Shown: positions 1-64,000 of the stretch, piece after piece
How positions within the stretch are numbered: the stretch's first letter is position 1
Layout of the letters: every line of letters begins with the position of its first letter
Source: Lacibacter sp. H375
GTDB taxonomy: Bacteria; Bacteroidota; Bacteroidia; Chitinophagales; Chitinophagaceae
NCBI RefSeq assembly: GCF_037892425.1
Contig: NZ_JBBKTT010000001.1
Coordinates: forward strand, 1,488,001-1,552,000
Length of the DNA: 64,000 nt
Direction: 5' to 3'
The notes under the pieces: model-generated
Seen by the model: only the letters and a program-made list of their open reading frames with translations
Told to the model about the DNA's origin: nothing
Database searches by the model: none
Translations under genes and position numbers: made by a program

Positions 1-153
1 CTGCGTCGTCGTCCGGAAGTGGTTGTTGAGCGTGCTGTAAAAGGGATGCTTCCTAAAAACCGCCTCGGTCGTAAGATGTACAAGAAGTTGTTTGTATATG
101 CTGGCGATAAACATTCACACATTGCACAACAACCAAAAGAACTGAAGTTCTAA
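1..153 (+). CDS. rplM: 50S ribosomal protein L13, C-terminal part
   Basis: The window opens inside this gene; the last 50 codons are present and end in TAA. The peptide runs [18 protein letters not shown] and then has the [11 protein letters not shown] stretch and a basic tail, which match the C-terminal end of bacterial L13. L13 is an early-assembling protein of the large ribosomal subunit that binds 23S rRNA. It lies 29 bases upstream of rpsI, the usual L13-S9 pairing, so the two are almost certainly co-transcribed. The start and any promoter lie outside the window. Confidence 0.95.
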
Positions 154-182
154 TCATTTTCAAATTTTCAAACTCCTTATAA

Positions 183-572
183 ATGGAAAAGCAAAAAAAC
201 GCAGTTGGTCGCCGTAAAGAAGCCATTACCCGTGTGTTTATCAGCAAGGGTACCGGCACAATTACCGTGAACGACAAAAACTACAAAGAATATTTCAGCT
301 TGGTGTATTTACAAAACCAGGTAGAAGCTCCTTTAAGAACTGTTGAATCATTAGATAAGTTTGATGTAAAAGTTAACGCTAATGGTGGTGGTATTAAAGG
401 TCAGGCAGAAGCAGTGAAACTGGGTATTGCCCGTGCTTTGCTTGAAGTGAATCCTGAGTATCGCCCTGTATTGAAAGCTGCAGGTTTACTGAAGCGTGAT
501 CCACGTGGTGTTGAACGTAAGAAATTTGGTCATAAGAAAGCCCGTAGAAGCTACCAGTTCTCTAAACGTTAA
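183..572 (+). CDS. rpsI: 30S ribosomal protein S9
   Basis: 129 residues, the normal length for bacterial S9. It begins MEKQKNAVGRRKEAITRVF, has the conserved GGGIKGQAEAVKLGIARAL segment in the middle, and ends in the basic tail ARRSYQFSKR, whose last residues reach the P-site tRNA in the ribosome. The ATG follows a short A/T-rich gap with no Shine-Dalgarno sequence, as expected for Bacteroidota. It sits between rplM and rpsB. Confidence 0.98.
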   Translation: MEKQKNAVGRRKEAITRVFISKGTGTITVNDKNYKEYFSLVYLQNQVEAPLRTVESLDKFDVKVNANGGGIKGQAEAVKLGIARALLEVNPEYRPVLKAAGLLKRDPRGVERKKFGHKKARRSYQFSKR

Positions 573-597
573 CAAAACAGCTTCAGGCCCACAGCTT

Positions 598-626
598 CGA
601 GCTATGAGTTTTCTTCTCGTAGCTCG
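598..626 (+). repeat. Stem-loop in an AGCT-rich rpsI-rpsB spacer
   Basis: CGAGCTATGAG (598-608) and CTCGTAGCTCG (616-626) form an 11-bp stem with one G-U pair and a 7-base loop. The flanking bases repeat the words AGCTT and AGCTC several times. There is no T-tract after it, so it is not a plain intrinsic terminator. It lies 55 bases upstream of rpsB. It could be a processing site, a leader element for S2 control, or an intergenic repeat. Confidence 0.5.
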
Positions 627-680
627 CTGCTCAAAGCTCAGAGCTTTCAAACTATTACATACAATAACAAAAAGTATACA

Positions 681-1571
681 ATGGAAAATAACACTTCATT
701 ACAACAGCAATTACTCGAAGCGGGTGTACATTTTGGTCACCTGAAGAAGAAGTGGAATCCCAAGATGTTACCTTACATCTTTGCTGAAAAGAAAGGTATT
801 CACATCATCGACCTCAACAAAACTGTTGAAGGTTTGCAGGAAACTGCAGCAGCTATGAAACAGCTGGCACGCAGCGGTAAAAAGATCATGTTTGTTGCTA
901 CCAAGAAGCAAGCAAAAGAAATTGTTACTGAGTGCGCACAAAAAGTAAACATGCCGTACGTAACTGACCGTTGGTTAGGTGGTATGTTAACAAACTTCAA
1001 TACTGTTCGTAAGAGCGTAAAGAAAATGCAGAGCATTGAAAAAATGCTGAATGATGGTTCTTTCGACAGCATTACGAAAAAAGAGCGTCTCCAGTTAAGT
1101 CGTGATAAAGAGAAAATGGAAAAAGTATTGGGCGGTATCGCTAACATGAGCCGTGTTCCTGCTGCTTTGTTTTTAGTTGATATTGGTCACGAACATATTG
1201 GTTTGGCTGAAGCAAAGCGTTTAGGCATTACTACATTCGGTTTGGTTGATACAAACTGCGATCCTAATAAAGTAGACTACTTTATTCCGGGTAATGATGA
1301 TGCAACAAAATCAATCGCTATCATCACTCAATTCCTCACTGCAGCAATTGCAGAAGGTTTAGCTGAGCGCCAGGTTGAAAAAGAAGAAGACGAAACTGAA
1401 GAAGTAGAAGATAAAGGTGCTAAGTTCGACGAAGGTGAAGAAGGCGGTCGTGACAGAGGTGGACGTGGTGGTCGTGGTCCTGGTCGTGGTCCTGGTGGTA
1501 ACGCCGGCGGTCCTGGTGGAGCTCCTAAGCGTCGTGTACCAAGCACACAGAAGCGTACTTCAACCAGATAA
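681..1571 (+). CDS. rpsB: 30S ribosomal protein S2 with glycine/arginine-rich tail
   Basis: 296 residues. Residues 1-230 are a normal S2: LLEAGVHFGHLKKKWNPKM near the start, then RWLGGMLTNFNTVRKS and GLVDTNCDPNKVDYFIPGNDDA. S2 binds the small subunit near the mRNA exit and S1. After residue 230 comes an extension of about 60 residues, first acidic (EKEEDETEEVEDK) and then glycine/arginine-rich with RGG repeats, ending in a basic PKRRVPSTQKRTSTR. Escherichia coli S2 is 241 residues, so the tail is extra. C-terminal extensions of S2 occur in other Bacteroidota; what this one does is unknown to me. A terminator-like hairpin separates it from tsf. Confidence 0.97.
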   Translation: MENNTSLQQQLLEAGVHFGHLKKKWNPKMLPYIFAEKKGIHIIDLNKTVEGLQETAAAMKQLARSGKKIMFVATKKQAKEIVTECAQKVNMPYVTDRWLGGMLTNFNTVRKSVKKMQSIEKMLNDGSFDSITKKERLQLSRDKEKMEKVLGGIANMSRVPAALFLVDIGHEHIGLAEAKRLGITTFGLVDTNCDPNKVDYFIPGNDDATKSIAIITQFLTAAIAEGLAERQVEKEEDETEEVEDKGAKFDEGEEGGRDRGGRGGRGPGRGPGGNAGGPGGAPKRRVPSTQKRTSTR

Positions 1572-1629
1572 TAATGGGCAGGAAGTAAGATGTAGGATGA
1601 AAGAAGAGTAAGACTTCTAAAAAAATATA

Positions 1630-1679
1630 AAATGCTTTCTGCCTGAGTTAATTTATAAACTTTAGCAGAAAGCATTTTT
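1630..1679 (+). terminator. Intrinsic terminator/attenuator between rpsB and tsf
   Basis: AAATGCTTTCTGC (1630-1642) pairs perfectly with GCAGAAAGCATTT (1665-1677), a 13-bp stem with a 22-base loop, followed by a short T run. A terminator between rpsB and tsf would reduce tsf transcription relative to S2. The A/T-rich stretch after it repeats CAAATTTT (1680-1701). Confidence 0.7.
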
Positions 1680-1708
1680 CAAATTTTCAAATTTTCAAAT
1701 TAATAGAT

Positions 1709-2545
1709 ATGTCAACTGTAACAATAAGTGCACAGGATATTAATAAGCTTCGCCAGGCTACTGGTGCAGGTATGATGGATTGTCGTAAAGCATTAACTGA
1801 AACAAATGGTGATTTTGAAGCAGCGATCGATTGGTTGCGCAAACAAGGTCAGAAAGTAGCAGCAAAGCGTAGCGACCGTGAAGCAAAAGAAGGTGTTGTG
1901 ATTGCACAAACAAGTGCCGACAAAAAAGTGGGTTATGTTGTATGTATCAGTTGCGAAACTGATTTCGTAAGCAAGAATGCAGATTTTGTTGCTTTTGCAC
2001 AATCAATTGCTGATGCTGCTGTAGCCAACGATGTAAAGAGTGTTGATGAACTGAATGCCGCTGAAGTAAATGGCGCAAAAGTTGCTGATCTTATTAATGA
2101 TAAGCTTGCTTCAATTGGTGAAAAGATCGGTGTAAGCAAGTTTGAGCGTGTTGAAGCTCCTTATGTTGCTTCTTACATTCATGGTGCATACCGCATGGGT
2201 GTATTGGTGGGTTTAGATAAAGAAGCTGCTGAAGCTGGTAAAGATGTTGCAATGCAAATTGCGGCAATGAATCCTGTTGCAGTTGATGCTGACAGCGTAC
2301 CTGCTGATGTAGTGGCACGTGAAAAAGATATCATCGTTGAATTGATGAAGCAAGATCCGAAAATGGCCGGCAAACCTGAAGAAATGATTGCTAAGATCGC
2401 TGATGGTAAAATGAATGCGTTCTTTAAAGAACAAACTTTGTTGGCTCAGGCTTTCGTGAAAGATGCTTCTAAGAGCGTAGGTGAATTCCTGAAAGCTTCA
2501 GGCGATGTAAAAGTAACAACCTTCAAACGTGTTGCTTTAGGATAA
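1709..2545 (+). CDS. tsf: Translation elongation factor Ts
   Basis: 278 residues, a normal length. EF-Ts is the guanine nucleotide exchange factor of EF-Tu. The N-terminal UBA-like domain has the signature LRQATGAGMMDCRKAL (about residues 15-30), and the core carries the CETDFVSKNADF motif that contacts EF-Tu (about residues 80-91). The ATG at 1709 follows an A/T-rich leader. The gene is downstream of rpsB, the common order, and is followed by a strong terminator at 2573-2604. Confidence 0.98.
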   Translation: MSTVTISAQDINKLRQATGAGMMDCRKALTETNGDFEAAIDWLRKQGQKVAAKRSDREAKEGVVIAQTSADKKVGYVVCISCETDFVSKNADFVAFAQSIADAAVANDVKSVDELNAAEVNGAKVADLINDKLASIGEKIGVSKFERVEAPYVASYIHGAYRMGVLVGLDKEAAEAGKDVAMQIAAMNPVAVDADSVPADVVAREKDIIVELMKQDPKMAGKPEEMIAKIADGKMNAFFKEQTLLAQAFVKDASKSVGEFLKASGDVKVTTFKRVALG

Positions 2546-2572
2546 GATTAGAATGTAGTCCTGATAAAACGG

Positions 2573-2604
2573 TCCCGTGTACGAAAGTGCACGGGATTTT
2601 TTTT
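2573..2604 (+). terminator. Intrinsic terminator after tsf
   Basis: TCCCGTGTAC and GTGCACGGGA form a 10-bp stem with one G-U pair and a GAAA loop, followed by eight T. It closes the rplM-rpsI-rpsB-tsf transcription unit. Confidence 0.9.
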
Positions 2605-2630
2605 GACAGTGCCGCAGGCATAAACTCCTG

Positions 2631-2638
2631 TACATTTG
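2631..2638 (+). promoter_or_regulatory. Promoter -7 box TACATTTG
   Basis: Exact match to the Bacteroidota -7 consensus TAnnTTTG, 19 bases upstream of the ATG at 2658 and just downstream of the tsf terminator. The predicted transcription start is near 2643. A clear -33 element at the usual spacing is not obvious; TTTG at 2602-2605 is 25 bases away. Confidence 0.6.
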
Positions 2639-2657
2639 AAAACGAAAAAAGATTGCT

Positions 2658-3125
2658 ATGCACGAACAACTAAACTTTATAAAGAACGAATACATACCCA
2701 TCATTCGTGAAGCCGATATTTCTGTTCAACCCAAATGGGGAAAAATGAATTTTCAGCAAATGGTGGAACATGTGGCTGCTTTCTTTAAAGTATCAACGCA
2801 TAAATTAAAATTCGATCTTGTTTCACCTCCTGAACATATGCCTAAGCTCAAAGAATTTTTAATGAGCGATAAACAGTTCAGGGAAAACACAAAAGCTCCC
2901 TCAAGTATCATCGGTGAAGAACCTTTTCCTGTTCATTATTCATCAGCTGAAGAAGCGGTTGCCAAACTGGAAAAAGAAGTCAACCACTTCTTTCATTTTT
3001 ACGAAACTAATCCAACAGCTACTGCAGTTCATCCTGTATTTGGCGAACTGAACTTTGAAGAATGGGTAAGGCTCCATTATAAGCATGTTACTCATCATTT
3101 GCGACAGTTTGGTTTGCTAAGTTAA
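2658..3125 (+). CDS. DinB-like protein of the DUF1569 type
   Basis: 155 residues, no signal peptide, predicted cytoplasmic four-helix bundle. The pattern WGKMNFQQMVEHVAAFF near residue 27 and the C-terminal WVRLHYKHVTHHLRQFGL resemble the DUF1569 branch of the DinB/YfiT superfamily, in which spaced histidines often bind a metal. No substrate can be assigned. It has its own promoter (TACATTTG at 2631) and is separated by 69 bases from paaZ. I am confident it is a real gene, less so of the family detail. Confidence 0.8.
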   Translation: MHEQLNFIKNEYIPIIREADISVQPKWGKMNFQQMVEHVAAFFKVSTHKLKFDLVSPPEHMPKLKEFLMSDKQFRENTKAPSSIIGEEPFPVHYSSAEEAVAKLEKEVNHFFHFYETNPTATAVHPVFGELNFEEWVRLHYKHVTHHLRQFGLLS

Positions 3126-3194
3126 AAATGACACAAGCCATTTACTGAACTATCTTCTGCTGTAACTTAGCAGCCTAACGATTATTAGCAAAAT

Positions 3195-5270
3195 ATGAAT
3201 AAGCTCGGCAATTATATCACCGGCCATTGGATAAATGGCGATGGTGAAGGACAACTCCTATACAATGCTGTTACAGGCGAACCTGTTGCAACTGCATCAA
3301 CAAAGGGATTAGACTTTCAATCCATTCTTCATTATGGAAGAACTGTTGGTAATCCTGCCTTGCGAAAAATGACGTTTCATGAGCGTGGGAATATGCTTAA
3401 AGCATTGGCTATTCATTTACGTAATCACCTCGATAAATTTTATGCTGTTTCTTATCAAACAGGTGCAACAAAAGCAGACAGCTGGGTAGATATTGAAGGT
3501 GGTATAGGTAATTTATTTGCGAACGCATCGCTTCGTCGCAAATTTCCTGACGAAGTATTTTGTATTGATGGTGAAAGTCATAACCTGAGCAAGAACAATA
3601 CATTCATGGGCACACATATTCTTGTGCCGAAGGAAGGCGTGGCTGTACATATCAACGCATTTAATTTTCCTGTTTGGGGAATGTTGGAAAAAATAGCGGT
3701 TAACTTATTGGCAGGGGTGCCTGCTGTTGTGAAACCGGCAACAGTAACAGCTTACTTAACCGAAGCTGTTGTGCAAGAGATCATCGCCTCCGAAATATTA
3801 CCTGAAGGTGCATTGCAATTGATCTGCGGTAGTGCAGGTGATATATTAAGTCATGTAAACAGCCAGGATATTATTACGTTCACCGGTAGTGCATCAACAG
3901 GATTGATGTTGAAGAGCCAGAAGAATATTCTGCAAGAAAACGTTCCGTTTAATATGGAAGCTGATTCACTCAACTGTATTGTGCTGGGCGACGATGTAAA
4001 CCCGGGTATGCCTGAGTGGGACATTTTTATTAAAGAAGTAAGAAAGGAAATGACCTTGAAAGCCGGACAGCGTTGTACCGGAATCCGCCGAATATTTGTT
4101 CCGGAGAGTAAGATGGAAGATCTGTGGAAAGCAATATCAACGTCATTAGCGCAAACAACCATCGGTAATCCGCTCAATGAAAAAGTAAGAATGGGTTCAT
4201 TGGCTGGTGAAACACAACGTAAAGAAGTAAGAGAACAAGTGCAGAAATTATTAGCGTCATCTCAAATTGTTTATGGCAGCCTAGATAGTGTTGATGTGGT
4301 TGATGCTGATGCAAGCAAGGGTGCATTTATTTCACCAATATTATTGAAGAATGAAAAGCCATGGACTTCAAACGAAGTACATGAAGTAGAAGCATTTGGT
4401 CCGGTGAGTACCATTATGCCCTACAAGACAATTGATGAAGCAATTGCATTGAGCAAACTTGGAAAGGGTAGTTTGTGTTCTTCCATTGTTACTGCGGATC
4501 ATAAAATTGCAAAGCAATATGTAATTGGCGCAGCAACACATCATGGACGAATTCTTGTGTTGAATAATGAGTGCGCAAAAGAAAGTACCGGTCATGGTTC
4601 ACCGTTACCCTTGTTGGTGCATGGTGGTCCTGGCCGTGCTGGCGGTGGCGAAGAAATGGGGGGCTTGCGTGGTGTAAAACATTACCTGCAACGAACAGCA
4701 ATTCAAGGTTCGCCAACAACTATTACGGCAATTACAAATGTTTACCAGCCAAATGCTAAAGGGAAAGACCCCGGTAAGCATCCGTTTAAGAAATATTTCG
4801 AAGAATTGGAGATCGGCGATCAGATCATCACAGGAAAAAGAGTGATTACCAGTGAAGACATTGATCGCTTTGCTGATTTGAGTGGAGATCATTTCTATGC
4901 TCATATTAAAACAACTGATTTTTCGGGAACCATGTTTGAACAACAGGTGGCACATGGTTATTTTATCATGAGTATAGCTGCTGGTTTGTTTGTAGACAGT
5001 TATGACATAAACCCGGTATTGCTGAATTATGGTATTGATGAGTTGCGTTTTACCAAACCTGTTTATCCCGGTGCAGAAGTGTATATACGGTTTACATGCA
5101 AAGAGAAGTTGCCGAATGATAAACGTATTGTAGAAAAACCGGAAGATTTTAAACGGGGCGATGACATTGAAAAAGGAATTGTAAAGTGGCTGGTGGAGTT
5201 TTTGGATGAAACAGATGAACTAACCGGCGTTGCTACAATTTTAACAATGGTAAAAAAATTAAAGCAGTAG
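3195..5270 (+). CDS. paaZ: Oxepin-CoA hydrolase / 3-oxo-5,6-dehydrosuberyl-CoA semialdehyde dehydrogenase (PaaZ)
   Basis: 691 residues (E. coli PaaZ is 681). This fusion enzyme opens the oxepin ring of the phenylacetate pathway with its C-terminal hydratase and oxidises the resulting aldehyde with its N-terminal NADP-dependent dehydrogenase. Residues 1-520 are an aldehyde dehydrogenase with Glu255 (NMEADS) and nucleophile Cys294 (GQRCTG). Residues about 540-690 are a MaoC-type hot-dog hydratase with Asp565 and His570 in SGDHFYAH. All four catalytic residues are present. A weak promoter-like TAACTTAG is at 3163-3170. The gene is followed after 57 bases by an enoyl-CoA hydratase-like gene, probably in the same transcript. 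The other paa genes lie 35-50 kb away. Confidence 0.95.
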   Translation: MNKLGNYITGHWINGDGEGQLLYNAVTGEPVATASTKGLDFQSILHYGRTVGNPALRKMTFHERGNMLKALAIHLRNHLDKFYAVSYQTGATKADSWVDIEGGIGNLFANASLRRKFPDEVFCIDGESHNLSKNNTFMGTHILVPKEGVAVHINAFNFPVWGMLEKIAVNLLAGVPAVVKPATVTAYLTEAVVQEIIASEILPEGALQLICGSAGDILSHVNSQDIITFTGSASTGLMLKSQKNILQENVPFNMEADSLNCIVLGDDVNPGMPEWDIFIKEVRKEMTLKAGQRCTGIRRIFVPESKMEDLWKAISTSLAQTTIGNPLNEKVRMGSLAGETQRKEVREQVQKLLASSQIVYGSLDSVDVVDADASKGAFISPILLKNEKPWTSNEVHEVEAFGPVSTIMPYKTIDEAIALSKLGKGSLCSSIVTADHKIAKQYVIGAATHHGRILVLNNECAKESTGHGSPLPLLVHGGPGRAGGGEEMGGLRGVKHYLQRTAIQGSPTTITAITNVYQPNAKGKDPGKHPFKKYFEELEIGDQIITGKRVITSEDIDRFADLSGDHFYAHIKTTDFSGTMFEQQVAHGYFIMSIAAGLFVDSYDINPVLLNYGIDELRFTKPVYPGAEVYIRFTCKEKLPNDKRIVEKPEDFKRGDDIEKGIVKWLVEFLDETDELTGVATILTMVKKLKQ

Positions 5271-5327
5271 CAGGCATTGCATTTGTGCAAAGAGTGCTGT
5301 AATTTAATAAGACTAAATCAATGAATC

Positions 5328-6101
5328 ATGGTTACGCAGATCAGTGAAGCATACGTAAAAAAGGAATTACATAAAGGAATTGCAACTGTTGAGTTTCATC
5401 ACCCGCAAAGTAATTCGTTACCCGGCAGTTTATTAAGTGAACTGGCTCACACCATTTCGCACCTGGCGCACGATCCGAATGTATTAGTGATCATATTAAA
5501 ATCATCAGGTGAAAAAGCTTTTTGTGCAGGCGCAAGTTTTGATGAACTGGTAGCAATAGAAAATGAAACAGAAGGATTAAAATTTTTCAGCGGCTTTGCT
5601 CATGTGATCAATGCCATGCGTAAATGTCCGAAACTGATCATTGGCCGCATTCATGGAAAATGTGTGGGCGGTGGTGTTGGTTTGGCAGCGGCTGTAGATT
5701 ATGCTATTGCAGTTGAAGGTTCAGATATAAAACTGAGCGAACTGGCTGTAGGTATTGGTCCGTTTGTGGTAGGCCCGGCAGTAGAACGTAAGATCGGTAC
5801 ATCAGCTTTTACTCAATTGGCAATTGATGCAGCCAGCTGGCGTAATGCCGATTGGGCAAAACGTAAAGGATTGTTTTCTGAATTGCATCCTACCATTGAA
5901 GACATGGATGAATCAATTTCCAAACTTGCCAATACATTATCGCATTCTTCACCCGAAGCTATGCACGAAATGAAAAAGATATTCTGGAAAGGAACAGAGC
6001 ATTGGGATGAACTATTGATCGAACGTGCAAAGATCAGCGGCAGATTAGTGTTGAGTGAGTTTACACGAAATGCAATTGCAAAATTTAAAGTGAAGAGTTG
6101 A
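5328..6101 (+). CDS. Enoyl-CoA hydratase/isomerase family protein next to paaZ
   Basis: 257 residues, crotonase fold. The oxyanion-hole segments are visible (AFCAGASFDEL and GKCVGGGVGLAAAVDYA). The first catalytic glutamate of classical hydratases, normally in GGGCE, is replaced by glycine (GGGVG), while the second, in the position of QPE, is kept as LSE. It is therefore not a standard two-glutamate hydratase and may be an isomerase or act on an unusual acyl-CoA. Its position after paaZ suggests a role in phenylacetate breakdown. It is less like PaaF or PaaG than the gene at 45464 is like PaaG. An ATG at 5321 is out of frame. Confidence 0.85.
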   Translation: MVTQISEAYVKKELHKGIATVEFHHPQSNSLPGSLLSELAHTISHLAHDPNVLVIILKSSGEKAFCAGASFDELVAIENETEGLKFFSGFAHVINAMRKCPKLIIGRIHGKCVGGGVGLAAAVDYAIAVEGSDIKLSELAVGIGPFVVGPAVERKIGTSAFTQLAIDAASWRNADWAKRKGLFSELHPTIEDMDESISKLANTLSHSSPEAMHEMKKIFWKGTEHWDELLIERAKISGRLVLSEFTRNAIAKFKVKS

Positions 6102-6193
6102 AATGAGTAGAAAGAGAAAAAGAGTCTGATAAAAAATATCACGTTAGTTAAACAAGCGACAGTTTGCCTCTTTCTCTTTTTTATTTTTAGCAC

Positions 6194-6832
6194 ATGATTC
6201 AAACCTTCTCTGCAGATAATTTTCAAACATATTGCGATCTTCTTTCAAAAAAAGACAAACATCTCAAAGCCATCATCAAAGAGCATGGTTACCCACCTAT
6301 GTGGACACGTAAGCAAGGTTTTGAAACACTTATTCTAACAATTCTTGAACAACAAGTTTCACTGGCAGCAGCATTTGCTGCGTATAAAAAATTAAAAGCA
6401 CGAATAGGTGCTGTTACACCGGCAAAAATTCTTGCCATGAGCAATGAAGAATTGAGGGAATGTTATTTCACAAGACAAAAACAAGTGTATGCAAAAGAAT
6501 TGGCAACAGCAATAACAACAAAAAAGATTCAGCTAAAAAAATTTTCAATGTTGACTGATGAAGAAGTAAGAACACAGCTTACTTCTATTAAAGGAATTGG
6601 CAACTGGACAACTGATGTGTATCTCATGCATGCATTGCAACGCACCGATCTTTTCCCGTTGGGCGATATTGCCTTGGTGAATAGTTTAAAAGAAAACAAG
6701 CAACTGCATCCGCAAATAACAAAAGAAGAAATGCTCACTATTGCCGAACCATGGCGACCTTATCGTACAATTGCCGCCATGATTCTTTGGCATTCTTATA
6801 TCAAAAAGCGGAACATTAAGATTGAACATTGA
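6194..6832 (+). CDS. DNA-3-methyladenine glycosylase II family protein (HhH-GPD)
   Basis: 212 residues, single HhH-GPD domain of the AlkA type without AlkA's N-terminal domain. Visible are the helix-hairpin-helix LTSIKGIGNWTTDVYLMHAL (about residues 133-152) and the catalytic aspartate downstream in FPLGDIAL. These enzymes remove alkylated bases such as 3-methyladenine in base excision repair. No iron-sulfur cysteines are present. A TATTTTTA box at 6182-6189 places the transcription start close to the ATG. A paralogue lies at 32246. Confidence 0.9.
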   Translation: MIQTFSADNFQTYCDLLSKKDKHLKAIIKEHGYPPMWTRKQGFETLILTILEQQVSLAAAFAAYKKLKARIGAVTPAKILAMSNEELRECYFTRQKQVYAKELATAITTKKIQLKKFSMLTDEEVRTQLTSIKGIGNWTTDVYLMHALQRTDLFPLGDIALVNSLKENKQLHPQITKEEMLTIAEPWRPYRTIAAMILWHSYIKKRNIKIEH

Positions 6833-6847
6833 TGAAAGTCTGCGCTA

Positions 6848-7483
6848 TTACAGATCATCATATTCATAAATTTCATCGATATGTGTACCAGCCTTCATAT
6901 CAAACACAGGTTTGATGATGCCGTTTTCGAGACCATAAACCCACCCATGAAGATCTGGCCGTTGTTCATGTTTCCATGCTCGTTGAATGGTAGATGTTTT
7001 CGCTAAACTGAACACTTGTTCCTGCACATTCAGTTCAGTCAACCTGTTTGTTTTTTCTGTTTCGTCGGTCAGCAGATCTAATTCTGCTCTGTGAATACGA
7101 TATACATCTTTGATATTACGTAGCCACATATTCAATACCGGTCTGAAATCGTGATTGGTAAGAGCTGCTTTAATGCCCCCGCATCCGTAATGACCACAAA
7201 CAATTACATGTTTTACTTTCAAATGGTTCACGGCATAATCCAGCACACTCAATACGTTCACATCTGTATTGATCACGAGGTTGGCCACATTACGGTGAAC
7301 AAAAATTTCGCCCGGCTCTGTGCCGGTGATCTCGTTGGCAGGAACACGGCTGTCGCTGCAACCGATCCATAAGAACTCAGGTGTTTGTAAATGCGCAAGC
7401 CGGTCAAAGTATTCAGGATCATCTGACACTTTTTTGGCGGCCCACTGTTTATTTTCATTTAATAATACTTCGTATGGTTTCAT
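6848..7483 (-). CDS. can: Beta-carbonic anhydrase, Can type
   Basis: 211 residues from the ATG at 7483; an upstream ATG at 7585 would add 34 residues with no family match. It aligns closely with E. coli Can, and the zinc ligands fall at the same numbers: Cys42, Asp44, His98 and Cys101 (CSDSR and CGHYGCGG). It interconverts CO2 and bicarbonate in the cytoplasm. It is transcribed away from the second carbonic anhydrase and the SulP/Dab genes, with 190 bases between it and the next gene. The family includes bicarbonate-inhibited type II enzymes, which this numbering fits. Confidence 0.95.
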   Translation of the reverse strand: MKPYEVLLNENKQWAAKKVSDDPEYFDRLAHLQTPEFLWIGCSDSRVPANEITGTEPGEIFVHRNVANLVINTDVNVLSVLDYAVNHLKVKHVIVCGHYGCGGIKAALTNHDFRPVLNMWLRNIKDVYRIHRAELDLLTDETEKTNRLTELNVQEQVFSLAKTSTIQRAWKHEQRPDLHGWVYGLENGIIKPVFDMKAGTHIDEIYEYDDL

Positions 7484-7673
7484 AAAGGCGTCTATTTTTT
7501 CCTCAAGCAAACAAACAGATGTTTGTATTACAGGAGAGTAAGTGTTAAATTTTTTTAAGATAAATATGACATTAAAAGTAAACAAACCAACTGATTCGTT
7601 CTTATTTTAGCCGTCGGTAAGTTATAAGTGGCTTGGATTCCAGTATTCAAAATCTTATCTTGCAACACATTCC

Positions 7674-8045
7674 ATGAAGCGTAGTCGTATAACATATAGC
7701 ATTATTCAAAAAACATCCACCATTTTTATGATGGCTGCTTTGCTATGGCTTACGATCAGTCTTCCATTTGTTTATGCTGGTCAGCAGGAAATTGCACAAC
7801 AGCAGCAAAAAGATAATACCGATTCACCTTTCACGGGTAATGAAGAGGAAAGTGCTAATCCATTCGGCAACTCAACCGAGGAAAAAGCCCCTAGTAATAA
7901 CTCCTTTTCAGAAGAATATCTTCACGACCATCACAAAGAGGATGGTTTATTAGCAGTGTCTAAACAATATCGTTCTTGTGAAAACGCAAGAAACTATATT
8001 GCTTTTCATGGCGAACTTTTGGTTCCCCCTCCAAACTGTGCCTAA
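7674..8045 (+). CDS. Small exported or anchored protein, unknown function
   Basis: 123 residues, not recognised. Residues about 14-36 are hydrophobic (IFMMAALLWLTISLPFVYA) and may be a signal peptide ending AYAGQ-like or a single anchor. The rest is polar, rich in Gln, Asn, Ser and Glu, with two cysteines late (SCENARN and PPNCA). A TTG (7633-7635), 20 bases, and TATCTTG (7656-7662) precede it as a likely promoter. It stands between two carbonic anhydrase genes, 102 bases upstream of the second, so a role in the inorganic-carbon locus is possible but not shown. Confidence 0.6.
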   Translation: MKRSRITYSIIQKTSTIFMMAALLWLTISLPFVYAGQQEIAQQQQKDNTDSPFTGNEEESANPFGNSTEEKAPSNNSFSEEYLHDHHKEDGLLAVSKQYRSCENARNYIAFHGELLVPPPNCA

Positions 8046-8110
8046 TTTTTTCCTTTATTGACATTGGCTTAAAACGCCTGTTTTACTGTTACATTAATTA
8101 TACAATTATG

Positions 8111-8130
8111 TTGTCATATACGTATGACAA
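8111..8130. promoter_or_regulatory. 20-bp inverted repeat upstream of the carbonic anhydrase/SulP/Dab genes
   Basis: TTGTCATATACGTATGACAA has perfect 8-bp arms (TTGTCATA and TATGACAA) around TACG. It lies just before a weak -7-like TAACTTAA (8131-8138) and the ATG at 8148. The position fits a dimeric repressor or activator site. As RNA it would be a hairpin with a UACG loop, a stable tetraloop class. Confidence 0.5.
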
Positions 8131-8147
8131 TAACTTAAAAACTTAAA

Positions 8148-8807
8148 ATGATGAGAAAGCATTCGAAAGAATACTTAGAAAACCTGACGCCCTACCAAGG
8201 ATATGAGATCTTAGTTGAGGGCAACCAGCGCTTTGTAGAAAATTTATCAGTTAATCATGACCACTTAGAGTTGATCAATCAGACAAGAGAAGGTCAGTAT
8301 CCATTTGCGGTGATATTAAGCTGCATGGATTCACGCACATCAGTTGAATTGATTTTCGACCAAGGTCTCGGTGATCTGTTCAGTATCAGGATCGCTGGAA
8401 ATATTGTTAACAACGACATCATTGCAAGTATTGAATACGCTGTGAAGTACGTTGGTTCAAAAGTATTAATGGTGTTGGGCCACACAGAATGTGGTGCAAT
8501 TAAAAGTGCAAAGGCAGGTGTAGAAGATGGTCATATCACCGATCTGTTGAAACGCATAAAACCCTCTATCAGCAAGGCAATGCTGAAACATGAACACGAC
8601 CATCTGTATACGGACAATGTAGCATATGCAAACGTTGAAAATAGTCTTGAAGAAATACTTACACGCAGCCAAATTGTAAAAGACATGTTTGCAAAAGGAG
8701 AGATTGGTCTTGTAGGTGGGGTATATGATATTGAAACCGGAAGGGTTGATTTCTTTAAGAATCTTACAAAGAACAGTAAAAAGCAGCAGGTGGCTGAAAA
8801 AGTTTAA
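8148..8807 (+). CDS. Beta-carbonic anhydrase (second copy)
   Basis: 219 residues, only distantly like the copy at 6848. Zinc ligands are Cys59 and Asp61 in SCMDSR, and His112 and Cys115 in GHTECGA. The longer N-terminal region (YQGYEILVEGNQRFVEN) is typical of the plant-like clade of beta enzymes. It is probably cytoplasmic; I see no signal peptide. It is the first gene of a run on the same strand with SulP, DabA and DabB (gaps of 47, 1 and 77 bases), so it probably supplies or consumes the bicarbonate these transporters move. Confidence 0.93.
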   Translation: MMRKHSKEYLENLTPYQGYEILVEGNQRFVENLSVNHDHLELINQTREGQYPFAVILSCMDSRTSVELIFDQGLGDLFSIRIAGNIVNNDIIASIEYAVKYVGSKVLMVLGHTECGAIKSAKAGVEDGHITDLLKRIKPSISKAMLKHEHDHLYTDNVAYANVENSLEEILTRSQIVKDMFAKGEIGLVGGVYDIETGRVDFFKNLTKNSKKQQVAEKV

Positions 8808-8854
8808 ATGCTGAGTTGCTCAAGATTTAAAATCCATAATAAAGTGTTTGTAAA

Positions 8855-10489
8855 ATGAAGATTACTACTAAATATTTAAAGACCGATCTGCTCTCAGGTA
8901 TGGTTGTTTTCCTGGTGGCCTTGCCCCTTTGTTTGGGTATTGCCGTTGCCAGTGGTGCACCTCCGTTTGCAGGAATTATCTGCGGTGTTATTGCAGGTAT
9001 TGTTGTAGGCTCGCTCAGTAGTTCGAACGTAAGTGTATCAGGGCCTGCAGCTGGTCTTATTGCAATTGTGCTGGTGGCCATTAATGATCTGGGTTATGAA
9101 GCGTTTTTAGTAGCTGTCATGGCTGCGGGATTAATACAGCTTATACTCGGTTTTATTAAGGCAGGTACCATCTCTACTTATTTTCCAACTGCAGTTATTG
9201 AAGGGATGTTAGTGGCAATCGGTATCATCATCATTAAAAAAGAATTGCCACACGCTATTGGTTATGATAAAGCACACGAAGGTGATTGGTTTAATTTGGA
9301 AAAAGGATCAGAGACTGGTTTTTTTACCGAGATCATCAACTCCATTAACTATGCGCATTTGGGTGCTATCATAGTTACTGTTGTTTCGTTAGGGATTCTG
9401 ATAGCTTTCAATAAGCTCTCGTTTCTTAAAAAGATCAAGGCATTGCCAGGGGCTTTAGTAGTAGTAGTGGTTGGTATTGTTATCAATGAAATATTCAAAG
9501 CAACAGGATCAAACCTTGCTATTTCACAAGATCACCTGGTAACATTACCTACAGCATCATCGGTAAGCGAATTTTTCGGCCAATTTATTACGCCTGATTT
9601 TTCGGCGGTCACCAACAGCAAAGTATGGATTGTTGGTGTTACTATTGCTATAGTAGCCAGTATCGAAACTCTTTTGTGTTTGGAAGCGGGCGATAAAATG
9701 GATCCGTTAAAACGTTATTCAAGCGCTAACACAGAATTAAAAGCGCAGGGAATAGGTAATCTTCTTTCAGGATTGGCAGGTGGTTTGCCAATGACGTCGG
9801 TAATTGTAAGAACAACAGCAAACATAAATTCAGGAGCTAAAACAAAACTTTCGGCTATCGCCCATGGTGTATTTCTATTGCTCACTGTGGTTACCATACC
9901 GTTCCTTTTGAATAAAATACCGATGGCTTGTTTGGCAGCTATCTTAATTATGATCGGTTTGCGTCTCGCAAGTGCAAAGGTGTTTAAACACATGTGGCAT
10001 AACGGAAAGCATCAGTTTATTCCGTTTATTGTAACTGTTCTTGCTGTTGTACTTACAGATCTTTTACGAGGTGTGGGAATTGGGTTGGCAGTAAGTGTCA
10101 TTTTCATCCTTCGTGGTAATATGAAACTTGCTTACTTCTTTAAAAAGGAGAAACACAAAGAAGGTGAAACAATTTATATTGATCTTGCACAGGAAGTGTC
10201 TTTCTTAAACAAAGCAGCTATAAAGCAAACATTGGCCCATTTGCCAGAAAACAGTAACGTAGTTATTGATGCAGCCAACACAGTTTATATCGATTTTGAT
10301 GTGTTGGAACTTATCCGTGATTTTTTAGACTTTGGCTCAAAGGACAAAAATATTACGGTGACACTTAGAAACTTTAAAGAAGCTTATAGAATGGCAGATG
10401 CGGTGCATGTACATTCGGAAAAGAATGGCACACCGGTAGGAATTGGTACAACAGAACCTGAAAAAGTGCTTGAAACACAAACCACATAA
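8855..10489 (+). CDS. SulP-family inorganic anion transporter with STAS domain
   Basis: 544 residues. The first 430 are hydrophobic, with the SulP signature near residue 15 (DLLSGMVVFLVALPLCLGIAV) and VSGPAAGLIAIV (about residues 60-71). A cytoplasmic STAS domain follows (about residues 445-525, with VVIDAANTVYIDFDVLELIRD). SulP proteins carry sulfate, bicarbonate or other anions. The setting between a carbonic anhydrase and dabA argues for bicarbonate, as in the BicA branch, but substrate cannot be read from sequence. Its TAA is one base from the dabA ATG, so the two are surely translated from one mRNA. Confidence 0.9.
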   Translation: MKITTKYLKTDLLSGMVVFLVALPLCLGIAVASGAPPFAGIICGVIAGIVVGSLSSSNVSVSGPAAGLIAIVLVAINDLGYEAFLVAVMAAGLIQLILGFIKAGTISTYFPTAVIEGMLVAIGIIIIKKELPHAIGYDKAHEGDWFNLEKGSETGFFTEIINSINYAHLGAIIVTVVSLGILIAFNKLSFLKKIKALPGALVVVVVGIVINEIFKATGSNLAISQDHLVTLPTASSVSEFFGQFITPDFSAVTNSKVWIVGVTIAIVASIETLLCLEAGDKMDPLKRYSSANTELKAQGIGNLLSGLAGGLPMTSVIVRTTANINSGAKTKLSAIAHGVFLLLTVVTIPFLLNKIPMACLAAILIMIGLRLASAKVFKHMWHNGKHQFIPFIVTVLAVVLTDLLRGVGIGLAVSVIFILRGNMKLAYFFKKEKHKEGETIYIDLAQEVSFLNKAAIKQTLAHLPENSNVVIDAANTVYIDFDVLELIRDFLDFGSKDKNITVTLRNFKEAYRMADAVHVHSEKNGTPVGIGTTEPEKVLETQTT

Positions 10490-10490
10490 G

Positions 10491-13094
10491 ATGGATACAA
10501 ACCACGAAGCCATCTTGTCAATAAAAAATGAAACACATCTAAGTTTTCGGGAAGAGCACGTTCTGCACGAACTGAAACATTTTCTTCCATCGCAACAGGC
10601 GTTGAAAGATTTTATTCATCACAATTCGTTGCATGCTTTTCAACACATGAAATTTTATGATGCCATTTTTAAAGCATCAAAGATCTTCGGATTTCAGGTT
10701 AGTTTACAGTTAAGTGAGTATCGCCAGTTATACCAAACAGGAAGAATAAGAGAAGACATTGTTGATATGATCCTTGCCAATAAAAAAGGCAAGGATCATT
10801 TTTTTGAATGGAAGCAGAAATTAATTGAAGATAAATACGATACAATCAACCATCCAAGAATTGGAGAGTTAAGAAAGTATTGGAAAGCGATTTATGCCTT
10901 TGATCTTGATAACAAAGTTCATCCTTTGTTGTTCCGTATCCTTTGCGGCTTCTTAGACCAGGGAATTGCTATTTCAGCATTTCCGTTTGCAAACAAGAGC
11001 TTTACTGAAAGTGTAAAAGAACTTGAACAAAACAGCCTCGTCAGTTTTTTTAAAACAAAAACAGTCAGAAATAAATTTCTGGCAGGTGATTATTCAATCT
11101 CAGAACTCCTGAAAACAATTGTTGGCAAAGAAGAGTATTTTGAACAGTATCTCTTCGATCAGCAATTTGCACACCATGGATGGAGTGGTTTCATCTCGGC
11201 AGTAGAAGATAATCCGCACACATTACTCGACAATAAAAAAATCTCATTTAAGGAATTAGTTGAATTTGAATTGCTGATGGAGCTGGATGCATTGAACCAT
11301 TCATTTGGTTCAGGCTGGCAACCATTAACAAATCTTGTAACAGTGCCTCCTCTCGATCTGTTTGCCGACGTGCCCAAAACAGAATTGGCTGAAGTTATTG
11401 AACTCTGGCAGGATGCATTTGAGTGGAGTTATTATGATTCAGTACTGAAAGGGATATTAATAGCAGAAGATAAAAGAGAGTTGCAACAGAATGAAAGTAC
11501 TGTTGTCTCATCAACCAAAAACACACCTTCACTTCAGGCGATTTTTTGTATTGATGAACGTGAAGATTCCATTCGCCGACACATTGAAGCGGTTGATAAA
11601 AAAGCAGAAACTTTTGGTGCACCCGGTTTTTTTGGCGTTGAATTTTATTTTCAACAACAGGGCAGTAAGTTTTATGATAAGCTATGTCCTGCGCCTGTCA
11701 CTCCAAAATATTTAATTAAAGAATCAGATGCAAAAGCTGTAAGACAAGAAGAACTGATCTATACCAAACATACTCATGGAATTGTATCAGGATTTTTCCT
11801 GAGCATTGGTTTTGGTTTTTGGGCTTTTGTGAAGAAAATCGAAATGCTGTTTCGACCAAAAATGAGTCCGGCCATTTCAAATGCGTATGGGCACATGGAC
11901 AAACAATCAACGCTCAGCATTGAGAATAAAACTCCCTCTGATAGCGAGAACGGATTACAGATCGGTTACACGATTGATGAAATGACAGCACGGGCAGAAG
12001 GTTTCTTGCGTGGCATTGGTATGATAAAAAGTTTTGCTCCCATCGTTTACATTATTGCACATGGCAGCAGCAGTGCAAACAATCCACATCATGGCGCACA
12101 TGATTGTGGTGCCTGTAGCGGAAGACCCGGTGCAACAAACGCAAGAGTGCAGGCCTTTATTTTAAATCATAAAACTGTAAGAGAAATACTCGCATCGAAA
12201 GGAATTACTATCCCGGCTTCAACGCAGTTTATAGGCTGCATGCATGATACTGCTGCAGATGTAATGGCATATTATGATGAAAATATTTTGAGTGAAGAGA
12301 ATGCAAAAGCACATTTCATAAACATCCAGAATTTTGAAACTGCATTAAATCTGAATGCAAAAGAAAGAAGCAGAAGATTTGCATCGATTAATACCAAACA
12401 GGAATTAGAGCAGGTGCGTAAAGCCATTCACAGCCGCTCGGTTTCTTTGTTTGAACCAAGACCTGAGTTGGGTCATGGTACGAATACGTTAGCGATCATT
12501 GGTCGCAGACAAGTAACCAAAGGATTATTTCTTGATCGCCGTGCATTTCTGAATAGTTATGATCATACAACAGATGCCGATGGTACCATTCTTTCTGCAG
12601 TAATGCGTCCTATTGGTTTGGTGTGTGGTGGTATCAATCTGGAGTATTATTTTTCAAGAGTTGATAATATCAAGATGGGAGCAGGTACAAAGCTTCCTCA
12701 TAACGTAATGGGTTTGTTTGGCGTGGCAAACAGCAGCGATGGTGATCTTCGCCCAGGCTTGCCCTGGCAAATGATCGAAGTGCACGATCCAGTACGTTTA
12801 ATGGTGATTGTTGAACACAAGCCGGAGATCGTTTTAAAAGCGATTCAATCTTCACCTGAAGTATTCGAATGGTATAAAAACGAATGGGTGCATATAGTTG
12901 CACTACACCCCGAAGAAAAACAGTTTTACTATTTTAAGAATGGTGCGTTTAGTAAGTATGAACCTGTTACGTCTTCCGGTGAAATTAAGACCATTCATAA
13001 TATGGTAGAGTTTATTGAAGGAGCGAAAGAAATGGAAACGAATCACATTGTGCATGCTACAGAAGAAAACCTGCCGGTTTATTTGCTGGATTAG
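10491..13094 (+). CDS. dabA: Inorganic carbon transporter subunit DabA (DUF2309/UPF0753)
   Basis: 867 residues from the ATG at 10491. DabA is the carbonic-anhydrase-like subunit of the DAB inorganic-carbon uptake complex; it is thought to hydrate CO2 one-way, driven by cation flow through DabB. The four zinc-site residues are all present: Cys353 and Asp355 in FCIDERED, His524 in IAHGSS, and Cys539 in AHDCGACSG. His524 and Cys539 have the same numbers as in the Halothiobacillus protein. The ORF could begin at 10443 inside SulP, but TAAGATG coupling with SulP favours 10491. No signal peptide; peripheral membrane protein held by DabB. Confidence 0.95.
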   Translation: MDTNHEAILSIKNETHLSFREEHVLHELKHFLPSQQALKDFIHHNSLHAFQHMKFYDAIFKASKIFGFQVSLQLSEYRQLYQTGRIREDIVDMILANKKGKDHFFEWKQKLIEDKYDTINHPRIGELRKYWKAIYAFDLDNKVHPLLFRILCGFLDQGIAISAFPFANKSFTESVKELEQNSLVSFFKTKTVRNKFLAGDYSISELLKTIVGKEEYFEQYLFDQQFAHHGWSGFISAVEDNPHTLLDNKKISFKELVEFELLMELDALNHSFGSGWQPLTNLVTVPPLDLFADVPKTELAEVIELWQDAFEWSYYDSVLKGILIAEDKRELQQNESTVVSSTKNTPSLQAIFCIDEREDSIRRHIEAVDKKAETFGAPGFFGVEFYFQQQGSKFYDKLCPAPVTPKYLIKESDAKAVRQEELIYTKHTHGIVSGFFLSIGFGFWAFVKKIEMLFRPKMSPAISNAYGHMDKQSTLSIENKTPSDSENGLQIGYTIDEMTARAEGFLRGIGMIKSFAPIVYIIAHGSSSANNPHHGAHDCGACSGRPGATNARVQAFILNHKTVREILASKGITIPASTQFIGCMHDTAADVMAYYDENILSEENAKAHFINIQNFETALNLNAKERSRRFASINTKQELEQVRKAIHSRSVSLFEPRPELGHGTNTLAIIGRRQVTKGLFLDRRAFLNSYDHTTDADGTILSAVMRPIGLVCGGINLEYYFSRVDNIKMGAGTKLPHNVMGLFGVANSSDGDLRPGLPWQMIEVHDPVRLMVIVEHKPEIVLKAIQSSPEVFEWYKNEWVHIVALHPEEKQFYYFKNGAFSKYEPVTSSGEIKTIHNMVEFIEGAKEMETNHIVHATEENLPVYLLD

Positions 13095-13171
13095 CATAAC
13101 TTACTGATTACAGCAATTGTGAGTGAACGAAACCATCATTGATCACAATCGTGTAATCGACAGAATAATAA

Positions 13172-15028
13172 ATGAACCAACTACTCGTCTTATTTATTGC
13201 GATACCATTCCTGGCGTTTCTCATAAGCCTGTTCTGGCAGAACAAGAGTGAAAAAGCTATTGGTAAACTTGTGCGGTTCACCAAAGTATTATACATTTTG
13301 GTTTCTGTGTCATTTGCTGTGTGGTGGATCGTGAATGGGGTTAAGCCGGTTAGTTATCACCTCGCCACAGTTTATCAAACCAATCATTTTGTATTTGCCT
13401 TTGAATTGTTTTATGACGAAGTAACAGCGGTGTTCAGTGTTATTGGTGCATTGTTGTTTTTCTTAGTAGCAACGTTCAGCAAGTATTACATGCACCGTGA
13501 CCAGGGCTACAAACGTTTTTTTAATACCATCCTGTTATTTGCTGCCGGTTATAACTTTATTATTCTGTCGGGAAATTTTGAAACGTTGTTTATTGGTTGG
13601 GAGATAAAAGGCGTTTGCTCGTTTTTACTTATTGCTTTTTACCGTAACCGTTATTTGCCGGTGAAGAACGCATTCAAAGCTATTTCTTATTACCGCATCA
13701 GTGATGTATCGCTCATGCTTGCCATGTGGATGATGCATCATCTTACCCAACAAAACATTTTGTTTTCTGAATTAAGCAATGCAAAAAGTTTAGCTCTTCA
13801 AACAGGCAATACGGCCATGGCAGCATTTATTGTTTGTATGTTGATATTGCCTGCTGCCATTAAATCGGCGCAGTTTCCTTTCACTGCCTGGTTACCAAGA
13901 GCTATGGAAGGGCCTACATCTTCTTCTGCTATTTTCTATGGTTCATTGAGTGTGCATATTGGAGTTTTCTTATTGCTTCGTACGCATCCTTTCTGGGAAG
14001 ATATGTTGTGGGCAAAAATTGCTATCATAGTTATTGGTGCTGCAACAGCTATTGTAGCAACATTAATAGCAAGAGTACAACCGACAGTTAAAACTCAGAT
14101 TGCTTATTCATCTGCAGCGCAAATTGGGTTGATGTTTATTGAAATAGCATTAGGGTTTCACTGGCTGGTATTGATCCATTTTGCAGGCAATGCATTTTTA
14201 CGAACCTATCAGTTACTTGTTTCTCCTTCGGTATTAAACTACCTGGTACATCATCAGTATTTTCATTACAAAGCACCACAACAGAAGCCCGTTTCGAAAC
14301 TGGCGGCTACTTTATACATGCTGGGCATCAAAGAATGGCATTTAGACAGTATGATGTTTACCTATTTATGGAGCCCTTTTAAGTGGCTTGGTAAGCAGGT
14401 TCGATTTTTACAATCGAAAGTGATGCTTGCGGTTGTTGCAGTTGCAGGTGTTGCTTTCTTCATTTTCGGACAGCTCCGAAATTTAGAACTTTCGCTCTTA
14501 GCTACTTCTCTGCCTCTAATTTTGATGAGTATTGCATTGGCTGTAATTCTTTTTGCATTTGCTTATAGAGGCTCAGCAATAAAAGCGTGGATTTATTTAT
14601 TTATATCACATCTGTTTCTTATAGCTGCTGTTTTATTTAATGCTGATCATATCAACACAATTGAAATTGTCTTTTATATCAGTGGAATTATACCGGCGTT
14701 TTTGCTCGGCTATTATTGCTTAAATAAAATAAGGTTAATCGACAAGGATATTTTGCTCAACCGTTTTCATGGGTATGTATATGAACAGGAAAATACAGGG
14801 CTGTTGTTTTTATTTTCTGCTATTGGCTTATTAGGTTTTCCTGTAACCGCAGCATTTATAGGACTTGACGTATTCTTTACCTATGTACACAGCGACCAGT
14901 TTGTATTGATTGTGTTGATGGCACTTTGTTTACTCTTTATTGAACTGTCGGCATTTCGCATTTTGCTGCGCATCTTCATGGGACCGCATAAAAAGTTAGA
15001 CCATCCTGTAGCGTTTCGTTCATCATAG
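13172..15028 (+). CDS. dabB: Inorganic carbon transporter subunit DabB (NuoL-like membrane subunit)
   Basis: 618 residues, strongly hydrophobic with many membrane helices. It belongs to the proton-conducting antiporter family of complex I subunits. Family hallmarks include GWEIKGVCSFLLIAFYRNR with a membrane glutamate, and AIKSAQFPFTAWLPRAMEGPTSSSA with a membrane lysine. No other complex I gene is nearby, and it directly follows dabA, which identifies it as DabB rather than NuoL. It would conduct protons or sodium to power DabA. The 77-base dabA-dabB gap contains ATTGTGA (13115) and TCACAAT (13142), a possible loose stem. A terminator follows. Confidence 0.93.
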   Translation: MNQLLVLFIAIPFLAFLISLFWQNKSEKAIGKLVRFTKVLYILVSVSFAVWWIVNGVKPVSYHLATVYQTNHFVFAFELFYDEVTAVFSVIGALLFFLVATFSKYYMHRDQGYKRFFNTILLFAAGYNFIILSGNFETLFIGWEIKGVCSFLLIAFYRNRYLPVKNAFKAISYYRISDVSLMLAMWMMHHLTQQNILFSELSNAKSLALQTGNTAMAAFIVCMLILPAAIKSAQFPFTAWLPRAMEGPTSSSAIFYGSLSVHIGVFLLLRTHPFWEDMLWAKIAIIVIGAATAIVATLIARVQPTVKTQIAYSSAAQIGLMFIEIALGFHWLVLIHFAGNAFLRTYQLLVSPSVLNYLVHHQYFHYKAPQQKPVSKLAATLYMLGIKEWHLDSMMFTYLWSPFKWLGKQVRFLQSKVMLAVVAVAGVAFFIFGQLRNLELSLLATSLPLILMSIALAVILFAFAYRGSAIKAWIYLFISHLFLIAAVLFNADHINTIEIVFYISGIIPAFLLGYYCLNKIRLIDKDILLNRFHGYVYEQENTGLLFLFSAIGLLGFPVTAAFIGLDVFFTYVHSDQFVLIVLMALCLLFIELSAFRILLRIFMGPHKKLDHPVAFRSS

Positions 15029-15049
15029 ATCCACACCTTGTTAAAAGCA

Positions 15050-15075
15050 AAAACCTCCCGATCGGGAGGTTTTTT
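15050..15075. terminator. Bidirectional terminator between dabB and fabG
   Basis: AAAACCTCCCGA and TCGGGAGGTTTT form a 12-bp perfect palindrome, with A and T runs on either side. It serves dabB on the plus strand and the convergent fabG on the minus strand. Confidence 0.9.
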
Positions 15076-15094
15076 ATTACAATGAATTTTAGCA

Positions 15095-15850
15095 TTAGAT
15101 ATTCAAACCACCACAAGCGCTGATGGTTTGTCCGGTAACATAACTGCTGAGATCACTTGCTAAAAACAAAGTAACATTTGCAATGTCTTCTGAACTTGCA
15201 AAACGGCCTAACGGAATGCCAGCTTTATATTTATCAGCCGCTTCACCATCTTTTAAATAAGAGGTCATATCCGTTTCAACAAAACCCGGAGCAATGGCAT
15301 TGCAACGGATGTTGCGACTGCCTAATTCTTTTGCCACACTTTTTGTAAAACCAATTACGCCTGCTTTACTTGCAGCATAACTGCTTTGTCCTGCATTGCC
15401 AATTTCACCAATAATACTGCTCATGTTAATGATAGAACCGCTTCTAGCTTTCATCATCGGTTTTATGATCTGCTTGGTCATGTAAAAAACAGAGTTGAGA
15501 TTTACTTTGATCACATCATCCCACTGCTCAACACTCATGCGCAGGAGCAGATTATCTTTTGAAATACCTGCATTGTTCACACAGATATCTACGGTGCCGA
15601 ATTCTTTCAGTACATCTGTAACAAATGCTTCGCATGCAGCAAAGTCGCCGGCATTGCTTTGATAAGCTTTTGCTTTTACACCCATGCCAACAAGTTTTGC
15701 TTCCAGTGCTGTTGCTTTTTCTTTGCTGCTGTCGCTCACATATGTGAATGCAATGTTTGCACCATGCTCGGCAAACTTAATGGCAATCGCTTCGCCAATA
15801 CCACGGGCGGCACCGGTAACTATGGCAACTTTTCCTTCTAGTAGTTTCAT
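15095..15850 (-). CDS. fabG: 3-oxoacyl-[acyl-carrier-protein] reductase
   Basis: 251 residues from the ATG at 15850, a normal FabG length. The Rossmann NADPH site is TGAARGIGE (about residues 12-20). The catalytic Ser is in NMSSIIGEIG and the Tyr/Lys pair in SYAASKAG. NNAGISKDNLLLRMS is typical of FabG rather than of other short-chain dehydrogenases. It reduces 3-oxoacyl-ACP in fatty acid elongation. It is the last gene in a minus-strand run after the PhyH and GH3 genes, 35 bases downstream, and no other fatty acid gene is adjacent. Confidence 0.93.
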   Translation of the reverse strand: MKLLEGKVAIVTGAARGIGEAIAIKFAEHGANIAFTYVSDSSKEKATALEAKLVGMGVKAKAYQSNAGDFAACEAFVTDVLKEFGTVDICVNNAGISKDNLLLRMSVEQWDDVIKVNLNSVFYMTKQIIKPMMKARSGSIINMSSIIGEIGNAGQSSYAASKAGVIGFTKSVAKELGSRNIRCNAIAPGFVETDMTSYLKDGEAADKYKAGIPLGRFASSEDIANVTLFLASDLSSYVTGQTISACGGLNI

Positions 15851-15885
15851 AAAATTGATTTTATAATGATGCAAAGTAAAGAGTT

Positions 15886-16836
15886 TTACTCTTCTTCCAT
15901 CAAAGATGGTCGTTCTGTTATTTCGTGGTACTTGATCACATCTTTAGCGTAGTAATGGACCACCATACTCTTTCGTGTGAGCGACGGATTTACAACGGGC
16001 ATTCCGCCATGAATAAGATTGGCATGCCAGATGAGCACATCGCCTTTCTTAGGAAGAAACACTTCTTTTGGAAAATGATTCTGCGACAGGATTTCCTGCG
16101 TCATGTCTTCATAATCGCTGTACTGTTTGTTGCCCAGCTTTAGCCTCGTACTATAATTTTCAAAATCATCATTCAACAAGTAAGGAAGTTTATGACTGCC
16201 GGGATAGTAAAACAATGGTCCGCTATCAGGATGAATATCTTCTAATGCGATCCAGGCTGCAATTAAATAACCCAATGGATAGGTGGTCATGTGGATGCTA
16301 TCGCTATGAGCACGCTGACCGCTTCCTTTTACAAAATTGAGCGTTTGAAACGGCAGCACTTCTTTATCCAACACAAACGAAAGTAATTTCTTCAGCCCCT
16401 CATCCTGCATCATCTGTTTAATAACGGGTGAATGCTTATAGCCATGCATCACTTTGTTATCATGTGTAATGGGCAGATGTTTTTGATTGATGAGTTCATC
16501 AACAGCTGTGTTCACATCATCAACCTGTTCACTGCTGAAATATTGTTTGAGGTGTAAAAAGCCTTTACTGCTCCAATCAATCAACTGTTGCTGCACTTCA
16601 GGTGTAAAGTGTTGAAAGCTTTTTTTGGTTGATACAACAGTTGCCGATTCATTTACATCTAACCAGGCTCTTGATGTTTTATCAGGAAAATCTTTACTGC
16701 TGATGGAATCGAATAAGGGTTTATGTACATCGTACTTCTTGTACGCATCCTTGTTGTGCTGTAGTTGTTTTGAATGTAGCAGGTTATAGATCCAGTGAAG
16801 TGGTTTGTAATCTTTCAGCTTGTCTTTCAGGTTCAT
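15886..16836 (-). CDS. Phytanoyl-CoA dioxygenase family (PhyH) protein
   Basis: 316 residues from the ATG at 16836, which lies two bases after the GH3 stop codon. It has the iron site of Fe(II)/2-oxoglutarate oxygenases: HSD in GQRAHSDSIHM and a later His in WHANLIHGGMP, followed by an Arg in LTRKSMVVHY that could hold 2-oxoglutarate. FYYPGSHKLPY is typical of the PhyH family. Substrate unknown. Tight coupling to the GH3 acyl-adenylating gene suggests that the two modify the same small molecule. Confidence 0.85.
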   Translation of the reverse strand: MNLKDKLKDYKPLHWIYNLLHSKQLQHNKDAYKKYDVHKPLFDSISSKDFPDKTSRAWLDVNESATVVSTKKSFQHFTPEVQQQLIDWSSKGFLHLKQYFSSEQVDDVNTAVDELINQKHLPITHDNKVMHGYKHSPVIKQMMQDEGLKKLLSFVLDKEVLPFQTLNFVKGSGQRAHSDSIHMTTYPLGYLIAAWIALEDIHPDSGPLFYYPGSHKLPYLLNDDFENYSTRLKLGNKQYSDYEDMTQEILSQNHFPKEVFLPKKGDVLIWHANLIHGGMPVVNPSLTRKSMVVHYYAKDVIKYHEITERPSLMEEE

Positions 16837-16838
16837 AG

Positions 16839-18347
16839 TCACTGGTTGAAACGGATAATGTCTTCTACATATGTTCGATCGTTGCTGAGCCTTGGCACTT
16901 TGTGCTGCCCACCCATTTTTCCTTTGCTTTGCAGCCAACGATGGAAGGTTCCTTTTGGAACAGGTTGTACAAATGGTAAACGGAGAGCAATATTTTTATG
17001 TCGCTTTGCCTCGTAATCGCTGTTGAGATTTTTCAACGCCGTATCAAGCTCATAAACAAAATCATTTAAGCCAACCGGATCTTTTTCAAACTCGATCAAC
17101 CATTCATGTGCACCATTATTTCCCTGGCTGAAATAAATAGGTGCAGCTGTGTATTCATTTACAATAGCACCTGTTTGCTCGCAGGCAATAGCAATGGCTT
17201 TATCAGTATTATCAACCATCAGCTCTTCACCAAAAGCATTGATGAAGTGCTTAATTCGTCCGCTTACTTTAATACGGAAGGGTTGTAATGATGTGAACTG
17301 AATCGTATCTCCAACAATATAACGCCACAAGCCACCATTGGTGCTAATGATCAACGCATAGTTTTTACCTAACTCCACTTTGCTTAACCCAATTGTGTTA
17401 GGGAACTGTTTGCCATATTCTTCAAGCGGCATGAACTCATAAAAAATTCCATGATCAGCAAATAACAACATGCCTTCTTCACCCGGATGATCCTGTGCTG
17501 CAAAGAAACCTTCACTGGCGTTGTACATTTCAAGATAATTGATCTGCTTGCCAATAAGCTGTTGAAACTGCTCACGGTAGGGAACAAAAGACACACCGCC
17601 ATGCATGAACAATTCTAACTCGGGCCATACTTCTGCAATGGTTTGTTTGCCCGTTAATTCTAAAATTCTGCGGAATAACACCATGTTCCAGGTGGGCACG
17701 CCGGAAATAGAAGTGACGTTTTCTTTAATGGTTGTTTCAGCAAGTTTTTCAATTTTGCTTTCCCATTCATCCATCAACAAAACACTCAAATCAGGCGTGC
17801 GTATCCAGTTGGTCCAGAAAGGAGCATTCTGCATCAGCACAGCACTTAAGTCGCCAAACTGTATCTCTTCATTAAGTGGATAAATATTATGGCTGCCGCC
17901 AATCACCAGGCTTTTGCCGGTTAAGAGATCAGATGAAGGGAAATTATTGTAGTAAAGTGTAAGCACATCTTTGCTAGCCTTGAAATGGCCATCTTTCATA
18001 CTCTCATCACTAACGGGAATAAACTTGCTCTTATCACTGGTGGTGCCGCTGCTTTTTGCAAACCAGGTAACAGGTGTTGGCCAAAGCACATTTTCTTCGC
18101 CTTTCATCATTCGTTCGATGTAAGCTTTTATATCATCGTACTCATGAACAGGAACTGTATTCTTGAATTCACGCAGGTTGAACAGTTTTGGAAAATTATA
18201 CTGGTGACCAAACTGTGTGTATTGAGCGGTGGTAACCAGGTCTTGCAATACTTCACGCTGAGCTGCCACCGGATTATTCATCCAGCTTTCTATCCTCCAC
18301 ATACGGAGGCGTGCAAGTCTTGATATTGCAGGGCTAAGCAGTCTCAT
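16839..18347 (-). CDS. GH3-family acyl-adenylate-forming enzyme
   Basis: 502 residues. All three ANL-superfamily motifs of GH3 proteins can be seen: the ATP loop AKSSGTTSDKSKFIPVS (about residues 108-124), the YNASEGFFAAQ motif (about 279-289), and GLWRYIVGDTIQF (about 333-345). Plant GH3 enzymes couple hormones such as auxin or jasmonate to amino acids; bacterial members are common in Bacteroidota but mostly uncharacterised. A TATCTTG box directly upstream puts the transcription start within a few bases of the ATG. It probably forms an operon with PhyH and perhaps fabG. Confidence 0.88.
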   Translation of the reverse strand: MRLLSPAISRLARLRMWRIESWMNNPVAAQREVLQDLVTTAQYTQFGHQYNFPKLFNLREFKNTVPVHEYDDIKAYIERMMKGEENVLWPTPVTWFAKSSGTTSDKSKFIPVSDESMKDGHFKASKDVLTLYYNNFPSSDLLTGKSLVIGGSHNIYPLNEEIQFGDLSAVLMQNAPFWTNWIRTPDLSVLLMDEWESKIEKLAETTIKENVTSISGVPTWNMVLFRRILELTGKQTIAEVWPELELFMHGGVSFVPYREQFQQLIGKQINYLEMYNASEGFFAAQDHPGEEGMLLFADHGIFYEFMPLEEYGKQFPNTIGLSKVELGKNYALIISTNGGLWRYIVGDTIQFTSLQPFRIKVSGRIKHFINAFGEELMVDNTDKAIAIACEQTGAIVNEYTAAPIYFSQGNNGAHEWLIEFEKDPVGLNDFVYELDTALKNLNSDYEAKRHKNIALRLPFVQPVPKGTFHRWLQSKGKMGGQHKVPRLSNDRTYVEDIIRFNQ

Positions 18348-18395
18348 GTTTCGGCAAGATAAAAAAAGTTAATCGACTTCCGCCACCTGAAATGG

Positions 18396-19172
18396 TTAAT
18401 CAGCTTGTGAACTGTTAGCGGCTTCTTCATGCAAATAATCTTTCCGCTTCAGTTCAAAATTGCGACCCAGGTATAAACGACGCACCTGTTCATCTTCGGC
18501 CAGCTCTTCAGCAGTACCGTGTTTAAATATTTTTCCTTCAATCAACAGGTAGGCACGGTCGCAGATCGATAAGGTTTCGGTTACGTTATGATCGGTGATA
18601 AGGATACCGATATTGCGGAATTTCAGTTTAGCAACAATAGCCTGAATGTCTTCAACAGCAATCGGGTCAACACCGGCAAACGGTTCATCCAATAAAATAA
18701 ACTTGGGATCAACGGCTAAAGCACGGGCAATTTCAGTACGCCTGCGTTCGCCACCGCTCAATGAATCGCCTTTGTTCTTACGAACATGATGCAAACGAAA
18801 CTCGCTCAACAGATCTTCCAGTTTTTCACGTTGTTCCTCTTTACTCAGCTTTGTCATCTCCAACACAGCCGCAATATTCTCTTCCACCGACAGCTTACGA
18901 AACACACTTGCTTCCTGTGGCAGGTAACCAATGCCCAATTGTGCCCGTTTATACATGGCCATATTGGTAATGTTTTCATCGTTGAGAAACACTTCACCTT
19001 CATCCGGCTTCACAAATCCAACCACCATGTAAAATGTGGTGGTTTTACCGGCACCATTTGGCCCCAGCAAACCAACAATTTCGCCCTGCTTTACTTCAAT
19101 ACTCACCTTATTGGCAACAGTGCGGGTGCGGTAACGCTTAACAAGCTCAGATGTATGTATGGTTAAACTCAA
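18396..19172 (-). CDS. lptB: LPS export ABC transporter ATP-binding protein
   Basis: About 258 residues. Walker A is [16 protein letters not shown], the signature is [16 protein letters not shown], Walker B is [20 protein letters not shown] and the switch His is in [21 protein letters not shown]. This combination is diagnostic for LptB, which powers lipopolysaccharide extraction from the inner membrane. The start is uncertain: the family match begins near TTG at 19172 ([18 protein letters not shown]), and a promoter-like TATTTTCG lies just upstream of it. In-frame ATGs at 19205 and 19229 would add residues without family support. Confidence 0.93.
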
Positions 19173-19265
19173 AACAAAAAAATTGTAGTTGCGAAAATAC
19201 CGCATTCCCGTTAATAGCCACCCTTTCATTCCCTTTTAAAATGTGAAAGTAACAGTGAAACATTG

Positions 19266-19297
19266 TTTGATTAAGAACCGCCCCTGTTATATGTTTG
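19266..19297 (+). promoter_or_regulatory. Promoter of metF: TTTG, 20 bases, TATGTTTG
   Basis: TTTG at 19266-19269 and TATGTTTG at 19290-19297 are exact matches to both Bacteroidota promoter elements, at the expected spacing. The predicted start is near 19302, which leaves an unusually long leader of about 140 bases before metF. Confidence 0.75.
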
Positions 19298-19360
19298 CAG
19301 GAAGTTTTTTTGATACCGGCTTTTGTTCTTTGTTGCATCGTTCCTTGCGTCGCAATCCCT

Positions 19361-19380
19361 GCCCGTCCGGTCAGGCGGGC
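19361..19380 (+). repeat. GC-rich stem-loop in the metF leader
   Basis: GCCCG (19361-19365) pairs with CGGGC (19376-19380) around TCCGGTCAGG; an alternative CCTG/CAGG pairing is possible. Three T follow. It could be a weak terminator or an intergenic GC-rich repeat. It is far more GC-rich than its surroundings. Confidence 0.4.
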
Positions 19381-19443
19381 TTTAATCGTCAATGCAGACA
19401 TTGAGCATAAAACAGCAGTAGCCAAAACAAACAGAACAAGCAA

Positions 19444-20397
19444 ATGAAAGTAACCGAGCATATTGCACAGGCAAAAGATACATTAGTGTCGTTTGAAATT
19501 CTTCCGCCACTGAAAGGAAAGACCATCAATTCCATCTTCGATCATCTTGATCCGTTGATGGAGTTTAAACCATCTTGGATCAATGTTACCTATCACCGTG
19601 CTGAGCAGGTGTTTAAAAAGAAACCCGATGGTACGTTTGAAAAAGTGGAAGTACGCAAACGTCCCGGAACTGTTGGTATTTGTGCAGCATTGCAGAATCA
19701 CTATAACATTGATGCGGTGCCGCATCTTATTTGCGGCGGTTTCTCCAAACGTGAAACTGAAGATGCATTGATCGATCTCAACTTTATTGGTGTACAGAAT
19801 GTATTGGTGCTTCGTGGTGATGCAGCGAAGAACGAAACCTTTTTTGAACCTCATCCCGAGGGCAACCGTTTAGCAATTGATCTGTTGAAACAAGCCATTA
19901 ATCTCAATCATGGTATTTATCTTGAAGAAGATATCCGTGACGGTTTCCGCACAGATTTTTGTGCAGGCGTAGCCGGCTATCCTGAAAAGCATTTTGAAAC
20001 ACCTAACCAGGAAATTGAAATGCAACGGCTAAAAGATAAAGTGGATGCAGGCGCCGAATATATCATGACGCAGATGTTCTTCGACAACAGCAAATTCTTT
20101 GCATTTGTAAAACAATGCCGTGAAATTGGAATTGAAGTGCCCATCATTCCCGGATTAAAACCATTAACAAGTAAAAAACAACTTTCAGTTATACCTCGCA
20201 CGTTCCATGTTGATATACCAACAGAACTCAGTAATGAAATAATGCGTGCTAAAACCGATGAAGATTGTAAGAAAGTTGGAACGGAATGGCTTATTCAACA
20301 ATCAAAAGAACTGAAAGAGTTTGGTGTACCGGTATTACACTATTATACACTCGGCAGCCCTAAAGTGATTTATAATGTGGTGAAGAATGTGATGTAA
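19444..20397 (+). CDS. metF: Methylenetetrahydrofolate reductase
   Basis: 317 residues, TIM-barrel flavoprotein of the MetF family. It reduces 5,10-methylene-THF to 5-methyl-THF, the methyl donor for methionine synthesis. Seen are SFEILPPLKGKTINSIF near residue 17 with the catalytic Glu, WINVTYHR (about 46-53), HLICGGFSKRETEDALIDL (about 94-112), NVLVLRGDAA and DAGAEYIMTQMFFDN. Bacteroidota MetF proteins commonly match this length. It has a strong promoter and a long leader and is followed by a strong terminator. Confidence 0.96.
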   Translation: MKVTEHIAQAKDTLVSFEILPPLKGKTINSIFDHLDPLMEFKPSWINVTYHRAEQVFKKKPDGTFEKVEVRKRPGTVGICAALQNHYNIDAVPHLICGGFSKRETEDALIDLNFIGVQNVLVLRGDAAKNETFFEPHPEGNRLAIDLLKQAINLNHGIYLEEDIRDGFRTDFCAGVAGYPEKHFETPNQEIEMQRLKDKVDAGAEYIMTQMFFDNSKFFAFVKQCREIGIEVPIIPGLKPLTSKKQLSVIPRTFHVDIPTELSNEIMRAKTDEDCKKVGTEWLIQQSKELKEFGVPVLHYYTLGSPKVIYNVVKNVM

Positions 20398-20414
20398 ACA
20401 ATGAATAGAAATAA

Positions 20415-20452
20415 TAAAAAAGAGGCGGTTGATTTCAACCGCCTCTTTTTTA
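20415..20452. terminator. Bidirectional terminator between metF and the prolyl isomerase gene
   Basis: AAGAGGCGGTTGA and TCAACCGCCTCTT make a near-perfect stem with A and T runs on both sides, so it can stop the two convergent genes. Confidence 0.9.
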
Positions 20453-20465
20453 TTGACCACTAAAC

Positions 20466-22382
20466 TTATTTCACCATACTCTTCACCAGTGCTTCATTCA
20501 CCTTCACCGGGTATTTCTTTTTGAGTTGATTGATCCATTTCTCTTCCATGTCCAATTGGTAATCGTTAATCACCAAACCCTTTGCTTCTTCATAACTACG
20601 TTGGTCTTTGCTGTCATATACTTTGAGAATATAGCAGAAAGAAGAAGAACCATCATTAGGATTTGTAACAACAGGTGTGTATTGTCCAACAGTAAATTTC
20701 GTTCCTTCTGCAACAGGTAATTGATTCAATTCAAAACGACTGCTGTCTGCTAATGCAGTTCCACCTAATGCATCCATGTGTTCTTTCCATTTCAATGGTT
20801 CTTTCTTCATCATTTCCAGTGCACGGTTGGCAACAGCGGTATCAGCACAATTGAATACAATAGCATTTACACTTGGTTGCCAGATATATTTTTGTTTGTT
20901 ACGGTTGTAAAATGCAAGAAGACCAGTACTGTCGGCAGGTGCCACACTCCATATTTTACGTTCCATAATTTCAAACAACATACTTCCTTCACGAAACTCT
21001 TTAATCTGGAAACCAACTTCTTCATTTGTTGTTTCAAGACGATCCTTGTAATACTGTTCTGCAGTAGAATACACGAATTGCTTCATCAACTCTTTGTAAT
21101 CGGTTTGCTTAGGTGTATAGTTAGCCGTTTGCAGACTTCTTACATACTTTAACCAATCAGTAGCCGAAGTTACCTTTGTGCCTAATTGAAACAGAGGTTT
21201 TTGCTGGTTTGCTTTATAGATTGCTGCATAGTTCTTTGCTTTCAACACGGTATCGGTAATGATCCACAACTCTTTTTCATTGTAAGGAAGAGTTTTATAG
21301 TTACTGCTTTTGAGTATTTGTTCTTTTTGTTTGGCAATGGCAACATTAATGCGGGCATCTGTATTTACTTTCTCATTAAACTCCTGCATAATCGCAGGAT
21401 CATTTTTATCTGTAACCAGTGGTTTTAATTCCAAACGTTTGATGATGTGGAAACCGGAAGCGGTTTGTACTGGCATGCTGATATCACCATTGCTTTTCAA
21501 ACCAAAAGCAGCATTGCTGAAGGCTACATCATACTTCGTAAATCCGAACTCGGGTAGCTCACCTCCATTTTGAAAGGTTAGTTTATCATCGCTATAAGTT
21601 TGCGCCAGTTTATCAAAAGCATCACCCTTTTTGGCTAAACCATAAACCATTTCTGCTTTCGTACGTGCAGCAGCAATTTCTTCCTGCGATGCATTGGCAG
21701 GAATAGCAATAAGAATTTGTGCAGCTTTCATTTTACCGGGCGATGGACGTTTTGCCATTACCTTAAAAATATGGTAACCACTTTTTCCTGCTACAGGTTT
21801 TGAATAACTGCCCGGAGCTGTTGCATAGATTGCATTCTCCAGATCATAAGGCAGTGAGAACACGCTTACATAACCAATATAACCATCGGTTGACTTTACG
21901 TAATCGTTAGTTGAGTATGTTTTTGAAGTGGCTGAAAAATCTGCACCTGTTTGCAATTGAGCATACGCTTTATCGATAGCAGCTTTTGCTTTTACAGTAT
22001 CGTTATCATATCCAACAAACACATGTGCTACTTCAAGTTCTGAAGCACTCCGTTCAATGGCTTCATTCACCAATTCTTTATTACTGCCCTGGTTGCGCAT
22101 GTATTGATCAATGATCTGTGCACGAAAAGCAGCAATATCATTCTGGATGTTTGGCAGGGTGTCAAGCTTCGCATCTTTTGCTGACTGTACTTTCAGTTTA
22201 AAACGAACAAAGAGGTCAAGATACTCACGAATAGATTTTTCATCGGTAGCGCCATTGTTGTTTTTAGAAAATGCACGCCAGAATTCTTTCTTGTCAACTT
22301 TGTTAGCGCCGTAGGTAAAAAGAGTTTGAGCCTGGCTGCCGGTAGATGCAACCATCAAAAGAAAAAATAGAATGTTACGCAT
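20466..22382 (-). CDS. Periplasmic peptidylprolyl isomerase, SurA/PpiC type
   Basis: 638 residues. A signal peptide (ILFFLLMVASTGSQAQ) is followed by a SurA-like N-terminal region and two parvulin domains: about residues 110-212, ending SGYHIFKVMAKRP, and about 215-312, with GGELPEFGFTKYDVAF and SGFHIIKRLEL. A long C-terminal region follows (about 325 residues) that I do not recognise. Such proteins help outer-membrane proteins fold. It starts 9 bases after the TlpA-like gene and must share its transcript. The double parvulin arrangement parallels SurA. Confidence 0.9.
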   Translation of the reverse strand: MRNILFFLLMVASTGSQAQTLFTYGANKVDKKEFWRAFSKNNNGATDEKSIREYLDLFVRFKLKVQSAKDAKLDTLPNIQNDIAAFRAQIIDQYMRNQGSNKELVNEAIERSASELEVAHVFVGYDNDTVKAKAAIDKAYAQLQTGADFSATSKTYSTNDYVKSTDGYIGYVSVFSLPYDLENAIYATAPGSYSKPVAGKSGYHIFKVMAKRPSPGKMKAAQILIAIPANASQEEIAAARTKAEMVYGLAKKGDAFDKLAQTYSDDKLTFQNGGELPEFGFTKYDVAFSNAAFGLKSNGDISMPVQTASGFHIIKRLELKPLVTDKNDPAIMQEFNEKVNTDARINVAIAKQKEQILKSSNYKTLPYNEKELWIITDTVLKAKNYAAIYKANQQKPLFQLGTKVTSATDWLKYVRSLQTANYTPKQTDYKELMKQFVYSTAEQYYKDRLETTNEEVGFQIKEFREGSMLFEIMERKIWSVAPADSTGLLAFYNRNKQKYIWQPSVNAIVFNCADTAVANRALEMMKKEPLKWKEHMDALGGTALADSSRFELNQLPVAEGTKFTVGQYTPVVTNPNDGSSSFCYILKVYDSKDQRSYEEAKGLVINDYQLDMEEKWINQLKKKYPVKVNEALVKSMVK

Positions 22383-22391
22383 AAGCTTTGG

Positions 22392-23855
22392 TTATGGATG
22401 TTTGGACGTTTGGTTGTTTTTTTTAAACTGCAGGAGTTCATCAACCTGCTCAGGATTTATTTTTTTAGCAACGATCCGTTTCTGTTCGTCAAGCAAATAT
22501 ATTGTGGGCGTTTGAAAAACATCATATGCTTGTCGAAAACCGGGCTTTTGAGCCGCTTGTTCTGATTTGCGCATTTGGGTCGACTGGTACAAATGCACCC
22601 AATCACTCAACTTTTGTGTACGTATGTATTCGGTCCAGCGTTGCTGCATTTCTTTTGCTTTTACTTCATCATCACCAGAGCCATCACTTAACACGCCAAC
22701 TATTTTCACGCCTTGCTTTTTCCAACTGGCCCTGTAAAGACTATCAACTTTTGGCACCTGTTCTTTACAATGACCACAATCTGGATCCCAAAAAATAACT
22801 ACCGTGTAAGGAGATTTGATGGAATACAAATTCACCTTCCGGTTAAGTGTATCTAACAAATTCAATTCAGCAGCAGGCTCGCCAACAATATTTCCGTAAA
22901 GATTATAAGCCCGGTTGAAAACAAGATCACGGTCTTTTTTATCAAGCCAATCGACCTGGTTTGTGATATAGTACTTTTCAAATAGATGAAGGAACACCAC
23001 ATCAAGCCCCATATACTTCGGGTTCATATACTCGTTGGTAAAACGATTAATGAAATAACGGAACATGGTTTTGTTAGTACGGCTGTATAAAATGAATTTA
23101 TCAAGCTCAAGTTTTAAGCTATCCGGATCACGGATGACTGCCGTTTCCATGTAGCGGTTAAGACGTTGCTCAAACATGGGCGTACGTAGCAGGCGCTCAT
23201 CAGCAAAAGAAATGTTTGGCCAGAATTGTTGTTTGTAGTGATAGAAAGCATTGATGCTGTCTTGCCTGTTTTTCCCTTTCGGTGCAGTATAAACCGGTTC
23301 TTTCAATAAGCGAAACAACAGCGCCAGGTAAGCATCTGGCTGAGCATTTACAAAACTATCCCGCCATTGCTGTGCTTTTATATTGGCTTCGTTCATGCTT
23401 TGCTGAATGGAAGCGCTGTCCTGTTTTGTTTTTGCTGTTGCAAGCTTGCTTTGCAGTTGCGGGAAATTGCTGTAATAAAAAGCGCATGCTTCTTTATACG
23501 CTTTGAGATGATTGTTTTCATGAGAACCAGTAATAGATGTAAGCGTGAAGTTTGCACTATCGATTCCAACTGTAAACTCCTGCTCTTTATCAACAATGAT
23601 ATCGATGAATGTTTTTTTCTGCGGGTCAACAATAATGTACAAGCCGCCTTTTAGCTTTTCAGCACCTGTAAAAACGGCTTTCCCGTTTGGTTGAAGAATG
23701 GCTGAATCCTGTACATACTTCTGGTTACCGAAATAATAACCGAGGTAGAGGTGACCATTGGCAACCGGTTTATAATCGACAGTTATGCGAAAGCCTTGAG
23801 CCTTTGCAAATCCGCAACAGATAAGAATAGTCAGAAATAAGCTCGTCTTCTTCAT
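22392..23855 (-). CDS. TlpA-like thioredoxin-domain protein with DUF5106-like N-terminal part
   Basis: 487 residues. A signal peptide (TSLFLTILICCGFAKAQ) leads into a beta-rich DUF4369-like segment, an alpha-helical DUF5106-type region (about residues 120-330) and a C-terminal thioredoxin fold with the active site WDPDCGHCKEQVP (about residues 356-368) and the cis-Pro segment QTPTIYLLDE. It probably reduces disulfides in the periplasm. A TAACTTTA box upstream is the likely promoter. Its partner is the prolyl isomerase just downstream, so both may serve envelope protein folding. Confidence 0.9.
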   Translation of the reverse strand: MKKTSLFLTILICCGFAKAQGFRITVDYKPVANGHLYLGYYFGNQKYVQDSAILQPNGKAVFTGAEKLKGGLYIIVDPQKKTFIDIIVDKEQEFTVGIDSANFTLTSITGSHENNHLKAYKEACAFYYSNFPQLQSKLATAKTKQDSASIQQSMNEANIKAQQWRDSFVNAQPDAYLALLFRLLKEPVYTAPKGKNRQDSINAFYHYKQQFWPNISFADERLLRTPMFEQRLNRYMETAVIRDPDSLKLELDKFILYSRTNKTMFRYFINRFTNEYMNPKYMGLDVVFLHLFEKYYITNQVDWLDKKDRDLVFNRAYNLYGNIVGEPAAELNLLDTLNRKVNLYSIKSPYTVVIFWDPDCGHCKEQVPKVDSLYRASWKKQGVKIVGVLSDGSGDDEVKAKEMQQRWTEYIRTQKLSDWVHLYQSTQMRKSEQAAQKPGFRQAYDVFQTPTIYLLDEQKRIVAKKINPEQVDELLQFKKNNQTSKHP

Positions 23856-23925
23856 AGTGGAATAGGCGTAAAGTTAATTCAAAAGCTTTCTGTAGCTGTT
23901 AACGATTTGCAAAGTGGTTGATTGT

Positions 23926-23933
23926 TACCTTTG
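23926..23933 (+). promoter_or_regulatory. Promoter -7 box TACCTTTG of rlmD
   Basis: Exact TAnnTTTG match ending five bases before the GTG start codon at 23938, so the transcript is predicted to begin at or next to that codon. TTTG at 23906-23909 is a possible -33 element with a short 16-base spacer. Confidence 0.65.
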
Positions 23934-23937
23934 CGCC

Positions 23938-25404
23938 GTGAGAAAAAAACATAAAATAAGGATACTTGAACAGGTAAAGGTGGACGATTATGCTGCCGAG
24001 GGGAAATCAATTGCCCGTGTTGACGGCAAAGTGGTATTTATTGAAGGGGCTGTACCCGGCGATGTGGTAAACGTTCAGCTCGGGAAAAGCAAAAAAGACT
24101 GGGCGGAAGGGAAAGCAGTTCACTTTCATGAATATTCTCCCGAACGCACCACACCGTTTTGTGATCATTTCGGTTTGTGTGGTGGTTGTAAATGGCAGAT
24201 GTTGCCTTATGAAAAGCAGCTGGAGTACAAGCAAAGAGAAGTAGAACAAAATCTAAAACGCATCGGCCGTATTGAGTTGCCTGAACTGTTGCCCATTGTT
24301 GGTGCAAAGCAGACAAAATACTACCGCAACAAACTCGAATATACGTTCAGCAACAAACGCTATCTCACACGTGAGGAATTATTGAAAAGAGATGAGGTAA
24401 GAGCTAAGGAAGCACAAACAAACCCAGCATCTGATGAAACCGAAGCGGCGCCGCCACCTGCAGATGTTGCTTTGGGCTTTCACGTTCCCAAAATTTTCGA
24501 TAAGGTTATTGATATACATACCTGCTACCTGCAGCAGGAACCCAACAATGCCATCCGCAATTTTGTAAGAGAATTTGCAAAGAAACATGGCTTTTCGTTT
24601 TATGATATCAAAGCACATGAAGGCTGGTTGCGTACCATGATCTTTCGGATGACAACCACAGGTGAAGTGATGGTGAACATCACCTTTGGTTACGACGATG
24701 TACCTAACCGTGAGTTATTGTTCAATGCAATGCTGGCAGAGTTCCCGGAGATCACAACCCTGCTTTATACCATCAATCCTAAATGGAACGATAGTATTTA
24801 CGATCTGCAGCCCGAAACCTTTTTTGGCAGCGGTTATGTAAGTGAAAAGCTGGAAGAATTTGTGTTCAAGATCGGTCCTAAATCATTCTTTCAAACAAAT
24901 ACCAAGCAAGGCGAAGAGTTATACAAAATAACAAGAGAGTTTGCCAAGCTAACAGGCAACGAAACCCTGTATGATCTGTATTGCGGTACCGGTAGCATTG
25001 GTATCTTTTGCAGCCAAGGTGCTAAGAAGATCATTGGTGTAGAAGCAGTTGCCGAAGCCATTGAAGATGCAAAGTTGAATGCACAGGCGAATGGCTTAAC
25101 CAACACATCGTTTTATGCAGGCGATGTAATTGATATTTGTAACGATGAGTTTTTCGCAGCACATGGCCGGCCGGATGTGATCATTACCGATCCGCCACGT
25201 GTGGGTATGCACGAGAAACTCGTGAAGAAGCTTCTGGAAATTGAAGCGCCACGTATTGTATATGTAAGCTGCAATCCTGCAACACAGGCAAGAGATCTGC
25301 AATTGCTGAATGAGAAATATGTGGTAGAGCAGCTGCAGCCGGTAGATATGTTTCCGCATACGCACCATATTGAAAATGTGGCAGCATTGGTGTTGAGAAA
25401 GTAA
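23938..25404 (+). CDS. rlmD: 23S rRNA (uracil-5-)-methyltransferase, RlmD type
   Basis: 488 residues from GTG 23938. An N-terminal TRAM domain (about residues 5-62) is followed by the iron-sulfur cysteines Cys75, Cys81 and Cys84 (PFCDHFGLCGGCKWQ). The SAM-binding methyltransferase core has LYDLYCGTGSIGIFC, then DPPRVGMHEKLV, and the catalytic Cys in YVSCNPATQARDL. The family makes 5-methyluridine in 23S rRNA (RlmD/RumA), but the RlmCD subgroup is hard to tell apart by eye. A polar insertion with an alanine/proline run lies near residues 155-175. GTG at 23914 is upstream of the promoter and so not the start. Confidence 0.92.
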   Translation: MRKKHKIRILEQVKVDDYAAEGKSIARVDGKVVFIEGAVPGDVVNVQLGKSKKDWAEGKAVHFHEYSPERTTPFCDHFGLCGGCKWQMLPYEKQLEYKQREVEQNLKRIGRIELPELLPIVGAKQTKYYRNKLEYTFSNKRYLTREELLKRDEVRAKEAQTNPASDETEAAPPPADVALGFHVPKIFDKVIDIHTCYLQQEPNNAIRNFVREFAKKHGFSFYDIKAHEGWLRTMIFRMTTTGEVMVNITFGYDDVPNRELLFNAMLAEFPEITTLLYTINPKWNDSIYDLQPETFFGSGYVSEKLEEFVFKIGPKSFFQTNTKQGEELYKITREFAKLTGNETLYDLYCGTGSIGIFCSQGAKKIIGVEAVAEAIEDAKLNAQANGLTNTSFYAGDVIDICNDEFFAAHGRPDVIITDPPRVGMHEKLVKKLLEIEAPRIVYVSCNPATQARDLQLLNEKYVVEQLQPVDMFPHTHHIENVAALVLRK

Positions 25405-25439
25405 ACAGGGGTTTAACGTTTTAAAGAAAGATGTTTATC

Positions 25440-25462
25440 TCGGGATTGCCCCACAATCCCGA
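25440..25462 (+). terminator. Hairpin after rlmD without a T-tract
   Basis: TCGGGATTG and CAATCCCGA form a perfect 9-bp stem with a CCCCA loop. No T-tract follows, so it may be a weak terminator or a 3-prime stabilising hairpin. The GTG of the rhomboid gene is 33 bases further on. Confidence 0.5.
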
Positions 25463-25494
25463 AATTTGTGCTTCATCATTCAAATTAAGTTGTA

Positions 25495-26334
25495 GTGAGT
25501 TATCAGCAAATACGCCCCGGTGGTTTTAATGTGTTACCACCGGTAATCAAAAATCTTATTATCATAAACGGGTTAGTACTGCTGGCGCAATATACAAGTG
25601 GCGCATGGGGCAGTGAAAAAGCGCTCACAGATTTCTTTGCTTTGCATAGTGTGCAATCCGATCTGTTTAAGCCTCACCAGCTCATCACCCACGTTTTCAT
25701 GCACGGTGATTTCTTCCACTTCCTGTTTAACATGTTTGCGTTGTGGATGTTTGGTAATATGCTGGAGAATTTATGGGGCTCTAAACGTTTTCTCATTTTT
25801 TATATTCTGTGTGGCTTAGGTGCAGCGGTTATTCATCTTGGTTGGTTGTTTTATGAAATGCAGCCATTGATGCGTGATCTTGCCTCTTTTCAATCCTCAC
25901 CATCGCCATCAGGCTTTATGAGTTTCTTTGATCAAAATGGCCTTACAAGAGTTTTCGACCGGCAACAATTGCAGGCGTTTGCAGATATCTGGTCTAATGA
26001 TCTTACCAACCAGGCATATGTTGATCAAAGTATTGTATATGCACAGCAGGGAGCTGATGTAATGTTGAACACGCCAACTGTTGGTGCTTCAGGGGCAGTA
26101 TTCGGTTGCTTAGCTGCTTTTGGTTACCTCTTCCCAAACACTCTCATTTATATTTATTTTTTCTTCCCCATAAAAGCAAAATGGTTTGTGATTTTGTATG
26201 CTGCTGCCGAACTTTGGATGGGCGTTCGTAACAGTGGCGGAAGCGTGGCGCACTTTGCACATCTTGGCGGTGCATTAATTGGCTTTCTATTAGTGTGGTA
26301 CTGGAACAAAAATAATCGCCGTACGTTTTATTGA
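25495..26334 (+). CDS. Rhomboid family intramembrane serine protease
   Basis: 279 residues with at least six predicted membrane helices. The catalytic Ser is in VGASGAVFGCLAAFGYLFP and the catalytic His in VAHFAHLGGALIGF; HVFMHGDFFHFLFNMFALWMFG is the conserved first-loop region. Rhomboids cleave substrate membrane segments. The start is a GTG; no better start is seen. An extra loop of about 65 residues (PLMRDLASFQSSPSPSGFM and onward) separates helices. The second rhomboid gene follows after 14 bases. Confidence 0.92.
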   Translation: MSYQQIRPGGFNVLPPVIKNLIIINGLVLLAQYTSGAWGSEKALTDFFALHSVQSDLFKPHQLITHVFMHGDFFHFLFNMFALWMFGNMLENLWGSKRFLIFYILCGLGAAVIHLGWLFYEMQPLMRDLASFQSSPSPSGFMSFFDQNGLTRVFDRQQLQAFADIWSNDLTNQAYVDQSIVYAQQGADVMLNTPTVGASGAVFGCLAAFGYLFPNTLIYIYFFFPIKAKWFVILYAAAELWMGVRNSGGSVAHFAHLGGALIGFLLVWYWNKNNRRTFY

Positions 26335-26348
26335 TAAATGATTGAAGT

Positions 26349-27275
26349 ATGAGTTACCTGCAGGCAGAAAAGAAGAAAAGAATGTTGTTTGGTGAAGATG
26401 GTGATGCTGTGATGCGCCTCATTGCCATTAATGTAATCATATTTGTGATCCTCAAATTTATTGAGATCGTATTCCAACTCACGCCTAATGCTGATGTGAG
26501 TTTATTTAAAACGCAAGTACTTGATTGGATAAACTTACCTGCAAATCTAAACACGTTTATCACCCGGCCATGGGTATTGCTTTCGCACATGATTGCGCAA
26601 TACAGTTTGTGGCAATTGCTTGGAAATATGTTGTTTCTCTGGGCGTTTGGATTTCTGTTGCAAGACCTTGTTGGAAATAAGCATATAGTTCCGCTTTATA
26701 TTTATGGCGGTCTGGCCGGTGCTGTGTTGTTTATTGCCAGTGCCAATTTGTTACCACGATTTGCTGCTGAGATCAACAGCTTTAGTTATCTCGGTGCAAG
26801 TGCATGTGTAATGGCCATTGCCATTGCCGCAACCGTTACCGCTCCCGACTATCGTGTGTTTCCCATGATAAACGGAGGTATTCCGCTGTGGGTGATCACG
26901 TTAATTTATGTCATCATAGATTTTGCAGGTCTTGCCAGTTCTGCTTTCCCACATCACCTTGCTCATCTTGGTGGCGCTGCCTTGGGTTATGTTTACATCA
27001 AACAAATACAAAATGGGAAAGATCCCGGCGAATGGATGCACCGGCTTTATAACTGGTTCACCCATTTATTCGACCCAAAAGAAAAACCGGCAAAAAAAAC
27101 TATAAAGAAAGAAGTATTTTACAACACAAAAGGTCAACAACCCTTTTCAAAAAAGCCCAACGTAACACAACAACGTGTTGATGACATCCTCGATAAAATC
27201 AGCCAGCAAGGATATCAATCATTAACACAGGAAGAGAAAGATATTCTGAAAAAAGCGGCTGATAACGAAACCTAA
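26349..27275 (+). CDS. Second rhomboid family protein with a cytoplasmic tail
   Basis: 308 residues, six or so membrane helices. The active site is kept: Ser in YLGASACVMAIAIA and His in HHLAHLGGAALGYVY. After about residue 225 comes a soluble tail ending RVDDILDKISQQGYQSLTQEEKDIL, a short helical motif often found at the C-terminus of Bacteroidota rhomboids (DUF6576-like). The sequence is quite different from the first rhomboid, so this is not a recent duplication. It is followed by the EEP gene after 8 bases; the three genes look like one operon. Confidence 0.9.
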   Translation: MSYLQAEKKKRMLFGEDGDAVMRLIAINVIIFVILKFIEIVFQLTPNADVSLFKTQVLDWINLPANLNTFITRPWVLLSHMIAQYSLWQLLGNMLFLWAFGFLLQDLVGNKHIVPLYIYGGLAGAVLFIASANLLPRFAAEINSFSYLGASACVMAIAIAATVTAPDYRVFPMINGGIPLWVITLIYVIIDFAGLASSAFPHHLAHLGGAALGYVYIKQIQNGKDPGEWMHRLYNWFTHLFDPKEKPAKKTIKKEVFYNTKGQQPFSKKPNVTQQRVDDILDKISQQGYQSLTQEEKDILKKAADNET

Positions 27276-27283
27276 ACCCTGTT

Positions 27284-28429
27284 ATGGCCGGATTCTTTCG
27301 CAGCTTTACAAAGAAGTTTTTCATTTTCTGCAATATTGTGTTGAGTGTTTGTATGCTGCTCTTGTATTTTCTCACTATGCTTCCGGCATCTGTTTCCTGG
27401 ATCGTTAATCTGTTTGCGCTTCTTTTTCCTTTCCTTCTTATTGCGCAATTTGCATTTCTTGTTTTCTGGCTGATAGCAAAACCTAAAATTGCTTTCATCC
27501 CTGTCGTTACCTTATTACTTTCTATTGAATTGATCGGTTCTTTCTTTGGCTTTCATCCAAACTCAAACAATAAATTTTCAGATACTACAACATTTCGGGT
27601 AGCTACCTGGAATGCGCATCTCTTTAATTTTTTTGAGAACAAAGGTCATCTTGATCTTGGTATGCTACAGGAAGCAAAAAATTTTCAAGCAGATGTGTTG
27701 GCCGTGCAGGAACTTGTTTTTTCACTCGACACATTATCGCCTATTACACTCGAAAAAGTGAAGAAGAAGCTTGGTTATAAATATGTAGCTGCGGCCAATG
27801 ACAGGGCTTTTGGCGTACATACCAACATCAGGCAACGAAATGAACGCTATCATCCCTTTTGTGTAGCCGTATTTTCTAACTACCCCATTTTGCGTTGGGA
27901 AAAAGTACAGGATATAAAAGAATACAATCACACATTTTTATGGGTTGATCTTTTAATTAAAAATGATACCATACGGCTGTTCAACATTCACCTGCAGAGT
28001 ATGCACTTTGCCAAAAAGGATTATGAATTTGTCGAGAACATCGATCAACAGGGGATGGATGTAGATGCAGTGCAAACGGCTGGTAAAAGTATTCTCCGGA
28101 AAATGAAAACAGCGAATTTGCTGCGCTCAAGCCAGGCAAGAAATGTAAGGGAAGCAATTGATAAAAGCCCATACCCGGTAATTGTTTGTGGCGATATGAA
28201 TGATGTGCCCAACTCCAATGCTTACCAGATTATCAGCGATAATTTGCACGATGCGTTTACCGAAAAAGGCTGGGGTATTGGACGAACCTTCAAATTCCTG
28301 TCGCCTACTTTACGAATCGACTATGTGCTGCACAGCCAATCATTATCAGTGGAGCGGGTGCAAGTGTTAAGATCAATGCAAAGTGACCACAGCCCTGTAA
28401 TTGCCGATTTTAATTTACAGAACAAATAA
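27284..28429 (+). CDS. Endonuclease/exonuclease/phosphatase-fold membrane protein
   Basis: 381 residues. Three hydrophobic segments in the first 95 residues anchor the protein, and an EEP-fold domain follows. Motifs include FRVATWNAHLFNF, LAVQELVFS with the metal-binding Glu, VIVCGDMNDVPNSNAY, and the C-terminal SDHSPVIADF with the catalytic His. The domain probably faces the periplasm. Substrate unknown: the fold covers DNA repair nucleases, phospholipases and sphingomyelinases. It is third in the rhomboid operon. The cysS leader promoter starts 10 bases after its stop. Confidence 0.87.
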   Translation: MAGFFRSFTKKFFIFCNIVLSVCMLLLYFLTMLPASVSWIVNLFALLFPFLLIAQFAFLVFWLIAKPKIAFIPVVTLLLSIELIGSFFGFHPNSNNKFSDTTTFRVATWNAHLFNFFENKGHLDLGMLQEAKNFQADVLAVQELVFSLDTLSPITLEKVKKKLGYKYVAAANDRAFGVHTNIRQRNERYHPFCVAVFSNYPILRWEKVQDIKEYNHTFLWVDLLIKNDTIRLFNIHLQSMHFAKKDYEFVENIDQQGMDVDAVQTAGKSILRKMKTANLLRSSQARNVREAIDKSPYPVIVCGDMNDVPNSNAYQIISDNLHDAFTEKGWGIGRTFKFLSPTLRIDYVLHSQSLSVERVQVLRSMQSDHSPVIADFNLQNK

Positions 28430-28439
28430 TTGGAAATAC

Positions 28440-28447
28440 TATCTTTG
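28440..28447 (+). promoter_or_regulatory. Promoter -7 box TATCTTTG of the cysS leader
   Basis: Exact TAnnTTTG match whose last base is six bases before the ATG of the poly-Cys leader ORF. The predicted transcription start (about 28452) is one base from that ATG. The -33 element is weak (TTTA at 28414). Confidence 0.65.
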
Positions 28448-28452
28448 TTTCA

Positions 28453-28497
28453 ATGAAGAAATTCTTCTATACCTGTTGTTGTAGCTGTTGTTGCTGA
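28453..28497 (+). CDS. Poly-cysteine leader peptide upstream of cysS
   Basis: A 14-codon ORF encoding MKKFFYTCCCSCCC, then TGA. Six of the last seven residues are cysteine, encoded by TGT five times and TGC once. It lies 58 bases upstream of the cysS ATG, directly behind a Bacteroidota promoter box. Such an enrichment in the codon that the downstream enzyme charges is the classical mark of ribosome-mediated attenuation. Poly-cysteine short ORFs controlling downstream genes are known in mycobacteria. Seven T follow the stop, but I see no strong terminator hairpin before them; a weak stem GTTGCT/GGCAAC (28490-28495 with 28505-28510) spans the T run and includes the last Cys codon. Confidence 0.75.
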   Translation: MKKFFYTCCCSCCC

Positions 28498-28555
28498 TTT
28501 TTTTGGCAACCCATCCCTCTTGTACAACATTCTTCATTACAACCATTTCATGTTT

Positions 28556-30049
28556 ATGTCGCAGCTAAAAGTTTACAACTCACTTACACGTCAGAAAGAA
28601 GTATTTGAATCTATCACACCCGGTCATGTGGGCATGTATGTGTGCGGACCAACCGTTAGTGGTGAAAGTCATCTCGGTCATGCAAGACCTTACATTACGT
28701 TTGATTTATTGTATCGTTACCTCACACATCTTGGTTACAAAGTGCGTTATGTGCGCAACATTACAGACGCAGGTCATTTTGAAGAAGAAGGTCGTGAAGC
28801 AGAAGATAAAATTTCAACCAAAGCAATATTAGAAAAACTGGAGCCGATGGAACTGGTGCAGAAATACACCAACCTTTTTCATTGGGCCATGGATCAGTTC
28901 AATACAATAAAGCCTTCTATTGAACCAACTGCAACGGGGCATATTGTGGAGCAGATCGGAATGATACAGCAGATCATTGCTGCCGGTTATGCCTATGAAG
29001 TAAACGGTTCGGTTTATTTTGATGTAAAGAAATATGCAGCCAGTCATGATTACGGAAAGTTGAGCGGCCGTGTTATTGATGATCTCTTAGAAACAACACG
29101 TGAACTTGACGGACAGGAAGAAAAACGTGACCGTGCTGATTTTGCTCTTTGGAAAAATGCAGCACCTGAACATATCATGCGTTGGCAAAGTCCGTGGGGT
29201 GTTGGTTTTCCCGGCTGGCATATTGAGTGCTCGGCCATGGCAACAAAATATTTAGGTGCACAATTCGATATACATGGTGGAGGTATGGATTTGCAATTCC
29301 CACATCACGAAAGTGAAATTGCACAAAGCACTATCTGCAATCATACAGCACCGGTTCGTTACTGGATGCATAATAACATGATCACCATTAACGGTAAGAA
29401 GATGGGAAAGAGTTATAACAATGTGATCAAGTTAACGGAACTGTTCAGCGGCGACCATCCGATTTTGGAGAAAGCTTATCATCCGATGACAGTGCGTTTC
29501 TTTATTCTGCAAACGCAATACAGAAGCACACTTGATTTTGGTAATGAAGCATTGCAGGCTGCAGAAAAAGGATTGAAGCGTTTACTGGAAGCACATGAAT
29601 GGTTACAGAAGTATGATGTTGGAAGTGTGAAGTACGAAGCGAAAGATGCAGCACTTGAAGCAAGCAGCCTAAAGCTCATTGCAGAGTTTGAAGAATTCAT
29701 GAATGACGATTTGAACACAGCAAAAGCATTGGCGAGTATGTTTGAACTGGTGCCTGTGATCAACGGATTAAAAGACAAGCATGTTGCAGCAGATGCATTG
29801 AGCGTTGATACCATTGTGTTGATGCAAAAGCAAATGAAACTGTACATCGAAGATATTTTTGGATTGAAAAGTATCAGTGCCGAAGACAGTGGCCGTTTTG
29901 ATTCGGTGATGCAGATTTTAATTGAGTTGCGGAAAGATGCAAAATCGAAAAAGGATTTTGTTACGAGTGATAAGATCCGCAATCAACTGGCTGAACTTGG
30001 TATTCAGTTGAAAGATGAGAAAGATGGTGGGATGAGTTACAGTTTGTAA
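28556..30049 (+). CDS. cysS: Cysteinyl-tRNA synthetase
   Basis: 497 residues from the ATG at 28556; ATGs at 28520 and 28550 add non-conserved residues. Zinc-site Cys and HIGH-type motif are in YVCGPTVSGESHLGHARPY, further zinc ligands are in WHIECSAMA and HHESEIAQ, and the KMSKS-type loop is KKMGKSYNN. It charges tRNA-Cys. The HIGH motif reads HLGH. The C-terminal anticodon-binding region (about residues 350-497) is complete. It lies behind the poly-cysteine leader and is closed by a terminator at 30076-30106. Confidence 0.97.
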   Translation: MSQLKVYNSLTRQKEVFESITPGHVGMYVCGPTVSGESHLGHARPYITFDLLYRYLTHLGYKVRYVRNITDAGHFEEEGREAEDKISTKAILEKLEPMELVQKYTNLFHWAMDQFNTIKPSIEPTATGHIVEQIGMIQQIIAAGYAYEVNGSVYFDVKKYAASHDYGKLSGRVIDDLLETTRELDGQEEKRDRADFALWKNAAPEHIMRWQSPWGVGFPGWHIECSAMATKYLGAQFDIHGGGMDLQFPHHESEIAQSTICNHTAPVRYWMHNNMITINGKKMGKSYNNVIKLTELFSGDHPILEKAYHPMTVRFFILQTQYRSTLDFGNEALQAAEKGLKRLLEAHEWLQKYDVGSVKYEAKDAALEASSLKLIAEFEEFMNDDLNTAKALASMFELVPVINGLKDKHVAADALSVDTIVLMQKQMKLYIEDIFGLKSISAEDSGRFDSVMQILIELRKDAKSKKDFVTSDKIRNQLAELGIQLKDEKDGGMSYSL

Positions 30050-30075
30050 AGCATCTCGTAATCAAGATAAATATT

Positions 30076-30106
30076 AAAAGAGGAGCATTTGCTCCTCTTT
30101 TCTTTT
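30076..30106. terminator. Bidirectional terminator after cysS
   Basis: AAAAGAGGAGC and GCTCCTCTTTT form a perfect 11-bp stem with an ATTT loop, then further T. It stops cysS and the convergent glycosyltransferase gene. Confidence 0.9.
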
Positions 30107-30113
30107 AAAACGT

Positions 30114-31301
30114 CTAACTGTGCCCGAGTAAATGATTGCCTGAAAGAATAGAATGGAATTGAAAAAAAGGAGCTGCCTTTTCTTCCATGATTTCTTCTTC
30201 CATTGGTTGATGCAACACATCAGAAAAACATTGCAGCATTATTTGCTTTGTTTGTTTACTCCACACATGAAACGTTTCACTTACATCTGTATGCTGTGGT
30301 AAATAATCCAGCAATACATCAAGGTTAAACGAATCGGCATGAGTGCCGGCACCGGCTTTTGCGCCATCTCTTGCATTGCACCATTGTTCAAAATGTCCTT
30401 TCACAGGAACCATTAACACGGGTTTGCCGAAATACATGGCTTCACACACACTTTCAAAACCAGCTGTTGTAACGAGTGCTTTTGCACTTGCCATGTATTG
30501 TAAAAACTTTTGGTCATCTAACGAATGAAAACAAAGTGATTCATCGAAATGCCATTTGCCTTTTACCGTAGCACTATCGGTAAAGCAATGCAATGCAATT
30601 TCAGGATGTTCTTTGTGCCAGCTGATAATATCCTGCATGTATCCGGAATTGAGCAGGTACACAAGTATATGATCTCCTTCAAATACTTCCTGCTGAAAGA
30701 CTTCTTTGCGAAGCAATGGCGGCGAGATCAACACATTTTTATAGGATGACAGGTTTAATGGATAAAAAGAGAGTGCCAATAATTTATCGGAACCTTGGGC
30801 TATGAGTTTTGTGTATTGCCTGATCGCAAATGCATCGCTTTTGTTTCCTTCTACCGGAAATTGAAATTCCGGGTGCATATAAATAAACTGGTGAGCAATG
30901 GAAATAATTTTTGTGTCGAGTTTTTTAAATACGGATGATAAGCCGATCAGCGGCTCGTAAAAATTCAGCAACAGATCAGGTTTGTATTGTGCAATGGCTT
31001 CACGGATAAGCCGCATACTTTTCCGGTATGTTCTCCACAGCAACATGTTTTTTGCGATCGTTCTTCCAATACGGATCGATTTGTTTTCTTTATCCGTAAC
31101 AAAATTCGGACTGCGGTAAGTAATGATGGGCACTTTAATACGTTCACGTACAAACGCAGGAATTTCTCTGCGACTACTGCTACCGATCAATACTGCACAA
31201 ACAGTATGACCACGTGCAATGAGCATTTCGTAAGTGGCAATGGCCTGGGTTAAATGACCACGCCCTTCGCCCTGTACTGCAAATACAAAACGGTTGTTCA
31301 T
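30114..31301 (-). CDS. Glycosyltransferase-like protein (GT-B fold)
   Basis: 395 residues, no signal peptide. The N-terminus FVFAVQGEGRGHLTQAIATYEML is the GT-B glycine-rich loop, and TTAGFESVCEAMYFGKPVLMVPVKGHFEQWCNA is the nucleotide-sugar binding region of the MurG/MGT type. It overlaps the upstream phosphoesterase gene by four bases, a sign of translational coupling. I infer it glycosylates a lipid or cell-envelope precursor; the substrate is not readable. The pair with an LpxH-like enzyme points to lipid A or another glycolipid. Confidence 0.82.
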   Translation of the reverse strand: MNNRFVFAVQGEGRGHLTQAIATYEMLIARGHTVCAVLIGSSSRREIPAFVRERIKVPIITYRSPNFVTDKENKSIRIGRTIAKNMLLWRTYRKSMRLIREAIAQYKPDLLLNFYEPLIGLSSVFKKLDTKIISIAHQFIYMHPEFQFPVEGNKSDAFAIRQYTKLIAQGSDKLLALSFYPLNLSSYKNVLISPPLLRKEVFQQEVFEGDHILVYLLNSGYMQDIISWHKEHPEIALHCFTDSATVKGKWHFDESLCFHSLDDQKFLQYMASAKALVTTAGFESVCEAMYFGKPVLMVPVKGHFEQWCNARDGAKAGAGTHADSFNLDVLLDYLPQHTDVSETFHVWSKQTKQIMLQCFSDVLHQPMEEEIMEEKAAPFFQFHSILSGNHLLGHS

Positions 31302-32125
31302 AGTAATTCAGGTGTTAAGCTTGGAAAATAAGGAGCAGCGTTTTGCACAGTGGTTGTATAAGTTGTTTCTGCAGGTGATTGTTGCTGCAGCCATTCGTTA
31401 TAATAAACAATGCTCCATTCACCGTTTTCTGTTTCAACCAATGCACTCATGGTTTCCACCCAATCGCCACTGTTGAGGTAGTGGATATTGTTGACGGTTT
31501 TATCGGCCGCCTGGTGAATATGTCCGCATATAACACCATTGCAATGATTGGCAGCAGCTACTTCGCATAACTGTTCTTCGTAATCAGAAATAAAAGAGAC
31601 TGCTGATTTTACTTTTGCTTTTACAACCTGGGATAGGGAATAATAAGACAATCCTCTTTTGGTGCGATAGTGATTGTAATGCCTGTTGAGCCAGAGTAAG
31701 AATGTATAGCCGATATCGCCCAGCTTGGCGAGCCATTTTAATTTGGTTGTAACAGTATCAAAAATATCGCCATGTACGACGTAGTATTTCTTATCTGCAC
31801 TTTGCAGAATGTGGTGGCGTTTAATTATGAATTGCCCGAATGAGAAGGGTAATATCTCATCAAGAAAATCATCATGATTACCCCGCAGGTAAATCACCTT
31901 TGTATTGTATTTATGCATGTACTTCATAATGATGCGGAAAAAGGAAGTGTGTTTCTTTTTCCATTCACCTGATTTACGCAGTTGCCAGCCATCAATGATG
32001 TCACCATTCAGAATAAGTGTATCACACTTGTGGTGCGTCAGAAAGTCCACTACTTCTTTTACCCGTGAGTTACGGATGCCGAGGTGGATGTCGGAGAGGA
32101 TAATTGTTTTGTAATAGGTCTTCAC
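31298..32125 (-). CDS. LpxH-like metallophosphoesterase
   Basis: 275 residues from a GTG start. Calcineurin-like metal motifs are complete: DIHLG near residue 12, NGDIID (about 40-45), RGNHDD (about 80-85), VVHGDIFD and the C-terminal GHIHQA. This set and order match the UDP-2,3-diacylglucosamine diphosphatase (LpxH) branch found in Bacteroidota, but sequence alone does not prove the lipid A reaction. AACCTTTG just upstream is one base off the -7 consensus. The coupled glycosyltransferase follows. Confidence 0.85.
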   Translation of the reverse strand: MKTYYKTIILSDIHLGIRNSRVKEVVDFLTHHKCDTLILNGDIIDGWQLRKSGEWKKKHTSFFRIIMKYMHKYNTKVIYLRGNHDDFLDEILPFSFGQFIIKRHHILQSADKKYYVVHGDIFDTVTTKLKWLAKLGDIGYTFLLWLNRHYNHYRTKRGLSYYSLSQVVKAKVKSAVSFISDYEEQLCEVAAANHCNGVICGHIHQAADKTVNNIHYLNSGDWVETMSALVETENGEWSIVYYNEWLQQQSPAETTYTTTVQNAAPYFPSLTPELL

Positions 32126-32245
32126 AAAGAAGGGTTTTACAAAGGTTGAAACCCATTGTTATCAAACTATTGATGAATGATTAAAAGAGAATGAATAAAT
32201 TGTAATGAAATTGTTAAGCTGAAAGGCCGTCAACCTTACATCCGA

Positions 32246-32872
32246 ATGATCATGCATTATATTCCACATCTCTCAAAAGATAAAAAGCTAAAGAAAGTAC
32301 TTGATGCACAGGAGCCGCATACGTTAGTGAAGCGAAAGAAGATCTACCTGTATTTGTGTGCATCCATCATGAGTCAGCAATTGAGTACGAAGGTGGCTGA
32401 TGTCATTTACAAACGTTTTCTTGCCTTGTATGGAAAGAAAGAACCGACTGCTCAACAAATACTCGACACGCCGTTTGAAACATTACGGGGAATCGGGTTG
32501 AGTAATGCCAAGACAAATTATGTACACAACGTTTGCCGGTTTTTTATTGAAGAAAAGATCACTGATGCCCAGTTATATAAAATGAGTGATGAAGCGGTAA
32601 TTGAAAAACTGACGCAGATAAAAGGTGTGGGAAGATGGACCACCGAAATGATCCTGATGTTTGCTTTGCAGCATGAAGATGTATTACCGGTTGATGACCT
32701 TGGTATACAGCAGGCGATGATCAAACTGTATAAGATCGAGTACGAAAACAAAAAAGAACTCTACGAGAAAATGCAAAAGCATGCAACCAAATGGCAGCCT
32801 TACCGCACCTATGCTTGTGTACACTTGTGGAAATGGAAGGATAATAAGCCACCGGTTGATAAAACGAAGTAG
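32246..32872 (+). CDS. DNA-3-methyladenine glycosylase II family protein (second copy)
   Basis: 208 residues, HhH-GPD fold. The helix-hairpin-helix is LTQIKGVGRWTTEMILMFAL, and the catalytic Asp is in LPVDDLGIQQAM, the typical AlkA arrangement. It differs clearly from the copy at 6194, so the two are old paralogues. It should excise alkylated purines. ATG 32252 is an alternative start six bases on. It is divergent from the LpxH-like gene. A small thioredoxin-like gene follows after 24 bases. Confidence 0.92.
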   Translation: MIMHYIPHLSKDKKLKKVLDAQEPHTLVKRKKIYLYLCASIMSQQLSTKVADVIYKRFLALYGKKEPTAQQILDTPFETLRGIGLSNAKTNYVHNVCRFFIEEKITDAQLYKMSDEAVIEKLTQIKGVGRWTTEMILMFALQHEDVLPVDDLGIQQAMIKLYKIEYENKKELYEKMQKHATKWQPYRTYACVHLWKWKDNKPPVDKTK

Positions 32873-32896
32873 CAATTACCTGTTGAACGTAGTGTT

Positions 32897-33394
32897 ATGA
32901 AAAAACTACTTGCCATAGTTCTGTTGTTGTGGGCTACACAACTCAGTGCCCAGGATGGACCCACTGCTGGATCAGCCTTGCTTTCACTTTCCGGTGTGGA
33001 TATGATCTCAGGTAAGATCATCAATGTAATATTCAGGGAATCGAAAGACTATACTTTGTTTCATTTCTGGAAAAGCGAAAGCGATAGCTGCATCAAAGAG
33101 TTTCCCGCACTTGTTGCACTCATTAACCAATACGACGCAAAGATCACCGTGTATGGTTTTCCTTATGAATATAAACAACAGATACCTGCTGCAAAAACTA
33201 TGACAGCAAAGTATAAACTCAACTGGGCACATTTGCTGCAATACCGGCAAACAAATCCTGAAGGTGCCAATGTAATTGATGTGTTGAAGATTGATGAATT
33301 TCCAACTTACATGCTACTGGATAAAGAAGGAATGATTCTGGTACGATCACGTTCATTGGAAGATGTACAGGTGGTGTTAAAGAGGTTGGATTAA
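32897..33394 (+). CDS. Secreted thioredoxin-fold protein lacking the CxxC pair
   Basis: 165 residues with a signal peptide (LLAIVLLLWATQLSAQ). The fold is TlpA/thioredoxin-like: YTLFHFWKSESDSCIKEFPALV is the active-site strand and helix, and KIDEFPTYMLLDKEGMIL has the cis-Pro. The site reads S-D-S-C where redox members have C-x-x-C, so only the second cysteine is left. It may be a non-redox member or act through one thiol. It is close behind the glycosylase gene. Confidence 0.8.
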   Translation: MKKLLAIVLLLWATQLSAQDGPTAGSALLSLSGVDMISGKIINVIFRESKDYTLFHFWKSESDSCIKEFPALVALINQYDAKITVYGFPYEYKQQIPAAKTMTAKYKLNWAHLLQYRQTNPEGANVIDVLKIDEFPTYMLLDKEGMILVRSRSLEDVQVVLKRLD

Positions 33395-33444
33395 TATCAC
33401 TTTGTCCAGAATAATTACTCTGTTTTTGTTTCTCGGCGCTATAG

Positions 33445-34554
33445 CTAAATAATAACTTTATCACATTTCTTCAAATACTCATCATCAACAGTTGCCCCAA
33501 TACCAACTGCCTCATCAATCTCTACAATACCATTTTCTTTAAATACCATTCCGCCAACAACAGGATCTTCTTTTAACATCAATGGTGTGTCAAGATCGTA
33601 ATGAATAATCAGATCGCTGCTGTAAGCAAAATGCACTAATGTTGTAATGGCTAAACGACTTTCCATAAAACAGCCAACCTGTAGTTTTAAGTTATTTGCT
33701 TTTGCAACCTCTACGATTTTCAAAGCATGCCAAATGCCGCCACTCTTTCCCAGCTTTACATTAAAATAATCACAGGCGTTCAGTTTGGCTAAACGTTCTG
33801 CGTCGTGTTCATCAAAACAACTTTCATCACTCATGATCTTGATGGGGCTGTTCTTTCTTACTTCAGGTAAAGCCATATAATTCCAACGGGCAATCGGTTC
33901 TTCGCAGTGTTCAATGTCATACGGTGCTAGTGCTTGTAAAGTAGCAATAGCTGTTTCAACATTCCATCCCTGGTTGGCATCAATCCGCAAAGGCAATTCA
34001 TTACCAATAGCATCTCGTATTGCTTTTATGCGGGCAACATCTTCTTCAGTTGTTGTGCCAAGTTTCACTTTAATAGAAGGGAAGCCTGCTGACTTATACT
34101 CAGTTGCTTCAGTCGCCATCTTTTCAGGAGAGCCGAGGCCAACAGTCATATCAGTTGAAATGATTTTATTCTTTTCTCCACCAAGAAATTTATACAAAGG
34201 CAAATCCGCATGTTGTGCAGCAATATCATACAAAGCCATATCAAACGCACTCTTGATATTTTCATTACGAGTAATAAGCCTGTCCATTGCAAACACACAT
34301 TCTTCAATCCGCAACGGGTCTTTTCCTATCAGTAATCCAGCAAGGTATTGCCCAACAATAAAACAAGTGTCTATGCTTTCGCCGTTAATACTCATATATG
34401 GACTGCATTCACCATAACCGCTAATTCCTTTATTGGTGCGTATGATCACAAGCACATTATCTGCATCGTGTTGTGTGCCCAACGAAATGACAAAGGGCTG
34501 TTTAAGAGGAATACGCAGTTTGTATAACTCAACAGAAGTGATTTGTAATTGCAT
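33445..34554 (-). CDS. Dipeptide epimerase, enolase superfamily
   Basis: 369 residues from the ATG at 34554. The muconate-lactonizing subgroup residues are present: IKVKLG with the Lys base, RIDANQGW with the first metal Asp, HCEEPI with the Glu, MSDESCFD with the Asp, and NVKLGKSGG with the opposing Lys. This matches L-Ala-D/L-Glu epimerases, which recycle murein peptides; related members act on other dipeptides. The -33-like TTTG, 21 bases and TACCTTCA lie just upstream. It stands alone on its strand. Confidence 0.88.
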   Translation of the reverse strand: MQLQITSVELYKLRIPLKQPFVISLGTQHDADNVLVIIRTNKGISGYGECSPYMSINGESIDTCFIVGQYLAGLLIGKDPLRIEECVFAMDRLITRNENIKSAFDMALYDIAAQHADLPLYKFLGGEKNKIISTDMTVGLGSPEKMATEATEYKSAGFPSIKVKLGTTTEEDVARIKAIRDAIGNELPLRIDANQGWNVETAIATLQALAPYDIEHCEEPIARWNYMALPEVRKNSPIKIMSDESCFDEHDAERLAKLNACDYFNVKLGKSGGIWHALKIVEVAKANNLKLQVGCFMESRLAITTLVHFAYSSDLIIHYDLDTPLMLKEDPVVGGMVFKENGIVEIDEAVGIGATVDDEYLKKCDKVII

Positions 34555-34803
34555 AAGTTGAAGGTAGTAAATGGAGAAAATCCAGATCAAACTTAATAAT
34601 TAAAAATATATATCATAGTACTTGCAGTTGGTTGAAACCTTAGCTAACTTAACTATCTCTTACAACAAAACTTCACTGGCCATTAAATTCTCCGGGCGAT
34701 GATGTTTAGCCGGGAATAACCAACTCTTACCCCGCTTTTACATCTCAGCTCATCCTCCTCCTGAAAGCAGTAACTGATTAATTAACCTTTAAAACAAACA
34801 AGC

Positions 34804-35694
34804 ATGAAAAAACAAATTTTTCAATTGTTGATGTTATTGTTTTTGATCAACATCCTCTTTTCTTCCTGCAAGAAATCATTTGATGATTCTGATTCAAAAC
34901 TTGATGAGAAGTTTCCTGAAAATGATGCCAGTCTTGTGGTAATGCCGGGCAACGGTTCATTTTCTTCGAATGTTATCGGCAGGAACGATGAGAAATATAA
35001 TACGTTCTATGGTTCGCAGGTGCAAATTGGGAACGGGCATGTGCGTTCATGGGTTAATATTACGCACAGTGGCCGGCCTTTGGCAATCGGACTTGAAATG
35101 ACGGGCGGTGCATTAACTAATCTTCCCGAAGATCCCAACGATCATGCGGCAGGAACATGGCACTTAAAACTTCATCAAAAAGCCCATGCGGTTACTCCTT
35201 TTGATCACATAATGCTCAACTGGAACGTGATGGGACATGAACCGCCGCCCATTTACGGGTTACCACATTTCGATATGCATTTTTATAAAGTAGCGATGAG
35301 TGAAGTGATGAATATGACTGATCCTGCTAAATTCAATCTTCTTCCTCCTCCGGGTTATATGCCTGCTGCCTATTTGTTTACAGGGGGCGTGCCGATGATG
35401 GGTGCGCATTGGGTTGATCTGATGTCGCCTGAATTATTACCTCCGGCAGATCCAAACTATGCAGCATTTACTCATACAATGATCTATGGTTCGTACGATG
35501 GAGAAGTAATATTCGTTGAACCAATGATCACACGTGCATTTCTGCAATCAGGTACAACCTTACAGAAATGGTACAGGCAGCCGATGCATTTCGATCCTGT
35601 AAATACTTATTATCCTCAACGTTATAATATCTGGAAAAATGAAAAGAACGGACGGCATTATGTGGCACTTGATGAAATGATCATGCGGCAATGA
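34804..35694 (+). CDS. Lipoprotein, DUF5602/TTHB210-like
   Basis: 296 residues with a lipoprotein signal (LLFLINILFSSC, Cys22). The body contains HFDMHFY and MIYGSYDGEVIFVEPMI, a pattern I associate with the DUF5602/TTHB210-like family, with several His that could bind a metal. It also has THSGRPLAIGLEMTGGAL and many Pro and Met. Function unknown; likely on the outer membrane or periplasmic face. A 249-base upstream gap contains no clear TAnnTTTG; the only near match I see is TAACCTTTA shortly before the ATG. It is closed by a terminator at 35711. Confidence 0.75.
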   Translation: MKKQIFQLLMLLFLINILFSSCKKSFDDSDSKLDEKFPENDASLVVMPGNGSFSSNVIGRNDEKYNTFYGSQVQIGNGHVRSWVNITHSGRPLAIGLEMTGGALTNLPEDPNDHAAGTWHLKLHQKAHAVTPFDHIMLNWNVMGHEPPPIYGLPHFDMHFYKVAMSEVMNMTDPAKFNLLPPPGYMPAAYLFTGGVPMMGAHWVDLMSPELLPPADPNYAAFTHTMIYGSYDGEVIFVEPMITRAFLQSGTTLQKWYRQPMHFDPVNTYYPQRYNIWKNEKNGRHYVALDEMIMRQ

Positions 35695-35710
35695 ACATGA
35701 AACTAATAAT

Positions 35711-35740
35711 AAAAGCCCGCTGTATTACAGCGGGCTTTTA
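35711..35740. terminator. Bidirectional terminator
   Basis: AAAAGCCCGCTGTA and TACAGCGGGCTTTT form a long perfect stem. It serves the lipoprotein gene and the convergent small zinc-ribbon gene, whose stop codon lies inside the terminator. Confidence 0.9.
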
Positions 35741-35950
35741 AATACTAAAACTCTTTCCGGGTTTCTTTTCCTGCTCATGAGTATTGTAAGAAACACTAGG
35801 CTTATTAAGCGATTCGATAAAGTATTGATTGGTATGACAGTTATCACCATCGCAGCAAGGCAATGCATTGGTAAAACAAACAGGACATTGATAATGACCA
35901 TGAACATGTACCAGCTCAACCGTATGACCACAAAATAAACATTGCTGCAT
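35738..35950 (-). CDS. Small zinc-ribbon-like protein
   Basis: 70 residues from the ATG at 35950, a short gene. It begins MQQCLFCGHTVELVHVHGH and goes on to YQCPVCFTNALPCCDGD. The spaced CxxC pairs at about residues 4-7 and 22-25, plus three later Cys and two His, look like a treble-clef or zinc-ribbon site. I know no function. The upstream ATG at 35983 is less likely. Its stop overlaps the shared terminator. Confidence 0.6.
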   Translation of the reverse strand: MQQCLFCGHTVELVHVHGHYQCPVCFTNALPCCDGDNCHTNQYFIESLNKPSVSYNTHEQEKKPGKSFSI

Positions 35951-35994
35951 ACATGAAATTAAGCCGTGCTCATGAAAAAACAAAATGAAGAAGA

Positions 35995-36822
35995 TTAACG
36001 ATAACCAACCCAGGTTCTGTTTCTGGCATCGTATAAAAAGTAAGTATTGTTGCTGAAACTGAAGTTGAGTTTATCTTTTACAATAGCATCGGCCGGTAAC
36101 TTTAGTTTTTGATACATCAGCCCATCAGTTTTGCTGTATAACTCAATTTCTTTTGTTTCCACATTCAATAAACCAAATTCAGCATTGCTGATGCCGGTGT
36201 AAACAACAGTAGTAGTATTATATTTTGTAAGCACAGCATTTGAATCAATTACAAGATCAGCAGGTGGTGGAGTTTTTTTGGAATAACCTGTTTTCAATAA
36301 AAACGTTTTCTCTTTTACTTCTGCACCGGTAGCAGCATTGTACGAAACAACAGTTGTGCCTTTCAGAAAATGTACCAGGTTTTCACGCAGGTTGTATTGT
36401 GCAACTGAATTAGGGTGAGGCTGCAACTGACCAGGTAAAAATGATTTTACATCATAGGGCACACCGGCATCGTCCATGACATAAGTTACCCAACCACCGC
36501 TGCCAAACACATTTCCCTGGAACGTTTTTAGTGCATTGTTATACCACAGGCCACGCACATCAGCTAATATAGAAAGATCAGGAGGCGACATCATTTCACC
36601 AACCTGGTTGAAATAAGCAAAGCTGTATGTTTTATTACCGGCGATGGTAGCATAGAAGTATCGGTTCTTTCCGTTTTGTGCAACTGTGCCACCATTCTCG
36701 CCACCCCTAGGCATTTTCAGTTCAATAGTTTTGCGGAGTTGGCGCACAGATTGTGCGTTTATGGTATCAACAACACAAATGCTGCAAATGAGGAGTAATA
36801 AAAAGGAGTTAACCGGTTTCAT
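35995..36822 (-). CDS. Secreted protein of unknown function
   Basis: 275 residues from the ATG at 36822, with a signal peptide (SFLLLLICSICVVDTINAQ). The mature part is beta-rich, with recurring aromatic and Gly pairs (GKNRYFYATIAGNKTYSFAYF, NTYFLYDARNRTWVGYR), suggestive of a beta-propeller or beta-sandwich. No motif was recognised. It lies 53 bases downstream of the CPBP protease gene and may be co-transcribed with it. Confidence 0.7.
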   Translation of the reverse strand: MKPVNSFLLLLICSICVVDTINAQSVRQLRKTIELKMPRGGENGGTVAQNGKNRYFYATIAGNKTYSFAYFNQVGEMMSPPDLSILADVRGLWYNNALKTFQGNVFGSGGWVTYVMDDAGVPYDVKSFLPGQLQPHPNSVAQYNLRENLVHFLKGTTVVSYNAATGAEVKEKTFLLKTGYSKKTPPPADLVIDSNAVLTKYNTTTVVYTGISNAEFGLLNVETKEIELYSKTDGLMYQKLKLPADAIVKDKLNFSFSNNTYFLYDARNRTWVGYR

Positions 36823-36875
36823 GTAAAACGGATGGATGAGGAATAAAATTAACGAAAGCTGCCGCACCTTACTTG

Positions 36876-37769
36876 TTAAAAAATAAAGCCGAAGAGCTCC
36901 ATGAGCAATGCAATACTGATGTGCACCAGCAAGCCGCCCCAGATGCTTTTGCTGTGGTAAGAAATGCTGCCGAGAATCAATCCACCAAAAAAACTGCTTA
37001 CTGCCTCCATCATAGGTTTACCGAGGTGAATGGAAAAGTAAAACAATGCCACGGGCAAAAGACATTGTTTGCCGATGAGTTTTGAAAGGGCTACAATAAG
37101 AAATCCACGAAAGAAAAATTCGATGGTAAAAAAATCGGCGGCGTAAGCCGTTTCAAATAATAAATAATGAAAAGGATTTGCGTCATCACCTAACTGCCGA
37201 CCAACAATTGCTGCTTTAGGATAAACCAACGAAAAATCATGTTGCAACGATGCCCATACAAGCAACGGCAGCATAAAAGCGATCAGCAGAACATAGGTCT
37301 TCAGCGATTGCGTTTGCTTGATACCGTACAAAGTCCATTTTTTTTCTAACAACCAATGGAAGAGCATCAGCAGTGGTAATAGCACCAACAGTGCTCCGAA
37401 CCAATTCATTGGCTGCTGAAACGCTTTCTGGTAATTAGTGCCAATGCTATCCGGTAACAACTTATGAAAAGGCAGCGCAACTTTTAATGCAAAGAGAATT
37501 GACCCGGCAATGAGGATGAATTGCACTTGTTTCTTTTGAAAAAGCCCCGTTCCGTTCTGAATAAGAAACCCGGCTGTAAAAAAGAAAAAGAATAATAAAC
37601 TGTACCAAACAAGTGCATGGGTAAACGCTACATTACGCAGCCAAAGAGAAACAGAAGTGTAATAGTTTAGAAAGCAGGTTGCAGCTATCAGCAAAAAGCT
37701 GATAGCATATTTTTTAAACATTGCAGGTTGCAACAGGTCGGCAACAGTATTGGCGATGAGTTTTCTCAA
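36876..37769 (-). CDS. CPBP family intramembrane metalloprotease
   Basis: 297 residues, about eight hydrophobic segments. The CPBP motifs are recognisable but altered: motif one is IEFFFRGFLIV (usual EExxxR with the second Glu replaced by Phe), motif two has the His in FYFSIHLGKP, and motif three is GGLLVHISIAL. Members cut prenylated or bacteriocin-like substrates, or serve as membrane scaffolds. The missing second Glu makes activity uncertain. Downstream is a secreted unknown, upstream is obg. Confidence 0.8.
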   Translation of the reverse strand: MRKLIANTVADLLQPAMFKKYAISFLLIAATCFLNYYTSVSLWLRNVAFTHALVWYSLLFFFFFTAGFLIQNGTGLFQKKQVQFILIAGSILFALKVALPFHKLLPDSIGTNYQKAFQQPMNWFGALLVLLPLLMLFHWLLEKKWTLYGIKQTQSLKTYVLLIAFMLPLLVWASLQHDFSLVYPKAAIVGRQLGDDANPFHYLLFETAYAADFFTIEFFFRGFLIVALSKLIGKQCLLPVALFYFSIHLGKPMMEAVSSFFGGLILGSISYHSKSIWGGLLVHISIALLMELFGFIF

Positions 37770-37806
37770 AACAATAAGTTAGTCTTGGCGAAAGAAACTT
37801 TTTCTG

Positions 37807-38796
37807 CTACGCATTCAACTTCTGCCACAGCACATCTTTCAGCTCAGTAAGTCCTTTGCCGGTAACAGATGAAATAAATACATGTGGAATATTTTTCGGC
37901 AATTCCTTTTCAATCGCTTCTTTCAATTCATCATCCAGCATATCGCTTTTACTCACAGCAATGATGAATTCTTTCTGCAGCATTTCTGGATTGTATTCTT
38001 CCAGTTCCTTGTGCAGAATTTCAAATTCCTTTTTATGATCGTCACAATCGGCCGGAATTAAAAACAATAACACCGCATTGCGTTCAATATGCCTAAGGAA
38101 ACGATGACCAAGACCTTTGCCTTCAGCAGCACCTTCAATAATACCCGGCAGATCGGCAATGCAAAAACTTTTTCCATCACGGTATTCAACCATACCAAGC
38201 TGTGGTACCAATGTTGTAAACGCATAATCAGCAATTTTGGGTTTAGCCGCTGTGATCGATGAAAGCAAGGTTGATTTTCCTGCATTCGGAAATCCAACCA
38301 AACCAACATCGGCCAATACTTTCAATTCCAATTGCATCCAGCCTTCCACACCTGGTTCACCGGGTTGTGCATGTTCGGGTGCCTGGTTCGTAGGTGTTGC
38401 AAAATTGGCATTACCCAGACCGCCACGTCCTCCTTTCATTAATATTACCTGCTGACCGTGTTCCAGGATCTCGGCTTTTACTTCACCTGTTACCTCGTCA
38501 CGTGCAATAGTGCCAAGCGGCACTTCAATAATAATATCCTTACCATCCTTACCGGTCATATTGTTCTTGCCGCCGGGATCGCCATCATCGGCCAATACAT
38601 TTTTGTAATAACGTAAATGGAGCAAGGTCCAGAGTTGTGAATTGCCTCTTAAAATAATATGCGCACCACGGCCACCATCACCACCATCGGGTCCGCCAAA
38701 GGCTGTGAGTTTATTCCGCATAAAATGTTTAATGCCTGCACCGCCATGTCCGCTGCGGCAAAATACCCGTATGTAATCAATAAAGTTCTTTTCCAT
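37807..38796 (-). CDS. obgE: Obg GTPase
   Basis: 329 residues from the ATG at 38796. The glycine-rich Obg fold fills the first 160 residues ([16 protein letters not shown] and [16 protein letters not shown]). The G domain follows with P-loop [12 protein letters not shown], the G3 motif [16 protein letters not shown], and the NKxD-like SKSD. The protein acts in ribosome assembly and stress control. There is no C-terminal extension, as in many Bacteroidota. A TATCTTTG box sits four bases from the predicted start of the mRNA leader. Confidence 0.96.
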
Positions 38797-38804
38797 GCTG
38801 GCGG

Positions 38805-38812
38805 CAAAGATA
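38805..38812 (-). promoter_or_regulatory. Promoter -7 box TATCTTTG of obg
   Basis: Exact TAnnTTTG match on the minus strand, ending nine bases before the obg ATG at 38796. The predicted transcription start near 38800 leaves about four untranslated bases. Confidence 0.65.
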
Positions 38813-38920
38813 GTTTTTATGGGCCGAGCAGCCGTATTTCTGTTCAGCTGCATTGGCGTCGCACTCTTGTACTAAATCACACTACTGAGAAAGTTAAGTA
38901 AATTTAATTTTCAGAAAATA

Positions 38921-38951
38921 TTGAAAATTCGGAAAATATGGTTTAAGTTTG
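38921..38951 (+). promoter_or_regulatory. Promoter TTG, 20 bases, TAAGTTTG
   Basis: TTG at 38921-38923 and an exact TAAGTTTG at 38944-38951 with the expected spacing. The ATG of the first small membrane protein follows at 38978. Confidence 0.7.
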
Positions 38952-38977
38952 TTCTGTCATTCAATCAAACGGATTTT

Positions 38978-39346
38978 ATGAACACAATTGCCTACATCGT
39001 TTACTTACTGCTCACTTATCTCATTACAGTGCATGTAGGATTGAGGTTTTACAAAAACGGAAGGCTATACATTCTCAATTTGCTGAACGGAGACGAAGAG
39101 CTGACGAATTTCATCAACAGGTTATTACTTGTAGGCTATTATCTTCTCAATCTTGGTTATGCAGCAATGATGATCAGCTTTTGGGAAGCAATTACAAACT
39201 GGATTGATCTGTTCACCAGTATCTGCATCATGACCGGCCGCATTATGCTGACACTTGGAGTGATTCACTTCATGAACATGACAGTTATTTATTTTCTCAG
39301 CAAGCAAAAACAATCTCCTCTAACATCTAAAAAGAAATTATCATGA
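38978..39346 (+). CDS. Small membrane protein, first of a paralogous pair
   Basis: 122 residues from ATG 38978; an upstream start would fall in the promoter. Three hydrophobic helices: TIAYIVYLLLTYLITVHVGL, LLLVGYYLLNLGYAAMMISF and IMLTLGVIHFMNMTVIYFL. It shares helix pattern and the motif LLNLG with the next gene, which it overlaps by four bases (ATGA). Function unknown. It has a good promoter of its own. Confidence 0.75.
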   Translation: MNTIAYIVYLLLTYLITVHVGLRFYKNGRLYILNLLNGDEELTNFINRLLLVGYYLLNLGYAAMMISFWEAITNWIDLFTSICIMTGRIMLTLGVIHFMNMTVIYFLSKQKQSPLTSKKKLS

Positions 39347-39750
39347 ACACTTCTTTCACCTTCACAGCCTATCTCATTTATCTCCCAGTTGTTATTTTTC
39401 TTACCTGGTATGTAGCTTATGTGCTGTTTAAAAACAGCAGAACATTCATGCTCGATATTTTTCATGGGAAAGAAGAAATAGCCACATCAACCAATACATT
39501 GCTTAAGACAGGCTTTTACTTATTAAATCTTGGCGTTGCATTGGTGATTATGGAAACAGCATCAGAGATTCTTGATGGACAAACAATGCTTGAAATACTG
39601 AGTTATAAAATAGGCGGGTTCAGTATTTACTTGGGCCTTATGCTTTTCTTTAATCTCTATCTTTTCTTCAGGGGAAGAAGAGTTTCGAAAGAGAAAAGTC
39701 GTATTGCCGAAATCGTGAGAAATGCCGAACAACGTAATAATCCTCTTTAA
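39343..39750 (+). CDS. Small membrane protein, second of a paralogous pair
   Basis: 135 residues, same plan as its neighbour: TAYLIYLPVVIFLTWYVAYVLF, then TGFYLLNLGVALVIM, then FSIYLGLMLFFNLYLFF, and a basic tail (RRVSKEKSRIAEIVRNAEQR). The four-base ATGA overlap indicates translational coupling, so the two may form a heteromer. Function unknown; the basic tail should be cytoplasmic. A strong terminator follows. Confidence 0.75.
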   Translation: MNTSFTFTAYLIYLPVVIFLTWYVAYVLFKNSRTFMLDIFHGKEEIATSTNTLLKTGFYLLNLGVALVIMETASEILDGQTMLEILSYKIGGFSIYLGLMLFFNLYLFFRGRRVSKEKSRIAEIVRNAEQRNNPL

Positions 39751-39755
39751 TAAAA

Positions 39756-39786
39756 TAAAAAGCCCCCGAACAGTCGGGGGCTTTTT
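39756..39786. terminator. Bidirectional terminator
   Basis: AAAAAGCCCCCGA and TCGGGGGCTTTTT form a perfect 13-bp stem around ACAG. It separates the membrane pair from the convergent paaY. Confidence 0.92.
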
Positions 39787-39788
39787 AT

Positions 39789-40385
39789 TTATTCGATTTT
39801 TAATTTCTTCCAGTTCTCATATAACTTCTCCTGCGCCGGTCTGTCAGCAGGAATTTCCCGTAGCGGTTCGCAAGCTTCCCATTCATTCATCATTTCATTT
39901 GGCAACGATTGGTAGAGTTGTGTCCCCTTAGTTTTCCAACTAATCATTTCATCACTCACTTCTTTTATCTTTTTGGCGGGATTGCCAACAATTAAACTTC
40001 GTGGCTCAAACACTTCACCCTCTTTAATAAAACTTAATGCGCCAACAATACACTCATCACCCAACTGCACATTATCCATGATCACACTGTTCATTCCAAC
40101 CAAACAATTTCTTCCGATAGTTGCGCCGTGTATCACTGCACCATGACCAATATGTGCTCCTTCTTTCAATAAAACTGTAACGCCGGGAAACATATGAATG
40201 GTGCAGTTCTCCTGCACATTGCAACCATCGTCTAAAATAATTCCACCCCAATCGCCACGCAAGGCGGCACCTGGTCCAATGTAGCAATGCTTACCAATGA
40301 TCACATTGCCGGTTACTGTTGCTTGCGGATGAACAAATGATGTTTCATGAACAACCGGAATGAAGCCTTTGAATTTGTAAATCAT
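39789..40385 (-). CDS. paaY: Phenylacetate pathway protein PaaY (gamma-carbonic-anhydrase fold, hexapeptide repeats)
   Basis: 198 residues (E. coli PaaY 196). Left-handed beta-helix repeats run through TVTGNVIIGKHCYIGPGAALRG and DGCNVQENCTIHMF, with the metal His in HIGHGAVIHG. The C-terminal EPLREIPADRP matches PaaY rather than general gamma-carbonic anhydrases. PaaY is reported as a thioesterase that helps clear dead-end CoA esters of the phenylacetate pathway. It is the last gene of an operon with paaI and a class V aminotransferase-like gene, with a 16-base gap. Confidence 0.93.
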   Translation of the reverse strand: MIYKFKGFIPVVHETSFVHPQATVTGNVIIGKHCYIGPGAALRGDWGGIILDDGCNVQENCTIHMFPGVTVLLKEGAHIGHGAVIHGATIGRNCLVGMNSVIMDNVQLGDECIVGALSFIKEGEVFEPRSLIVGNPAKKIKEVSDEMISWKTKGTQLYQSLPNEMMNEWEACEPLREIPADRPAQEKLYENWKKLKIE

Positions 40386-40401
40386 AATTTCTAACTATTG
40401 A

Positions 40402-40821
40402 TTATTTAACCGCAATCAATTCTTTCCCTGTCCTATAACAAGTTCCTTTAAACTGTGCCACCAAATGATCTTTCTGGTTAAAGATCTGAATATGGTACAA
40501 TCCGGTCGATCGGCCATTGTGCAATTCTTTTGCTTCGGCCGTTAGTACATCACCAACATGCACAGGTTTAATAAAGTTGATAGATGTATCTAATGCCACC
40601 GATAAATTGTTCCGGTTGTTACATGCAAATGCAAAAGCACTATCTCCTAAAGAGAAAGCAACGCCTCCATGTACAATGCCAAAACCATTGATCATTTCAG
40701 CCCGAACGGTCATGCTGATCTTGCTGTATCCTTCTTTAATATCGATCACCTGTATGCCCAGCCATTGGCTGAACAGATCATGTTGCATCATGTGATCGAC
40801 CACTTCTTTTGCTGATGGCAT
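40402..40821 (-). CDS. paaI: Hydroxyphenylacetyl-CoA thioesterase PaaI
   Basis: 139 residues from the ATG at 40821, hot-dog fold. Conserved is GFGIVHGGVAFSLGDSAFAFACN with the active-site region HGGVxFxLxDxAF of PaaI. It hydrolyses stalled CoA thioesters of the phenylacetate route. A TTG upstream at 40842 is less likely. It starts 10 bases after the aminotransferase-like gene and precedes paaY by 16. Confidence 0.93.
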   Translation of the reverse strand: MPSAKEVVDHMMQHDLFSQWLGIQVIDIKEGYSKISMTVRAEMINGFGIVHGGVAFSLGDSAFAFACNNRNNLSVALDTSINFIKPVHVGDVLTAEAKELHNGRSTGLYHIQIFNQKDHLVAQFKGTCYRTGKELIAVK

Positions 40822-40831
40822 ATATATTTTT

Positions 40832-41998
40832 TTAAGCTTCAATTAAATTGGTTGTTTTCTTAATAGCAGCAATAGCATTGAATAATGTATCCATATCCTG
40901 CTGTGAGTTGATGGCATGCAATGAATAACGAAGGTAAATATCCTCACCCTGCCGCATAACAGGTATCTCAATTTTGTATTCATTGAACAAATGCTTTTGC
41001 AGTTTTTCAGGTTCGGTTGTTTTTATTTTAGCGCTGAAAAGCTGTGCAATAAAATCATCTGTTACCGGCGCCAATGGTTCGGTTTGCAGCAGCCTGCAAA
41101 ATTCAGCTGCATTATCCTGCGTTAATTTCCGGTAATGTGCTGCAACATTCACCCAATCATGTTTTTCCATAAATGCAATGGCATCGGGTATTGTTAAGAA
41201 AGCCGAGAAGTCACGTGTGCCTTGCATCTGGTGATAATCGAGGAACTGCGAATGTGAAGGATGAATAGCATTATATCCCCAACTCACTGTCAACGGATCG
41301 AGCCATGATTGAAACTCTTTCTTTACATATAGAAATGAACTTCCTTTTGGCGTCATCATCCATTTATGACAGGCGCCGGTGTACATATCGGCTTTCATTG
41401 CCTGCACATCAACAGCAACCTGGCCGGGTCCATGTGCCCCATCAACAAATGTGATCAATCCTTTTTCTTTTGCAATGGCACAGATCTCTTCAACAGGAAA
41501 ACGAAGACCTGTAGCACTTGTAAGCTGACTAATAAAGATCATTTTTGTTTTTGCCGTTAATCCCTGGAAAAACTGTTCAATAAAATCTTCTTTGCTCGTT
41601 AAAGGCAAACGTATGGGTTGACGTTTATAAACAGCGCCTGCTTTATTGCAATAATAATTCCATGTTCTGTCGCAGGCACCGTATTCTAAGTTAGTGCTGA
41701 GTATTTCATCGCCGGGTTTCAGATCAAAACTTTTAGCGACAATATTTACTGCGTAAGAAGGGTTGGGCACAAACACCACATCATCCTGGTGGCAATTAAT
41801 ATAAGTGCCTAATGCCTTTCGTGAACGTTCAAGATATTGAGGACCATTTACAGTAATAAATTGTACGGCTTCCTGTTCCAGCTCCAGTTGGTATTGTTGA
41901 TAGCGTTCGAATACGGGTTTGGCACAAGCGCCAAATGATCCATAATTTAAGTAAGTGATGTCTTTTCGAACCAGAAACTGAGAAGATAGATCTTGCAT
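40832..41998 (-). CDS. Class V aminotransferase-fold PLP enzyme
   Basis: 388 residues, fold type I. The PLP Lys is in YTGACHKWMMTPKGSSF, with the Asp/His pair in FVDGAHGPGQ. It resembles isopenicillin-N-epimerase-like (CefD) and cysteine-desulfurase-like enzymes, but the reaction cannot be set by sequence. It is first in a three-gene operon with paaI and paaY. A function in the phenylacetate route is not known for this family, so the link may be only transcriptional. Confidence 0.82.
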   Translation of the reverse strand: MQDLSSQFLVRKDITYLNYGSFGACAKPVFERYQQYQLELEQEAVQFITVNGPQYLERSRKALGTYINCHQDDVVFVPNPSYAVNIVAKSFDLKPGDEILSTNLEYGACDRTWNYYCNKAGAVYKRQPIRLPLTSKEDFIEQFFQGLTAKTKMIFISQLTSATGLRFPVEEICAIAKEKGLITFVDGAHGPGQVAVDVQAMKADMYTGACHKWMMTPKGSSFLYVKKEFQSWLDPLTVSWGYNAIHPSHSQFLDYHQMQGTRDFSAFLTIPDAIAFMEKHDWVNVAAHYRKLTQDNAAEFCRLLQTEPLAPVTDDFIAQLFSAKIKTTEPEKLQKHLFNEYKIEIPVMRQGEDIYLRYSLHAINSQQDMDTLFNAIAAIKKTTNLIEA

Positions 41999-42398
41999 AA
42001 CTGATAAATATTCGTTGAGATGATGATATGATCCACGCTTGCAGCTAACTCAAATGCAATTAAGCTTTACGAAGCATGCAAACGAAATTCAGCAAATTCT
42101 ATGGCTTTATCAAAAGCACAATTTAAAAGGAACCAGCTGAAATTGTAAAATCAGCTAAGCTCGCAGCTGCAAGAAGCATTTGAGAAGAAATCTAAAAAAC
42201 ACCCAAAGCAGTCAATATTCATTATCTCAAATAAGTATAAACTGGTAATGCTTATAAGTAGTTCATTAAAACATGTAGTAGACAAACTGATTATACAACT
42301 GGTGCTTGCTCTATAAGTGAAACTGATTAGTTCGGCTACTTTTACCCCTTAATTGAACACAAAAGTTCACTTTAGTCATCAACCAATTTACGTATCCA
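41999..42398. other. 400-base divergent intergenic region
   Basis: Between the aminotransferase-like gene and the surface protein gene. It is AT-rich and contains no convincing ORF or RNA gene. A TACTTTTA at 42337-42344 is one base from the -7 consensus and would give the plus-strand gene a leader of about 50 bases. A stretch near 42134-42175 repeats AGCT words, somewhat like the rpsI-rpsB spacer. Confidence 0.5.
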
Positions 42399-43934
42399 AT
42401 GAAAAATCTTTTCACTGTAATCCTATGCGCATTTGCAATAAGTGCAGGTGCTCAAATTGGCATAGGAACTACTTCTCCAACTTCTACTTTAGATGTGCGA
42501 GGATCGATATCACTAAATTACAGAGCGTTCACCAGTTCAACCACAGCTGCATCAACTGATAATACTCTTTTGTTTACAGGTACTTCAGCCGCATCGCTTA
42601 CTTTGCCAGATGCAACTGGTTGTGCCGGGAGAGTATATTCAATTAAGAATGCAAGCTTAGCAAGTCCTTTACCTGTTTTAACTATTGCTACTACATCTTC
42701 GCAAACTATTGATGGGGCTTCATCATGGTTACTCAACGATTCAAAGGAAATACTTACAGTAATAAGTGACGGTGCTAACTGGAACATCACCAGTTCAGGT
42801 GTAGCCAAAACAAGAAACAACTATGTTCTTGTTCAATCAGCAGCAGATTTTCCCGCTCCTGTGTCGGGCGTTATAACATTGGCAGCAGGCACTACTTATG
42901 AAGTAAACGGAACTATTTATTTAACCAGCAAGATCAACCTGAATGGATGTTATCTCGTTGGTATGGATGCGAATAATGACAAACTGATCTATACACCCGG
43001 AAGCGGTGAATTATTTACCGGCACAAAAGGTGGATCAATTAAAACGCTTACACTCGCAGCAATTACAACAGGCTCCAAACTGTTTAATCTTGATATGGGC
43101 GCAACTGAAACTCTTTTATTCAGAGATAATATTGTAGGTAACTGTAAAGATGTTGGCTTGGTGAAGGGAGGCTATATTGTTTTCTTTAGTGTGGTTAACT
43201 ATTCAGCAAACACAAATGGAATTACTTACCAGGATGTGAGCCATCTGTTACTTGATAACACTGCGTGGTTTTCTACCAACTCAAATACCTATGAAAAATT
43301 AGTGGGCAGTTTTACCATGGTCGAAAAGCTTGGAGGTTTTAGTAATGCTGTAAGTACAAATTCAGCTGTTGGTTTTGATGTAAGTGGTGTAACATCTATC
43401 AGTGATGCGGCTACGTTTAGGAATACTGCTTTGATGGGAACCGGCACAAGAGTGTATGGAAGTTTCTCTGGCAAGTGGGAAGTAGAGTGCCCGGGTATTA
43501 CAACGGAAAAGGATGATGTTGCTTCGGGCAACCTTTATTTAACTTCAACAAATACAACAAGTTTTTCCGGCACCAATGTGCCAACAAAAGTATTGGGTTC
43601 AACTTCGGCTACCGGGTTGTTCAGAGTAAGTTCATCCGCAAACAACCGATTAGTATATGATGGTATTAAAACAAGACGATTTTCAGTAGTTGCTTCAGTA
43701 AGTGTAACATCGCAGTCGGCAAATAAATATTTCTCCTTCTACATTTATAAAAATGGTGTAAAGCTTCCTGAATCGGAACAGGCCATGCGTTTATCAACCG
43801 GTGTAGATAAGGGCTCACTTACTATTACCTGTACCGTACAACTTTCCACAAACGATTATATTGAAGTGTGGGCTGCAAATACATCTGACAATAGTAGCAT
43901 GACAGTGGAAACCATGAACATGGCAATTAAATAA
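42399..43934 (+). CDS. Secreted beta-structured surface protein
   Basis: 511 residues, signal peptide (LFTVILCAFAISAGAQ). It then reads IGIGTTSPTSTLDVRGSIS, the short motif common at the start of tail-fibre-like or adhesin-like proteins in Bacteroidota. The rest is rich in Thr, Ser, Gly and Asn with many beta strands and almost no charged clusters. Function unknown; likely exported and structural. No T9SS sorting domain is seen at its C-terminus. The T9SS protein gene follows after 23 bases and is probably in the same operon. Confidence 0.75.
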   Translation: MKNLFTVILCAFAISAGAQIGIGTTSPTSTLDVRGSISLNYRAFTSSTTAASTDNTLLFTGTSAASLTLPDATGCAGRVYSIKNASLASPLPVLTIATTSSQTIDGASSWLLNDSKEILTVISDGANWNITSSGVAKTRNNYVLVQSAADFPAPVSGVITLAAGTTYEVNGTIYLTSKINLNGCYLVGMDANNDKLIYTPGSGELFTGTKGGSIKTLTLAAITTGSKLFNLDMGATETLLFRDNIVGNCKDVGLVKGGYIVFFSVVNYSANTNGITYQDVSHLLLDNTAWFSTNSNTYEKLVGSFTMVEKLGGFSNAVSTNSAVGFDVSGVTSISDAATFRNTALMGTGTRVYGSFSGKWEVECPGITTEKDDVASGNLYLTSTNTTSFSGTNVPTKVLGSTSATGLFRVSSSANNRLVYDGIKTRRFSVVASVSVTSQSANKYFSFYIYKNGVKLPESEQAMRLSTGVDKGSLTITCTVQLSTNDYIEVWAANTSDNSSMTVETMNMAIK

Positions 43935-43957
43935 CCCGGCACCATTATTCAAATGCT

Positions 43958-45409
43958 ATGAAGAAAATAGTCTGCTCCCTTTTATTTTATTGCACGGTGC
44001 TTTTTGCAACGGCACAAGTTGATATCACAAACAACGGTATACTTTACATTACCGGTAACACAGATACTGTTTCTGTTATCGGAAATTTTACGAACGCTAC
44101 TTCTGCATCACTCACCAACAATGGCAGATTTTACGCAAAACAAAACTATACCAATAACCAGGCTTCAACACCTGTTGGTACAGGTGAGTTAACGATGAAC
44201 GGAACCGGTACACAATATATCAATACTACGAGTACCTCGCCTTTTTATAAACTTACGATCAATAAATTGTCAGGACTCGCAACGCTTTCTTCTGCAGTGA
44301 CGATCAACAATACGTTGACATTCACCGCCGGTAAATTATCACTCGATAATTATGATATGACCATAGCAAACAGTGCAACTATCAGCGGTGCTGGTGCAAC
44401 CACTTACCTCGTTTCAGTTGGTAACGGCGTATTAAAACAGCAGATTGCAGCTCTGGGGTCTAAAACGTTTCCTGTCGGCACATCTTCAGCATATACTCCA
44501 ATAAGTATTTCATTGGCTTTGTTTTCAACAACCGATGTATTTAATGTACGCATGTTACCTGCTGTATATACCAACGGAACAACAGGAAACACAATGAATT
44601 CAAACGCAGTTGATGCTACGTGGATGGTTTCTGAATCAGTGAATGGAGGTTCTAATGCATCGCTTACCTGTCAATGGCCTGCTTCATTAGAGCTTACAGG
44701 TTTCAACAGGGTATTCAGCCGGCTTGCCCATTACACATCATCAGCATGGGATTATGGGATGGTGAATATTATGGCATCGGGCTCAGATCCATACACTGTA
44801 ACACGTGCCGGGTTTACAAGCTTCTCACCATTTTCAGTAACCATGCTCATGGGTATTTTGCCAGCAGGCTCACTTGAACTTTCAGGCAAGAATAATGGAA
44901 ACGAAAACATGATCAATTGGTCAACCACATCAGAGCAGAACACAGATCATTATGTTGTGGAAGCTTCATTAAATGGAAGTGATTTTACAGAAGCAGGCAG
45001 AGTAGTGGCTGCTGGAAACAGTACCAGTTTAAGTACTTATAATTTTGTTCATCGCCAGATAAATCATCAATCGTATTACTATCGTTTAAAGCAAGTGGAT
45101 GCTGATGGGAAGATTACCTATTCAAAAATCATCCGCATAAATGTTACAGCGTTCAAAGCAGCGACACTTTATCCAAACCCGGTAAAAAATAAAACAACCA
45201 TCAGTTTTTCTTTGCAACAGAGCTCATTGATTACAGCGAACATTACCAACGCTTCAGGCTTACTGATACAAACATTCAATCAACATTATACAAAAGGAGA
45301 ACATAAAATGAATCTTGATTTGGGTATGTTACCGACAGGCTCATATATACTGCAATTAAAAGACGATATAGGAAATGTGCAAACTTTCCAATTCATTAAA
45401 ACCAACTAA
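43958..45409 (+). CDS. Secreted protein with type IX secretion sorting domain
   Basis: 483 residues. Signal peptide (CSLLFYCTVLFATAQ), a long Thr/Asn-rich beta region, an Ig-like part with NMINWSTTSEQNTDHYVVEASLNG, and a C-terminal type A sorting domain (about residues 405-483), visible as LYPNPVKNKTTISF and PTGSYILQL. The sorting domain targets it through the outer membrane to the cell surface. Function unknown; perhaps a partner of the preceding gene. Confidence 0.88.
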   Translation: MKKIVCSLLFYCTVLFATAQVDITNNGILYITGNTDTVSVIGNFTNATSASLTNNGRFYAKQNYTNNQASTPVGTGELTMNGTGTQYINTTSTSPFYKLTINKLSGLATLSSAVTINNTLTFTAGKLSLDNYDMTIANSATISGAGATTYLVSVGNGVLKQQIAALGSKTFPVGTSSAYTPISISLALFSTTDVFNVRMLPAVYTNGTTGNTMNSNAVDATWMVSESVNGGSNASLTCQWPASLELTGFNRVFSRLAHYTSSAWDYGMVNIMASGSDPYTVTRAGFTSFSPFSVTMLMGILPAGSLELSGKNNGNENMINWSTTSEQNTDHYVVEASLNGSDFTEAGRVVAAGNSTSLSTYNFVHRQINHQSYYYRLKQVDADGKITYSKIIRINVTAFKAATLYPNPVKNKTTISFSLQQSSLITANITNASGLLIQTFNQHYTKGEHKMNLDLGMLPTGSYILQLKDDIGNVQTFQFIKTN

Positions 45410-45433
45410 GACTACTTGCTTACCACTGATGAC

Positions 45434-45466
45434 AGGCCTGTTGCATTTTTGTGACGGGCCTTTTTA
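45434..45466 (+). terminator. Intrinsic terminator after the T9SS protein gene
   Basis: AGGCCTGT and ACGGGCCT form an 8-bp stem with one G-U pair, a 12-base loop and then five T. Confidence 0.8.
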
Positions 45467-46240
45467 TTTTCCTTTGAAGTTTGCCTGTCTCTTTTCCAGA
45501 AATGCATTGATGCCTTCCTGGTAATCTTCTGTTAATGCAGCTTTTTGCTGAAACTGATCTTCCAATTGTAATTGCTCTTCCCAGGAATTGTTGAATGAAT
45601 AATTCAATACATGCTTTGTGTAGGCTAAGCCTTTGGTTGGCATGTTGGCTAATGTATGAGCGATCTTCTTACTCTCTGCTTCAAACAGATCAGCAGGAAA
45701 TACTTTGTAGATCATACCAAAACGTTCTGCATCGCTGGCTGAAACTTTATCTCCGGTCATCATCAACGCACTTGCCTTTTGCCAACCGATTAATCGTGGC
45801 AAAGTGAATGTGCCACCACTGTCGGGGATCAAACCAATTTTTGAAAATGCTTGTATGAACGATGCTGATTCTGCAGCCACAACAATATCGCAACACAAAG
45901 CAAGATTAGCACCTGCACCTGCGGCCACGCCGTTCACCGCAGCAATTACTGGCTTGGGTAAGTTGCGGATGCGTTTAACGATGGGATTATAATGCTCTGA
46001 TAAAATTTGTGCTAACTCAATTTTGTCTTCACCTACCAGTTCGCCAATATCCTGACCTGCACAAAAGGCTTTTCCTGCGCCAGTGATGTAAACGCAACGT
46101 ATTTCGTGGAGCGATGCACATTCATCGAGCCTGTTTTGCAACAGCAGCGCCATTTCCCGATTGAACGAATTGAATTTATCAGCACGGTTTAGTGTGATGT
46201 AGGCAATGGAGTTTTTTATTTCAAACAGAATGGATGACAT
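45464..46240 (-). CDS. paaG: Epoxyphenylacetyl-CoA isomerase PaaG
   Basis: 258 residues from the ATG at 46240. It is close to E. coli PaaG over its whole length: LNRADKFNSFNREM at the start, TGAGKAFCAGQDIGE, the PKPVIAAVNGVAAGAGANLAL oxyanion region, and the catalytic Asp in IGLIPDSGGTF. It isomerises the ring-epoxide to oxepin-CoA, the step between the PaaABCE epoxidase and PaaZ. It lies 27 bases downstream of the mgtC-like gene rather than with the other paa genes. Confidence 0.94.
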   Translation of the reverse strand: MSSILFEIKNSIAYITLNRADKFNSFNREMALLLQNRLDECASLHEIRCVYITGAGKAFCAGQDIGELVGEDKIELAQILSEHYNPIVKRIRNLPKPVIAAVNGVAAGAGANLALCCDIVVAAESASFIQAFSKIGLIPDSGGTFTLPRLIGWQKASALMMTGDKVSASDAERFGMIYKVFPADLFEAESKKIAHTLANMPTKGLAYTKHVLNYSFNNSWEEQLQLEDQFQQKAALTEDYQEGINAFLEKRQANFKGK

Positions 46241-46267
46241 ATGCAATTGTTATAGCGTAAATAGAAA

Positions 46268-46909
46268 TTAAATATCGAAACTGATGACACTTTTATGTCT
46301 CAACAGAAATTCATTCACAATATCATAATCGTGTTTTGGTGCGCCAATGCGATAAAGATAAACAGCTTCGTTATTTTCTTTGTTCATTTTCATACAGCGG
46401 AAATTAATATCATGCTTTTCAAAGAATGCTTCCATTTCCTTTTTCAATGCATCTGTAGTATCGTCTGTTTTGATCTTGTAATCTTTTACTTTATGCAAAC
46501 GGTTAATAAAACGTTGCACAGGTTCCAGCACAAACAAGGCAATTACCACCATGCTGCTTACAACAATGGCCAATGGATAATTGTGATAGCCGATGGCCAT
46601 GCCTAAAGCAGCAGTGATCCAGATCAATGCAGCAGTGGTTAATCCATTCACCGAAATGCCTTCTTTAAAAATGACGCCTGCACCAATAAAACCAATACCC
46701 GTTACAATGTTACTGGCAATACGATCGGGGCTAATCGTGTTACTTTCTTTTGAAAGAATGGTGTACAAACAGGAGCCAACACAAATAAAGATCATGGTGC
46801 GAAAACCTGCCGGTTTACTTCTAAACTCACGTTCAAGCCCAATGACTGCACCAATGATAAATGCAATCGAAACCTGTGCGGCTTCTTCTAAGTAGATGGT
46901 AATATCCAT
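46268..46909 (-). CDS. MgtC/SapB family membrane protein
   Basis: 213 residues. Four or five membrane helices with the family signature GAVIGLEREFRSKPAGFRTMIFICVGS (about residues 20-46), then GIGFIGAGVIFKEG, and a C-terminal soluble ACT-like part. Members are linked to magnesium homeostasis and to acid or phagosome survival; no transport activity is certain. A TACCTTG box lies upstream. It probably shares a transcript with paaG. Confidence 0.9.
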   Translation of the reverse strand: MDITIYLEEAAQVSIAFIIGAVIGLEREFRSKPAGFRTMIFICVGSCLYTILSKESNTISPDRIASNIVTGIGFIGAGVIFKEGISVNGLTTAALIWITAALGMAIGYHNYPLAIVVSSMVVIALFVLEPVQRFINRLHKVKDYKIKTDDTTDALKKEMEAFFEKHDINFRCMKMNKENNEAVYLYRIGAPKHDYDIVNEFLLRHKSVISFDI

Positions 46910-46959
46910 AAGATGTATCCTTTAAACGAAAGACAAGGTAGTGAAATGTAATAACAACG

Positions 46960-46983
46960 AAAAAGGCCATCAACTGATGGCCT
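46960..46983 (-). terminator. Intrinsic terminator after the Gfo/Idh/MocA gene
   Basis: AGGCCATCA and TGATGGCCT form a perfect 9-bp stem around two bases, followed by five T in the minus direction. Confidence 0.85.
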
Positions 46984-47005
46984 CTGTATATGCAATTAGA
47001 AATGA

Positions 47006-48325
47006 TTAAACATATTTTGTTACACCCGGCACAGCTACCGGATAATAACCATCATCATTTGGAAGAATAGGAGGTGCTGCATCCCAATCATATTTCTTTG
47101 GTTGAAGATTGAGGTTGGATGCTAAGATTTTATCCCACTCCAGCATTTGGCCTGAATATGTTGCCATACGACCCATGATAGCAGTCAATGTACTCTTTGC
47201 ACCAATTTCTGCATCAGCAAATTTGTATTCACCTTTAGCAATGGCTGCAAACAGTTCATCATGCTCGTTTTGGTAAGGATTGTTTTCTCCTTTCTTATCG
47301 AACTGGAAAATTGGTTTTCCTTTTGCATCAAGAATGGTTGCTGCATCACCTTTAATACTTCCTTTGGTACCAATGATCAGTTCATCCACACGACTCATCG
47401 TACCAGGGATATGTCGACACTGACTGTTCAACACTGAACCATCTGCATAGGTAAACTCAACATAGTGATGATCAAAAATTTCACCATGATCTTTTCCTTT
47501 ACGCACTTGTCTTCCACCCATACCTTGAGCTTTTACAGGATAAGCATCTTTGAACCAGTTCACCACATCAATATTATGAATGTGCTGTTCTACGATATGA
47601 TCGCCGCAAAGCCAGTTGAAATAATACCAGTTACGCATTTGGTATTCCATTTCTGTTTGACCGTATTTGCGTTTGTTCACCCATACACCATCGTTGTTCC
47701 ACCATGCTTGTGCTGATGTGATATCGCCAATAAGGTTTTTGCGTTTAAATAACTCACGGTAGGAGTTTTGATAACGGCGTTGCAAACCAACCACCACATT
47801 CAGCTTCTGCTGTTTTGCTTTTTCAGCAGCTTCCAGCACCCTGCGGATACCAACAGGATCAGTTGCTACCGGTTTTTCCATGAACACATGCTTGCCTTTG
47901 TTCACGGCTTCTTCAAAATGAATGGGACGGAAACCAGGAGGTGTGGTTAAGATCACCACATCGGCTAGTGCAATTGCTTTTGCATATGCATCAAAGCCAA
48001 CAAACTTCCGTTCTTCAGGCACATCTACTCTTCCTTTTACAGAACCACCTGAGCCGTCATCTCTTGTTAATGTTTTATAACAGTTGTCGATACGATCACG
48101 GAACGCATCGGCCATTGCAACGAGTTTTACATTTTGTTTCGTTAGCAACGCCTGCATGGCAGCGCCGGTACCACGACCGCCACAACCAACCAATGCAACT
48201 TTGATCGTTTCATCGGCACCTGAAAAGAAATTGGCATTTGAAAAGAGCGGACTCATGATGAGACCACCGGCAAGCAGCGAAGAATTTTTTACAAAATCCC
48301 TGCGTGAATTGTTATCGTTGTTCAT
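47006..48325 (-). CDS. Gfo/Idh/MocA family oxidoreductase with Tat-like signal
   Basis: 439 residues. The N-terminus has an RRDF twin-arginine motif and a hydrophobic stretch (SSLLAGGLIMSPLFSNA), so it is probably exported folded with NAD(P) bound. The Rossmann domain is KVALVGCGGRGTGAAM, and EKPVATDP is the family motif. Members oxidise or reduce sugars and related polyols; substrate unknown. It is 50 bases downstream of the SUMF1-type gene. Confidence 0.9.
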   Translation of the reverse strand: MNNDNNSRRDFVKNSSLLAGGLIMSPLFSNANFFSGADETIKVALVGCGGRGTGAAMQALLTKQNVKLVAMADAFRDRIDNCYKTLTRDDGSGGSVKGRVDVPEERKFVGFDAYAKAIALADVVILTTPPGFRPIHFEEAVNKGKHVFMEKPVATDPVGIRRVLEAAEKAKQQKLNVVVGLQRRYQNSYRELFKRKNLIGDITSAQAWWNNDGVWVNKRKYGQTEMEYQMRNWYYFNWLCGDHIVEQHIHNIDVVNWFKDAYPVKAQGMGGRQVRKGKDHGEIFDHHYVEFTYADGSVLNSQCRHIPGTMSRVDELIIGTKGSIKGDAATILDAKGKPIFQFDKKGENNPYQNEHDELFAAIAKGEYKFADAEIGAKSTLTAIMGRMATYSGQMLEWDKILASNLNLQPKKYDWDAAPPILPNDDGYYPVAVPGVTKYV

Positions 48326-48375
48326 GAAGATGGTTTAGATATTTACAGTTTATATTTTCTTTTACTCATTATTCA

Positions 48376-49338
48376 TCAATCTTCTCCCAAATACTTTTGA
48401 AAGAACACTTCTGCTTCTTCAGCAGTTGGTTGTTTCACCGGACGGATAATGCGGAAACCGATAAACGGTGCATCAGCATTCCACCATTTACTTCTTGGTA
48501 TCTGTGGATCACGACGGTTCCATACAGGATCTGATTTAATCCGATTGGCACTACGTAATTCTTTTGCTTCATCCTGGTATGTTCCGCCTTTCACCGTTCT
48601 TGGATAACGTGCTGTTGGTTCGATCAATGGATTATTTGCATTCTCACCAATCGTTGTAAAATATGTTTCACTGTATTGATCTAACACCCATTCACCAACA
48701 TTGCCCAGCATATCATACAAACCCCAGGCGTTTGGTTGCTTCTCTCCAACTTTATGATAACGGTTATCGCTGTTGGTTTTGAACCAGGCAAATTTTTCTA
48801 ATTGTTTTACTTCTGTTCCAAAAGGATAAGCAGTAGTTGTTCCTGCACGACAGGCATATTCCCATTCAGCTTCCGTGGGCAAACGAAAAAAGATTCCTGT
48901 TTTTTTATACAACCATTTGCAATACATGAGTGCACCATATTGCTGCATACTGTTGGCAGGAAAGCCGCCTTCCTTGCCCATGCCCAATGTCATATCAATA
49001 TAAGGAGAGCTTGGTCTTGTAACTGCATCAACAGCTGTATTCTGACTGATTGATTCATCGAGAAAAAATGCATTGAACTCATCATACGTAACTTCATAAG
49101 CACCCATCCAGAATGCATCTACTTTCACCTGCCGTTGCGGGGTTTCATCTGCTTCTTTCAGTTTGTCGGCATCACTGCTTCCCATCATGAAAGATCCAGC
49201 AGGGATGGCAACCATTTTACTTTGAAAACTGCTTGATGGGATGGCTTGCATGTAGGTACGGAAAGCTGTATCACCCGTCTGAGCACTGCTAAATAAAACC
49301 GTTGCAAGAAACGGCATTGTAAATAATAACTTCTTCAT
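48376..49338 (-). CDS. Secreted SUMF1/EgtB/PvdO-type protein
   Basis: 320 residues, signal peptide (LLFTMPFLATVLFSSAQ). The formylglycine-generating-enzyme fold begins at MVAIPAGSFMMGSSD (about residue 42) and continues with VDAFWMGAYEVTYDEF, FRLPTEAEWEYACRAG, LYDMLGNVGEWV and FIGFRIIRP. The family includes sulfatase activators and the gliding protein GldK, but there is no sulfatase here. Function unknown. It is co-oriented with the oxidoreductase downstream. Confidence 0.88.
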   Translation of the reverse strand: MKKLLFTMPFLATVLFSSAQTGDTAFRTYMQAIPSSSFQSKMVAIPAGSFMMGSSDADKLKEADETPQRQVKVDAFWMGAYEVTYDEFNAFFLDESISQNTAVDAVTRPSSPYIDMTLGMGKEGGFPANSMQQYGALMYCKWLYKKTGIFFRLPTEAEWEYACRAGTTTAYPFGTEVKQLEKFAWFKTNSDNRYHKVGEKQPNAWGLYDMLGNVGEWVLDQYSETYFTTIGENANNPLIEPTARYPRTVKGGTYQDEAKELRSANRIKSDPVWNRRDPQIPRSKWWNADAPFIGFRIIRPVKQPTAEEAEVFFQKYLGED

Positions 49339-49500
49339 GATTGAAATAGGAACATGGAAATTACTGAAACTAATGGTTACACTTGTTAGCGAAATGTGAA
49401 TGGTAGGCTTTTGTACCTGTGAAACCGTTTGCGCAATAGAAGAAAAGGAGTTCGTAATTCTTAAACATAGTCGTTAAATTGAGAGCCCAAACAAATAACT

Positions 49501-50415
49501 ATGCAACGCAGACAATTTCTTCAACAATCGGTATTGGCAGGCGCAGCTGCTGTAACAGGTACAAGTGCTATGGCTGAATCAACCAAACTCCAGGCAGCAG
49601 AAAAACCTTTTCAATTAGATTATGCTTTTCATGCAGGCATGTTTAAAAATCATGGCGGTGATAGTTTTCTCGATCAGATACGCTGGGCATACGATCAGGG
49701 TTTTCGCAGCATTGAAGACAATGGCATGATGGGCCGCTCTGCAGATGAGCAAAAGAAAATTGGTGATTTGCTGGCGAAGTTGGGTATGCGTATGGGCGTG
49801 TTTGTGATCACTTCCGATAACTGGCATTGGATCACATCACTCACCAGTGGCAAACAGGAGTGGATTGATAAGATGGTGAAGGATTGTAAAACAGCAGTAG
49901 AAGTAGCTAAGCGTTGCAATGCAAAATGGTTAACGGTTGTGCCGGGGAATTATGAACGTCGTTTATCACTTGATCTGCAAACGGCCAATGTTATTACTGC
50001 TTTGCGTAAAGGTGCTGAAATATTAGAGCCACATGGTTTGATCATGGTGTTGGAAGCATTGAGCGATAATAATGATCTGTTTTTACGTGGTACCGATCAA
50101 ACGTATATGATCTGTAAAGCGGTGAACAGTCCGTCGTGCAAGTTTTTGTTTGATATGTACCATATGCAGCGGAACGAAGGCAATATCATTGCATCAATTG
50201 ATCGTGTGTGGGAAGAAACAGGTTATTTCCAGATCGGTGACAATCCCGGCCGTAAAGAACCAGGCACCGGTGAAATGAATTACAAGAACATTTTCAAGCA
50301 TATTCACAAGAAGGGCTTCAAAGGAATTATGGGAATGGAACACGGTAATGCAGCTCCGGGAAAAGAAGGTGAACTGGCGTTGATTAAAGCCTACCGTGAA
50401 GCAGACAGCTTCTGA
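49501..50415 (+). CDS. Exported TIM-barrel protein, hydroxypyruvate-isomerase-like
   Basis: 304 residues. It starts MQRRQFLQQSVLAGAAAVTG, a twin-arginine-type signal. The barrel (about residues 38-300) belongs to the xylose-isomerase-like AP endonuclease 2 family, with metal-binding residues visible in MVLEALSD, FLFDMYHMQ, QIGDNPGRKEPGTGE and GMEHGN. The QIGD-PGR segment is typical of hydroxypyruvate isomerase. It is divergent from the SUMF1/Gfo pair, and all three are exported, so they may act on one sugar-like compound. TAAATTG lies shortly upstream. Confidence 0.87.
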   Translation: MQRRQFLQQSVLAGAAAVTGTSAMAESTKLQAAEKPFQLDYAFHAGMFKNHGGDSFLDQIRWAYDQGFRSIEDNGMMGRSADEQKKIGDLLAKLGMRMGVFVITSDNWHWITSLTSGKQEWIDKMVKDCKTAVEVAKRCNAKWLTVVPGNYERRLSLDLQTANVITALRKGAEILEPHGLIMVLEALSDNNDLFLRGTDQTYMICKAVNSPSCKFLFDMYHMQRNEGNIIASIDRVWEETGYFQIGDNPGRKEPGTGEMNYKNIFKHIHKKGFKGIMGMEHGNAAPGKEGELALIKAYREADSF

Positions 50416-50485
50416 TAGTAGATTTTAGATTTATGATTTCGGATTCTTTTCAAATCAAACATTATAAATCATATATCAGACATCC

Positions 50486-51004
50486 TCAATGGCATTTGAA
50501 ATAATCAAACGGCTCTTTGCAATCATCGCATTGATACAATGCTTTGCAGGCCGTTGAGCCAAACTCGCTGATGCGATGTGTGTGATGTGAGTTGCAGTGC
50601 GGACATTGAATCGCTTCATTTGCCGCAAACAATTTATCGTTACAAACCTGTTGCTTCGGATTGGGCGGAGCGATTCCGTATTGCTTCAGTTTTTCTTTTC
50701 CAGCTTCCGTCATCCAATCAGTTGTCCATGCAGGAGAAAGTATAGAAGTAATTTTTACCTGTTTATATCCCTGCTCGGCTAATGCAAGACGGATGTTCAT
50801 CGCAATCATATCCATGGCAGGGCAACCGGTGTAAGTGGGGGTGATGATCACTTCCACCTCGCTTCCATTTATTTCTACTTCACGAACAATTCCCAAATCA
50901 AGTACCGTTAACACAGGAACTTCCGGATCAACTACTGTTGCAAGTATTGACCAGATTTTTTGTTCTGCAGTTGATGCGTTGATATGAAGTTGTTCATTAT
51001 TCAT
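50486..51004 (-). CDS. paaD: Phenylacetyl-CoA epoxidase subunit PaaD
   Basis: 172 residues from the ATG at 51004. The N-terminal half is the MIP18/SufT-like fold (VDPEVPVLTVLDLGIVREV and TYTGCPAMDMI), and the C-terminal half carries zinc-type Cys pairs (IQCPHCNSHH and YQCDDCKEPFDYFKCH). PaaD is thought to help mature the epoxidase iron centre. A GTG start at 51049 would overlap paaC by seven bases and read through a C-rich repeat, so the ATG is preferred. Confidence 0.93.
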   Translation of the reverse strand: MNNEQLHINASTAEQKIWSILATVVDPEVPVLTVLDLGIVREVEINGSEVEVIITPTYTGCPAMDMIAMNIRLALAEQGYKQVKITSILSPAWTTDWMTEAGKEKLKQYGIAPPNPKQQVCNDKLFAANEAIQCPHCNSHHTHRISEFGSTACKALYQCDDCKEPFDYFKCH

Positions 51005-51019
51005 GATTTCCGACAATAA

Positions 51020-51045
51020 CTCCCCTTCAGGGGATGGGGGCTTTA
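51020..51045. repeat. C-rich palindromic repeat, copy A (paaC-paaD junction)
   Basis: CTCCCCTTCAGGGGATGGGG on the plus strand contains the palindrome CCCCTTCAGGGG followed by a G run. A second copy of the same design is at 52214. It overlaps the paaC stop and the region in front of paaD. Confidence 0.6.
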
Positions 51046-51780
51046 CCACTTCGCTCCCGGATAAGTGCGTTGCAGGTATTGTAATTCTGTTAAGATATAA
51101 CCGAGTTGTTCTGTATGAATTCCTTTCTTACCGCCGCTCTGCATAAATACATTTTCAGGAACAGGAAGTTTTGCTTCATCAAATACAGCCGTTACTTTTT
51201 CTGTCCATGTTTGTTTGATGGAAGCAAGATCAATACCAATGGCTGTTTCATAATCTGCAGCTTCAAATAGTTCACCGGTGTAACGCCATAGTTCATCAAT
51301 GGCATGCAACATGCGTTTGTGACTTTCTTCTGTACCATCGCCCAAACGAATCACCCATTCACTGCTCCAACGAAGATGATAGGTTGTTTCTTTATTAGCT
51401 TTTGCTGCAATAGCTGCTAACTGTTCATCTGTACTTTGCTGCAGTTGTTGAAACAATAAATGTTGAAACTGACTGAACAGGAATTGACGTAAAATGGTTT
51501 GTCCCCAATCGCCGCTCTCCAGTTCAACAAGCAATACATTTTTAAACTCACGTTCGGTTCGTAAGTAAGCTAATGAATCTTCCGTTGAACCATCGTTCCT
51601 CAACGTTGCTGCGTATTGATAAAAATTTCTTGCTTGCCCAAGTAAGTCTAATGAAATATTGGTGATGGCAATATCCTGTTCCAGTATTGGTCCGTGTCCA
51701 CACCATTCACTATTCCTTTGCGAAAGGATCAGTGTTGTATCTGCTAAGTGTAATGTATAATCTATTAGTGAAGCACTCAT
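51043..51780 (-). CDS. paaC: Phenylacetyl-CoA epoxidase structural subunit PaaC
   Basis: 245 residues from the ATG at 51780. Ferritin-like four-helix protein. It shows the PaaC sequence LGQARNFYQYAATL near residue 50, ERIFxx-like REFKNVLLVELESGDWGQTILRQFLFS, and KETTYHLRWSSEWVIRLGDGTEESHKRM. PaaC is a ferritin-fold partner of PaaA, probably with a structural role. The gene is 33 bases downstream of paaB. Confidence 0.94.
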   Translation of the reverse strand: MSASLIDYTLHLADTTLILSQRNSEWCGHGPILEQDIAITNISLDLLGQARNFYQYAATLRNDGSTEDSLAYLRTEREFKNVLLVELESGDWGQTILRQFLFSQFQHLLFQQLQQSTDEQLAAIAAKANKETTYHLRWSSEWVIRLGDGTEESHKRMLHAIDELWRYTGELFEAADYETAIGIDLASIKQTWTEKVTAVFDEAKLPVPENVFMQSGGKKGIHTEQLGYILTELQYLQRTYPGAKW

Positions 51781-51813
51781 CAATAAAATCGTTTATTCAG
51801 TTTTCATCAGCGG

Positions 51814-52179
51814 TTACATATGCTTTACCTCATCGGGCAAATCATAAAAAGTAGGATGACGGTATACTTTATCATTCGCAGGATCGTATAAACTTTCTGC
51901 TTCATCAGGATTGCTGGCATGAATGTATTTGCTTTCAACTACCCAAATACTTACCCCTTCCATACGTCTTGTATAAACATCACGTGCATTTTCGATGGCC
52001 ATTTGCGCATCAGCAGCTTTTAAACTACCAACATGCTTATGATCGAGACCTTGCTTGCTGCGGATGAACACTTCCCACAGAGGCCAGCCGGCCGCATCAG
52101 CTTGTGTTTGATAATTACTGGCTCCTCCTTTTTCTTCAGGGATATCGCCGTAATAAAATTTTCTTATCTGAAAATTCAT
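51814..52179 (-). CDS. paaB: Phenylacetyl-CoA epoxidase subunit PaaB
   Basis: 121 residues. PaaB signature PLWEVFIRSKQGLDHKHVGSLKAADAQMA (positions about 31-59) and ARDVYTRRMEGVSIWVVES. A small bridging subunit of the epoxidase complex. It lies between paaA (21 bases) and paaC. Confidence 0.95.
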   Translation of the reverse strand: MNFQIRKFYYGDIPEEKGGASNYQTQADAAGWPLWEVFIRSKQGLDHKHVGSLKAADAQMAIENARDVYTRRMEGVSIWVVESKYIHASNPDEAESLYDPANDKVYRHPTFYDLPDEVKHM

Positions 52180-52200
52180 AATTGCTGTTGTTGAGTTTAC

Positions 52201-53163
52201 TTAAGCTGCTGCTAAAGCCCCTTTAGGGGTTTGGGGTTGTTGTTTTCTTTTCTCCGCATGTGCCGCTGCTGCTTCTCGCACCCATCTTCCTTCTTCGTGT
52301 GCTTTGCGGCGTGCATTCAATCGTTCTTTATTACAAGGGCCATTTCCTTTCACCACATTCCAGAATTCGTTCCAGTCAATTTCACCAAAGTCATAGTGAC
52401 CACGTTCCTCGTTCCATTTCAAATGCGGATCGGGCAAGGTCATGCCTAATAATTTCACCTGCTCTACACACATATCTACAAACTGCTGACGCAACTCATC
52501 ATTTGTTTTGCGTTTGATCTTCCACTTCATGCTTTGATCGCTGTTGGTGCTTTCGCTATCCTTCGGTCCAAACATCATTAAGCTTGGCCACCACCATCTG
52601 TTGATGGCATCCTGGCACATGGCTTTTTGTTCATCGGTTCCTTTCGATAACACTAGCAACGATTCAAAACCCTGGCGTTGATGAAAACTTTCTTCTTTAC
52701 AAATTCGCACCATTGCTCTTGCATATGGTCCGTAACTGGTGCGGCACAACATTACCTGGTTAAGAATGGCGGCGCCATCCACTAACCAGCCAATGGCACC
52801 CATATCAGCCCATGTTAAGGTGGGATAATTAAAGATGGAAGAGTATTTGGCTTTGCCGCTGTGTAGGTCGTCGATCATTTGTTCACGGCTCATGCCTAAT
52901 GTTTCAGCAGCACAATAGAGGTACAAACCATGGCCGGCTTCGTCCTGCACCTTCGCCATCAAAATAGCTTTGCGTTTGAGCGATGGAGCACGGCTGATCC
53001 AATTACCTTCTGGCAGCATCCCTACAATTTCGCTGTGTGCATGCTGACTGATCTGCCGGATATTCGTTTTCCGGTAGGCATCGGGCATCCATTCCTTGGG
53101 CTCGATCTTAATTTCCTGATCGATCTTGCTCTGAAATACCTGTTCAAAATCATGTAATGACAT
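52201..53163 (-). CDS. paaA: Phenylacetyl-CoA epoxidase catalytic subunit PaaA
   Basis: 320 residues from the ATG at 53163. Di-iron carboxylate ligands lie in [13 protein letters not shown] and [13 protein letters not shown], as in known PaaA. It uses O2 and electrons from PaaE to make the ring 1,2-epoxide of phenylacetyl-CoA. The last residues ([12 protein letters not shown]) are coded by a C-rich repeat and do not look like the PaaA core. It is the first gene of paaABCD, behind the TAAATTTG promoter and an inverted repeat. Confidence 0.96.
52214..52238. repeat. C-rich palindromic repeat, copy B (3-prime end of paaA)
   Basis: AAGCCCCTTTAGGGGTTTGG on the plus strand contains the palindrome CCCCTTTAGGGG followed by a G run, the same plan as copy A at 51020. 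Here it is inside the paaA reading frame and codes for the QTPKGAL end of the protein. Confidence 0.6.
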
Positions 53164-53173
53164 AACAATGCTG

Positions 53174-53194
53174 TTGATTAGCAAATTTAATCAA
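53174..53194. promoter_or_regulatory. Inverted repeat at the paaA promoter (candidate operator)
   Basis: TTGATTA and TAATCAA are perfect 7-base arms separated by seven bases. The repeat covers the -7 box and the predicted start of the paaABCD mRNA, a position where a dimeric repressor would block transcription. The TetR gene at 54547 is a likely partner. The sequence ATTAGCAAA in it recurs just upstream of paaZ (3183-3191). Confidence 0.5.
53182..53189 (-). promoter_or_regulatory. Promoter -7 box TAAATTTG of paaABCD
   Basis: Exact TAnnTTTG on the minus strand, with the predicted start near 53177 and the paaA ATG at 53163. No clear -33 element. Confidence 0.6.
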
Positions 53195-53265
53195 AACTAA
53201 CACCTGTTTGGCGAGTTTGTTTAGCCTTTATTTGTACAGATAATTCTCATGCAGGATGTGAGTGC

Positions 53266-54348
53266 TTACTTCACATCGAAATCAACCGTTACGTTTTCGG
53301 TTGTGGGATGACTTTGGCAGGTTAATATAAAACCCTGTTCAATTTCTTCCTGCTCCAAACCCCAATGAACATCCATTTTTACTTCACCAACTAGCAGTTT
53401 GGCTTTGCAGGTGCAGCACACACCGCCTTTGCAGGCATAAGGAACATCAGCGCCTTGCTGCATAGCTGCATCAAGAATGGTTGTTTCACTGTTGAACGGA
53501 ATAGCAAAATTAAAACTCCTTCCATCTAACTTAACTGTGATATTACTTTTTGGGCCTTCTTCGCTTGTAGCATGTGCCTTGTGCCTTGAGGCTTTATTCT
53601 GTCCCGGTGTAGTAAACAGTTCGAAATGAATTTTCTTTTCAGTTACGCCGTTGCTTTCTAAAAAGTCTTTCACTGAAAAAATCATGTCTTCCGGTCCGCA
53701 GATAAAAAACTCATCGACCGTTTTTACATTCAGCAGTTTGCTGAAGAGGTCGCTGCATTTTTCTTTCGTGATTCTGCCGAAATTCAGATCAGCATCTGTT
53801 TTTTCCCTGCTTAAAATATGAATGAGGTTAAACCGGTTGATGTATTTATTCTTCAAACCTTCCAGTTCTTCAAAGAAGATAATGGATGAACGGGTTTTAT
53901 TTCCGTACACCAAGGTGAACGTACTATCAGGTTCAATTGCCAGCGTTGTTTTAATAATGGAAAGAAGCGGAGTGATGCCGCTACCGGCAGCAAAGGCCAC
54001 ATAATTTTTTCTATTGGATGCGTCAAGTGTTGTGTAGAAACGACCTATTGGAGTCATTACTTCTAACACATCATTTTGTTTCAAATCTTCGTTTGCAAAA
54101 ATTGAGAAGGCACCAGCTTCCACTTTCTTGATGGCAACTTTCAGTTGACGTTCTAATGGACTGCTGCAAATAGAATACGTACGTCTTACCTCTTCACCAT
54201 TTATAATAGCACGCATGGTAAGGCTTTGTCCTTGTGTGAAGTTGAATTCTTCCTTTAAGTTTTCAGGAACATCAAACAACACAGAAACACAATCACTTGT
54301 TTCTTTTTTTACTTCTTTAACTCGTAAAGGATGAAAATGGATAGACAT
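53266..54348 (-). CDS. paaE: Phenylacetyl-CoA epoxidase reductase PaaE
   Basis: 360 residues. An FAD domain (RRTYSICSSPLE), an NAD(P) domain (YVAFAAGSGITPLLSIIK and FICGPEDMIFSVKDFL), and a C-terminal plant-type 2Fe-2S ferredoxin with Cys in ACKGGVCCTCKAKLL and ILTCQSHP. It passes electrons from NADPH to PaaA. It lies 102 bases upstream of paaA on the same strand with its own TAGATTG box, whose predicted start falls on the ATG itself. It is upstream of paaABCD rather than in the usual position after paaD. Confidence 0.94.
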   Translation of the reverse strand: MSIHFHPLRVKEVKKETSDCVSVLFDVPENLKEEFNFTQGQSLTMRAIINGEEVRRTYSICSSPLERQLKVAIKKVEAGAFSIFANEDLKQNDVLEVMTPIGRFYTTLDASNRKNYVAFAAGSGITPLLSIIKTTLAIEPDSTFTLVYGNKTRSSIIFFEELEGLKNKYINRFNLIHILSREKTDADLNFGRITKEKCSDLFSKLLNVKTVDEFFICGPEDMIFSVKDFLESNGVTEKKIHFELFTTPGQNKASRHKAHATSEEGPKSNITVKLDGRSFNFAIPFNSETTILDAAMQQGADVPYACKGGVCCTCKAKLLVGEVKMDVHWGLEQEEIEQGFILTCQSHPTTENVTVDFDVK

Positions 54349-54546
54349 GCGGCAATCTAAAAAATGTTTCCTGATATTCTGACAGAGCTTTTAAAAGCAA
54401 CACGAACGATTCAGTAGCTTCATTCAAACAAAAGACTGTCCGTTTGCGCCTTTGGTTGTAAACTTAAAAGGCACAGCGCAAATAAAAAAAGGTATTTCAT
54501 TGGAAAAGCAAGCTGTTTGATGTGAAGTAAATGGAGAGCAGCAATC

Positions 54547-55137
54547 TTATTTTCTTAACCCATCAATCATGATCAACACCATATTGTCTTCCAGCTCATT
54601 GCCACTGATCTTGGCAGTGGAACGGTGCCAGCTTTCAATACCGCTTACAGAATGAAGCAGAATTACAACTGCCGTCGGTGCATCGATCTTTTTGATCTCA
54701 CCTTTTTTCATACCGTCTTCAATGATCAAAGCAAGTCGTTTCCTGTAGTTACGACGCTGCGTGTGGAAGTTAGAACGGTAAGGCTCATCCAGGTGTTTCC
54801 ACTCTCTGTCGCTCACCATTACTTCTTCGTAGTTGTCGATCATCTGCTGAATATGAAAGCGAAGCAAGGTTTCGATCTTTTTGATCGGCGTAAGACTGCC
54901 ACTTTCAATTTCATCTAAATGCAGGTTAAAGCGATTGGCTACATTAAAACATACCGATTCCAATATCTCATTTTTGGAACGTATGTGATTGTACAAGCTT
55001 GCGGCTTCAATACCAAGGTTCTCAGCCAGGTCTCTCATACTGGCTGCACCAAAACCTTTTTCCCTGAAGAGGGCGGCGCCGGCTTTTACAATGAGGTCTT
55101 TGCGGTTGCCATTCTTTGGCACTTTCAGTTTTCCCAT
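54547..55137 (-). CDS. TetR family regulator, probably controlling the paa genes
   Basis: 196 residues from the ATG at 55137. The N-terminal helix-turn-helix is ALFREKGFGAASMRDLAENLGIEAASLYNHIRSKNEIL (residues about 23-60), classical for TetR. The C-terminal ligand domain is of the TetR_C type of fatty-acyl or aromatic-CoA regulators. It is just upstream of paaE on the same strand. By analogy with PaaR of Thermus, phenylacetyl-CoA may be its inducer; this is inference. Confidence 0.87.
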   Translation of the reverse strand: MGKLKVPKNGNRKDLIVKAGAALFREKGFGAASMRDLAENLGIEAASLYNHIRSKNEILESVCFNVANRFNLHLDEIESGSLTPIKKIETLLRFHIQQMIDNYEEVMVSDREWKHLDEPYRSNFHTQRRNYRKRLALIIEDGMKKGEIKKIDAPTAVVILLHSVSGIESWHRSTAKISGNELEDNMVLIMIDGLRK

Positions 55138-55323
55138 GCCCAAATGTACTTTGTTTTAGGTAAAATACCGTGTTGCGGGTATTGAAATGAAATAGCCCGT
55201 ATGATACTTTTGAAATGTAAAGTTTACAACTTGTGATATCTGCATAATGTTGCAAAAAAAAAGATTATCCTGCATTGTTAGTTGCATGTATTGCGGTTAC
55301 CCAAAACAATTAAACATCATTCA

Positions 55324-55794
55324 ATGAAACAGAAACTCCTTTTCCTCGCCCTTATTTGTGGAGCATTCTTAACACTGGCTCCAACAAATGCAAAAGCTCA
55401 AAGTGATTATTATTATGAGAGCATTTCAAACCCAAGTAAAACCATCAACTTCCTTATTGGTGTGTATGTAACCAAAAACGAATTTATTACACGTGATGAT
55501 GGAACAGGTTACACCAAGATCCGCATGGCCGTTATTAACCAGGAAGGCGCCGAACCATTCAAATGGAGTGATTACAAGATTTACATTAAGCTCAAGAACA
55601 ACGATATGTTCTATAACTATACCACCCAGGCAAAAGAGGGTGATCTGTCTTGTAACTGGACAGTTCAACCAGGCCAAAACCACATTCAATATGTATGTTT
55701 CGATAAAGCCTTCGACATTAACCAGATCGATATGATCTGGCTGGGTATGAGCGACAACAAGTTTTTTGACCTCGTACGGAGCGATAAAAAGTAA
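55324..55794 (+). CDS. Small secreted protein, unknown function
   Basis: 156 residues from the ATG at 55324, signal peptide (LLFLALICGAFLTLAPTNAKAQ). The mature part is beta-rich with many Tyr and Asn (SDYYYESISNPSKTINFLIG, MFYNYTTQAKEGDLSCNWTVQ) and two cysteines that may pair. No family recognised. It is monocistronic, followed by a terminator at 55814, and diverges from the TetR gene. Confidence 0.7.
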   Translation: MKQKLLFLALICGAFLTLAPTNAKAQSDYYYESISNPSKTINFLIGVYVTKNEFITRDDGTGYTKIRMAVINQEGAEPFKWSDYKIYIKLKNNDMFYNYTTQAKEGDLSCNWTVQPGQNHIQYVCFDKAFDINQIDMIWLGMSDNKFFDLVRSDKK

Positions 55795-55813
55795 AACGGG
55801 TTTCGTTTCTGTG

Positions 55814-55842
55814 AAGCACTGCCGGCAACGGTGGTGCTTTTT
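55814..55842 (+). terminator. Intrinsic terminator
   Basis: AGCACTGCCG and CGGTGGTGCT form a 10-bp stem with two G-U pairs and a GCAA-type loop, then seven T. Confidence 0.85.
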
Positions 55843-55876
55843 TTATATCCTTTTTCGGCAATAGGTCTTCAGCCAT

Positions 55877-55884
55877 TACCTTTG
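55877..55884 (+). promoter_or_regulatory. Promoter -7 box TACCTTTG of the PfkB gene
   Basis: Exact TAnnTTTG. The predicted start near 55889 leaves a 37-base leader that contains much of a small hairpin (CCGCAT and ATGCGG). Confidence 0.6.
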
Positions 55885-55925
55885 TCCGCATCCGTAAATG
55901 CGGTAAACAAAAAACAAACTCCCTT

Positions 55926-56849
55926 ATGTCTTTAGTAGTTGTGGGCTCTATGGCCTTTGATGCAATTGAAACTCCCTTTGGTAAAAGCGATCGAATTATT
56001 GGTGGGGCTGCCACGTATATTGCCTGGAGCGCTTCAAATTTTACCCAACCCATTAAACAGGTGAGCGTGGTTGGCGGCGATTTTCCGAAAGAAGAACTGC
56101 AAATGCTTGAGGCCCGTGGTGTGGTAACAGAGGGGGTTGAGATCAAAGAAAATGAGAAATCATTTTTCTGGAGCGGCCGCTATCATTTAGACATGAATAC
56201 ACGTGACACACTTGATACGCAGTTGAACGTGCTGGCCAACTTTAACCCAGTTGTGCCCGACAGCTACCAGGATTGTGAATTCCTGATGCTGGGTAACCTG
56301 GTGCCTGCCGTACAGAATGCAGTGATCGATCAAATGAAGAACAAACCCAAACTGGTGGTGCTCGATACAATGAATTTCTGGATGGAAATTGCAATGCCTG
56401 ACCTGGAAAACGTTTTGAAGAAAGTAGATGTGTTGATGGTGAATGATAGTGAAGCACGCCAGTTGAGTGGACAATATTCGCTGGTAAAAGCAGCCAAGGT
56501 GATCATGAACATGGGCCCGAAATACCTGATCATTAAAAAAGGCGAACACGGTGCATTACTCTTCCACGACGACCAGGTGTTTTTTGCTCCTGCTTTACCG
56601 CTAGAAGATGTGTTTGACCCAACCGGTGCAGGTGATACATTTGCAGGTGGCTTTATTGGTCATATTGCCAAAACAAAAGACATCAGCTTTGAAAATATGA
56701 AGACAGCCATTATTGTGGGTAGTGCAATGGCAAGCTTCTGTGTTGAAAAATTTGGAACAACCCGTTTGAAAGAAATTTCGAAAGAAGATATTGAAGCACG
56801 CATTCAGCAGTTTGTACAATTGGTGAATTTTGATATTGAGTTGGTGTGA
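55926..56849 (+). CDS. PfkB family carbohydrate kinase
   Basis: 307 residues. The C-terminal PfkB signature is DPTGAGDTFAGGFIGHIA (about residues 237-254), with the catalytic Asp in GAGDTF. The N-terminal GGAATYIAWSASNF and the two PfkB halves are complete. These enzymes phosphorylate sugars or nucleosides; this branch lacks a known substrate (adenosine or ribokinase-like). It has its own promoter and terminator. Confidence 0.9.
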   Translation: MSLVVVGSMAFDAIETPFGKSDRIIGGAATYIAWSASNFTQPIKQVSVVGGDFPKEELQMLEARGVVTEGVEIKENEKSFFWSGRYHLDMNTRDTLDTQLNVLANFNPVVPDSYQDCEFLMLGNLVPAVQNAVIDQMKNKPKLVVLDTMNFWMEIAMPDLENVLKKVDVLMVNDSEARQLSGQYSLVKAAKVIMNMGPKYLIIKKGEHGALLFHDDQVFFAPALPLEDVFDPTGAGDTFAGGFIGHIAKTKDISFENMKTAIIVGSAMASFCVEKFGTTRLKEISKEDIEARIQQFVQLVNFDIELV

Positions 56850-56872
56850 GGAGATGTTAAATAAAACTTTTA

Positions 56873-56899
56873 AAGCAGCAGTAATGCTGCTTTTTTTTG
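56873..56899 (+). terminator. Intrinsic terminator after the PfkB gene
   Basis: AAGCAGCA and TGCTGCTT form a perfect 8-bp stem with a GTAA loop, followed by seven T. Confidence 0.9.
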
Positions 56900-56924
56900 T
56901 TTTTAGTAATAGTTTGTACTTGTA

Positions 56925-57440
56925 ATGTTGAAGCTCCTTACTATACAATTTATTCTGTTCATATTATTGAACGTCTCTTGCAGTGATGTTGACAAAGTTG
57001 CAAAAGAACCATATTCGGGAGATAAAACAACAGGTAATTATATCTCTTCAGTAATTTTTTTAAACGGAGGCGATTTAGAATTTAAACAATATTCCAAGGG
57101 TTGTGTCAGCGAAGAAACTCAACGAATAGAAATTTCTCAAAAGAACAATAAGCAGATTGTCATTTCCTATTTTAGAAACGAAACAAAGGTTCTGGATAAA
57201 AAAGTATTTGATTCTTCATTTCAGATTTACATAAAGTCGTTTATTTATGAATGTGAAAGACTTTTAAAAGACACTGCATCAAGAAGGTTTGAATTTGCGA
57301 CAATTGAAACCATTCAGATAAGCGATGGTTTGGATATTATTGAAGTTGGAACAGGGGTATCAAATCAAAGGAACCCATTTGATGATTTAGTCTATACTAT
57401 ATGTTCAAAAGCTGAAAATAGAATGATTTTGGATCGATGA
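56925..57440 (+). CDS. Lipoprotein of unknown function
   Basis: 171 residues. Lipoprotein signal with lipobox LNVSC (Cys19). The mature part has a Gly-Asp-rich start and basic and acidic patches, with two later Cys (SKGCVSEET and YECERLL). No family recognised. Composition is more AT-rich than the neighbours. TAGTTTG about 15 bases upstream may be its promoter. Confidence 0.65.
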   Translation: MLKLLTIQFILFILLNVSCSDVDKVAKEPYSGDKTTGNYISSVIFLNGGDLEFKQYSKGCVSEETQRIEISQKNNKQIVISYFRNETKVLDKKVFDSSFQIYIKSFIYECERLLKDTASRRFEFATIETIQISDGLDIIEVGTGVSNQRNPFDDLVYTICSKAENRMILDR

Positions 57441-57484
57441 CAGCAAATCGTTCCTCGTTCTGATTGATTGAAGGAAATCCATCC

Positions 57485-58528
57485 TTACCCAATCTTCACC
57501 CCTTTCGTATGCGTCCTGATCAACACCCGTTTTAAACTCCGGTCGATAATTTCGCCCATACTTTTACAACGTGCAAAAACTGGATCATCGTAATGCAATG
57601 CAAGCTCATGACCAAGTTGCTGAATTTTTTCAGGCGTAGAAATCTTGTCTTTCACCAACACATCACGCAGGTCCCGTAAACGGTAACGTTCCTCCCGAAT
57701 GCGCCTTGCGATCACAGCCCTTTCTTCCTGTTGATATTGCTGCACCACTTCAGGGTTCAGATGTTTTTGCACCAATTCAACAAAAGGGTAGTTCTCTTTA
57801 AAGAACTGTGGCAAATAAATATTCTTACTGCCTTCGTAAAACTGCTGATCGAAATCAATGGCACGGATGAAGAATTTATAATCATCAAAATCCGGCGTAA
57901 TGATGAACACAAAATTGTAAGCACGCATATCGCCCAGCAAACGCAGGAAACAACGTTCATTAAACTTCACAAACTCTTTTGCAATACGCTTTAAATTGTA
58001 TTCAGGTCGGCGTGGGATGAGTTTTAAAAACTGATCACCTGGGATGCCTGCGATATGTTCTTCCACCAATGTATTTCCATCACACAAATAATGCACAGGA
58101 TTGGGCGATAGCAATTGCTCCAGCTCCAATCCATAAACACGTGATGCATCGGCTGTTTTTATATAGAAATAGTCGTACACATCGTTATACTTGTTTACGA
58201 TCTTGATACGGTAAGGATGCGAGTTGCCAAACGTACAGTAATCGATGCGCTCAATATAGAGATGGTTCAACGCCTTGAGATCACCGGCTGCTTTTAATTT
58301 TGCATAGATCACTTTTATATGATCGTGTACTCTTGTTATTTCCGATTGCGGATAGATAACCGTTTCCCAAAGTGTGTCTTTCCCAAACTTATCAAGCAAT
58401 GGAATTGATTCTGCATAATACTTCAAATCGTCGTAAGATACAGGCAACGTCAACTCCTGGTGATACAACCGCAGGTACTGGTGCAAGGGTTCGCTGACGG
58501 GATAAAATATTTTTTTGCGGCTGATCAT
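57485..58528 (-). CDS. Divergent protein-kinase-like-fold protein
   Basis: 347 residues, not recognised as a named family. It contains, in kinase order, a strand with Lys124 (YFYIKTADA), an acidic hinge pair Glu156/Glu157 (NTLVEEHIAG), a catalytic-loop-like LLGDMRAYNFVF with Asp200 and Asn205, and a metal-loop-like AIDFDQQF with Asp225 and Asp227. This matches the HxD...N and DFD plan of protein-kinase and aminoglycoside-phosphotransferase folds. The C-terminus is rich in Arg and Glu (about residues 260-300), likely coiled. I infer a kinase-like enzyme or pseudokinase; nothing is known about its target. Confidence 0.65.
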   Translation of the reverse strand: MISRKKIFYPVSEPLHQYLRLYHQELTLPVSYDDLKYYAESIPLLDKFGKDTLWETVIYPQSEITRVHDHIKVIYAKLKAAGDLKALNHLYIERIDYCTFGNSHPYRIKIVNKYNDVYDYFYIKTADASRVYGLELEQLLSPNPVHYLCDGNTLVEEHIAGIPGDQFLKLIPRRPEYNLKRIAKEFVKFNERCFLRLLGDMRAYNFVFIITPDFDDYKFFIRAIDFDQQFYEGSKNIYLPQFFKENYPFVELVQKHLNPEVVQQYQQEERAVIARRIREERYRLRDLRDVLVKDKISTPEKIQQLGHELALHYDDPVFARCKSMGEIIDRSLKRVLIRTHTKGVKIG

Positions 58529-58601
58529 GGTACTTCTGTTCAGGCTTCAAGTTAACCAAAGTTTTGTTGTTGATAATTGCTGCTGTATCTGATTTCGGTC
58601 A

Positions 58602-60320
58602 TTAAAACCTTCTTGCTAATACCACCTGGTTTTTGAAACGTTTAACTTTGCCTTGCAGGTTAAATACTTCTGTAAAGATCACGTAAGGACCAAGTGGTAA
58701 TTGTTGCAGTTTATCATTCAAGCCATCCCAGCGGAAATTTCCCTGCTGGCTGCAAATTGCATTTCGTTGCAATGCTTTTACAGGACGGCCACCAGCATCA
58801 AACACAGTAATATTCATCAAATAGCCTGTTTCAGGAAAACGATAACTGATGGTAAGAAAATCATCCGTGCCATCATTGTCAGGTGAAAATACTTCAGGTG
58901 TTACAGTTACATCACCCTGCACCTGCAGATCTAAACGAAACTGCGAGTTTTGATAAGTGGGTGTGCCATAGCCCACATCTTTTGCAGCACTATGCCAGTT
59001 GTCTTTGTTTTGTGTGGAAGCATTCGGGTCAATACGTTCTAAAGCCACGCCTTCACTGTTATTGATCAACGCAAAATGCCATTTGTCATCATAAGTAACT
59101 TCATCGATAATAGTTCCGCCGTTATCACTCAATACCACATTGCCTTTATCATCTGAATAAGAAGGCATCGAAGAGATGTTTAGAAACGCTGAAATATTTT
59201 TTGCAGTGAATTGTCGTTTTACAGTTGCTTCGTCGTCGCTCAGCACAAGATATTCACCGGGAAACATCGCTCTGTCTGTTGCAGTTAAAGCTCGCATATT
59301 TGCAATAACTCCTGCGCTGCTTCTGTTTGCAATCAATAATGATTTTAGATTGATGATCTTATTGCTGCGGTTGTAGATCTCCACGTAATCGGTGCCGTCA
59401 CTTGAGGGGTTAAACAGAACTTCGTTGATAATAATATCATTTGCAACAGCAGCCGAACTAATGCCAACCTTTGTATTATTAAAAGCAGCAATGCTGTTGC
59501 CGCTGCAATCTTTCACATTAACAGCAGTAACGGTATAAACAGTTCCCGATTGTAATTGATTACTTACTGTAAGTTGTACGGTATTGAAAAGCGGCGCAAG
59601 ACAAACTGCCGAAGCAGCTGTACCAATGCCATTACTCAACTGGTAATTGGCAGCAGCAGCGGCCGATAAGCTATCTAATGATTCATCAAAAGTTAACAGT
59701 AAAGTTGTATTGTCAACTGCAAATGCTCTAAGTAATGCAGGAGCCGTTTGGTCGCTGTTGGTTCCATCAACAGAATTTTTTATTCCGGGTGTGCCTCCTC
59801 TTGTGTCAACACTTGCACGCCAGTTGCTTGCACCACTGCACGGATTTTTAACATCAACCATTTCCAATGTCCAGCCACCATCGCCTTTAACTGCATTGTT
59901 GAACCAGCTGAGATTGTATTCTACTGCATGAACAATGGCTCCGGTGTTGCTGCGGATGAAAATCATTTCGCCACTATTATCTAAGGAAGGAAAACTTGTA
60001 ACGCCAAATGTGCGGCCATACTGCTGCATTGTCGCTGCTGCTGTAGTGCCGCAAATAACAGCACTGCTATCAGGTTGTAATAAAAAATTAGGTAATGCAC
60101 CACTCACACCATTTGCATCGCCCACCCGCCAGTTTTGTAAGTTGATAGCTGATGTAGTTGTATTGCGTATCTCTATCCATTCAACATTGGGTAAACTTAT
60201 TTGCGGCGTGGGATCGCTCATGATTTCACTAATGACTACGCTGTATCTGTTTTGAGTGAAAGCGTTTGCTTGCAGTATCAGCAAACAAACAATTGTTATA
60301 AGGAGTTTAGGTTGCAGCAT
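58602..60320 (-). CDS. Surface protein with lamin-tail domains and gliding/T9SS-type C-terminus
   Basis: 572 residues from the ATG at 60320, signal peptide (LLITIVCLLILQANAFTQ). Two lamin-tail domains: about residues 25-150 (ISEIMSDPTPQ and WIEIRN) and 300-430 (IINEVLFNPSSDGTDYVEIYN), with an Ig-like domain between them (ALLRAFAVDNTTLLLTFDESL). The end, VFSPDNDGTDDFLTISYRF, is like type B T9SS/gliding C-terminal domains. Function unknown; surface-exposed. TATTTTTA precedes it. Confidence 0.85.
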   Translation of the reverse strand: MLQPKLLITIVCLLILQANAFTQNRYSVVISEIMSDPTPQISLPNVEWIEIRNTTTSAINLQNWRVGDANGVSGALPNFLLQPDSSAVICGTTAAATMQQYGRTFGVTSFPSLDNSGEMIFIRSNTGAIVHAVEYNLSWFNNAVKGDGGWTLEMVDVKNPCSGASNWRASVDTRGGTPGIKNSVDGTNSDQTAPALLRAFAVDNTTLLLTFDESLDSLSAAAAANYQLSNGIGTAASAVCLAPLFNTVQLTVSNQLQSGTVYTVTAVNVKDCSGNSIAAFNNTKVGISSAAVANDIIINEVLFNPSSDGTDYVEIYNRSNKIINLKSLLIANRSSAGVIANMRALTATDRAMFPGEYLVLSDDEATVKRQFTAKNISAFLNISSMPSYSDDKGNVVLSDNGGTIIDEVTYDDKWHFALINNSEGVALERIDPNASTQNKDNWHSAAKDVGYGTPTYQNSQFRLDLQVQGDVTVTPEVFSPDNDGTDDFLTISYRFPETGYLMNITVFDAGGRPVKALQRNAICSQQGNFRWDGLNDKLQQLPLGPYVIFTEVFNLQGKVKRFKNQVVLARRF

Positions 60321-60383
60321 GTACTTAAAAATAACATTAATCAAACGATTGCGTAAATAGCTTCATGAAAATTCTAAAAACAA

Positions 60384-60415
60384 TTTGGTGAAACGCTCAT
60401 TCAGCTTTACTTTTG
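60384..60415 (+). promoter_or_regulatory. Promoter of the asd leader: TTTG, 20 bases, TACTTTTG
   Basis: TTTG at 60384-60387 and TACTTTTG at 60408-60415 match both Bacteroidota elements at the expected spacing. The predicted start (about 60420) is within two bases of the leader ORF ATG at 60422. Confidence 0.75.
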
Positions 60416-60421
60416 AGCCTC

Positions 60422-60478
60422 ATGAATACAATGAAACATACAAAACGCACAAAGAAACAGTTCCGCAAGGGAAGGTAA
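60422..60478 (+). CDS. Leader peptide of asd, rich in Lys, Thr and Met
   Basis: An 18-codon ORF encoding MNTMKHTKRTKKQFRKGR, then TAA. It has five Lys, three Thr, two Met and one Asn, 11 of 18 residues, all made from aspartate; asd supplies the branch to Lys, Thr and Met. It begins at the predicted transcription start. Its last codons contain GGGAAGG (60469-60475), which can pair exactly with CCTTCCC (60512-60518), the ascending arm of the terminator. A short TTCC/GGAA stem (60461-60464 with 60470-60473) could shield that segment. This is the design of a ribosome-mediated attenuator. Confidence 0.7.
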   Translation: MNTMKHTKRTKKQFRKGR

Positions 60479-60508
60479 CATTGTACGTTGTGTTGTAAAC
60501 ATAATAAC

Positions 60509-60540
60509 AGGCCTTCCCGAAACGGAAGGCCTTATTTTTT
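60509..60540 (+). terminator. Attenuator terminator in the asd leader
   Basis: AGGCCTTCC and GGAAGGCCT form a perfect 9-bp stem with a CGAAAC loop, followed by a T run with one A. It lies 31 bases after the leader ORF and 97 bases before the asd ATG. Confidence 0.85.
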
Positions 60541-60548
60541 AACCCCCA

Positions 60549-60618
60549 TCTGATGCCCTCGTCTGATGGATTTATAAATCAAACAAAAAATTCTGTCAGA
60601 CGAGGGCGTCGGACAGAA
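60549..60618 (+). promoter_or_regulatory. Two mutually exclusive stems just upstream of asd
   Basis: Stem one: 60549-60566 pairs with 60596-60613 over 18 bp (two G-U pairs), loop 29 bases. Stem two: TTCTGTC (60591-60597) with GACAGAA (60612-60618), continued by GACG/CGTC around AGGG. The two use the same bases, so only one can form. They lie between the terminator and the asd ATG (60637). Confidence 0.5.
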
Positions 60619-60636
60619 ATAAAAACAAAAAACAAA

Positions 60637-61626
60637 ATGAAAGTTGCAGTAGTTGGCGCTACAGGTCTTGTAGGTACCAAAATGTTACAGGTATTAGCAG
60701 AAAGAAATTTCCCCGTTACCGAATTAGTTCCGGTTGCAAGTGAACGTTCCGTTGGTAAAGAAGTTGAGTTTAAGGGAAAGAAATACAAAGTGGTAAGCAT
60801 GACCGATGCAATAGCTGCCAAACCTGCTGTGGCTTTATTTAGTGCCGGTGGTGGTACTTCAACAGAATGGGCACCAAAATTTGCAGAAGCCGGTATTACT
60901 GTTATCGATAACTCCAGTGCATGGCGCATGGACCCAACAAAAAAATTAGTAGTGCCCGAAGTAAATGCTGATGTGTTAACAGCAGCAGATAAAGTAATTG
61001 CCAACCCTAACTGTTCAACTATTCAAATGGTTGTGGCGTTGCAACCGCTACATAAAAAATACCAGATCAAGCGTGTGGTTGTATCAACTTACCAAAGCGT
61101 AACAGGTACAGGCGTAAAAGCAGTTGATCAATTGCTGAATGAACGTAAAGGAATTGTTGGCGAGATGGCTTATAAATATCCGATTGATCTGAATGTGATC
61201 CCGCAGATCGATGTTTTTTTGGAGAATGGTTACACCAAAGAAGAAATGAAAATGGTAAAAGAAACCTGCAAGATCATGGGTGATGATTCCATTCGTGTAA
61301 CGGCAACTACTGTACGTATTCCGGTAATGGGTGGTCATAGTGAAAGTGTAAACGTTGAGTTTGCAAATGATTTTGATTTGAACGAAGTAAAAGCATTGCT
61401 CAGCTCAGCACCTGGTATTGTGGTAGTAGATGATCCTGCTACACAGCAATACCCAATGCCGATGGATGCGCATGAAAAAGATGATGTGTTTGTTGGTCGT
61501 TTACGCAGAGATGAAACGCAAGCCAATACATTAAACATGTGGATCGTTAGTGATAACCTTCGCAAAGGTGCAGCAACCAATGCAGTGCAGATCGCTGAAT
61601 ACCTGCAAGGCAAAGGTTTATTGTAA
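60637..61626 (+). CDS. asd: Aspartate-semialdehyde dehydrogenase
   Basis: 329 residues from the ATG at 60637; an upstream in-frame ATG at 60553 lies in the attenuator stems and is not used. NADPH-binding GATGLVGTKMLQVL (about residues 8-21), the catalytic Cys in ANPNCSTIQ, and the C-terminal His in VMGGHSESVNVEF are all present. The enzyme makes aspartate semialdehyde, the branch point to lysine (and diaminopimelate), threonine and methionine. A terminator follows at 61675. Confidence 0.97.
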   Translation: MKVAVVGATGLVGTKMLQVLAERNFPVTELVPVASERSVGKEVEFKGKKYKVVSMTDAIAAKPAVALFSAGGGTSTEWAPKFAEAGITVIDNSSAWRMDPTKKLVVPEVNADVLTAADKVIANPNCSTIQMVVALQPLHKKYQIKRVVVSTYQSVTGTGVKAVDQLLNERKGIVGEMAYKYPIDLNVIPQIDVFLENGYTKEEMKMVKETCKIMGDDSIRVTATTVRIPVMGGHSESVNVEFANDFDLNEVKALLSSAPGIVVVDDPATQQYPMPMDAHEKDDVFVGRLRRDETQANTLNMWIVSDNLRKGAATNAVQIAEYLQGKGLL

Positions 61627-61674
61627 TGGTAGGTGCGGCCAAGTTCCGTCAGACCTGGAAAAAACGTAACGAAA

Positions 61675-61706
61675 AAAGAGAGCGTTTCAATTGAAGCGCT
61701 CTCTTA
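61675..61706 (+). terminator. Intrinsic terminator after asd
   Basis: AAGAGAGCGTTTCAA and TTGAAGCGCTCTCTT form a 15-bp stem with one G-U pair and almost no loop, and A/T-rich flanks; it may also serve the convergent DUF2461 gene. Confidence 0.8.
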
Positions 61707-61724
61707 ATTAATAGAGTTATGATT

Positions 61725-62399
61725 TTATTCACCGGCATGTAATCCTTCATTCAAAAACAACAGCAGTGGTTGCAGTGTTTCAAAATTGGTACATACTTTT
61801 TTAACCAGGTCTTTCGATGTAAGATCGGCATCGGAAAATTTTTGCATAGCAATCCAGCTTTTTAATTTCAAATATTCAATGGCTGGATTGTCGGCTTCAT
61901 AACCTTTTGGTGGTCTAGCCAATTTCATATCACCTTCTGTAGACAGATCGCCAAAGACAGCTTTGAATTTTTTATTGTTGATGATCTTCTGAAATTCTTT
62001 CCAGTTATAATCTATTTCCTGCCGCACATTTTTTAAGAATTCAGGTGGCGGCACATATAAACCGCCGCCTCCAAATGCAGCACCTGGTTCAAAATGAAAA
62101 TAGTAACCGGCAGTCATTCCTTTTTTCCCGTCCTTATTCATGTATGCACCCATGTTTGTTTTGTACGGGCTTTTGTCCTTACTGAAACGTACATCACGGT
62201 TTATCCGGAAAATGCAATCTTTTGCAGCGAGGTGTGCAATGGAAGGATCTTTCTTACCATGTTTTTCAATTACGGTATCAATAAATGCAATGAAGTCGGC
62301 TTTAGCTGCATCGTAAGCTTTACGATTTGCATCGAACCAGGGTTTGTTGTTATTCTTCTTTAAATCTTTTAGAAATTTGAGCGTGGAAAGTTGCAGCAT
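61725..62399 (-). CDS. DUF2461 family protein
   Basis: 224 residues from the ATG at 62399. The family (TIGR02453) has the N-terminal LKFLKDLKKNNNKPWFDANRK and the middle RINRDVRFSKDKSPYKTNMGAYM, both seen. It is cytoplasmic; function unknown. A 15-bp perfect inverted repeat ends two bases upstream of the ATG. Confidence 0.9.
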   Translation of the reverse strand: MLQLSTLKFLKDLKKNNNKPWFDANRKAYDAAKADFIAFIDTVIEKHGKKDPSIAHLAAKDCIFRINRDVRFSKDKSPYKTNMGAYMNKDGKKGMTAGYYFHFEPGAAFGGGGLYVPPPEFLKNVRQEIDYNWKEFQKIINNKKFKAVFGDLSTEGDMKLARPPKGYEADNPAIEYLKLKSWIAMQKFSDADLTSKDLVKKVCTNFETLQPLLLFLNEGLHAGE

Positions 62400-62401
62400 A
62401 A

Positions 62402-62456
62402 AAAGCGTTTTGAAAAAACAAATTGACAAAATCTTTATTGCTTTTCAAAACGCTTT
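62402..62456. repeat. 15-bp perfect inverted repeat at the DUF2461 start
   Basis: AAAGCGTTTTGAAAA (62402-62416) and TTTTCAAAACGCTTT (62442-62456) are perfect complements separated by 25 bases. The repeat lies between the AraC gene and the DUF2461 ATG. On the minus strand it ends in a T run, so it could be the AraC terminator or a leader hairpin that hides the DUF2461 start. Confidence 0.7.
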
Positions 62457-62478
62457 GCTGTAAGAATAGTTTAAACGG

Positions 62479-63408
62479 CTATGCACATATTTTACCGGGC
62501 GGTACGCCATAGACTTTTTTGAATGACTTTATGAGGCAATTCGGGTCTTCATACCCGAGCTCATAAGCCACTTGTGCAACTGAACGCCGTGAGTCTTGAA
62601 TAATATTCCTTGCCAGCATCATTTTTTGTTCCAGGTAATATTCATAAATCGGTTTGCCATGTACATTTTTAAAATGTCTTTTGAGTGAACTGAGACTCAT
62701 ATTGTATTCCCTGGCAAAAATGATAAGGTCAGGGAGGTTACTTTTCAGAAACATTGACAGGCGTGCTCCGAGATCATGCATTTCCTTGGTATAAGAGTAT
62801 TTTTTGGGTGTAGCTGCATTAAATGCTGAGAAGTCGGCTGATGAGAAAAATTTTTCGATCAGTGATAATACATTAACACGCAGTCGGAGGATGTTTACGT
62901 GCTCATTTTGTTGTGTGATCTCCTTAATTGCTTTCAGGTAGTATAACATATCAATTTTCATTAAGGTTGGATTGTCTGCAATATTGAATAGAATCGGAAG
63001 CATATCAATATATGCAGCAAATGCGTCTGCAGAACAGTTGTAGTTGGATTTGATCCAGTTACTGTTGATGATAAAAACAAAAATCTCTTTTTGTGATACT
63101 GGTGTTTCTTTATGAGCAAACTCGCTATAAAAGAAACGCTTAACAGGCCCTTCATAATTAGTATTGTAATAGGCAGACAGTTGCTTACCTGTTTCATCGT
63201 TTGGGCAATAAGCAAAAAAGTAATCGTTGTCTTTAATGTTGGCGCTCAGCAGGAATCCGAAAGATTCAGCATCGGGATCATTCAGAAGCATGTGTCTTAA
63301 AATGAGGCCTTCTTCAAGTTGGTAGTCTTTTAAGCAATAGGCAGGTTGGGACAAAATAGCTTTTAATGCTGTTTTTTGTACTGAAAGGTTGGTGAAAGAT
63401 TGTGGCAT
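62479..63408 (-). CDS. AraC family transcriptional regulator
   Basis: 309 residues. A C-terminal AraC-type DNA-binding domain with two helix-turn-helices (about residues 210-309): YNMSLSSLKRHFKNVHGKPIYEYYLEQKMMLARNII and SVAQVAYELGYEDPNCLIKSFKKVYGVPPGK. The N-terminal 200 residues have a cupin-like or unknown sensor with no motif I can name. It lies next to a long intergenic region with direct repeats. Confidence 0.9.
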   Translation of the reverse strand: MPQSFTNLSVQKTALKAILSQPAYCLKDYQLEEGLILRHMLLNDPDAESFGFLLSANIKDNDYFFAYCPNDETGKQLSAYYNTNYEGPVKRFFYSEFAHKETPVSQKEIFVFIINSNWIKSNYNCSADAFAAYIDMLPILFNIADNPTLMKIDMLYYLKAIKEITQQNEHVNILRLRVNVLSLIEKFFSSADFSAFNAATPKKYSYTKEMHDLGARLSMFLKSNLPDLIIFAREYNMSLSSLKRHFKNVHGKPIYEYYLEQKMMLARNIIQDSRRSVAQVAYELGYEDPNCLIKSFKKVYGVPPGKICA

Positions 63409-63797
63409 TTTCTTCAGGTTTGGTTAGGTAATCAATCTTCAAAGGATATTTACGAAACATAATATTAAAGAGATTTCCAATTAAAAAAAAAAGGAGAAAT
63501 ACTCTTTTTGAGCTTGCTAAATTCTTATATCAATGACGCATAGGTAGTTACACTTAGTTGATTTTTTATGAAAACCTGAAGGCCAAATACAGTTTTCTAA
63601 AGCTTGGACTTTTAGGTGTATTACTTGAACTTTTAGTGTATAGCAATCCTTAAAAAAGCGAGCAAACTTTGTATGGTCAGTTATTATTATTCGATTCTGC
63701 AGTTTCTCTTTTTAATCTGTATACCTATCAAATTCCGCTAATGTAAAATCGTACTCTATCCTGTGAGGCCATAATTATAACCTCTAAAAAAATAATT
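63409..63797. other. 389-base divergent regulatory region
   Basis: Between the AraC gene and the secreted protein gene. AT-rich, no ORF of note and no RNA gene seen. TATCCTTTG lies about 30 bases upstream of the AraC start. A direct repeat is at 63603-63643. No exact TAnnTTTG is seen in front of the plus-strand gene. Confidence 0.5.
63603..63643. repeat. Tandem 20/21-base imperfect direct repeat
   Basis: CTTGGACTTTTAGGTGTATT (63603) and CTTGAACTTTTAGTGTATAG (63624) lie head to tail with a 21-base period, two helical turns. They match except for one substitution, one deleted G and the last two bases. AraC-type regulators typically bind direct repeats with this period. Confidence 0.5.
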
Positions 63798-64000
63798 ATG
63801 TCTCAATTTTTACATCTCGCAAAGAGAGGGCTGCTCTTTATGCTCATTTCTTTGTGGATCCTCCCTGCTTTCGCTCAAAATGGCAGTGAATGTTATAAAC
63901 CAATTACCGGTTTTGGTACCCAGGTTAATCCAATCAGGAACTCACTCATCTGTCTTGATTGCGACCGCACAGGTATCAACAATGTAACAGATGCTGACAA
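63798..64000 (+). CDS. Secreted protein, N-terminal part
   Basis: The window ends 67 codons into this gene. It begins MSQFLHLAKRGLLFMLISLW, with signal peptide cleavage likely after AFAQ, and continues NGSECYKPITGFGTQVNPIRN and a Cys pair (SLICLDCDRT). It is probably an exported, perhaps large, surface protein of the same general class as others in the window. It follows the direct-repeat region next to the AraC gene, which may control it. Confidence 0.75.
   Translation, partial: MSQFLHLAKRGLLFMLISLWILPAFAQNGSECYKPITGFGTQVNPIRNSLICLDCDRTGINNVTDAD

Follow-up and report, generated by a model that had tools for sequence, protein, structure and literature searches.

The gene that charges tRNA-Cys in Lacibacter sp. 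H375 is preceded by a very short open reading frame crowded with cysteine codons, which raises the question of whether translation of this frame reports the cysteine supply of the cell to the gene behind it, and by what route. The first-pass annotation of the locus, made from the letters of the DNA, had proposed that the level of charged tRNA-Cys controls cysS through this leader. We follow the question through the window (the whole stretch of DNA analyzed, 64,000 nucleotides of a 5.08-Mb genome, G000) and through the cysS upstream regions of related genomes.

A cysteine-rich reading frame upstream of cysS

All features of the locus lie on the forward strand. A gene of the endonuclease/exonuclease/phosphatase family (27284 to 28429; Pfam PF03372, E=1.4e-20) is followed, after 10 nt, by the -7 promoter box TATCTTTG (28440-28447), which corresponds to the Bacteroidota consensus TAnnTTTG. 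The leader ORF, MKKFFYTCCCSCCC* (28453-28497), begins with an ATG at 28453, 5 nt past the box and thus directly behind it as first described, and closes with a TGA ending at 28497. Its putative regulatory codons, TGT TGT TGT AGC TGT TGT TGC, occupy positions 28474-28494 and place six Cys among the last seven residues; this count and the 58 nt given for the distance to cysS were both correct. The gap (28498-28555) is poor in G and rich in C and U (C 28%, G 7%), and it is a possible Rho-loading or initiation region. The downstream gene (28556-30049) is indeed the one that charges tRNA-Cys, being cysS for cysteine--tRNA ligase (TIGR00435, 451 bits against a cut-off of 340; PF01406). Its start, the ATG at 28556 (ATGTCGCAG), is present in 11/11 aligned congeners, and an alternative in-frame ATG at 28550 occurs only in L087 and L088 among them.

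The leader stop is separated from cysS by 58 nt in the window and by 36-140 nt across the 80 leader-bearing loci described below, which bears on the possibility that the leader raises cysS translation through ribosome reinitiation and senses no cysteine. Reinitiation from leader genes near a downstream start has been proposed, with Bacteroidetes included, in the relevant part of PMC4833913, but the distance peak given there for Bacteroidetes lies at 11-14 bp. Reinitiation also leaves the Cys run before cysS unexplained, and we regard it as highly improbable.

Conservation of the cysteine run

The regions compared came from the best 80 loci of a named genome collection, from 30 loci of 39 near genomes, and from further genomes of the family. 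Removal of 22 duplicates and of four loci without a cysS anchor (L078, L084, L113 and L116) left 222 distinct regions, among them a few loci that belong to other families within the order, together with several records whose title goes no further than Bacteroidetes or Sphingobacteriales. We called a leader where an ATG-initiated ORF of 8-40 residues with at least three Cys in five lay within 320 nt upstream of cysS. Among the matches listed, 80 of the 222 regions carried such a leader, mostly in Chitinophagaceae, and the 162 family genomes fetched from these matches divided into 63 with and 99 without one; the sources hold only the best-scoring matches, so both fractions describe uneven samples. 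The survey of cysS upstream regions that the first-pass annotation had recommended thus does recover short Cys-run ORFs. A leader whose ATG follows the promoter box by 4-7 nt was found in 50 of the 162 family genomes fetched (among the matches listed). When at least four of five consecutive residues had to be identical, in ATG ORFs of 8-40 residues within the same 320 nt, the repeated residue was Cys in 62 of the 222 regions and Leu in 10, and no other amino acid qualified in more than one (again among the matches listed), which supports the earlier judgement that the run is not a product of chance.

The proposal had been made to depend on retention of the frame in close relatives, and within the window's genus 12 of 14 genomes keep the leader; it also occurs in many other genera. 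The two congeners that lack it are both 2.4-Mb genomes (G005 and G006), and in G006 an ORF MKHRNHIACC with two Cys can be read by eye. Across 11 aligned congeners, residues 2-7 drift freely and the Cys run stays, with interchange of TGT and TGC, changes in the inserted residue, and small insertions and deletions. Examples from elsewhere are MKKFSKYCCCCCC, MNLTSTRRFSCCCC, MTHPHLHTCCCC, MARYSIYTCCCCCC, MNAPRLLFCCCC and MKKQTCFTCCCCCC. Cultured species with a leader include Sediminibacterium roseum and Segetibacter aerophilus, the second having an atypical box. Outside the family, 0/52 Bacteroidota cysS loci showed even two Cys in three residues, at least one of these loci (L309) having only about 210 nt of upstream sequence. 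TGY repeats are common in the window's genome, where both strands together hold 170 sites with four consecutive copies, so the repeat alone is unconvincing; it is the combination of frame, position, promoter spacing and conservation that convinces. This conservation suggests that the cell gauges its cysteine supply and adjusts CysS accordingly.

If the product were itself a working Cys-rich micropeptide, such as a metal or redox sensor acting through free thiols, this would account for the extreme density of Cys and for a few variants with extensions such as CPCG (L021 and L047). However, little is common to the predicted peptides beyond the Cys run, their length and spacing vary, and the gene behind them charges tRNA-Cys; we give this explanation a very small chance.

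Two Segetibacter loci (L027 and L029) were inspected by eye. Both have the Cys codons and a GCAG arm, there is no box directly before the ORF, TACCTTTG lies behind the ORF, and L027 has no in-frame ATG. Possibly these leaders are decaying or differently started.

Promoter spacing and the predicted transcript start

The sequence TAnnTT[TC]G stands 4-7 nt before the leader ATG in 58/80 loci, compared with a background of 1.2% over all positions of these regions. The choice of ATG behind this count favored one behind a box, and 10/80 loci had more than one candidate; with a neutral choice the count is 53/80 (nearest ATG) or 56/80 (most upstream ATG). According to the description of Flavobacterium psychrophilum promoters in PMC9723704, the -7 box occupies positions -12 to -5. 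Transferred to the window, this places the predicted transcription start at 28452 (forward strand), with a 5' UTR of 1 nt, and combined with the spacing of 4-7 nt it leaves 53-58 of the 80 loci with a predicted 5' UTR of 0-3 nt. The leader AUG is therefore predicted to coincide with the RNA 5' end or to follow it by no more than about 3 nt, and so to be leaderless or nearly so. Such short 5' ends form only a small share of transcripts in the phylum, with about 3.7% of the 5' UTRs of B. thetaiotaomicron below 10 nt and 5.5% of those of F. psychrophilum leaderless, in the sections on transcript ends of PMC9723704 and PMC7366714.

A second TAnnTTTG between leader stop and cysS was present in 28/80 loci, against 3.2 expected by shuffling, so a leader-free basal cysS transcript may exist there; the window's own gap (28498-28555) contains none. 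The second box and the abundance of TGY repeats in the genome are what one would expect if the TTG/TGY repeats were a DNA-level promoter feature (e.g., a -33 element serving a second, downstream promoter) or low-complexity sequence, and the frame were not a gene at all. Yet in many divergent loci the frame runs from an ATG close behind the box to a stop beside the Cys run, TGC and TGT alternate within it, and the window offers no second TAnnTTTG, so that we attach practically no weight to this explanation. The proposal that the leader senses charged tRNA-Cys and so would control cysS is, by comparison of sequences, strongly supported.

Predicted base pairing at the leader stop codon

The last Cys codons are predicted to pair around the stop codon in a hairpin, H1, which in the window extends over 28490-28510 of the forward strand (GTTGCTGA, 28490-28497; loop TTTTT; TTGGCAAC, 28503-28510) with an ensemble probability of 0.97; such a hairpin is found in about half of the loci. 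For this and the following pairing tests, loci with a gap of more than 100 nt were dropped (80 to 76), and for the permutation tests the remainder was thinned to 61. A 3' arm motif (GCA[AG]C, CAGC or GCAA), chosen after inspecting the sequences, occurs no more than 14 nt past the stop in 42/76 loci, against 5.4% of windows in the rest of the gap. Leaders ending in GTTGC before the stop are accompanied by GCAAC in 13/22 loci and by GCAGC in 1, and leaders ending in GCTGC by GCAGC in 4/11 loci and by GCAAC in none. Folding was at least as good as in 95% of 3'-side shuffles for 35/76 loci, and comparison with swapped partners gave a weaker signal (mean rank 0.39, 4/76 at or below 0.05; permutation p=0.025, n=61), with p values here and below being approximate since kinship was handled by thinning alone, without a tree.

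The first-pass annotation had noted the absence of a canonical terminator and described a weak stem over a T run. A simple scan agrees on the first point, finding no intrinsic terminator in the window. The stem was rightly seen and recurs across loci; its T's, however, sit in the loop and no T run comes after, so H1 is not an intrinsic terminator here. Nor does the window region, or its predicted fold, contain the terminator-like site of a classical transcription attenuator.

Termination of transcription has nevertheless to be weighed as the output of the same Cys-sensing leader, either Rho-dependent or weakly intrinsic and located in the gap. Once the ribosome was released, the G-poor, C-rich untranslated RNA would load Rho, which a stalled ribosome would prevent; alternatively, the Cys-codon hairpin with a U-rich tail would itself act as the terminator. 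Across the 76 leader-to-cysS gaps, C exceeds G in 97% (C 23%, G 11%), and the same bias holds for the final 50 nt upstream of cysS in 92% of leader versus 73% of non-leader loci, but an unstructured initiation region would also look C-rich and G-poor. Twelve of the 76 gaps are intrinsic-terminator-like against 2.8 expected, and in seven of these the Cys codons form the 5' arm of the stem (L023, L147, L148, L166, L168, L199 and L231), whereas no terminator is scored in the window or elsewhere in its genus. Rho has been proposed for the terminator-less mycobacterial cys leaders in the corresponding part of PMC1262725. A pure Rho model, on the other hand, leaves the pairing of the start region described next without an obvious role. 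We consider termination in the gap a serious possibility, although the balance tilts against it.

Predicted pairing of the leader start region with the RNA before cysS

Within the window, AAUGAAGAA (28452-28460) is complementary to UUCUUCAUU (28530-28538). We refer to this candidate start lock as H2; its 5' arm, AATGAAGAA (28452-28460, forward strand), holds the leader start codon, and its 3' arm, TTCTTCATT (28530-28538, forward strand), lies at -26 to -18 of the cysS ATG. The pair is altered on both sides in L026 (AUGAAACAG/CUGUUUCAU), in L248 (AUGAAGAAAC/GUUUCUUCAU) and in L023 and L168 (AAAUGAAU/AUUCAUUU), the last two being loci without a box at that place. Over 76 loci the start of the best 3' arm ranges between -69 and -1, counted from the cysS ATG. 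An exploratory test gave a modest result (mean rank 0.35 where 0.5 is expected, 10/76 loci below 0.05); the complementarity was first noticed by eye, so this test and those that follow include the loci that suggested it.

The start arm is predicted to bind the far region of its own locus more strongly than that of permuted partners (-6.51 versus -5.59 kcal/mol, p=0.0002, n=61), and the difference persists when the loci of this genus are excluded (p=0.0066, n=55). The controls gave p=0.38 for untranscribed upstream DNA and p=0.055 for the middle codons, and p=0.26 was obtained for the start arm with the near region. Pairing of the Cys codons with the region before cysS was considered as well and rejected as not specific (far region, p=0.61). 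H2 is strong in part of the loci only, the residual falling below -2 in 15/61 own pairs versus 12.5% of swapped ones. Its ensemble probability is at least 0.87 in nine of the 11 genus sequences, 0.21 in L095 and 0.07 in the window, whose own minimum-energy fold contains no H2 and whose region is predicted to fold with no more stability than shuffled versions (z=-0.98). The matched-partner specificity of these predictions points to complementarity between the leader start region and the RNA before cysS in the window's genus and in some others. Short motifs before cysS are also more frequent at leader than at non-leader loci (CAAC, 31/70 versus 19/120; TTCAT, 23/70 versus 12/120), in a comparison confounded by promoter sequence in the non-leader loci.

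Stall modelling and a candidate mechanism

A stalled ribosome was modelled by blocking 30 nt around the first Cys codon, and the cost of opening positions -30 to +10 of cysS was calculated. The modelled stall lowers this cost in 11/11 sequences of the window's genus, and in 48 other sequences the mean falls from 6.3 to 5.3 kcal/mol. Because blocking RNA always removes pairing partners, own leaders were compared with swapped ones. The relief amounts to 1.51 with own and 1.02 with swapped leaders (p=0.018, n=49), and outside the window's genus it is not leader-specific (p=0.16, n=44). A version in which the leader sequesters the cysS start codon itself (-15 to +12) was rejected, there being no stall relief (3.97 versus 3.70 kcal/mol, p=0.48, n=59). 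Given that H2 is weak in the window's fold and that relief is unspecific outside the genus, a translational lock is a hypothesis for the genus and not for the family.

These comparisons point to a probable cysteine-responsive leader peptide, that is, a ribosome-mediated, tRNA-Cys-responsive attenuator of cysS. In the proposed sequence of events, a ribosome would load on the 5'-terminal leader AUG. With ample Cys-tRNA it would pass the Cys codons and depart, upon which H1 and H2 could form and cysS would be held down. With Cys-tRNA in short supply, through low cysteine or too little CysS, it would stall around codon 8, its footprint would cover part of the H2 5' arm and the Cys codons of H1, and the RNA before cysS would be freed. 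Either cysS would then be translated, or transcription through the leader would escape termination. For the window's genus, we give translational rather than Rho-dependent output a chance somewhat short of even. In translational attenuation of the ermC type, a ribosome stalled on the leader frees the downstream initiation region. The element described here differs from that type in that its signal would be uncharged tRNA, not a drug, and in that no Shine-Dalgarno sequence is sequestered.

A more elaborate version, which we put forward tentatively and think rather unlikely as a whole, is an attenuator with two locks and no Shine-Dalgarno control. H2 would lock the leader's 5'-terminal start codon and H1 the Cys codons and stop, and one ribosome, halted at the first Cys codon, would break both, so that the leaderless start codon would serve as both entry to the sensor and lock. 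The element would then form part of a wider near-leaderless set in Chitinophagaceae, with Cys leaders before cysS and before a TonB receptor of a sulfur cluster, and a Phe/Tyr leader before pheA.

Other candidate leaders in the genome

We scanned 864 kb of the window's genome for a box, a gap of 4-7 nt, an ATG and a short ORF with at least four of six residues identical, which returned four matches versus one for a displaced-gap control. One of the four is the cysS leader itself, and another lies antisense inside a gene. Of the remaining two, a second Cys leader, MKNVNHLNIHMIMRFASATRCCMCNC (G000:C1 2619967-2620047; end of L391 and L392 1-47), has its -7 box 7 nt upstream and its stop 79 nt before a TonB-dependent receptor gene, beside genes of sulfate assimilation. 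On the upstream side, NCBIfam models identify cysH, cysD and cysN with scores over cut-off and a cysJ-like gene with a score below it (TIGR01931), and Pfam recognizes a sulfite/nitrite reductase; on the downstream side, past one gene, is a PLP enzyme of Cys/Met metabolism (PF01053). Leaders with SA[TD]RCC stand at 7/11 full-length receptor loci, and homologues occur in L412-L416 and L418. An exact-DNA search for this second leader type, which was too strict, found it in 1/195 genomes.

By eye, an operator-like repeat, approximately AAAGTCTAyyAwwwwGGTAG, was seen upstream of the TonB receptor or other genes in L411-L416, L418, L419 and L424, followed in several of these loci by CTACTAAATTTGTAGG overlapping the -7 box. 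Its sequence suggests that a DNA-binding regulator may also act on the TonB receptor or other genes. In two Chitinophaga loci (L081 and L086), ORFs MNNINIFRSDRCCCCNIAIAIHQG and MYNIFIADRCCCLL... with a DRCC motif lie no more than about 160 nt before cysS. The motif resembles the TonB-receptor leaders, and L424 shows MNKHFLAFHWSADRCCCK... before another gene; the two Chitinophaga ORFs have no -7 box directly in front and so may represent a different leader type.

A Phe/Tyr-rich leader, MTINKGYRFFYFSFFYFRMKPGLLLLNAN, was found 5 nt behind TATTTTTG on the minus strand (L376, about 3630-3480; G000:C1, about 103.5 kb). The best NCBIfam match of the following gene is prephenate dehydratase, below cut-off. 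A long hairpin AAGAATCCCGGCC/GGTCGGGATTCTT between leader and gene can be made out by eye, as can a possible antiterminator partner CCGGGACTCC; an automatic scan called no terminator. A Phe-run match near window position 2990 on the minus strand lies antisense inside the ORF at 2658-3125 and was taken as chance. The regions ahead of the cysEK genes and immediately ahead of cysH in the window's genome yielded no comparable leader. The frame MLACCESE, whose ATG lies 72 nt before the start of a cysE-like gene (named by eye; cysK by TIGR01136), was rejected as a leader since that ATG is only 1 nt behind the box and thus upstream of the predicted transcription start.

Relation to known cysteine leaders

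No covariance-model match to Rfam 15 families, T-box included, was obtained up to E=1 in window positions 28300-28700. By class, the element is judged from its sequence to be very probably a Cys-tRNA-sensing leader of cysS. We found no report of such a leader from Chitinophagaceae in the open-licence literature, and an earlier prediction is possible. A comparative study by Lopatovskaya and colleagues from 2010 reportedly treated attenuation at amino-acid and aminoacyl-tRNA genes.

Leaderless polycysteine short ORFs are described from mycobacteria (Canestrari et al. 2020, as cited in PMC9031893 and PMC13236596), and in the descriptions given by these citing papers ribosome speed on them depends on cysteine and translation of the downstream genes is attenuated. 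Like them, the window's leader is a short ORF whose Cys codons crowd together toward its stop; from the spacing of the box, its start is predicted to have a 5' UTR of 1 nt. The mycobacterial ORFs, as the citing papers describe them, precede genes of cysteine biosynthesis or cys operons, whereas the gene downstream here is cysS, in a member of the Bacteroidota. The Bacteroidota leader also has the predicted hairpin of Cys codons and stop and the pairing of its start region, a comparison in which the mycobacterial elements enter by description only. We do not place the window's leader in the mycobacterial leaderless polycysteine class, although it may work alike.

The uORFC-8-2 element, presented in the relevant section of PMC8632094 as a cysS uORF found only in Rhodobacterales, with a proposed attenuation driven by Cys-tRNA, likewise has Cys codons in a uORF upstream of cysS and includes them in its first stem (PMC8632094). 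As characterized there, it differs in carrying a tandem pair of Cys codons, usually codons 14 and 15, and in a consensus whose final U run would fit an intrinsic terminator, a feature absent from the window. Candidate Cys leaders were proposed in 2005 for cys/cbs genes of Mycobacterium, Propionibacterium acnes and Bifidobacterium longum (PMC1262725). In the account of that paper they share Cys runs near the stop with the window's leader and, in Mycobacterium, have no conserved terminator hairpin; they belong to other genes and to another phylum, the Actinobacteria. We take the poly-Cys leader of cysS to be a Bacteroidota variant of the published Cys-leader systems of mycobacteria and Rhodobacterales.

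Leader-peptide control has been noted in Bacteroidota, in passages of PMC9723704 and PMC7366714, and in our judgement it has hardly been dissected there. If our reading is true, Bacteroidota, like mycobacteria, would read cysteine supply through an ORF with a 5'-terminal AUG. This would represent convergence on a very simple sensor and would offer a compact reporter of cysteine status. It would also make testable the question of whether leaderless amino-acid leaders run the amino-acid metabolism of Chitinophagaceae.
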